Shown piece by piece: positions 1-24,868 of a stretch of DNA of 24,868 nucleotides. Origin of the DNA: a virus; IMG/VR virus record IMGVR_UViG_3300030329_000158, positions 1 through 24,868 of that record; one strand, given 5' to 3'. The notes beneath the pieces are model-generated. The model was given only the letters and a program-made list of their open reading frames with translations, did no database searches and was not told where the DNA came from. A program made the translations under genes and the position numbers. Each line of letters starts with the position of its first letter. Positions within the stretch are counted from its first letter, which is position 1.

Positions 1-9
1 CAATCTAAT

Positions 10-63
10 GGGGTGGGCAGCTGGAGCTAGCAGTTAAATAACTATAAACAGCTAACCCACCCC
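10..63 (+). repeat. Long-armed inverted repeat (hairpin 1)
   Basis: GGGGTGGG at 10-17 is perfectly complementary to CCCACCCC at 56-63. After a small internal loop (C opposite AA) the stem continues with AGCT (19-22) against AGCT (50-53). The loop holds a second small inverted repeat, AGTTA/TAACT, around 32-43. The 3' arm directly abuts the 15-bp box at 65-79, and there is no T-tract, so it is not a normal intrinsic terminator. It could be a structured transcript start, a processing site or part of an origin. Confidence 0.75.
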
Positions 64-64
64 G

Positions 65-79
65 ACAATTATAATAGGG
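65..79 (+). promoter_or_regulatory. Repeated 15-bp box, copy 1 (candidate phage RNAP promoter)
   Basis: ACAATTATAATAGGG occurs here and again, identically, at 150-164. The form, an AT-rich stretch ending TATAATA followed by GGG, resembles the initiation end of T7-type promoters (CTATAGGG). It lies just upstream of the phage RNA polymerase operon. The assignment to the phage polymerase is inference. The TATAAT inside it could also act as a host -10, although I see no -35 at the right distance. Confidence 0.5.
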
Positions 80-110
80 TTTTCAAGTAGAAGTATGGTA
101 CCGTAAGACT

Positions 111-119
111 TGATATAAT
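111..119 (+). promoter_or_regulatory. Extended -10 element, candidate host promoter for the RNAP operon
   Basis: TGATATAAT is a perfect extended -10 (TG-N-TATAAT). No good -35 is visible 16-18 bp upstream, which extended -10 promoters can tolerate. In T7-like phages the RNA polymerase gene must be transcribed by the host enzyme first, so a host promoter here makes biological sense. Transcription would start near 126. Confidence 0.45.
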
Positions 120-149
120 CAGACCTCTAAACTTCAGGTTCTGTTCCCT

Positions 150-164
150 ACAATTATAATAGGG
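150..164 (+). promoter_or_regulatory. Repeated 15-bp box, copy 2 (candidate phage RNAP promoter)
   Basis: Exact copy of the box at 65-79. Here the GGG extends to six Gs, which form the 5' arm of the hairpin at 162-236. If this is a phage promoter, the transcript would begin with a G-run that folds at once. A third, degenerate copy (ATAATTATAGG, 238-248) abuts the far arm of that hairpin, but its AGGAG doubles as the ribosome site of the gene at 256, so I do not count it as a promoter. Confidence 0.5.
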
Positions 165-236
165 GGGACTACGATGTGGTGCCTACCAGAGCCCTCAAGA
201 ACTCGACACAGAGTTGATGTAAGCGTTAGTCCCCCC
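162..236 (+). repeat. Long-armed inverted repeat (hairpin 2)
   Basis: GGGGGGACT (162-170) pairs perfectly with AGTCCCCCC (228-236). The stem continues with ACG (171-173) against CGT (224-226), leaving a single bulged T at 227. The 50-nt interior contains a second stem, AACTC (200-204) with GAGTT (211-215). No T-tract follows. The arms begin inside box copy 2 and end just before the AT-rich sequence upstream of the first gene. Confidence 0.8.
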
Positions 237-255
237 GATAATTATAGGAGATGTT

Positions 256-531
256 ATGTCTGATGATCATAAGTTAGGTACTTGGGACACCGAAAAGAAC
301 TGGCGTAGAATGAAAGAAGATCAACGAGCTATCCGAGAAGGTAAGAAAAAATATGTACCTAAGCTTTACAAGGACACACCTCAAGGTGGTAGTGGTGCTG
401 GTAAAGGCGATCAGTATCGTGCTGTAGATAAAGAAAGGTATGATTTGAATTATGATTTAGCCTTTGGAAAAATTACTAAAGAAGAACATGCAAAAAGGAT
501 GGCTGAACTAGATGACAACTCAATGGAATAA
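256..531 (+). CDS. Small conserved phage protein with GKGD...NYD...FGK motif
   Basis: This 91-residue, highly charged protein is soluble, with no membrane segment. Its ATG has an AGGAG five bases upstream. Residues about 49-72 carry the pattern GKGD-xx-R-x-VDKE-x-Y-xx-NYD-xxx-FGK. From memory this recurs in many small tailed-phage proteins of unknown function, so it is probably a real conserved family. It is the first gene of the RNA polymerase operon, and its end overlaps the RNAP start by 20 bases, which suggests translational coupling. In T7 this position holds early host-takeover genes, but nothing in the sequence shows that role. Function unknown. Confidence 0.8.
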   Translation: MSDDHKLGTWDTEKNWRRMKEDQRAIREGKKKYVPKLYKDTPQGGSGAGKGDQYRAVDKERYDLNYDLAFGKITKEEHAKRMAELDDNSME

Positions 532-2956
532 TTTAACCAAGAGTCAACAGAACGAAAGAGATTCATGGCAACGTGTTCTTGAAGAAGATATGCTAATGAC
601 TTCTTGTTCTAGATACTGGAAAGATTATGGACGTGCTCCTGATGAAGGCATACCTGAACAACAACTACTAGATGCTGTTGTTGATACACTATCACCTTGT
701 TATCAAGAGTGGATAGATAAAGTATGTGCTAATCCTAAGACACCGCAGTGGGTACATCCACTAGTAGCTGTAGGTGCAAGGAAGATGGCTGACCTAACTA
801 TAAGATGTTTACTTAAGGTATGGTTAACACCTAATATATTCGGTTATAAATTTGCTGAACAACACAGCCCACCTACTGCCCAGATATTATCTAACTTAAT
901 ATCGCAAGAGGTTATTAATATTGTGGGGTTTCAAAATGCAAAAGAAGAGTATAAAGAAGACTGGCGAATGCAATCTAAGTTCATAAAGAACTGGACTCCT
1001 AAGAGATGTATTGCTTTCGCTAAGAAAATGGATGCTATTCCTAAGATGACACTAAAGCAAAGACAAGACTTTGGTCATCACATGATTAGGATAGCAGAAG
1101 AAAGTAATGTTATAGTTTCACAGAGGCATAGACGAAAGACAAAGCGTGGCTATAGAAATTACTTATACATAGAGTTGGCACCTGAGATATTAAAAGATCT
1201 ACACGAGCAACACTACTTATTAGAAATGTCTACATTATTATATAGACCTATGGTAGTACCGCCTATTGATCATACATTATCAGCATCAGGTGGTCACTTA
1301 ACTCCTCATATAAGAAAGCCTGTTGTGCAGAAGTATAGATCTAATCTATATGAAGATGAAAAACTAGAACAGAAATCATCTGAACCATCACAGTTAGTAC
1401 TTGATGGTGTCAATGCTTTACAAAAAACTGAATGGACTATTAATGATAGAGTTCATGAAGTTATGAAGAATCTATTTGAGAACAATACAGGTATAGCTAA
1501 CCTACCTTGCTGTAACTTTGAAGAGTTTATGTTTAATGATGAGTATCCAACTGATGGTACTAAACAAGAGCAAGCTGTATGGTGCCAACACCGTGAGGAA
1601 ACTTGGGGTAATTGGTACAAAGAAGAACAGGCTAGAGGTAGGATGTTTGTACGACTCAAACTAATAGAGCGTATTAAGAGGTGGGGCTTCTTTTATATGC
1701 CCTACACTTTAGACTTTAGAGGTAGAGCTTATTCTGTATGTGAGTTACTATCACCACAAAGTTCTGATATAGACCGTGGTCTTATTATGTTTGCTAATTC
1801 AATGGAGCAAACTGAAGAAGGACTATACTGGCAGAAGATATACCTAGCCAATCTATTTGGTATGGATAAGCTACCATTCGATGACAGAATTGAATGGGTA
1901 GATAAACATTGGGACATCTTTGAAAGTATTAATAACGATCCTTACTCTGAACATTTCTGGGTTGACTCTGCTGTTAAAAAGAATAAATCTTTTCAACGAT
2001 TAGCTGTTATCTTTGATATGTTTAGAACAGATGGATTAACACAAGTACCTGTGCATGTGGATGGTAAGTGTAATGGCTCACAACATTGGGCTGCACTTAT
2101 GAGAGATGAGATTATTGGTACATTAACTAATGTATTACCATCAGACGAACCACAAGATCTTTATCAGTATGTAGCTGATAAAACTACAGAGTATTGTAAG
2201 TTTCATCTTGATGAGAATGAATACTATGAACAGTTTATGGATCATTGGGATGATGGAATAGATCGTTCGGTAACTAAACGATCTACCATGTGTGATTCAT
2301 ATGGCTTGACATTCTATGGTATACAAAAATATACTAGGACAGAAGGTCATGTTGACTGGATCCCTAAAGAAAAGCGAGGAGGTGCTGTTGTTGAGTTAGC
2401 ACGTGCGATACAAGCAGGACTTAACACATCACTTGAATCGCCTAACACAGGCAAGGCTTACTTAAAAGAGTTAGCTAGTATTGCTTGTGATAATAATAAA
2501 CAACTTACTTGGTGGACACCATCAGGCTTTAAGGTTGTACATGTATATAATAAGACAGGTTCAAGAAGATCATTAGCAAAACTATTTAATAATAAAGAGT
2601 TGCAATTCTTCTTTAGAACTAAGGACGTAGATGAGAGGGCTGTTAAGCAAGCTATCTCCCCTAACTATATACATTCGTTGGATGCTGCACATATGTTTCT
2701 TACTATCTTTGCATTTATTCTTGATGGGTTTAAGGATATGTCAATGATACATGATTCATTTGGTTGTCATGCTCCATTAATAGGTAAGCTTAATAAACAT
2801 ATACGTGAGGAGTTTTGTAAAATGCATTCCAAAAATTTGCTAGAAAATTTTAGAGCAGACATTAAAACATTAACTGGTACAGAATTGCCAGAAGTTCCAG
2901 AGACTGGTGATCTGGATATTAACGACGTACTTATTTCTTTATTCTTTTTCTCATGA
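512..2956 (+). CDS. T7-type single-subunit DNA-directed RNA polymerase
   Basis: This 814-residue enzyme (T7 RNAP has 883) would transcribe the middle and late phage genes from phage promoters. Conserved elements in order are PMVVPP near 246, the DFRGR motif near 401, catalytic Asp517 (VHVDGKCNGSQH), KRSTMCDSYG with Lys589 and Tyr597 (equivalent to T7 Lys631/Tyr639), SPNYIHSLD near 716, and the second metal Asp748 in MIHDSFG. The C-terminus ends in FFFS, comparable to the FAFA foot of T7. The promoter-recognition loop region (about 675-705) differs from T7, so the promoter will differ too. It starts inside the preceding gene and ends in an ATGA overlap with the next. It is intact with all catalytic residues present. 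Confidence 0.98.
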   Translation: MTTQWNNLTKSQQNERDSWQRVLEEDMLMTSCSRYWKDYGRAPDEGIPEQQLLDAVVDTLSPCYQEWIDKVCANPKTPQWVHPLVAVGARKMADLTIRCLLKVWLTPNIFGYKFAEQHSPPTAQILSNLISQEVINIVGFQNAKEEYKEDWRMQSKFIKNWTPKRCIAFAKKMDAIPKMTLKQRQDFGHHMIRIAEESNVIVSQRHRRKTKRGYRNYLYIELAPEILKDLHEQHYLLEMSTLLYRPMVVPPIDHTLSASGGHLTPHIRKPVVQKYRSNLYEDEKLEQKSSEPSQLVLDGVNALQKTEWTINDRVHEVMKNLFENNTGIANLPCCNFEEFMFNDEYPTDGTKQEQAVWCQHREETWGNWYKEEQARGRMFVRLKLIERIKRWGFFYMPYTLDFRGRAYSVCELLSPQSSDIDRGLIMFANSMEQTEEGLYWQKIYLANLFGMDKLPFDDRIEWVDKHWDIFESINNDPYSEHFWVDSAVKKNKSFQRLAVIFDMFRTDGLTQVPVHVDGKCNGSQHWAALMRDEIIGTLTNVLPSDEPQDLYQYVADKTTEYCKFHLDENEYYEQFMDHWDDGIDRSVTKRSTMCDSYGLTFYGIQKYTRTEGHVDWIPKEKRGGAVVELARAIQAGLNTSLESPNTGKAYLKELASIACDNNKQLTWWTPSGFKVVHVYNKTGSRRSLAKLFNNKELQFFFRTKDVDERAVKQAISPNYIHSLDAAHMFLTIFAFILDGFKDMSMIHDSFGCHAPLIGKLNKHIREEFCKMHSKNLLENFRADIKTLTGTELPEVPETGDLDINDVLISLFFFS

Positions 2957-3183
2957 GTCATTTAATAATTAGTAATGAACATGACATGGAAGTTCAAGTT
3001 GAATATGTAACAGAGATAGCACGAATGAATAGTAATTCTACTATAGATATATCTTTTCCTTCGTCAGACTTTGCTAGATTATTCATGGAAAACTTAATGA
3101 AGAACTTTACAAAAGAAAAGATCCGTAAAGATTGCGGGTTACATCTTATTTTAAACATACCCCCGGAAGAAAGGAGCCTTTAA
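2953..3183 (+). CDS. Hypothetical protein, 76 aa
   Basis: The start codon overlaps the RNAP stop (ATGA), so it is coupled to the polymerase gene. The protein is small and soluble, with alternating beta-like segments near the N-terminus (HLIISNEHD, EVQVEYVTEIAR) and a charged amphipathic stretch around residues 45-58. No cysteine cluster, signal peptide or membrane helix is present. I do not recognise the family. T7 encodes small host-RNAP inhibitors near here, but there is no sequence evidence for that function. Confidence 0.75.
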   Translation: MSHLIISNEHDMEVQVEYVTEIARMNSNSTIDISFPSSDFARLFMENLMKNFTKEKIRKDCGLHLILNIPPEERSL

Positions 3184-3416
3184 TGGTAACACCTAACGGT
3201 AAATACTATGATTACAGATTAGATAAAGGTCTTAATGAACTGCAGATTATGCACATGAACGGTGAGATAGACTTACATGAACCTATTGAAGCATACTATG
3301 AAGAGTATGATAAGAAAGGCAAGCCTATCCCAGGAACTAGAGTACGCAAGGATCTACCTTCTATTGCTCAGCAATGGAAGACTGATCACAGTAAACGGAG
3401 AAACAGTAATGGCTAG
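3183..3416 (+). CDS. Hypothetical protein, 77 aa
   Basis: The start is the ATG at 3183, which overlaps the previous stop (TAATG) and has AAGGAG about seven bases upstream. A longer reading from an upstream TTG is less likely because it overlaps the previous gene and lacks a ribosome site. The product is charged, beginning MVTPNGKYYDYRLDKG, with a basic C-terminus (KTDHSKRRNSNG). There are no membrane segments and no recognised motif. It overlaps the phosphoesterase start by eight bases, and GGAG in its last codons serves that gene. Confidence 0.75.
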   Translation: MVTPNGKYYDYRLDKGLNELQIMHMNGEIDLHEPIEAYYEEYDKKGKPIPGTRVRKDLPSIAQQWKTDHSKRRNSNG

Positions 3417-4062
3417 AGTATTATGCATAGGTGATATACACCTACCTGCAACACACGAAGATTATCTAGGATTTATTAAGAAGTTAAAGAGAAAGTATAA
3501 GACAGACACGACAGTATTTATTGGTGATATTGTAGACATGCATGCTATCTCTTATCATCAAAAGAATCCTGAACTACCTAGTGCTATAGATGAGCATGAA
3601 GCCGTAGTCAAGGGATTGAAAGCTTGGAAGAAAGCATTCCCTGAAGCATATGTATGTATAGGAAATCACGATGAAAGAGTACACAGATTATCAGCAACTG
3701 CAGGAATACCCTCGGTCTATCTTACAGACTATAAAGAACTGTATGATACTCCTGGTTGGGACTGGGATTATGATTTCTATATTGATGGTGTTCAGTATAT
3801 TCATGGTACTGGTCTTAGTGGTCAACAACCTGCGTTCACTGCTGCACAGAAACTAGGACACTCAGTAGTAATGGGTCATGTCCATAGTGTAGCTGGAGTA
3901 AAGATACAACAAACAGTAACGAAAAGAATCTTTGGAATGAATGTGGGGTGTGGAGTAGACATGAATCATAAAGCTATGAACTATTCCAAGGCTCATCTCA
4001 ATAAGTCCGTGATATCAGCGGGAATAATTATTGATGGAATTCCAATTTTAGAGTTGCTTTAA
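3409..4062 (+). CDS. Calcineurin-like metallophosphoesterase
   Basis: This 217-residue protein has the full metallophosphoesterase signature: GDIH (Asp9, His11), GDIVD (Asp40, Asp43), GNHD (Asn86-His87-Asp88), His132 in YIHG, and GHVH (His157, His159). It should bind two divalent metals and hydrolyse phosphomono- or diesters. The start at 3409 is fixed by GGAG at 3397-3400 and puts the first motif at the N-terminus, as usual for the family; longer readings upstream give no domain. The substrate is unknown. It is too small and lacks the cap of SbcD-type nucleases, so nuclease, nucleotide phosphatase and RNA 2',3'-phosphodiesterase all remain possible. Last gene before the promoter at 4054. Confidence 0.9.
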   Translation: MARVLCIGDIHLPATHEDYLGFIKKLKRKYKTDTTVFIGDIVDMHAISYHQKNPELPSAIDEHEAVVKGLKAWKKAFPEAYVCIGNHDERVHRLSATAGIPSVYLTDYKELYDTPGWDWDYDFYIDGVQYIHGTGLSGQQPAFTAAQKLGHSVVMGHVHSVAGVKIQQTVTKRIFGMNVGCGVDMNHKAMNYSKAHLNKSVISAGIIIDGIPILELL

Positions 4063-4091
4063 TTTATATCTATGGTATAATACGTAGATAT
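4054..4091 (+). promoter_or_regulatory. Sigma-70-type promoter with overlapping inverted repeat, upstream of ssb
   Basis: TTGCTT (4054-4059) and the extended -10 TGGTATAAT (4073-4081) are separated by a 16-bp spacer. The -10 core lies inside a perfect 7-bp inverted repeat, ATATCTA (4066-4072) and TAGATAT (4085-4091). That is a classic arrangement for an operator that would block polymerase binding, or for a transcript-start hairpin. Transcription would begin near 4088 and drive the ssb operon. No regulator gene is recognised in the window. Confidence 0.7.
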
Positions 4092-4125
4092 TAACAACAG
4101 GTCAGAAAACAAAAGGAGAAATTAA

Positions 4126-4638
4126 ATGAAAGCATTTGTAACTGACACACTTAACGTAAAGTGGGGACACCTACATCGACCGGATGATAAGTTCGGAGCA
4201 GACTCAGCAAACCATAACGTCACAGTAATTGTGGACGATGAGCTTCAAGCAGTACTAGATAACCTTATGAAAGAATCTGGTGCCAAGAAGATCAATGGTA
4301 TGCGTACTGATGATGATGGTGATACCTTACTCAAAGTAAAGACAAAGACATTTGTCAAGAAAGGTGAACAAACATTCCCCTGTCGTGATGCCAAAGCTGA
4401 AAAGACTGAAGCAACACCATTCGGTGGAGATAAAGTTCGCCTTCGATTAAACCCCATGGTTCTTGATCGAGACAACTCATTAAGTATTTATCTTAATGGA
4501 TGTCAGATCATTGAGAAGAACGCATCAGACACTGGTGGTTTCGCACCAACTGATGGCTTCGATGGTTCTGAGTACACTGCACCTACCCCAGAGAGCAGTA
4601 ATACTGAGGCAACTGAAGTCGAGGATCTTCCATTCTAA
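4126..4638 (+). CDS. Single-stranded DNA-binding protein, T7 gp2.5-like
   Basis: This 170-residue protein (T7 gp2.5 has 232) should coat single-stranded DNA at the fork and recruit polymerase and helicase. The body is a beta-rich OB-type sequence, followed by a Ser/Thr/Gly-rich linker (about 130-160) and an acidic tail ending EVEDLPF. An acidic tail with a terminal Phe is the protein-interaction tip of both gp2.5 and bacterial SSB. AAGGAG lies seven bases upstream of the ATG. It is the first gene behind the promoter at 4054-4091 and is coupled by TAATG to the resolvase gene. Assignment rests on the tail, size and position more than on a strong body motif. Confidence 0.85.
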   Translation: MKAFVTDTLNVKWGHLHRPDDKFGADSANHNVTVIVDDELQAVLDNLMKESGAKKINGMRTDDDGDTLLKVKTKTFVKKGEQTFPCRDAKAEKTEATPFGGDKVRLRLNPMVLDRDNSLSIYLNGCQIIEKNASDTGGFAPTDGFDGSEYTAPTPESSNTEATEVEDLPF

Positions 4639-5015
4639 TGGAGTGGAGGTTTCCTATCAGCCCAGTGGCAGCAAGTAGACCCCGTGTGTCAAAGCACGGG
4701 GCTTACTTCACTGGTGCTTATAAAGAATATCGTAAGGTTATGCGAGAGTTAGTTCCCGAAGTGTTGGGAGAATTCGAACCGATAACATATCCACTAAGTG
4801 TAGACGTAGAGTTGTATGTTAAAAGACCGAAGACTACTAAGCTTGGTGCTCCGAGGGCGGACATAGATAACTATCTCAAAGCAATATTTGATAGCATGAA
4901 CGGTATACTTTGGGAAGATGACACTCAGATACGCCAAGTATATGCAACTAAGCAATGGGCACAGCCTGATGAGGATGGCTATTTTATATTAGGAGTTAGT
5001 GAATGGAAATCGTAA
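4638..5015 (+). CDS. RusA-like Holliday-junction resolvase
   Basis: At 125 residues the length is typical of RusA (about 120). The start has SRPRVSK (13-19), and the catalytic core PRADIDNYLKAIFDSMNG includes Asp75, Asp77 and Lys81, equivalent to Asp70, Asp72 and Lys76 of E. coli RusA. WEDDTQI (Asp94/95) follows as the third metal ligand. It should cut four-way junctions during replication and concatemer processing. It sits where T7 has gene 3 endonuclease I, an unrelated resolvase, so it looks like a non-homologous replacement. It overlaps the ssb stop (TAATG), and its 3' end contains the ribosome site and start of the micro-ORF at 5003. Confidence 0.9.
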   Translation: MEWRFPISPVAASRPRVSKHGAYFTGAYKEYRKVMRELVPEVLGEFEPITYPLSVDVELYVKRPKTTKLGAPRADIDNYLKAIFDSMNGILWEDDTQIRQVYATKQWAQPDEDGYFILGVSEWKS

Positions 5016-5065
5016 TAGACTATGATGATGGAATGACTATTATAGATGATGGAGATGGCGATTGA
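5003..5065 (+). CDS. Putative 20-residue acidic micro-ORF
   Basis: MEIVIDYDDGMTIIDDGDGD is read from an ATG with a clean AGGAG seven bases upstream (4991-4995). It overlaps the end of the resolvase gene, and its stop overlaps the next start (TGATG). Eight of its 20 residues are acidic. It may be a real microprotein, or it may mainly deliver ribosomes to the next gene (coupling leader). The strong SD and the tidy overlaps at both ends favour translation; function unknown. Confidence 0.5.
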   Translation: MEIVIDYDDGMTIIDDGDGD

Positions 5066-5331
5066 TGCAGTTAGTAGAGATAGTTTGGAAGGATATCATA
5101 AGACCCGAAGAGACGTGGTTGTTTAAAGATGATGTTATTAAACTACGACCTGCAGTCATAACAACCGTTGGATGGATAGTAGACGAGAGAGCAGAGTCTC
5201 TTACGGTTGCTAGTTCAATGGGTGATGATCAACAGTTAGGAGATATTAATTGTATACCTAGGTCTGTGATCATAACAATAAAGAATTTAGGAGATACACA
5301 TGAAGAAGATGTTAACATACCTATTCTTTAG
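5065..5331 (+). CDS. Hypothetical protein, 88 aa
   Basis: The ATG overlaps the micro-ORF stop (TGATG), and GGAG at 5051-5054 is well spaced. A TTG one codon earlier is possible but less likely. The protein is soluble and beta-like: MQLVEIVWKDI at the start, then RPAVITTVGWIVDE, SLTVASSMGDD and IPRSVIITIKNL. The pattern suggests a small all-beta fold. No catalytic motif is recognised. Its last 32 bases overlap the lipoprotein gene, which starts inside it. Confidence 0.75.
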   Translation: MQLVEIVWKDIIRPEETWLFKDDVIKLRPAVITTVGWIVDERAESLTVASSMGDDQQLGDINCIPRSVIITIKNLGDTHEEDVNIPIL

Positions 5332-5695
5332 TTTCTTATTACTAGGTTGTGCTAGTACACCTAAGTGGTACGAGTCACCTATGTCACCATCGGCTATGAC
5401 TACCGAGGCTATTAGTAGTCCTGTTAGTACATGTAGTCCGATGCTTGGATGGCTTGGTGGAATCTGTACACTTAGTGGTATGGCTTTACTAGTAATAACG
5501 GGCGGAAGAATGGGATGGAAGCCAGTCATTGGTGGAATTATTTTTATCGTAATCAACTATGCATTAGCAAGGTATGCTAGTTGGATATTCCTACCTGTAG
5601 TTATAGCAACTGCTGCTATATCCCTAGCTTGGGCAGGTAAAATTGTATGGAAGATTGTCAATGATGACGATATCAAATTAAAGGAGATGTTTTAA
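5300..5695 (+). CDS. Predicted phage lipoprotein with membrane helices
   Basis: This 131-residue protein opens with a type II signal peptide: MKK, a hydrophobic core (TYLFFSFLLL) and the lipobox LLGC with Cys17 as the lipidated residue. After a Ser/Pro/Thr-rich linker come three hydrophobic stretches at about 48-67, 75-90 and 95-117, then a charged tail. It should sit in the host envelope. AGGAG precedes the ATG at 5300, inside the preceding gene. It could act in lysis (though outer spanins lack extra helices) or in superinfection exclusion; neither is shown. It is unusual in a replication operon. The TAATG overlap couples it to the next small membrane gene. Confidence 0.8.
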   Translation: MKKMLTYLFFSFLLLGCASTPKWYESPMSPSAMTTEAISSPVSTCSPMLGWLGGICTLSGMALLVITGGRMGWKPVIGGIIFIVINYALARYASWIFLPVVIATAAISLAWAGKIVWKIVNDDDIKLKEMF

Positions 5696-5838
5696 TGTAT
5701 TGGATTAACGATATACTAGGAACAATATTCTATTCAACCACGGTATTCATGACGGGTGCCCTCTTGGGTAAACCGATGTGGTGTTGGATGTGCAAGCGTT
5801 GCTCATTCATGCGTGGTGAATGTAATAAAGGAAACTAA
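5695..5838 (+). CDS. Small membrane protein with cysteine cluster, 47 aa
   Basis: It starts by TAATG overlap with the lipoprotein gene, with AAGGAG at 5681-5686. One hydrophobic segment covers about residues 3-26, followed by a cysteine-rich tail (Cys30, Cys33, Cys36, Cys43) spaced CxxCxxC...C, with basic residues between. The tail could bind a metal or form disulfides. With the lipoprotein before it, this looks like a two-gene membrane unit. I do not recognise the family. Confidence 0.65.
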   Translation: MYWINDILGTIFYSTTVFMTGALLGKPMWCWMCKRCSFMRGECNKGN

Positions 5839-5843
5839 AGTAA

Positions 5844-7544
5844 ATGTCAAAGGTAATTGAAAGAGAGCAATGTCCTGCCTGTGCTAGTCGTGGGCAGGAC
5901 AACTCTCGTGATAACTTAGCCGTCTATGATGACGGTCACAAGTATTGTTATGCTTGTGAGTATAGAGAAAGCGGTAAAGGAGAAGTTGTAGTGCCAGTGG
6001 TAACAGACACATCAGATGTAAAGTTCTATAAGGGTACGATTGTTTCCAACCGAGGTATTAATGAGAAGACTATGCGTATGTACGGATACGAATGTGTTAA
6101 ACAAGGTGATAAGAAAGCAGAGATTGCATCCTTTCACAACAACGGACGCATAGTAGCACAACATCTTAGGGGTCCTAACAAAACCTTTAGATGGTTGGGT
6201 GATACTTCTAACATATCTCTTTGGGGTCAACACTTATGGAAGAGTGGTAACGGCAAACGATTAGTAATCACAGAAGGTGAGTATGATTGTATGACTGTTG
6301 CTCAATTATTTAATTTAAAATGGGCTGTAGTTAGTTTACCTAACGGTGCAGCTGGAGCTGTCAAAGCAATCAAAGATAACCTAGAGTTTGTAAGTGGGTA
6401 TGAAGAGATTGTATTGATGTTCGATAACGATGAACCTGGCAAGAGTGCAGCTCAAGCAGTAGCTGAGATCTTACCACCAGGTAAGTGTAAGATCGCAACC
6501 TTACCCCATAAGGATGCAAACGAATGTCTAATGAATAATGATTCCCAAGCAGTAATCAATGCTGTGTGGGAAGCACAACGATTTAGTCCCGATGAAATCT
6601 TACACATCTCTAATGTATGTGAGTCACCTGACTTATCACAGACTAAGGTGTTCCCCTTCCCCTTTGATTCTCTTACCGAATACTTGGTAGGACAAAGGTC
6701 AGGAGAGATTACACTATGGGCATCAGGTACAGGCTCAGGTAAGACTACTATTGTTCGTGAGTTAATTCATCACCACCTAGTTGAAGGTAGATCTGTAGGT
6801 GCTATCATGTTAGAAGAATCTCCACAAGAAACTATGGATGATATGATATCTCTCATGATCAATAAACCTGTACGGGTTATCCGTGCATCAAGAATGATGA
6901 ATAATCTACGTGATTCATTGGGACAAGATCCTATTGATATACAAGTAATCGATGACTTAACCGATGATGAATATGCTGAGGCTAGGGAAAAGCTTAACGA
7001 CACTAGCTTATATATCTATGACCATCTAGGAAACAACGGCTTAAAGAACTTGTGTTCTCGTATTGAATACATGGCTGTATCCCTAGGTGTAGAAGTAATC
7101 GTGTTAGATCATATCACAGCTGCAGCTACTGGGCTAATGTCTGGTGACTCTGACTATGATAACTCTAATGAACGATTGCTTATTGATAGCATAATGAAAG
7201 AACTACGAGGTTTAGTCAGTAGAACTGGAGTAAGGATAGACGTAATCTCACAACTCAAGAAGACTAATAAAGCATACGAAGAAGGGGATCGCATCACGCT
7301 ACAAGACTTGCGTGGTTCTGGTTCACTATCTTCTGTGCCTAATACAGTCATTGGTCTTGAACGTGACAGACAGAATCCTGATGACAAGATAGCTAACACT
7401 ACAGTCATACGTGTTCTAAAGAATAGACTAACTGGTAAGGCTGGGGTTGCTACGTGCTTATTCTACAATCATAAGACTGGTAGATTAGAGGAACTTAACT
7501 GGGCTCAGGATGCTGAAGGTCAGTTAATGTTTGATCCAGTATGA
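5844..7544 (+). CDS. Primase/helicase, T7 gp4-like
   Basis: At 566 residues it matches the length of T7 gp4A. Domains in order: N-terminal zinc ribbon (Cys10, Cys13, Cys35, Cys38), which reads the priming site; Toprim primase core with ITEGEYD (Glu144) and FDNDEPG (Asp194, Asp196); linker; then a RecA-like hexameric helicase with Walker A ASGTGSGKTT (Lys300), Walker B VIVLDH (Asp422), the DLRGSGSLSS motif (about 488-497) and KNRLTGKAG with the arginine-finger region near 528. It should unwind DNA and make primers at the fork. Both halves are intact. It follows the small membrane gene by five bases and overlaps the sulfotransferase-like gene by ATGA. Confidence 0.97.
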   Translation: MSKVIEREQCPACASRGQDNSRDNLAVYDDGHKYCYACEYRESGKGEVVVPVVTDTSDVKFYKGTIVSNRGINEKTMRMYGYECVKQGDKKAEIASFHNNGRIVAQHLRGPNKTFRWLGDTSNISLWGQHLWKSGNGKRLVITEGEYDCMTVAQLFNLKWAVVSLPNGAAGAVKAIKDNLEFVSGYEEIVLMFDNDEPGKSAAQAVAEILPPGKCKIATLPHKDANECLMNNDSQAVINAVWEAQRFSPDEILHISNVCESPDLSQTKVFPFPFDSLTEYLVGQRSGEITLWASGTGSGKTTIVRELIHHHLVEGRSVGAIMLEESPQETMDDMISLMINKPVRVIRASRMMNNLRDSLGQDPIDIQVIDDLTDDEYAEAREKLNDTSLYIYDHLGNNGLKNLCSRIEYMAVSLGVEVIVLDHITAAATGLMSGDSDYDNSNERLLIDSIMKELRGLVSRTGVRIDVISQLKKTNKAYEEGDRITLQDLRGSGSLSSVPNTVIGLERDRQNPDDKIANTTVIRVLKNRLTGKAGVATCLFYNHKTGRLEELNWAQDAEGQLMFDPV

Positions 7545-8134
7545 TAGTGGTAACAGGAGCATGTAGATCTGGTTCTAGTCTAATGATGCAGACTCTTCAG
7601 CTATTGGGTATACCTTTAGCTGGAGAGGCTCATCATCCTGACTTCCCGGTCAAAGAAGGAAATCCAAAGGGTTACTATGATATGCCCTTTTATAATTTAA
7701 TGACAGGGTTCGGTGATTTTTATAAAGGTAAAGCGGTTAAGCTATTCGGAACAGCACTACCCAAGATTAAGACACCTAGTAATGTAACAGGTGCTATTGT
7801 ATGTGTGCGTAGAGATATCGAAGAACAGGATAAGAGCACAAGAAGATTGTTGAATCTTGAAATTGAGTACAAGAGTGAGTGTGATTCACCAGTACGAAAG
7901 ATGGTGATAGAACATGTAGAGAAAATGACTGATGCAGATATCTCAAAGGTTCGTAGAAGAACTTATAGACAAACCTATGAGTATCTAGAACATCATAACA
8001 TACCTTATATTAAGGTTGCTTATGAAGATATGTTATACAAAACAAAGTCTACTATTGAAACAGTTACTGAATTTCTAAAGCTATCCCCTAATAAACAGAA
8101 ACTTTTAGATGCAGAGGAGAACGTGGATGTATGA
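7541..8134 (+). CDS. Sulfotransferase-like P-loop protein
   Basis: This 197-residue protein starts MIVVTGACRSGSSLMMQTL, matching the 5'-phosphosulfate loop of bacterial sulfotransferases (RSGTS followed by a helix). LGIPLAGE and EGNPKGYYD near 24-48 match the usual LG...NPKGYWE stretch, and VCVRRD near 87-92 fits the 3'-phosphate-binding region. If active it would move sulfate from PAPS to an unknown acceptor; a kinase-like role for the P-loop is the alternative. It is joined by ATGA overlaps on both sides, between helicase and DNA polymerase, so it is made together with the replisome. T7 has no counterpart. Family call moderate, substrate unknown. Confidence 0.7.
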   Translation: MIVVTGACRSGSSLMMQTLQLLGIPLAGEAHHPDFPVKEGNPKGYYDMPFYNLMTGFGDFYKGKAVKLFGTALPKIKTPSNVTGAIVCVRRDIEEQDKSTRRLLNLEIEYKSECDSPVRKMVIEHVEKMTDADISKVRRRTYRQTYEYLEHHNIPYIKVAYEDMLYKTKSTIETVTEFLKLSPNKQKLLDAEENVDV

Positions 8135-9825
8135 AACGATTAGTATTTGATATTGAGACCGATGGTCTTAATGAAATAACTATCAACGGTAAGGGTAATG
8201 CAGTCCCCGAAGGGACTAAAGTCTACTGTCTATGTACGATAGACGTTGACTCTGGTGAAGAGACTAAGTATGTTGGATCACATGTTGAATACGGAGTGGA
8301 AGCACTACGTAAAGCTGATTTAATTATCGGTCATAACATACTTATGTTTGACATCCCTTTCCTTGAAAGATTATATGGTGTTATAAATACTAAAGCATTA
8401 GATACTTTAATTGTATCGAGGCTTATGTATCCAGACCCACACAACCATCCCCTTGGTGGTAACTCACTAAAGAATTGGGGTAAACATTTGGGTGAAGAAA
8501 AGATACAGTATGATAACTTTGATTACTTTTGTGAAGAGATGTTAGAATACTGTCTTCAAGATGTTAAAGTTAATCTTGGTATCTTCAACGCACAAAAAGA
8601 TTTCATTAAGAAGTATCAAAAGAATGTAGACCTAGAGCATATTACTACTAGGATTATAGCAAAGCAGATTGACAATGGCTATGGCTTTGATCTAGATGCT
8701 GCGGAGAAGCTTCAAATGGAATTGCTTGCAGAGAAAGCTAGGATAGATGATGAGATGCGTAAGATATTCCCACCTATCATAGAAGAGAGATGGTCTGACA
8801 AGACTGGTAAGCGCTTGAAAGATAAGGTAACTGTATTTAATCCAGGCTCACGCCAACAGATAGCAGATAGATTATCTAAGAAGTATGGTTGGAACCCACC
8901 CCTAACAGAAAAAGGTAACCCAAAGGTAGACGCTGCTGTTCTTAAGAAGCTATCTTATCCCGAAGCTAAGGAATTGGTTAGAGCTTTTGATGTTATGAAA
9001 CTCGAAGGTCAGGTAGCTGACTGGATTAAACGAGCATCAGCTTCAAGAGATGGTAGGATACACGGCAATGTGAATGTACAGGGTACAGTGACAGGTCGTA
9101 TGACTGCTAGTCAACCTAACATGCAACAGGTATCGGGTGATAAGAGAGCAAGAGCTTTGTTTAAACCTAAGGATGGCTGGGTTCAAGTTGGTATTGATGC
9201 CTCTGGTTTAGAAGCACGTATGCTAGCTAATAGAATGGCACCGCATGATAACTTAGACTATGGTAAGATTATTCTACATGATGATATTCATGAAGCAAAT
9301 CGTAAGGCTGCTGGATTGACGACACGAGACCAGGCTAAGACATTCTTCTATGGTTTAATCTATGGTGCTGGTAACCAGAAGATCGGAGAGATTGTAGGTA
9401 AGAATGCCTATGCTGGTGGTAAACTAAAGAATAAATTCTTTGATAACATACCTGCTATTAAAATGGTGATGGATAACTGTGCATATCAGGTAGCTGATAA
9501 GAAGACTATCACTCTACTGGATGGTAGAGAGGTACCCTGTAGATCACAACATGTAGGTCTTAATGTACAATTACAAGGTGATGGTGCTATTGTCATGAAG
9601 CTAGCATTATGTATACTTATGAATAAACTCGCTAAGTATAAAGGTAAATACGCTTTAATGGCTACAGTACATGATGAGTGGCAGTTCGAGTGCTGTCCAA
9701 GTATAGCTGATAACTTAGGCAAGCTAGGTTGTGAGGCTATCAAGGAAGCTGGTGAGAGACTCTTCTGTATCATGCCATTGGACGGGGACTATAGGATAGG
9801 AAAGGATTGGTCTGAATGTCATTAA
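8131..9825 (+). CDS. Family-A DNA polymerase with 3'-5' exonuclease, T7 gp5-like
   Basis: This 564-residue replicative polymerase is short compared with T7 gp5 (704). The exonuclease sites are FDIETDG (Asp7, Glu9), Asp74 in MFDIPFL and YCLQDVK (Asp144). Polymerase motif A is GIDASGLEAR (Asp356), motif B RDQAKTFFYGLIYG (Lys403, Tyr407), and motif C ATVHDEW (His514-Asp515-Glu516). Tyr407 occupies the position of T7 Tyr526 and E. coli Phe762. The spacing from the last exonuclease site to motif A is about 90 residues shorter than in T7, so the thumb probably lacks the thioredoxin-binding insert and processivity must come from elsewhere. It begins by ATGA overlap and ends overlapping the next gene. 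Confidence 0.97.
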   Translation: MKRLVFDIETDGLNEITINGKGNAVPEGTKVYCLCTIDVDSGEETKYVGSHVEYGVEALRKADLIIGHNILMFDIPFLERLYGVINTKALDTLIVSRLMYPDPHNHPLGGNSLKNWGKHLGEEKIQYDNFDYFCEEMLEYCLQDVKVNLGIFNAQKDFIKKYQKNVDLEHITTRIIAKQIDNGYGFDLDAAEKLQMELLAEKARIDDEMRKIFPPIIEERWSDKTGKRLKDKVTVFNPGSRQQIADRLSKKYGWNPPLTEKGNPKVDAAVLKKLSYPEAKELVRAFDVMKLEGQVADWIKRASASRDGRIHGNVNVQGTVTGRMTASQPNMQQVSGDKRARALFKPKDGWVQVGIDASGLEARMLANRMAPHDNLDYGKIILHDDIHEANRKAAGLTTRDQAKTFFYGLIYGAGNQKIGEIVGKNAYAGGKLKNKFFDNIPAIKMVMDNCAYQVADKKTITLLDGREVPCRSQHVGLNVQLQGDGAIVMKLALCILMNKLAKYKGKYALMATVHDEWQFECCPSIADNLGKLGCEAIKEAGERLFCIMPLDGDYRIGKDWSECH

Positions 9826-10259
9826 GTTACACGGTTAATTTTTATGATACAAGATCATTAGACTGGCGTAATAAACTGATAGGATTGTTTTCTAATTCTT
9901 CTATCACACACGTGGGACTACAAGTAGATAACGGCAAAGAGTCTATAGAGTATACATGTATAGAAAAGCACAAGGGTTTGAGGATTATAAAACCAGAAGT
10001 ATTTTCTAAACTATGCTGTCCTCCTGTCGATTCCATTAAGTTGGGTATTGTAGACAAGACTCTTCCCTCTGTCCCTGATAGCTATAAACTAACAGGACGC
10101 AGTCTACTTTTCTATCATTTAATCGGTAAGCATTTAGGTATAGATATGCCTAATGGGTGTTGTGTTTTTGTATCTGAAGCATTAGTAAACCTTGGTTTAT
10201 TAGAGCGTAAGATATTCTACCCAGCACAATTATATAAGGAGTTAAAAAAATGCAGATGA
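9816..10259 (+). CDS. Permuted NlpC/P60-like (papain-fold) protein
   Basis: In this 147-residue protein His32 in ITHVGLQV precedes Cys115/Cys116 in NGCCVFVSEALVNLG. His-before-Cys, with the Cys opening a helix, is the order of the circularly permuted NlpC/P60 group (YiiX/YebB-like). Such enzymes cut amide or ester bonds in peptidoglycan peptides, proteins or lipids. There is no signal peptide, so it acts in the cytoplasm or is packaged. It overlaps the DNA polymerase end by 10 bases and the kinase start by 10. A cell-wall role is only one possibility. Family call by motif pattern, moderate confidence. Confidence 0.6.
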   Translation: MSLSYTVNFYDTRSLDWRNKLIGLFSNSSITHVGLQVDNGKESIEYTCIEKHKGLRIIKPEVFSKLCCPPVDSIKLGIVDKTLPSVPDSYKLTGRSLLFYHLIGKHLGIDMPNGCCVFVSEALVNLGLLERKIFYPAQLYKELKKCR

Positions 10260-11017
10260 TTCTAATAGCTGGTCAAGCAGGTGTAGGTAAGTCTACACTA
10301 GCTGGTTTTATTGCAGAAGAAGCTTTCAAGAAAGGTTTAACACCTGTACTTTTATCGTTTGCTTCTCCTCTTAAGGAAGAGGCTAAGCGTATGGGGTACG
10401 GTAAAGAAGTTAATCCCAAAAAGTATAGAGAGTATTGTCAAGAGATCGGAGCTGCTAGAAGAGAGGAAGATCCTGATTACTGGGTCAAGCAATTCGATAC
10501 TTATATCAAGGAGATAGAGGATACGGAGAACAAAGCTGTAGAAGAAGATGTTAAGTTCTGGGAGCGTGTAGTTATTGTAGATGATGCTCGTTATTTAAAT
10601 GAGTTAGCCTATGGTAAAGTATACAATGCAGCTACTGTATTCATATCAGCTAAGGATCGAGAAGATTTAGATCTGGATGATGAGTTTAGAAACCATGAGT
10701 CTGAGGAGCTAGCACGTTGTGTAGATTCAGGACAAGGCGGACATATAGTAAGAACCTTCACTAATATTATATTCAATGAAGACGGTATCGAAGGTTTAAG
10801 AGATGTTGCTAAGGAGTTAACACCCGCTTGGTGTGGCTTAACAGCTGAAACTTACTGTGATGAAAAGGATATATGTACCTGCGGTAAGTGTGAAGGCAGT
10901 TTAGATGTTCCAAAACTAGAGGATATTATAGAAAACCTAATTGATTTACTCTTCTTATCTGATCCAGAGAAAGAGAAAGAAGAAGAAGAGGAGGATGATA
11001 ATGACTTGTTTTCCTAA
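10250..11017 (+). CDS. Deoxynucleoside monophosphate kinase-like P-loop protein
   Basis: This 255-residue protein has Walker A GQAGVGKST (8-16), then SFASPLKEEAKRMG (about 36-49), a Gln/Arg segment (CQEIGAARREEDPDYWV) and IVDDARYLNEL. The last is the Asp-x-Arg-x-x-x-Glu type lid/base motif of phage dNMP kinases such as T4 gp1. It should phosphorylate dNMPs to feed replication, fitting the RNR two genes later. The region near 205-215 has CTCGKC, a possible metal site. The tail is strongly acidic (EKEKEEEEEDDNDLFS), and its GAA/GAG codons contain the AGGAGG used by the next gene. AAGGAG lies seven bases before the ATG; a second ATG two codons later is an alternative. Confidence 0.75.
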   Translation: MQMILIAGQAGVGKSTLAGFIAEEAFKKGLTPVLLSFASPLKEEAKRMGYGKEVNPKKYREYCQEIGAARREEDPDYWVKQFDTYIKEIEDTENKAVEEDVKFWERVVIVDDARYLNELAYGKVYNAATVFISAKDREDLDLDDEFRNHESEELARCVDSGQGGHIVRTFTNIIFNEDGIEGLRDVAKELTPAWCGLTAETYCDEKDICTCGKCEGSLDVPKLEDIIENLIDLLFLSDPEKEKEEEEEDDNDLFS

Positions 11018-11765
11018 ATTAGCTATACTTGATGGTGATATCTTAGCTTATCGTGCTGCCTTCTGGGCTGACGTAGAAGGTATAGAAGAATTACCTTCTC
11101 GTCTAACTCAGGATGTTGAGAACTGGATGCCGGAAGGTTGTGATGAAACACTGATTGCTTTATCTTGCAAGAGAAAGAATAACTATCGTAAGGATTTCTG
11201 GTCTGCATATAAAGAACACAGAAATGCAGTAGCATCTCCTGATTCTTTAGGATACTGTAAAGAGGTGTTATCGGAACTATTCGATAGCATAGAAGAACCT
11301 AGGCTAGAAGCTGATGACCTTATGGGTATTTATATTTCTAGAGGTGACGCAACTGGTGTTACAATAGATAAAGATTTACGTACTATACCTGGATACCATT
11401 GGAATCCTGATAAAGAAAAGGAACCTGTCCTTGTTTCTGAAGAAGCAGCAGACTTTTTCTTCTATCAACAGTGGATGCAGGGTGATAGTACTGATGGGAT
11501 CCCTGGTTTATGGCGAGTAGGTCCTAAGAAAGCTGTAAAGTTTTTAAATAATGTGATAGAAAATGATGAAGACATCATTGAATCTATCTTTAATCAATAC
11601 TATGAAGAGAAGAGACCAGCTGAATTAGATATGGAAGTAAATGACTTTGCTTTGGCAATGGCTAGATGTGTACGTATCTTAAGAGATGGTGAGTATGACT
11701 TTGATACTAAAGAAGTTACACTATGGGAACCCAAAGTTGGGTATAACGAAGACAAGGAGATTTAA
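11001..11765 (+). CDS. 5'-3' exonuclease, T7 gp6-like (FEN/PIN fold)
   Basis: The start at 11001 is chosen because AGGAGG (10989-10994) lies six bases upstream; longer readings run through the acidic tail of the kinase gene in another frame. The 254-residue protein carries the acidic metal-binding set of the family: LDGDILAYR (Asp11, Asp13), EADD (Glu103, Asp105, Asp106), TIDKDL (Asp123, Asp125) and GDSTDGIPG (Asp162, Asp165), followed by the helix-hairpin-helix-like WRVGPKKA. It should remove RNA primers and degrade host DNA. It overlaps the kinase by 17 bases and the RNR by TAATG. Confidence 0.92.
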   Translation: MTCFPKLAILDGDILAYRAAFWADVEGIEELPSRLTQDVENWMPEGCDETLIALSCKRKNNYRKDFWSAYKEHRNAVASPDSLGYCKEVLSELFDSIEEPRLEADDLMGIYISRGDATGVTIDKDLRTIPGYHWNPDKEKEPVLVSEEAADFFFYQQWMQGDSTDGIPGLWRVGPKKAVKFLNNVIENDEDIIESIFNQYYEEKRPAELDMEVNDFALAMARCVRILRDGEYDFDTKEVTLWEPKVGYNEDKEI

Positions 11766-13663
11766 TGGATCAATTTCAGGAATTCATTACCACCAAAAAC
11801 TATTGCAGGTGGATTGAGGATAAAAAACGACGAGAAACTTGGCAAGAATGTGTAGATCGTTACTACGATTACATGATTAAACGACATCCCGTGCTTGAAG
11901 AACATGAAGATGTTGTCTCAGAGCTACGTAAAGCTACATATGATAGAGAAGTATTCCCTTCTATGAGGGCATTAATGACAGCTGGACCAGCTGCAGATGT
12001 TGATGATACATGTATGTACAACTGCTCTTACCTTGCTATAAACACTGTAAGTTCTTTTGCAGAAGTACTTTACATCTTGTGCTGTGGTACAGGAGTGGGG
12101 TTCTCTTGTGAAAGATCAGAGATAGAACAATTACCTTTAGTTCCACCCTTGACTAGAGACGAGGATACTGTAATCACAGTCCAAGACTCTAGGAAAGGGT
12201 GGGCTGATTCGCTCAAAGATCTGATGGACAATCTATACAGAGGGGTACACCCTACATGGGATATGTCTTTAGTTAGACCCAAAGGTGAGCGACTCAAGAC
12301 ATTCGGGGGGAGGGCTTCAGGTCCAGAACCGCTAGAACGTTTGTTTAAATTTATTGTAAACATCTTCAGAAATGCTGAAGGACGTAAGCTTACCTCCCTG
12401 AATGTCCATGATATTATCTGTATGATTGGTGAGATTGTTATTGTAGGTGGTGTAAGACGATCTGCATTGATATCTCTATCAGATTTAGATGACCGTGATA
12501 TGGCTATGGCTAAGTCTGGTCCTTGGTGGGAGAATTCATCACAAAGATCCTTATCAAATAACTCTGCTGTATATAATACCTTCCCAGGTATGAGCAGGTT
12601 TATGGAAGAATGGGCTAATATGTACAACTCTCACTCTGGTGAGCGTGGTATATGTAACAGAGAGGCTATGAGTACGCTGGCTGCTAAGTCAGGACGTGCA
12701 CCGGCTGAGTTTGGTACTAACCCATGCAGTGAGATCATACTTAGACCTAAGCAATTCTGTAATTTAACAGAAGTAGTTGTAAGAAACTATGATACTATAG
12801 CTACGCTAAGGCATAAGGTTAGAATGGCTGCAATCTTAGGTACACTTCAATCCGCTTGTACTAAGTTTGCTTATCTAGATCATGAATGGAAGAATAACTG
12901 TGAAGAAGAACGCCTACTTGGTGTATCATTCACAGGTATATATGATAATGTGGAGATGTCTACCTGCAGTGATGAGTTAAGAGAAGGTCTTCGTACTCTA
13001 AAGCAGGAAGTTAAGGATACAAATACTAAATGGGCAGAGATACTAGGTATCAATCCATCGTTAGCAACTACTTGTTGTAAACCTAGCGGTACTACATCTT
13101 GTGTTGCTGGTACATCGTCAGGTATTCATCCTCGATTCTCACCATACTATATGCGTAGGGTAAGGATTGATAATAAGAATCCCATGTGTGAGTTTATGAT
13201 TGCTCAAGGATTCCCACATGAACCCTGCACTATGAGACCCGATACCACAGAGATATTCTCATTCCCTCTTAAGTCACCTGATGGTGCATTAACTTATGAG
13301 AACTACTCACCTATTAAACACTTAGATTTATGGCTACTATACCAACAAGAATGGTGTGAACATAAGCCATCAGTTACAGTTAATTACACAGATGAATCAA
13401 TCTTATCTATTGGACAATGGGTTCATGATAATTGGGATATGATTTCAGGTATATCTTTCTTACCGAAAGATGATCATGTGTATGAACAAGCCCCCTTTGA
13501 GGCGATAGACGAAGATACATACTCAGATATGGTTGAGTCTATGCCTAGTCATGTTGATTGGAGTGGGTTATCCCTATATGAACTTGAAGATACATCATCA
13601 AGTTCGCATTCATTAGCGTGTCACGGGGGTGCATGCGAAGTAGTAGATATATTGGAGAATTAA
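11765..13663 (+). CDS. Adenosylcobalamin-dependent (class II) ribonucleotide reductase
   Basis: This 632-residue single-chain reductase makes deoxynucleotides for phage DNA. NPCSEIILRPKQFCNLTE puts Asn319, Cys321, Glu323 and Cys332 at exactly the spacing of Asn406/Cys408/Glu410/Cys419 in the Lactobacillus leichmannii enzyme. Cys321 is the thiyl-radical residue. Cys87 (NCSYLAI) is the likely partner of Cys332, and the C-terminal pair CHGGAC (Cys619, Cys624) resembles the tail that re-reduces the active site. GVRRSALISL and CCKPSGTTSCVAGTSSGIHPR are typical. No N-terminal ATP cone is visible. Class II enzymes need B12 but no oxygen or second subunit. TAATG coupling to the exonuclease; position between replication and structural genes as in cyanopodoviruses. 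Confidence 0.93.
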   Translation: MDQFQEFITTKNYCRWIEDKKRRETWQECVDRYYDYMIKRHPVLEEHEDVVSELRKATYDREVFPSMRALMTAGPAADVDDTCMYNCSYLAINTVSSFAEVLYILCCGTGVGFSCERSEIEQLPLVPPLTRDEDTVITVQDSRKGWADSLKDLMDNLYRGVHPTWDMSLVRPKGERLKTFGGRASGPEPLERLFKFIVNIFRNAEGRKLTSLNVHDIICMIGEIVIVGGVRRSALISLSDLDDRDMAMAKSGPWWENSSQRSLSNNSAVYNTFPGMSRFMEEWANMYNSHSGERGICNREAMSTLAAKSGRAPAEFGTNPCSEIILRPKQFCNLTEVVVRNYDTIATLRHKVRMAAILGTLQSACTKFAYLDHEWKNNCEEERLLGVSFTGIYDNVEMSTCSDELREGLRTLKQEVKDTNTKWAEILGINPSLATTCCKPSGTTSCVAGTSSGIHPRFSPYYMRRVRIDNKNPMCEFMIAQGFPHEPCTMRPDTTEIFSFPLKSPDGALTYENYSPIKHLDLWLLYQQEWCEHKPSVTVNYTDESILSIGQWVHDNWDMISGISFLPKDDHVYEQAPFEAIDEDTYSDMVESMPSHVDWSGLSLYELEDTSSSSHSLACHGGACEVVDILEN

Positions 13664-13664
13664 T

Positions 13665-13871
13665 ATGTTAGAAAATTTATATAATCGAATTAAAATTGGC
13701 GGTAAACTGACACATGCTCACTCAGTTATTGTTTTAAAAGATCTTATCCGTAGAGTAGAAAAATTGGAGAACGCTAATGAAGTTTCAGTATCTGGATCCA
13801 AACCTAGTAGCACATCTAAGAAAAAAGCTACCGGCAAAAGAGTATCAAGAAAATCAGACGATGACTCCTGA
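13665..13871 (+). CDS. Small protein with basic low-complexity tail, 68 aa
   Basis: The ATG at 13665 follows GGAG at 13653-13656 and starts one base after the RNR stop. Residues 1-37 look folded or helical (NRIKIGGKLTHAHSVIVLKDLIRRVEKLEN, likely ending in a short coiled coil). Residues 40-68 are Ser/Lys-rich and disordered. The tail's DNA is read in a second frame by the gene at 13777. T7 has small virion proteins in this interval (gp6.7, gp7.3), but no motif ties this one to them. Confidence 0.65.
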   Translation: MLENLYNRIKIGGKLTHAHSVIVLKDLIRRVEKLENANEVSVSGSKPSSTSKKKATGKRVSRKSDDDS

Positions 13872-13959
13872 ATCATTCCTAGCTGAGTCTGCTTATAGGG
13901 CAGGACAGCGAGATGTTATTAAGAGGTTAGAAAAAATTTTAAAGGATCAGGAGCAATAA
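13777..13959 (+). CDS. Small protein overlapping the previous gene out of frame, 60 aa
   Basis: The ATG at 13777 has GGAG at 13766-13769, seven bases upstream, so I prefer it to the in-frame ATG at 13861, which has no good ribosome site. This gives a 95-base out-of-frame overlap with the preceding gene. The C-terminal half (TPESFLAESAYRAGQRDVIKRLEKIL) is a clear amphipathic helix pattern; the N-terminal half is basic. If the later start were used the product would have only 32 residues. It stops immediately before the ATG of the proline-rich protein. Function unknown. Confidence 0.6.
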   Translation: MKFQYLDPNLVAHLRKKLPAKEYQENQTMTPESFLAESAYRAGQRDVIKRLEKILKDQEQ

Positions 13960-15330
13960 ATGACCCATGAAATTAAGCCAGGTGATTTTTATGACGATGA
14001 TCCAAACTTTTTACCTGCCCCTTGGCTGACTGATCCAGACTGGAGTCCTCCACCGCCACCTAAGCCAATGCCTCCATTTGAATTTAATCCAAACCCAGAG
14101 TTAGATTTCTTTCCTGAGCCAACAGAGAAACCTCGTGAAGTTAAACCATTTGGAACACGACCGTTTCCACATAACCCAGGCTGGCTTGATCCTCATGTGA
14201 ATCCCGATCCATTTAACCCTCCTACTCCACAGTATAATCCTTGGTATCACAATCCAAATGATCCTAATCCGAATTTTAGTCCGTGGAATGAAAATAATTT
14301 TACAGGTTTATCCCTACCTCAATATGCTCAACAAGCTCAACAAGGTAGGAATGGGGATACTAAGTTAGCTCACCTTACTGAAGGTGAGGTAGTTCTTCCT
14401 CGTGAAGTAGCAGCTAGGTTACAGTCACAGATTAGGAGTATTATGAATAAGCCTGATCTTTCGGAGCTAACTGTTGGTACAGGTAAGATCAATCCTGCAA
14501 CAGGACTCGAAGAGTTTTGGCAAAGTGGTTATCTATCCGATGAAGCTGATGAGTTTGGTAAAAAATCATACGCTCTTCATTGGTCTGATTATAAAAAGTT
14601 TAGTCACTATACAGAATATGGAACTAGAGCTCGTTCTTTAACTGGTAAATATAAAAAAGACGAATGGTGGGCAGATAAAGATATAATAAGTGGTGTAGGC
14701 AAGTTAGATCCTAAAGGGGATTTTACTGCACAAGAGCGTAAGGCTTATAAGGATCTAGCCCAGAGATACTTCTATGCTGAAACTCTAGGGTCAGGTATGT
14801 ATAAGCTACAACGTGACGAAAGGGGTAGAATGACTAATCTTCCAACAGAAGAAGGACTAAGAGTTTACGAAACGTTTGGTATGTACGCTGGTCCTAAACG
14901 TGATGACGAAAGCTGGACTGCTTATAGAAATCGTCAGGCGAAAGCGATACAAAGGAGCCGTAGGATAAAAGGACGCACAGCTGGAAGTTACTCTCATCAC
15001 AAGGCTAATCTTGCAAATGCACTTACTAGATGGGAAAAAAATAGAAACAAACGTTTAGAGAGAGAACTTGTTGCTAGACAAAAGGCTGAAGAAGAAGAAT
15101 TGATCCGTCAACATGAGATAGAGTTAGGTAAGCAGCGTGTACAAGAGATACGACTTAAGCGGTCACATGATATGACTATAGCTGCGCCTGAACAAGGGGC
15201 AATTACTGCTCGTGGTGAGCAGGTAGATACCGATAATCCAAAAGAATATACTGCACCAAAATATACAACACGCAGTAGAAGAAAACGATCATCAAAAGTT
15301 TCCAATGTTGGATTCTTTTTTAATATCTAA
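13960..15330 (+). CDS. Proline-rich putative virion protein with tape-measure-like motif
   Basis: This 456-residue protein has three parts. Residues 1-110 are Pro/Asn/Phe-rich with many NP and PPP units and are probably extended. Residues 132-152 read GDTKLAHLTEGEVVLPREVAA, which resembles the 'D-x-x-x-A-x-L-x-P/E-GE-x-V-x-P' signature near the C-termini of tape-measure and other tail proteins (from memory). The rest is charged, with a long helical stretch (about 340-410, rich in Arg/Lys/Glu) and a basic tail. AGGAG precedes the ATG. It sits before the portal, where T7 has virion assembly gene 7.3. A structural or ejected protein is likely but not proven. Confidence 0.6.
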   Translation: MTHEIKPGDFYDDDPNFLPAPWLTDPDWSPPPPPKPMPPFEFNPNPELDFFPEPTEKPREVKPFGTRPFPHNPGWLDPHVNPDPFNPPTPQYNPWYHNPNDPNPNFSPWNENNFTGLSLPQYAQQAQQGRNGDTKLAHLTEGEVVLPREVAARLQSQIRSIMNKPDLSELTVGTGKINPATGLEEFWQSGYLSDEADEFGKKSYALHWSDYKKFSHYTEYGTRARSLTGKYKKDEWWADKDIISGVGKLDPKGDFTAQERKAYKDLAQRYFYAETLGSGMYKLQRDERGRMTNLPTEEGLRVYETFGMYAGPKRDDESWTAYRNRQAKAIQRSRRIKGRTAGSYSHHKANLANALTRWEKNRNKRLERELVARQKAEEEELIRQHEIELGKQRVQEIRLKRSHDMTIAAPEQGAITARGEQVDTDNPKEYTAPKYTTRSRRKRSSKVSNVGFFFNI

Positions 15331-15341
15331 AGGAGATAACT

Positions 15342-15728
15342 ATGATAAGACCATTGAGAGTAAATGATTTTACTAATCCTGAAGAAGGATTTCCTCGGTC
15401 GGCTAGATTCTTTGGTGGAGGTTCAACGGTAGTTCCGGATAACTCCGAGGCTATGATGCGTATGATGCGTGAGCAGGATGCACGAAATGCGGAACTTAGT
15501 GCTGCACATCAAGAACGTATGATAGCTATGCAAGAAAGACAAGCTGAGATGGAGCGAGGAAATGTGTTAGCATTACAGAGACAAGAAGAAGAATTAAAAC
15601 TAGCTCAACAACGTATGGAAGACGAAGCTCAAGGTGAAGCTTTAGCTCAAGCTGTAGAAAGTGATCAGGATTATGATCAGATTATTACAGGATTCTATGG
15701 TGCACTAGGTGGAGAACGTCCTGAATGA
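15342..15728 (+). CDS. Coiled-coil protein upstream of portal, 128 aa
   Basis: AAGGAG precedes the ATG at 15342. Residues 1-34 are Gly/Pro/Arg-containing. Residues 36-105 form a long, nearly uninterrupted helix rich in Met, Gln, Glu and Arg with coiled-coil character (MMRMMREQDARNAEL onward). The short C-terminus ends YGALGGERPE. There are no membrane segments. It ends in an ATGA overlap with the portal gene, so the two are probably made in step. It may act in head assembly or the portal/tail region; no motif proves this. Confidence 0.7.
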   Translation: MIRPLRVNDFTNPEEGFPRSARFFGGGSTVVPDNSEAMMRMMREQDARNAELSAAHQERMIAMQERQAEMERGNVLALQRQEEELKLAQQRMEDEAQGEALAQAVESDQDYDQIITGFYGALGGERPE

Positions 15729-17371
15729 AAGAGAATACAATAAGAGAAAGATACGAGAAGCTTGATTCTAAGCGTACATCTAAACTAGAACGTGCAAGAT
15801 ATTGTGCTTCACTTTCGGTACCAAGTTTGTTACCTCCTAGTGGATGGACAGAAGAATCATCATTACCTCAACCTTTTAGTTCTGTTACTGCCCGTGGTGT
15901 TACAGCTATGGCTAGTCGAATGCTTAGTGCATTGCTTCCTCTTAATGATATGCCTTTCTTTAAGTTTGAATTGAACACAGGACTTGATCCTGATGATGAG
16001 ATTCGTGTTTACTTAGAGTCATTAAGCTATCAAGTATACAATAAACTATCATCCAAGAATCTTAGGGAAACTTTATATCAAGTACTTCAACATCTAATTG
16101 TTGTTGGTGATGTGTTACTTATTATGGAAGATGATTACTCCTATAGATTAATTCGTCTTGACCAGTTTGTAGTCCGACGTGATGTAAATGGAGAACCTAA
16201 AGAGATTATTCATTTAGATTTTGTAGCTAATAATAATAATGGTGACTTAGCTGATCATCTATATCACGATAGTACGGAGTATAATCGCACAGGATATGAA
16301 ACTATTTACTGCCGTTGTTGGAAAGACGAAGAGTCTGGTGTCTGGAAATGTCGTAAAGAAGATAATGACGGTAATCTTGTAGATGAAGGTGAGTGGTCTG
16401 TTAGTCCTTACGTCTGTCTTAGATGGGCAGGAGTGGCTGGAGAAAACTATGGTCGATCACACTGTGAAGATTTAATTGGTGATATCAAATCACTTGAAGC
16501 CTTTACTGAAGGTTTAATCTATGGTACTGCAGCAGCTACATCCTTCTGGGTGGGCATTGATCCTGCGGGTATCACAGAAATAGATGACATTCATGATGCT
16601 CACAAGGGTGCGTTTGTTCCTGCAAGACAGCAAGATGTGTTTACTATATCACCAGCTGCTACTATGACACCACAGCTACAGGCTACACAAGCAGGTGTAG
16701 AATCTATGCGTCGAGAGATAGGACAAGCGTTCTTACTTAACTCCGCTAGTATCCCTGAAGGTGAGCGTGTTACAGCTACAGCTGTTCGGGCTATTGGACA
16801 AGAACTAGAGAACGTATTAGGTGGGGCATTCTCATCTATTGCTCGAAGTTTAATGAAACCTATTGTTTCACGTGCTATCTACATGATGTTAGATGATCGT
16901 GAAATAGATCCTCGTATGGAAGCTGAGTTTACAGAAGATGGAGAACTCACTGTTGAAATCGTTACAGGTCTACAAGCTCTATCAAGAGATGCTGATCTTA
17001 CTAAACTCATGCAGATGGGTGAGATGGTACGTAACTTACCTGAGCCAGCGGTTGCTAACTTTAAGTGGGAATCCTATGGTCGGGCTCTAATTTCATCACT
17101 TGGGTTTAATCCAGACAACTGGATCAAATCAGCTGAGGCACTTAAACAAGAACAGATGATACAACAGCAGGAAGAGATGGCTATGCAGCAACAGATGATG
17201 CAACAACAAGGCAATGCTGAGTTAATTCAACAGGCAACTGCACAAGAATTACAACAAGCAGGTGGTCAAGGTGTTCAAGAACTTCTGGAGAATGTAGAGG
17301 CTGGTAGTCCAGTCCCTCAAGAAGCTGATGCTTTACCTCCTGAGATAGCACAGATGATGGGAGGTATGTAA
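15725..17371 (+). CDS. Portal (head-to-tail connector) protein, T7 gp8-like
   Basis: This 548-residue protein (T7 gp8 has 536) forms the dodecameric ring at the capsid vertex through which DNA is packaged and ejected. The N-terminus RERYEKLDSKRTSKLERARYCASLSVPSLLPP is typical of the family, followed by GVTAMASRMLSALLP, QVLQHLIVVGDVLLI near 115, YGRSHCEDLIGDIKSLE near 240 and RVTATAVRAIGQELENVLGGAFS near 345-368 (the clip/stem region). The tail (about 475-520) is rich in Gln and Met. ATGA couples it to the coiled-coil gene and TAATG to the next. The following cassette separates it from the scaffold gene, which T7 places directly after. Confidence 0.95.
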   Translation: MKENTIRERYEKLDSKRTSKLERARYCASLSVPSLLPPSGWTEESSLPQPFSSVTARGVTAMASRMLSALLPLNDMPFFKFELNTGLDPDDEIRVYLESLSYQVYNKLSSKNLRETLYQVLQHLIVVGDVLLIMEDDYSYRLIRLDQFVVRRDVNGEPKEIIHLDFVANNNNGDLADHLYHDSTEYNRTGYETIYCRCWKDEESGVWKCRKEDNDGNLVDEGEWSVSPYVCLRWAGVAGENYGRSHCEDLIGDIKSLEAFTEGLIYGTAAATSFWVGIDPAGITEIDDIHDAHKGAFVPARQQDVFTISPAATMTPQLQATQAGVESMRREIGQAFLLNSASIPEGERVTATAVRAIGQELENVLGGAFSSIARSLMKPIVSRAIYMMLDDREIDPRMEAEFTEDGELTVEIVTGLQALSRDADLTKLMQMGEMVRNLPEPAVANFKWESYGRALISSLGFNPDNWIKSAEALKQEQMIQQQEEMAMQQQMMQQQGNAELIQQATAQELQQAGGQGVQELLENVEAGSPVPQEADALPPEIAQMMGGM

Positions 17372-17964
17372 TGACATATACACAAGTACTTAAAACAGGA
17401 GTTGTTACTAGCGGTAAAGGCGGTATCAGTGGTGGTGGATTCTCAATTACTCCTGATGGTAGTTCTGAAGGTGGTGGCGGACCTGATACTGGTGAATCAG
17501 ATGACTTTACTTATGTTACGATTACAGACACAAATACATTTGGATCAAGTGATTTAGGTTCTAGTGCTATACCTGTCTTCGATCTCCCTACTACTGTAGA
17601 TATTTCACAGAATAAAGGAATGTTATGGACTATCGAGACTGTAACCAAACTATCGTCAGATCCAGGAACAGTACCTGTATTTCTAGAGGTAAGTCATGAT
17701 GGTACAAACTGGTCTAGTTACACAGACTCTGCAACTACTCATAAAATTACTGTACTTGCAGACTTAGATTTAACTAGACCTGATGGTACTGTTGAAGTCC
17801 TCTGGGTAAATACAGAAGATATGAGATTTCCACAATATCGATTTGGTTTTAATTCAGGTGGAGTAAATCTTGATGGATATGCGTTTAAATTGGGATATAC
17901 CTTTGTAGATAAATGGGTAGATCCTGCTAAATATAGGAAATGGCTTACGAAGCCTGGAGAATAG
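17371..17964 (+). CDS. Beta-rich putative virion protein, paralogue A
   Basis: This 197-residue protein begins by TAATG overlap with the portal gene. The N-terminal 45 residues are Gly/Ser-rich and flexible. The rest is a beta-rich domain with FLEVSHDGTNWSSY (104-117) and YRFGFNSGGVNLDG (156-169). The next gene has the same two blocks at matching spacing (FMEVSADGTNFS and FRIGINSAGLNLGSG), so the two are tandem paralogues. The Gly-rich arm and a C-terminal extension of about 22 residues distinguish this copy. The EVS-DGTNW pattern is common in phage appendage proteins. Decoration protein or head fibre is the best guess. Confidence 0.65.
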   Translation: MTYTQVLKTGVVTSGKGGISGGGFSITPDGSSEGGGGPDTGESDDFTYVTITDTNTFGSSDLGSSAIPVFDLPTTVDISQNKGMLWTIETVTKLSSDPGTVPVFLEVSHDGTNWSSYTDSATTHKITVLADLDLTRPDGTVEVLWVNTEDMRFPQYRFGFNSGGVNLDGYAFKLGYTFVDKWVDPAKYRKWLTKPGE

Positions 17965-17973
17965 GAGTAGTTT

Positions 17974-18426
17974 ATGGCACACAGTGCGTATGAAGTATTG
18001 AATAAAGCGTGGACTACTACTACCACGTCTAATGGTAAATGGAAATATCGAACACTTGGGCAGTCTGATGGTAGTCATACGACAAACACATTAGTTACTC
18101 CTGCTATTGATAGTACAGCAAAGCTAAGCGGTAACAAGATATTAGTCTATCTTGTAATTAATGCAGTCGCCTCTGATGTTGCTGCTGATATGTTCATGGA
18201 GGTTAGTGCTGATGGTACTAATTTTTCTGCACATCATGGAACAGGAACAAACTATATAACAGTGTCTAGTGATATCGAACCAAACTCTGGTACTGTTACT
18301 AAGGTGTATATGGTAGATCTTACCTCTTATACTGTACCTTATTTCCGAATAGGAATTAATTCTGCTGGTCTCAACTTAGGTTCCGGCTTTAAATGTCAAT
18401 TAGGATTTGCATATCCAGTAACTTAA
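17974..18426 (+). CDS. Beta-rich putative virion protein, paralogue B
   Basis: This 150-residue protein has AGGAG upstream of the ATG. Beta-rich throughout, it carries FMEVSADGTNFS (74-85) and YFRIGINSAGLNLGSG (123-138) in common with the preceding gene. It lacks that gene's Gly-rich N-terminal arm and C-terminal extension, so it is the minimal form of the domain. No signal peptide or catalytic motif is present. It is probably a virion surface subunit; the role is inferred from its place between portal and scaffold. Confidence 0.65.
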   Translation: MAHSAYEVLNKAWTTTTTSNGKWKYRTLGQSDGSHTTNTLVTPAIDSTAKLSGNKILVYLVINAVASDVAADMFMEVSADGTNFSAHHGTGTNYITVSSDIEPNSGTVTKVYMVDLTSYTVPYFRIGINSAGLNLGSGFKCQLGFAYPVT

Positions 18427-18436
18427 GGGAGATACA

Positions 18437-18718
18437 ATGGCGAAATATACTAAGGCTGCAGCGGTCACAGCTCATGATTCAACTGACCAATCTATAGATA
18501 CTATAAACGGTACAGCAATAGATGCTATCTATATAGGTGGTGCAGGTAATGTACATATGCAGCTTAGTGGTGACTCTTCAGCTGTATTGTTCAAGAATAT
18601 GCTTGCAGGTACTATTTATCCTTTATCTGCAAAACTTATCAAGGCAAGTGCCAGTACTGCCAATGAAACAACAGCTACAGATATCGTAGCATTAGATACT
18701 GGCAAAAGATATGTCTAA
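18437..18718 (+). CDS. Small beta-rich protein, minimal form of the split domain
   Basis: This 93-residue protein is preceded by GGGAG. It starts AKYTKAAAVTAHDSTD and contains IDAIYIGGAGNVHMQLSGDSS, then AGTIYPLSAKLIKASAS and TATDIVALDTGK. The next gene has the same opening (KKFTQAYSITPHDS, DAYYVGSGNF) and closing (VGQIIHESPTIIRNSG, ASDIVGLKE) with a large domain between, so this is the uninterrupted version. It is probably a small beta-sandwich on the virion. Its stop overlaps the next start. Confidence 0.7.
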   Translation: MAKYTKAAAVTAHDSTDQSIDTINGTAIDAIYIGGAGNVHMQLSGDSSAVLFKNMLAGTIYPLSAKLIKASASTANETTATDIVALDTGKRYV

Positions 18719-19679
18719 GAAGTTTACTCAAGCATATTCGATTACACCACATGATTCGAACGAAATCGATCCTCGTCCGGATGCATATTATGTAGGTAGT
18801 GGAAACTTTACTGATGATCACGATTCATGGGATACCCCTAAGATACACTTAAGAGGTGGAGTAGGGATGACATCGTTAAGTGGTAATATGACTGCCTGGG
18901 CTCATGCTGATGGAGATAGAAGTTCTTTACAGCCTGATAGCATGGGTGATATATCTTTAGTAACAGGTACTGCAGAAACAAATATGGTAAACTATGTTCA
19001 CTTTACTGCTGCTACTTCTTTTATGCAAATAGATGACCATGCCGATTTCAATATAGGTACTAGTGACTTTGAAATGATGGCTGTTGTTCGGTTTGAGGAT
19101 AATGGTAATGCATATCAACATATAGCAGCTAGAGATAAGGGAAACAATAACTGGTCATGGCTAAGAGTATCCGGTGCTCATGCCGATGCAGGTAAGATTA
19201 AATTTTCTCTTGATGGTACAGATCCTAAATCAGATACAGCAGTGCCTTTAGATACTTGGGTTATTTTAGGTGTAAGGCGTTACAATGATGATATAATGCT
19301 ATACCGAAACGGAGTAGACGACATGAGTTCTGCTGTTACTAACGCTGCTGATTTAGATGATGATGATGATGATCACTTTATGATCGGCTGTATACATAAT
19401 GGAAGCGACCACGTTCAATCTTTACAAGGAGATATGGCAGAGTTTATATTTTGGGAAAAAAGTTTAAGTGCTAGTGATAGGGCTACATTTGTTCAAAGAT
19501 TACAAGATAGATACTTTAATCCACAAAGAGCTAAGATGATTACTTGTACAGATCCTTCTGATGCAGGTACTTATATTATAAAGTATCCTCAAGTGGGTCA
19601 AATTATTCATGAGAGTCCTACCATTATACGAAATAGTGGTACAGGGGCATCAGATATCGTAGGTTTAAAGGAGCAGTAA
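18711..19679 (+). CDS. Putative adhesin/decoration protein with LamG-like insert
   Basis: In this 322-residue protein, residues 1-33 and about 275-322 correspond to the two halves of the 93-residue protein before it. Between them, about 90-270, lies a concanavalin-A/LamG-like jelly-roll pattern: FTAATSFMQIDDHADFNIG, FEMMAVVRFED, WSWLRVS, KIKFSLDG, TWVILGVRRYNDDIMLYRNG, DHFMIGCIHNG and GDMAEFIFWEKSLSASDRATFVQRL. LamG folds often bind carbohydrate, which suggests adhesion to host glycans or particles. A run of six Asp (about 205-211) falls in a loop. There is no clear SD, so it is probably coupled to the preceding gene, which it overlaps by eight bases. Confidence 0.7.
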   Translation: MSKKFTQAYSITPHDSNEIDPRPDAYYVGSGNFTDDHDSWDTPKIHLRGGVGMTSLSGNMTAWAHADGDRSSLQPDSMGDISLVTGTAETNMVNYVHFTAATSFMQIDDHADFNIGTSDFEMMAVVRFEDNGNAYQHIAARDKGNNNWSWLRVSGAHADAGKIKFSLDGTDPKSDTAVPLDTWVILGVRRYNDDIMLYRNGVDDMSSAVTNAADLDDDDDDHFMIGCIHNGSDHVQSLQGDMAEFIFWEKSLSASDRATFVQRLQDRYFNPQRAKMITCTDPSDAGTYIIKYPQVGQIIHESPTIIRNSGTGASDIVGLKEQ

Positions 19680-19680
19680 C

Positions 19681-19917
19681 ATGTCACCACAAGATCCATG
19701 GGAAACACACAACGGAGGTACTAACGGCTGGGCAGAATATAAACGACTAGTAATTAATGAGCTTGAGCGAGCTAATCACAGGCTAGATATGATGGATAAA
19801 CGGTTAGGCAGAATGGAAAAACATATTACAATATTGCAAACTAAAGCAGCTGCTTGGGCAGCAGGGTTAGCAATAACAATTTCTGGAGGGATGACCCTCC
19901 TCTTCAAATTCTTTTGA
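19681..19917 (+). CDS. Coiled-coil plus membrane-anchor protein, holin-like
   Basis: In this 78-residue protein, residues 19-52 form an amphipathic helix (EYKRLVINELERANHRLDMMDKRLGRMEKHI) with coiled-coil spacing. Residues 54-78 form a C-terminal membrane segment (AAAWAAGLAITISGGMTLLFKFF). The layout matches XhlA/holin-type phage proteins from Gram-negative and Gram-positive phages. It might be a holin or membrane anchor; no endolysin is recognised nearby, so the role is open. AAGGAG precedes the ATG. A GC hairpin lies in its last codons. Confidence 0.65.
   Translation: MSPQDPWETHNGGTNGWAEYKRLVINELERANHRLDMMDKRLGRMEKHITILQTKAAAWAAGLAITISGGMTLLFKFF
19885..19900 (+). other. Perfect GC hairpin at the end of the holin-like gene
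   Basis: GGAGGG (19885-19890), loop ATGA, CCCTCC (19895-19900), then a T-rich but broken tail (TCTTCAAATTCTTTT). It lies inside the coding region just before the scaffold gene. It could be a weak terminator or a processing site that separates scaffold mRNA from the upstream cassette. Confidence 0.45.
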
Positions 19918-19953
19918 CTCTGGGGAACAGAACAATCTTAAGGAGAAAACACA

Positions 19954-20937
19954 ATGGCAGAACAGCAAAATTTAGATTATCAACAAGAAACAACATTTAG
20001 TGCAGAGAATAGTACAACTCCTGGGGCAGTGCCGACAGCAGATCCAACGGCTGAGCAGATGGCTCAAATGGCAACGTCGCAAACAGCGATGCCGGAAGAT
20101 GCGAACGCGCTACGGGAACGTGCAGCATTCGAAACATACGTCCAAAATAGTGGAGATCAAATACCGCCTAACTTCAAGGACGCTGGGGCGTGGTTTGATT
20201 CACTCAAAGAAGCCCAGAAAAAATATACGCAAGGGCAACAGGAGATCGCAGATCTAAAAAGGACATATGCAGAGAACGCTGCAGAGAATCCTAACTATGC
20301 TCCTCAACAAGAAGCACCAGCTCCTGAACCTGTACAACCGACAGGTGATGAACAGCTTAGGATTCCTTCTGTTGATGAGACTCCCACACCTGAGGGACAG
20401 CCTACCACATCTCTTAGTCAAGAAGACTGGGATAAATGGGGTATGGAAATTGCTATCAAAGGAGATCTTACACCAGAGTCTCGTAATGAGATTAAGTCCT
20501 ATGGCTTTACTGATAAGATGGTGGATGATTTACTTGGTGCTCAGCAAGCTAAGATGCGTGAAGCATACTCAGAAGCTACTAAGGTAGTAGGCAGTAAGGA
20601 AAGATTAGATACTATCTTTGACTGGGCTGCTAAAAATCTATCAAAAGATGAGCAAGCACAGATTAATGTAGGTCTTTCAGGTCCTGCATATGAAATTACA
20701 CTCAGAGGTTTGGCAAATACATATGACCAATCCACTGAATCTAAACGAACAAACGAACCAGCAAGAACGCCAGGGCTAGAGCCATCCGCTGTAGCTTATG
20801 ATGGTACTGTTGGTTATCAAACTAAGCGTGAATTCTACGCTGATCGAAATAATCCTAGATTTACTACGGATAGGAATTTCAGACAGGCAGTGGAAGGACG
20901 CATGGTTAAAACAGACTTTAATAATTTACCCGCTTAG
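19954..20937 (+). CDS. Scaffold (capsid assembly) protein, T7 gp9-like
   Basis: This 327-residue protein (T7 gp9 has 307) guides prohead assembly and then leaves. It is acidic, Gln/Glu/Pro-rich and low in aromatic residues, with a helical middle (about 165-245). The C-terminus (VGYQTKREFYADRNNPRFTTDRNFRQAVEGRM) matches the family's usual YxS/TK-x-x-F/M...DPRY-x-T-D-x-x-FR-x-x-V pattern, the part that touches the capsid. TAAGGAG precedes the ATG. It sits immediately upstream of the capsid gene with its structured leader. Confidence 0.9.
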   Translation: MAEQQNLDYQQETTFSAENSTTPGAVPTADPTAEQMAQMATSQTAMPEDANALRERAAFETYVQNSGDQIPPNFKDAGAWFDSLKEAQKKYTQGQQEIADLKRTYAENAAENPNYAPQQEAPAPEPVQPTGDEQLRIPSVDETPTPEGQPTTSLSQEDWDKWGMEIAIKGDLTPESRNEIKSYGFTDKMVDDLLGAQQAKMREAYSEATKVVGSKERLDTIFDWAAKNLSKDEQAQINVGLSGPAYEITLRGLANTYDQSTESKRTNEPARTPGLEPSAVAYDGTVGYQTKREFYADRNNPRFTTDRNFRQAVEGRMVKTDFNNLPA

Positions 20938-21105
20938 CCAGACAGTCTAAGTAGGTAAGCTGATAGCGTGTGGAGAATCCCCCCGAAAGGACATGGGACT
21001 CTACTGGAAGGAAGCACCATAGAATAGAACTCCGTTAAGGAATAATTTAGAACTATGTAACGAAACTGTCATTAGTTTATTATTTTAATACAAGGAGAAA
21101 TTACT
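20938..21105 (+). ncRNA. Structured leader between scaffold and capsid genes
   Basis: The 168-nt gap has no gene but several nested pairings. A closing stem, GACAGT (20941-20946) with ACTGTC (21065-21070), encloses three arms: GCT/AGC (20959-20967); a larger arm, GTGGAG (20970-20975) with CTCTAC (20999-21004), continued by CCC (20979-20981) with GGG (20995-20997) and capped near CC-GAAA-GG (20983-20990); and CGTTA (21033-21037) with TAACG (21058-21062). The capsid SD (AAGGAG) lies downstream, outside the closing stem. It is probably a translation- or stability-tuning leader or an RNase III target. I found no match to a riboswitch I know. Confidence 0.45.
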
Positions 21106-22395
21106 ATGACAGCAGTCGGTAATTTAGCAGCCAGTCATCTCCCATATAGAGGAGATCTAACTGGACAGCCAAGTTCAGCCAACCCGTATTGGAATGGCTC
21201 TTCCTGGACATCAGCAGCAGCTGCCCAGGGTAAAATGTGGATCCCGATTTGGTCGGGTGAAGTTATTCACGCTTACGATGAATACAATTCGTTCGAACCT
21301 CTAGTAACTAGCAAAACTATTGCTAGTGGTACGACAGCAGAATTCCCAGTCACTGGTACTGTAGACTTGAATCCCGCATGGGAAGCAGGTGAAGAACTAG
21401 TGGGTGGTGCAGAAAGTAAGGCAACAACATTCAAGATTACCTTGGATAAACGCCCTATGGCTGCTCACTTCGAAACTGATAACATCGATATGATGCTTAC
21501 TCAGTGGGAATACCGTTCGGAACTAGCACGTCAAGCAGGTATGACTCTTGCTAACACTAAGGATAAGCAGATCTTTTCAACATTGGTTCGCGCAGCAACT
21601 GCTAGCCAACTTAATGGTGATACTGAAATCCGTGGTGACTTTGGTTTAGAGTCTTTGTTCTATGACGGTGGTGCTTTGAGTACACCAGTTTCTGGTGAAA
21701 GGCGATTGCTTCACTTGGGTGGATCAATCGTAGATGGCATCACTTCTACTCAGGTAGAAATGAACGAAGCTGCTTTGGCTGTTCTAGAATCCATTGAAAA
21801 GTTTATCGTTCACCTTCAAGAGAATGATATTCCTGACCGTGGACTTATGTGTGCCGTGTCACCAAAGGCTTTCATGGATATTCGTGCACTCGGTGTTGCT
21901 CGTGATGACGCAGACTTTGATGGTGGTGGTCGACGACCATACTTCGCAGGTGCTGCCGAAATGGGTGGTCTAGGTGCAGGTCTTGGACAAAGCTTTGGTG
22001 CTATTAATGATAGTTTGAACTACATGGGTTGTACTATCATTAAATCCAACCACGTACTACGTACGAATCAAACCACAGCAACTATGGGTGATTCGAAATA
22101 TGCTTTAGACTTTGGCGATGGTCGAGTTAAAGGTGTAATTTGGATTCCAGACGCTGTTGCAAGCATTAAATTGCAAGGTTTGAAAGTAGATCATGTACAG
22201 GACATTCGACGTAATACACACTTCACAGTTGCATCCATGATGGGTGGAGCTGGTGTACTACGACCAGAATGTTGTGCACTTCTTACGGGTCTTGACAGTA
22301 CTGATAGTTCATCAGATACTCGTACAGATCTCCGTAATGCTACGCACTTGAACTACACTGAAGCTGAATATGTCAGTGATGGTGTAGCTGCATAA
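21106..22395 (+). CDS. Major capsid protein, T7 gp10-like (HK97 fold)
   Basis: This 429-residue protein forms the icosahedral shell. The stretch WSGEVIHAYDEYNSFEPLVTSKTIASG...EFPVTGTVDLNPAWEAGEEL (about 50-100) and the following TFKITLDKRPMAAHFETDNIDMMLTQWEYRSELARQAG resemble the T7/cyanopodovirus capsid N-arm and spine-helix region. It is longer than T7 gp10A (345), with extra Gly-rich sequence near 285-300. AAGGAG lies upstream of the ATG at the end of the structured leader. The gene is followed by a terminator, as in T7. The codon choice looks a little more GC-rich than its neighbours by eye, consistent with high expression. No sign of a T7-type 10A/10B frameshift was seen. Confidence 0.95.
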   Translation: MTAVGNLAASHLPYRGDLTGQPSSANPYWNGSSWTSAAAAQGKMWIPIWSGEVIHAYDEYNSFEPLVTSKTIASGTTAEFPVTGTVDLNPAWEAGEELVGGAESKATTFKITLDKRPMAAHFETDNIDMMLTQWEYRSELARQAGMTLANTKDKQIFSTLVRAATASQLNGDTEIRGDFGLESLFYDGGALSTPVSGERRLLHLGGSIVDGITSTQVEMNEAALAVLESIEKFIVHLQENDIPDRGLMCAVSPKAFMDIRALGVARDDADFDGGGRRPYFAGAAEMGGLGAGLGQSFGAINDSLNYMGCTIIKSNHVLRTNQTTATMGDSKYALDFGDGRVKGVIWIPDAVASIKLQGLKVDHVQDIRRNTHFTVASMMGGAGVLRPECCALLTGLDSTDSSSDTRTDLRNATHLNYTEAEYVSDGVAA

Positions 22396-22416
22396 CTATA
22401 GTTTTATAATATAGTT
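22394..22416 (+). other. AT-rich inverted repeat after the capsid stop
   Basis: AACTATA (22394-22400) and TATAGTT (22410-22416) are perfectly complementary around a 9-nt loop. The repeat overlaps the capsid stop codon by two bases and lies ten bases before the intrinsic terminator. It may protect the 3' end or act as a processing site. Confidence 0.45.
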
Positions 22417-22425
22417 ATATACACG

Positions 22426-22461
22426 GACCCTCTGCCTCTCCGGGGCAGGGGGTCTTTTTTT
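22426..22461 (+). terminator. Intrinsic terminator after the capsid gene
   Basis: GACCCTCTGCC (22426-22436) pairs over all 11 positions (one G-T) with GGCAGGGGGTC (22444-22454) around a 7-nt loop, followed directly by seven Ts (22455-22461). It is the equivalent of T7 T-phi, which also follows the capsid gene and lets some transcription through to the tail genes. Confidence 0.95.
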
Positions 22462-22463
22462 AT

Positions 22464-22476
22464 TAAGGAGGTGATC
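22464..22476 (+). promoter_or_regulatory. Unusually long Shine-Dalgarno of the tail tube A gene
   Basis: TAAGGAGGTGATC is complementary over 13 bases to the 3' end of E. coli-type 16S rRNA (GGATCACCTCCTTA). It fixes the start at the ATG at 22477, five bases after AGGAGG, rather than the GTG at 22471, which is part of the site itself. It may compensate for reduced mRNA behind the terminator. Confidence 0.85.
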
Positions 22477-23124
22477 ATGGGAAGTATCTCACGACTCGAG
22501 GCTGTTAATCAAATGTTACTATCAGCCGGTGAAAGTCTAGTATCGGATTTGGAAAACAATTCAGGAGTAGACACAGGCTTAGCTGAGTTTATTCTTGACC
22601 GTGTGTCGCAAGACCATCAGATACGGGGCGTAGTTAATAACCGCTATGTTAAAAAGTTTAGACTCTCCACTACTGGTGATATAAATCTACCAGATGATAT
22701 TCTATCTAGTGAATTAGTATCTAATCATGTGGACTCTGATGGTAATACTATCATTGGAATCGACAGGCAGAAGAAACTATACAACCAAGTAGAGAATACC
22801 TATAGCTGGAATAAGGATACAGATTTCTATGTAGAGATCATCCACGAATTAGAGTGGGATGATATATCAACTCCTATGCAGAGGGCTATTCTATCCTCTG
22901 CTATGCGTCATTACCAACTAGTTGTACAGGGTGATGATGTAACCGACGCATTCCTCCAAGAAAACGAGGGATTATTCCGTGCTATGAGTAAGGCGGATAA
23001 CATTAATAACAGTAGGAATACTATCTTTGGTAGTTCTAGTCCTGTTATGAGATCAGCCTTAGCTCGTAGCCATGCTCACTTCGGAGATCCACAACGATTT
23101 AGATACTGGAGGTTCCGTGGCTAA
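22477..23124 (+). CDS. Tail tubular protein A, T7 gp11-like
   Basis: This 215-residue protein (T7 gp11 has 196) forms the adaptor ring between portal and tail nozzle. It begins MGSISRLEAVNQMLLSAGESLVSDLEN, a typical start for the family (x-x-LEAVN-x-ML-x-x-x-GE), followed by a beta-rich middle (RLSTTGDINLPDDILSSEL) and a helical C-terminal part (PMQRAILSSAMRHYQLVVQGD). The start is decided by the long SD. Its last eight bases overlap the GTG start of tail tube B. Confidence 0.93.
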   Translation: MGSISRLEAVNQMLLSAGESLVSDLENNSGVDTGLAEFILDRVSQDHQIRGVVNNRYVKKFRLSTTGDINLPDDILSSELVSNHVDSDGNTIIGIDRQKKLYNQVENTYSWNKDTDFYVEIIHELEWDDISTPMQRAILSSAMRHYQLVVQGDDVTDAFLQENEGLFRAMSKADNINNSRNTIFGSSSPVMRSALARSHAHFGDPQRFRYWRFRG

Positions 23125-24868
23125 ATACATCCCAGCTCTTATACCAATTAATTCTCTCAGCGGAGGCGTAGGCAGACAAGCCCCCTCTAAAAGGATGCCT
23201 AATGAAGCTACATCATTAGATAATGTTTACTGCTCATTAGAAAAATCTATAGAGAGAAGACTCGGTACTGAGATGGTTTTAGATAAGGCAGGACTACCTA
23301 CAAGGATAGGAGATGCTACAAGTAATGTATGGTATGATTGGTTTGCTGTTAGTGAGAATAAAAAATTCCTAATCTGTGTAAATCGAGATGCAGCAAACAG
23401 ATCAGAGCTACTTAAAATATTTCTTTTAGATGAAACTGGTTCATTAGAGCCTGTTGAACTTAATACAGATAACATAGATGCAGATGCTCATGCATATTTA
23501 ACATTTGGTACTGAAGACTTAAAGAGGGTAGCAATAGGAACTAGTTTATTACTGCTTAATACTGAAGTATATGCTGGATTTACATCAGATCATGAAGATG
23601 ATTTTATTTATAATCTAGATGGTTCTAAGAGTGAGGATGTATTAGACGTTGTTGGTAAGGAAGCACCCTACCACACAGCAGCAACAGTAGATCCTGAGAA
23701 TGAGGGTGTTATATGGAACAGGTGGGGTACCTATATTTCAGGAGATATTGTAATAGATCCGTCTGTTCAAGTTCCTGGAATGCCTGACGGTACTTATTAT
23801 TTATGGAAACTTAAAGAACAATCAGGAACTCACGGTCCACTAAATACACCTCCTGCTGAGGACACAGATGACTGGGAACAATTAACAAATGAAGATGGTT
23901 CTAAAAGAACAACAAAGTTTATACCCGTTAAGGAGTATATTTATCCAGATCCTACCAAACCACACTTAGGTCAATCAGTTCTGAATTTATCTAAATTAAA
24001 ATTACCACCACCAGAAGGTGATCTAGATGATAATAATGGTGCTGAAGCGGTAATTAGTAAGCTATACCCAGACATTGGATCATCAGATGGTACTGGTAAG
24101 GTCTATTACTTTGCAGAAAAATATGCTACAACTACACCTGGATACTATAGGGTACGTGCCTTTGAGAAAGCACCCTATCTTCACAAGATAAGAACTCCAG
24201 ACAAGATGTCACTATTAGATAATAAGCGAATGCCTATGCAACTAGCTTATGACGCTAAGGCAGATGAATGGCATCTTCGTAAAGTTGACTGGGATCCTAG
24301 AGAATCAGGTACAATCGAGACAAATCCTGGTCCTAGCCCATTCAGTGAAAAAGGTAAGGCAATACAAGCTAGAATAGAATCTATATCTTTCTATAGAGAT
24401 AGATTGTTCTTGTCTTCAGGAGATAAACTATTCTCTAGTCGTATGAGTAACTGGGATAATTTATGGATTGATGATCCTGGAACTATAGTTGCTACAGATC
24501 CTATCGATTTAAGCGTTAGTTCAAATAAATACTCCCCTATTACGCATACAATTCCCTTTAATGACTTCTTGTTTATTAATACTAAGGGTGATACACAGTT
24601 TGAACTGATTGGATCAGAAAACCAGATCACTCCTTTCACTGCAGAGATAGCTCCAACAACATTCTACTCTACATTACCGAGTATAGAACCTCAGTTAATG
24701 TCTAGCCAAATTTATTTCTTTGGAGATAGTAGGCTTTATATCTATTTTAATTCCGAAGCAGCTAATATCAATCAAGCTGTGCCTGTATCAAATCATGTTC
24801 CAGGTTATCTACCTAATAATGTGGAAAAAGTAACCACTTCACCGGCACATGATACTATATTCTTTACA
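23117..24868 (+). CDS. Tail tubular protein B (nozzle), T7 gp12-like, partial at the right edge
   Basis: This gene is open for 584 codons to the window end with no stop; T7 gp12 has 794 residues, so about three quarters is present. The start is GTG at 23117, with GGAGG four bases upstream, overlapping the previous gene. The protein begins (V/M)AKYIPALIPINSLSGGVGRQAPSKRMPNEATSLDNVYCSLEKSIERR, the usual gp12 opening in which proteins are 'tagged' by GGV-x-x-Q and an R-x-P-x-x-x-x-x-x-NV stretch. IQARIESISFYRDRLFLSSGDKLFSSRMSNWDNLW (about 415-450) is the beta-propeller signature of the nozzle. It should form the six-fold tail tube that contacts the host. Confidence 0.93.
   Translation, partial: MAKYIPALIPINSLSGGVGRQAPSKRMPNEATSLDNVYCSLEKSIERRLGTEMVLDKAGLPTRIGDATSNVWYDWFAVSENKKFLICVNRDAANRSELLKIFLLDETGSLEPVELNTDNIDADAHAYLTFGTEDLKRVAIGTSLLLLNTEVYAGFTSDHEDDFIYNLDGSKSEDVLDVVGKEAPYHTAATVDPENEGVIWNRWGTYISGDIVIDPSVQVPGMPDGTYYLWKLKEQSGTHGPLNTPPAEDTDDWEQLTNEDGSKRTTKFIPVKEYIYPDPTKPHLGQSVLNLSKLKLPPPEGDLDDNNGAEAVISKLYPDIGSSDGTGKVYYFAEKYATTTPGYYRVRAFEKAPYLHKIRTPDKMSLLDNKRMPMQLAYDAKADEWHLRKVDWDPRESGTIETNPGPSPFSEKGKAIQARIESISFYRDRLFLSSGDKLFSSRMSNWDNLWIDDPGTIVATDPIDLSVSSNKYSPITHTIPFNDFLFINTKGDTQFELIGSENQITPFTAEIAPTTFYSTLPSIEPQLMSSQIYFFGDSRLYIYFNSEAANINQAVPVSNHVPGYLPNNVEKVTTSPAHDTIFFT

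Follow-up and report, generated by a model that had tools for sequence, protein, structure and literature searches.

What kind of element is a row of hairpins and AT-rich boxes standing directly ahead of a phage RNA polymerase operon? The question is raised by the left 255 bases, all non-coding, of a 24.9-kb IMG/VR virus record, the whole of which (24,868 nucleotides) was analyzed and is called the window here. These bases hold three closed stem-loops (10-63, 76-149 and 162-236) with a near-identical AT-rich box between them, which bears out a preliminary description of the left end as repeating units of a linker and a closed structured RNA. The features are as follows, where z compares folding with dinucleotide shuffles, L numbers are arrays of related phages and group A comprises the phages with a T7-type RNA polymerase (RNAP):

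1..9, + strand: linker CAATCTAAT, a copy of the canonical ACAATCTAAT truncated where the contig ends (from the sequence and comparison with L016, L006 and L005).
10..63, + strand: module M1, a stem-loop with an 8-bp closure; z -3.6; also in L005, L006, L016, L014/L018 and L037, with a U.G wobble in L014.
64..76, + strand: linker GACAATTATAATA, of the repeat family.
76..149, + strand: module M2, with a weak 4-bp closure and possible loop-loop pairing of 90-94 with 131-135; z +0.2.
149..161, + strand: linker TACAATTATAATA, of the repeat family.
162..236, + strand: module M3, a stem-loop closed by 10 perfect bp; z -3.65.
237..250, + strand: last linker GATAATTATAGGAG, fused with the following ORF's ribosome-binding site (from the sequence; same layout in L005, L006 and L016).
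256..531, + strand: 91-aa ORF after the array, with recognisable homologues in group A relatives and no Pfam or PHROG match.
512..2956, + strand: T7-type RNAP gene, the second gene past the array (PHROG 414, E 1e-158).

The box repeat reads CCCGACAATTATAATAGGG at 61-79 and CCCTACAATTATAATAGGG at 146-164, with shorter kin, CCCGATAATTATAGGAGAT, at 234-252; this third box also serves the ORF at 256 as ribosome-binding region (AGGAG, 246-250). The hairpin arms had been described as perfect, which held for M1 (10-17 with 56-63, 8 bp) and M3 (162-171 with 227-236, 10 bp), whereas M2 is closed by 4 bp only (76-79 with 146-149). The z-scores place M1 and M3 above chance and M2, as a nested fold, not. 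The candidate loop-loop pairing in M2, GAAGU (90-94) with ACUUC (131-135), was recognized by eye and is of a type that the folding program cannot score. The opening CAATCTAATGGGG, first taken for a degenerate earlier unit, turned out to be the canonical linker, of which the contig end has cut off the first base (L016, for comparison, has ACAATTTAATGGGGTGGGCAGC). The window starts just within an array, the end of which is formed by bases 1-250, and relatives carry the core hairpin or additional modules to the left of this linker position, as the idea of a leftward continuation of the units had it. No terminator-like site was found in window positions 1-600, in agreement with the earlier view that the hairpins are not ordinary terminators. 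In the window, the gap that separates the capsid gene from the ORF after it (22395-22471) holds a classic intrinsic terminator, GGACCCTCTGCCTCTCCGGGGCAGGGGGTCTTTTTTT, an example of a real terminator in this phage. Other genes in the window encode a gp2.5-like protein, a primase/helicase, DNA polymerase A, a ribonucleotide reductase, the portal and the capsid.

Close relatives (94% and 84% identity) were retrieved with the DNA polymerase as query, and scans for M1, the core hairpin and other modules brought the array-bearing contigs in IMG/VR to a total of about 20, from which 15 distinct arrays were extracted for comparison. The arrays are 0.3-0.8 kb of non-coding DNA with a common layout: the 5' part is variable, then come a core hairpin and a string of modules with ACAATYTAAT-type linkers between them, and the 3' end varies. 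The core hairpin reads GAGTGATNGGCGTAACCNATC or CGAGTGATNGGCGTAACCNATC and is followed by KACAATCTA (ACAATACA in L010); there is usually one copy per genome, with two in L029 and L036, and one of its base pairs varies between G-C, A-U and G-U. This 22-nt hairpin, plus the linker, is all that is shared by every array, while modules vary greatly in content, order and number, are about 54-147 nt long and differ widely in fold. M1 was found again in five other distinct arrays. For M2 and M3 no relative was found among the arrays compared, and the three-unit array of the window comes from one record only; in the close relatives L005 and L006 the ribosome-binding linker follows directly after M1, with M2 and M3 missing as whole units. 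L006 also has ~600 non-coding bases after a DUF932 gene, holding additional modules that are built alike. Recovery of several arrays (L009/L010, L014/L018, L028/L032/L037 and L030/L033/L034) from two or more contigs and metagenomes argues against assembly artefacts.

Three further observations were made on the contigs. One 20.3-kb contig (IMGVR_UViG_3300008220_000110, L034/L035) has the same array at both ends in opposite orientation, an inverted duplication that may be real or an artefact of assembly. In IMGVR_UViG_2878536677_000001 (L043, 4933-4953, - strand) a core-like hairpin, GAGTGATTGGCGTAACCAATC, and after it a perfect stem-loop lie between a DUF2815-like SSB gene (assigned by eye) and a polymerase-like gene. 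This match has no linker array and its relatives gave no support; if genuine, it would extend the pairs seen in the core by a U-A type, and it may be due to chance. Finally, the motif AAGCAGGATNAA occurs in two otherwise differing modules, M5 and M21, in the upstream array part (L027, L029, L031 and L036), possibly as a shared loop or receptor motif.

The arrays are found in two groups of phages. Group A has RNAPs 53-86% identical to that of the window. Group B has a PolA-type polymerase, a PD-(D/E)XK exonuclease and a Sak4-like protein, and no RNAP gene was detected in the group B contigs examined, which are incomplete; the array of L038, a group B member, lies in another gene neighbourhood. 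Nearly all DNA similarity between the two groups falls in the arrays, and the few small ORFs that match do so at about 34-56% protein identity. Three small ORFs of the window without known function (5062-5331, 5300-5695 and 19681-19917) are among the few proteins common to both groups, at 36-56% identity. Eight modules (M1, M5, M8, M9, M10, M15, M16 and M17) are common to A and B and stand in different order; in M16, 32 bases are identical between arrays of the two groups. Matches between arrays are on the same strand in 198 cases and on the opposite strand in one. M1 is 97% identical between the window and L005/L006, compared with about 79% for coding DNA. Single events are also visible: M14 lies between two ACAATCTA linkers in L006 and is missing from L005, L029 and L036 hold M4 or M6 in one slot, and M17 is a free-standing unit between linkers in L016 and is nested within a clamp stem in L042. 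Taken together, these comparisons give good support to the view that whole modules have been gained, lost and swapped as cassettes between otherwise unrelated phages.

The same comparisons bear on the earlier proposal that every box is a phage RNAP promoter from which transcription of a short structured RNA begins at the G run. Two of the three window boxes read TATAATA-GGG, like the end of a single-subunit polymerase promoter. However, the 24.9 kb contain no further exact copy of the box, near matches are not above chance, and a dispersed-promoter search of the window gave only ribosome-binding-site-like matches. The linker family is moreover present in the group B contigs, in which (incomplete as they are) such a polymerase was not detected, and in relatives the linker is often followed by a base other than G, many modules beginning, e.g., with GTTACC, GACACC or AATACT. 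We consider promoter boxes of this kind highly improbable. As a separate candidate, the box as a general phage promoter repeated before several genes was ruled out by its absence elsewhere in the window.

The array could also serve the genes that follow it. As a cis-acting leader or 3' UTR, its stacked stem-loops would protect the mRNA, insulate genes or set the translation of the RNAP operon, and the identity of the modules would hardly matter. This is one of the two main rivals to the explanation given below, and it fits with arrays that run straight into a ribosome-binding site, as in the window, L005, L006, L016 and L041. However, the 3' end is a sigma-70 promoter in L010, L030 and L037 (none is present there in the window, L005, L006 or L016), which means that the polymerase operon can be transcribed without the array; and in group B other genes follow, past a terminator-like stem, then T runs, in L014 and L027. 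In addition, loops are conserved as much as stems, as in the bases of M16 that are identical across the groups, and mere insulation needs no such conservation, which leaves a leader function quite unlikely. The promoter, at 1959-1986 in L010, is a perfect TTGACA-16-TATAAT, placed in all three phages between the array and the RNAP operon.

To look at the form in which the array acts, alignments of 12 module families with 2-7 sequences per module were analyzed for covariation. The arms were found to covary, a check that had been proposed for related genomes. Predicted pair cells were 98% canonical and 23 pairs had double compensatory changes, against 38-46% canonical and 0-2 such pairs when partners were slid by 1-3 columns; since these alignments also supplied the structures, the canonical-pair measure is favoured more than the double-change measure. 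Closing helices contained 33 G.U and 5 A.C pairs under a helix rule that treats the two alike, in a count that includes one mis-sliced row (the second clamp of L042) and homologous rows that are not independent; with each wobble event counted once, by eye, the numbers were roughly 19 and 4. M14 has no closing helix under this rule. Compensatory changes and an excess of G.U far above A.C indicate that the functional form is most likely the + strand RNA. Canonical linkers were predicted to be 75% unpaired, vs. 52% for other AT-rich 8-mers. The folding energy of whole arrays was no more extreme than that of several coding controls and was not used as evidence. In M4 an H-type pseudoknot is possible (GUCUC-CCAAG-GGGAC-CUUGG), in which one G.U is replaced by A-U in L038, as judged by eye from the alignment. 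A mosaic architecture of structured RNA is, in our judgement, very probable.

The pairing statistics also weigh on a function in DNA, either as a replication origin, which had been proposed for this region, or as single-strand recombination hairpins like integron attC sites. AT-rich boxes next to GC-rich hairpins, the nearby polymerase gene and the cassette-like movement of the modules are compatible with such an element. On the other hand, G.U is tolerated and A.C is not, the strand is fixed relative to the genes, and a tyrosine integrase (PF00589) was found in none of 12 contigs searched, most of them incomplete. For an origin no direct evidence was obtained, and the locus lies in differing gene neighbourhoods in different phages. 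A DNA element is very unlikely on these grounds.

The second main rival is itself an RNA: a single large particle similar to GOLLD or ROOL, in which the modules would be peripheral domains and the linkers hinges, and which would assemble via tertiary or intermolecular contacts. A particle is in line with the size of the arrays (0.5-0.8 kb), with their constant core hairpin, mostly present once per genome, with modules able to form pseudoknots and with an M1 loop that stays palindromic (GCTAGC in the window, GTGCAC in L037). In this loop, GCUAGC in the RNA, all four inner bases are changed in L037 to give GUGCAC; the change is suggestive of a homodimer kissing loop, though with only two variants known. 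Against a particle speaks that only the 22-nt core is common and contents vary greatly, whereas the fold of an obligate particle would have to be conserved, and that Rfam searches at gathering and relaxed thresholds gave nothing relevant, including no GOLLD or ROOL covariance-model match. We regard a single particle as unlikely.

The best explanation as a whole, to which we assign a probability of about 0.6, is a transcribed mosaic RNA of exchangeable self-folding modules, possibly an accessory RNA island that acts on the host; the figure is a compromise between the firmer architecture and the more doubtful host role. Bases 1-250 would be the 3' end of this non-coding RNA, which in this phage would lead the RNAP operon. 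As read from the sequences, the fixed core hairpin comes first and each module after it is sealed by a helix of its own, between ACAATYTAAT-type linkers predicted to be mostly unpaired; a module so closed folds by itself and can be moved without disturbing its neighbours. Shared linkers and similar closing stems (GGGGNGTAGT) provide the short homology for exchange, which would take place at linkers or helix bases and between unrelated phages that probably share hosts. The array would be transcribed, and modules may then be cut free in the linkers or act along one transcript. Processing of the array by RNase III, one of the earlier suggestions, is possible; for cleavage of linkers by RNase E, the consensus presumably fits only the T variant of the linker, and this was left out of the evidence. 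The modules might bind host factors, e.g. nucleases or defence components. We liken their role to that of phage counter-defence islands because content turns over fast at a fixed position with constraint inside the modules, and by this analogy a host-directed role of the modules is put forward tentatively, as the likeliest among the roles considered. Equally speculative is the wider idea of phage RNA accessory islands, made of a core hairpin and a mosaic of self-folding, often pseudoknotted RNA effectors, swapped between unrelated phages that share hosts, in which the modules would each counter a host factor or hijack it. That such an island could be the RNA counterpart of anti-defence gene islands is likewise an analogy we hold with some doubt.

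Accessory content of phages is usually catalogued as proteins, and here a non-coding array behaves like a protein accessory island, with a position fixed within a lineage, variable content, cassette exchange across phages and strong constraint on each module. Should the modules act on host factors, they would provide a new class of counter-defence based on RNA, with compact natural folds available by the dozen. A structural role would still leave the swapping of whole domains at linkers as an unusual form of RNA evolution, visible between close phage relatives. A DNA search of cultured phages and plasmids gave no match at the sensitivities used, exact patterns of the core and M16 were not found in bacterial and archaeal genomes, and no system of modular or mosaic phage RNA arrays was described in the open-access literature searched. 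On the strength of these negative results, which extend to open-access papers and present-day libraries, an architecture in which closed RNA modules are exchanged around a constant core and a common linker appears to be new.

Several known systems are similar in part. The T7 early region, with its promoters, RNase III sites and primary origin, also has hairpins and lies near the phage RNAP gene, whereas the array is common to phages without a detected polymerase, undergoes cassette exchange and has no other box copies in the window. Integron attC cassettes are likewise palindromic elements with short conserved boxes and cassette-like gain and loss; in contrast, the cassettes of the array are without genes, no integrase was found and the pairing statistics point to RNA. 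Phage tRNA arrays are strings of closed RNA units with a content that varies between phages, although ARAGORN detected no tRNA in the window. The type III toxin-antitoxin RNAs ToxI and CptI (PMC8860590, PMC4627078) consist of tandem structured units with short spacers on one transcript and offer a precedent for an array that is cut into units. ToxI units, however, repeat one RNA, whereas those of the array differ in length and fold, and the genes after the window array are the 91-aa ORF without a match and then the RNAP. Similar in scale are GOLLD and ROOL, large non-coding structured RNAs of phages and prophages, sub-kilobase, with pseudoknots and a function that is unknown; GOLLD also has one conserved and one less conserved part (PMC12286853). 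These RNAs are defined by an RNA-only multimeric cage. The arrays described here lack a sequence or covariance-model match and were seen with no tRNA island. If the array forms one particle, it would be better classed as a variant of these large ornate phage RNAs; as it appears from our comparison, its common part is a 22-nt hairpin with a linker and the remainder is a string of exchangeable closed modules.

Follow-up and report, generated by a model that had tools for sequence, protein, structure and literature searches.

Among the head spikes that anchor phage-like particles to host polysaccharide, those of the gene transfer agent RcGTA have been described in detail, in which one fibre is carried per five bases and is hooked through an Ile/Leu-Gly N-terminal peptide into the base pentamer (PMC7296036), and in which this fibre binds the capsule (PMC10218006). 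Here, we describe a pair of genes in a fragment of an uncultured, marine-type T7-like podovirus that bears on how such spikes can be built. The window, that is, the whole stretch of DNA analysed, covers the 24,868 bases of its virus record, and the two genes sit between portal and scaffold, outside the tail genes (Table). We propose that their products, P1 and P2, are likely to be two forms, one plain and one adhesin-loaded, of an Rcc01079-family head-spike base. A covalently loaded base next to a plain copy would be a variant of a head-spike base system that is already known.

Table. Features of the window, positions counted from its first base.
Feature	Position	Strand	Basis
Single-subunit RNA polymerase	512		named from ORF translation
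DNA polymerase	8131		named from ORF translation
Portal	15725		ORF translation and tblastn
Putative virion protein pair, 197 and 150 aa, mutually similar, just upstream of P1/P2	17371..18426	+	
P1, plain spike-base protein, 93 aa	18437..18718	+	NF048002, AlphaFold2 model
P1/P2 overlap, 8 bases, P2 start within P1 end	18711..18718	+	
P2, 322 aa, spike-base paralogue loaded with a LamG domain	18711..19679	+	
P2 N-terminal flank, residues 1-32, strands A-B, ending ...YVGSGN	18711..18806	+	
LamG/ConA-like jelly roll and linkers, P2 residues 33-273	18807..19529	+	
Pfam core of insert, P2 residues 109-255	19035-19475	+	PF13385
P2 C-terminal flank, residues 274-322, strands C-G, ending ...ASDIVGLKEQ	19530..19676	+	
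Scaffold	19954		named from ORF translation
Major capsid	21106-22395		named from ORF translation
Tail tubular proteins	from 22471		named from ORF translations

The plain and the split base domain

P1 belongs with Rcc01079 in a curated family of head-spike base proteins. It matches the NCBIfam model NF048002 (spike_base) over profile positions 15-84 of 85 with an E-value of 4.4e-10 and 39.7 bits, above the curated cut-off of 28 bits. The AlphaFold2 model of P1 (pLDDT 80.8) superposes with Z 10.5 and an rmsd of 1.4 Å over 73 residues on Rcc01079 as solved in the RcGTA capsid (6tb9), and with Z 9.9 and 1.5 Å on the spike base of Carin1 (8cjz); the next match, to an unrelated fold, reaches only Z 4.2. 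A single-sequence PDB search returned chance matches only. The alignment with Rcc01079 starts at residue 12 of the latter, P1 and P2 both begin nearly at strand A, and the capsid-binding N-terminal arm of RcGTA type seems to be short or missing in both proteins.

P2 is a P1-type domain opened at the turn after strand 2, where about 240 residues that form a LamG/ConA jelly roll have been inserted. Both open reading frames lie at the positions given with a sequence-only reading of this DNA, which had seen the ends of P1 recur as the flanks of P2 and had proposed that a virion-type domain was duplicated and one copy then opened in a turn by a LamG-like domain; each of these points stands. When P1 is aligned to the joined P2 flanks, taking the best over cut points, the score is 65.5, which none of 300 shuffles of P2 reaches (mean 2.8, SD 9.6, maximum 32.5), and among 299 real phage ORFs of like size scores above 50 come only from P2 itself or its relatives. 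The joined flanks also match small proteins of other phages from end to end (E 1.7e-9 with that of L033). NF048002 itself recognizes two stretches of P2 with an E-value of 3.3e-5 and 24.1 bits, below the cut-off, and P2 is filed as a split paralogue of this family, not as an equivalog. Loaded proteins of several relatives exceed the cut-off (L033 49.4, L032 43.8, L112 37.9, L089 32.8, L093 31.1 and L111 30.5 bits). A profile built from 30 small proteins and no loaded ones finds the two halves of P2 in the proper order, with profile positions 3-35 at residues 2-31 and 48-80 at residues 288-320 (total E 1.3e-7). The same profile covers L089 with positions 1-42 at residues 1-40 and 39-80 at residues 274-316 (30.7 and 30.4 bits, total E 2e-17) and L112 with positions 4-36 at residues 3-32 and 36-80 at residues 286-330 (23.5 and 23.8 bits); it gave no significant match to the divergent loaded member of L056 (11725).

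In the LamG forms the cut falls directly after a Y-V-G-x-G-N turn, between strands 2 and 3. The insert of P2 matches Laminin_G_3 (PF13385) with an E-value of 1.3e-8 and 35.6 bits against a gathering cut-off of 27.6, and the P2 model (pLDDT 82.9, pTM 0.83) resembles ConA-type folds, including carbohydrate-binding modules, with Z 17-20; the arabinan-binding domain of AbnA matches residues 40-265 with Z 20. These matches suggest that the insert is a putative sugar-binding domain, which would probably bind a host surface glycan reversibly. A BFVD structure search returned many LamG proteins, none of them recognizable from the result table as having the split-base architecture.

Recurrence and cargo in related phages

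P1 and P2 as single-protein queries gave no matches among viral contigs; relatives were gathered by a portal search, which yielded 80 related viral loci, and were then searched with profiles. At least 13 contigs of related viruses have the plain and loaded versions side by side, as the sequence-only reading described for the window, and in nearly all of them the two genes overlap, by 1-8 bases. We reject an artefact of assembly or reading frame, since numerous independent contigs show the pair. In a tree of base domains, the plain copies of the T7 group form one branch (support 98/96) with the loaded copies outside it, which marks the duplication as old.

The cargo of the loaded copy varies. 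In L111 the split base encloses a pair of DNRLRE/disaggregatase-type repeats (NCBIfam E 4e-18) and in L151 a single DNRLRE domain (E 7e-12), neither with a LamG domain. L151 gives a two-part match to a joint profile built without it (E 2.8e-5), and its insert position fits hairpin B-C; the insert of L111 may sit in hairpin B-C or C-D. Because L111 and L151 carry DNRLRE domains there, the insertion site is modular, and it seems to serve the virus as a socket for adhesins. In the tree, L111 groups with the LamG-loaded L112, L032 and L033 (89/86), in an alignment whose short rows and sometimes long branches limit how the history of cargo change can be read.

Many other relatives have, in the slot between portal and scaffold, either other genes or a free LamG-like protein of about 330-360 residues with another N-terminal region (L013 10626-11612, L066 12747-13733 and others), and no base domain was found in the searched records of these relatives. 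The free proteins share the N-terminal pattern LDIIG..LR.NKT...GRG..YILS.RNE, a region that is possibly a second, unnamed virion anchor. The varied contents of the slot mark it as a region where adhesin-like modules are exchanged. A glycosyltransferase-like protein occupies the adhesin slot in L153 (5982-6674) and L156 (5973-6659).

The surroundings of the pair hold further features. The 197-aa (17371-17964) and 150-aa (17974-18426) proteins are paralogues (BLASTP 33% identity, E 2e-13) and form a second duplicated, virion-surface-like pair adjoining P1 and P2; most relatives have proteins resembling them at the same place, and the 150-aa protein has a weak match to DUF6385. Just 3' of the adhesin slot, at 19681-19917 in the window and likewise in relatives, lies a gene for a 78-aa protein of phrog_1103 with a predicted coiled coil and C-terminal membrane segment, of XhlA-type look and located among head genes. 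Between helicase and DNA polymerase, the gene at 7541-8134 encodes a sulfotransferase-like N-terminus (VVTGACRSGSSLMMQTLQLLG).

No loaded base was found in 50,697 annotated phage records, where P2 and L151 as queries gave no loaded relative and L112 gave only LamG matches, in cyanomyophages. Likewise, a scan of genome contigs with profile A3 confirmed no loaded base, and none of the papers searched joins head spike, phage and LamG.

A model for the pair and its alternatives

We infer a virion location, assembly into rings, joint rings, a stoichiometry and glycan binding for P1 and P2. By homology, P1 would be a small jelly-roll subunit that forms a five-fold ring on the capsid. P2, a paralogue of old origin, had its B-C hairpin opened for a LamG domain, which fuses the putative adhesin into its anchor; the separate hooked fibre of RcGTA appears to be replaced by a built-in adhesin. 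P1 and P2 share an N-terminal KYTKA motif, and this motif together with the conserved gene overlap suggests that the two proteins are produced jointly and bind to sites of one kind. Coupled translation could provide their joint production, and their rings might be mixed or each of one type. Such spikes would display covalently up to several adhesins each, instead of one. More tentatively, the split base might be a general plug-in site at the capsid vertex, with one hairpin accepting unrelated beta-sandwich adhesins (LamG, DNRLRE) and mixed plain/loaded rings from overlapping genes setting adhesin valency per vertex, an extension that we consider less likely than not.

P2 might instead be a LamG adhesin of the tail or neck whose split base is a generic docking module, with P1 acting as plug or cement and not as the base at a capsid vertex. 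In keeping with such a location, residues 32-269 of the P2 model match, with Z 19.0, a chain whose title is cyanopodophage Pan3 tailspike, some members of the base family are annotated as tail fibre proteins, and P1 and P2 show no evident counterpart of the N-terminal arm by which Rcc01079 contacts the capsid. Moreover, a further plain spike-base copy lies directly after the major capsid gene in L056 (15376-15630) and L118 (2683-2937), making three base paralogues in L056 with its plain and loaded pair; this copy means that the window pair need not be the vertex spike and, combined with the short or missing arm, that the attachment site of P1 and P2 may differ. However, both solved relatives of P1 (6tb9, 8cjz) are capsid-borne, the genes between portal and scaffold are away from the tail genes, and "tail fiber" is a putative database naming. 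We consider a tail or neck location improbable and favor the head-spike base. That the P2 flanks are short P1-like docking peptides that do not fold together as one domain is far less probable still. The N-terminal half of P2 is the clearer one, its C-terminal half scores only 7.2 bits alone, and an hhalign comparison of profiles A3 and A4 aligned the N-terminal part (probability 97.9, E 5e-13) and no other half. Yet both halves are strong, ordered and contiguous on the profile in relatives such as L089 and L112, which secures the assignment of the C-terminal half, and several loaded relatives pass the NF048002 cut-off. In the P2 model, whose C-terminal flank has strands at 276-279, 289-291 and 314-320, each strand of P1 has a counterpart, some very short; the correspondence between the flanks and P1 is one of sequence profiles and of the order of strands.

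The role of the insert can also be read in another way, as a structural spacer or protein-binding decoration and not as a glycan-binding adhesin. LamG and DNRLRE domains do not always bind sugar, and many of the top Foldseek matches come from receptor-binding domains whose LamG-like half is not the known ganglioside site. Other leading matches, on the other hand, are carbohydrate-binding modules, among them CBM40 and domain 4 of AbnA, the latter solved with arabino-oligosaccharide, and the presence of differing cargo at one site fits a receptor-binding role. The analogous RcGTA fibre, moreover, binds capsule (PMC10218006). A spacer or decoration is in our judgment rather unlikely.

Comparison with known head spikes

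The evolutionary part of the sequence-only reading is largely supported; its proposal that the pair may set how many adhesins a virion displays is a hypothesis. Its view of the building block as a virion subunit holds in that a virion-type domain was duplicated, but it did not recognize this block as a head-spike base of the Rcc01079 family. Beyond that reading are the DNRLRE cargo, the conservation of an old pair, and the related phages that hook the same kind of lectin as a separate fibre.

Such a fibre is probably encoded by an isolated phage. In Verrucomicrobia phage P8625 (L172 3962-5964), a plain base gene, gp23, precedes and overlaps by one base a LamG lectin gene, gp24, much as in the window pair; unlike P2, gp24 lacks base-domain flanks and begins MIGLGLDLSL, an N-terminus that makes it a probable RcGTA-like hooked fibre. 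The two proteins are annotated as tail fibre and hypothetical. In L131, the base is likewise followed by a protein with an RcGTA-hook-like start, MIGLSLGLAGG.... A search for the Ile/Leu-Gly hook, with a pattern that misses looser hooks (it missed L143 and L146), found none in the window, itself a fragment, and none at N-termini in relatives of 64 and 70 kb. The free LamG-like proteins of L013, L066 and others carry a LamG domain homologous to that of P2 in the same slot between portal and scaffold, but have the LDIIG...GRG..YILS.R region where P2 has the split base domain.

If the model is correct, the locus represents a second solution to the anchoring of particles on host polysaccharide, with the adhesin within the base, a plain copy adjoining, and cargo that varies at one hairpin. 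The possible number of adhesins per vertex would change, a very small, solved fold would offer a naturally tolerated insertion site, and genes between the portal and scaffold of uncultured T7-like phages gain names. Compared with the Carin1 spike base, which has the same fold as P1 and resides in a phage capsid, P2 differs in its cargo, as the Carin1 chain is a single plain domain without any. Rcc01079 of RcGTA and P1 likewise share both the base fold and the curated family, and in RcGTA the fibre gene, Rcc01080, comes after the base gene by number and name. The RcGTA base displays a polysaccharide-binding protein; whereas base and adhesin are linked non-covalently in RcGTA, the putative adhesin of the window lies within the chain of a second base copy.
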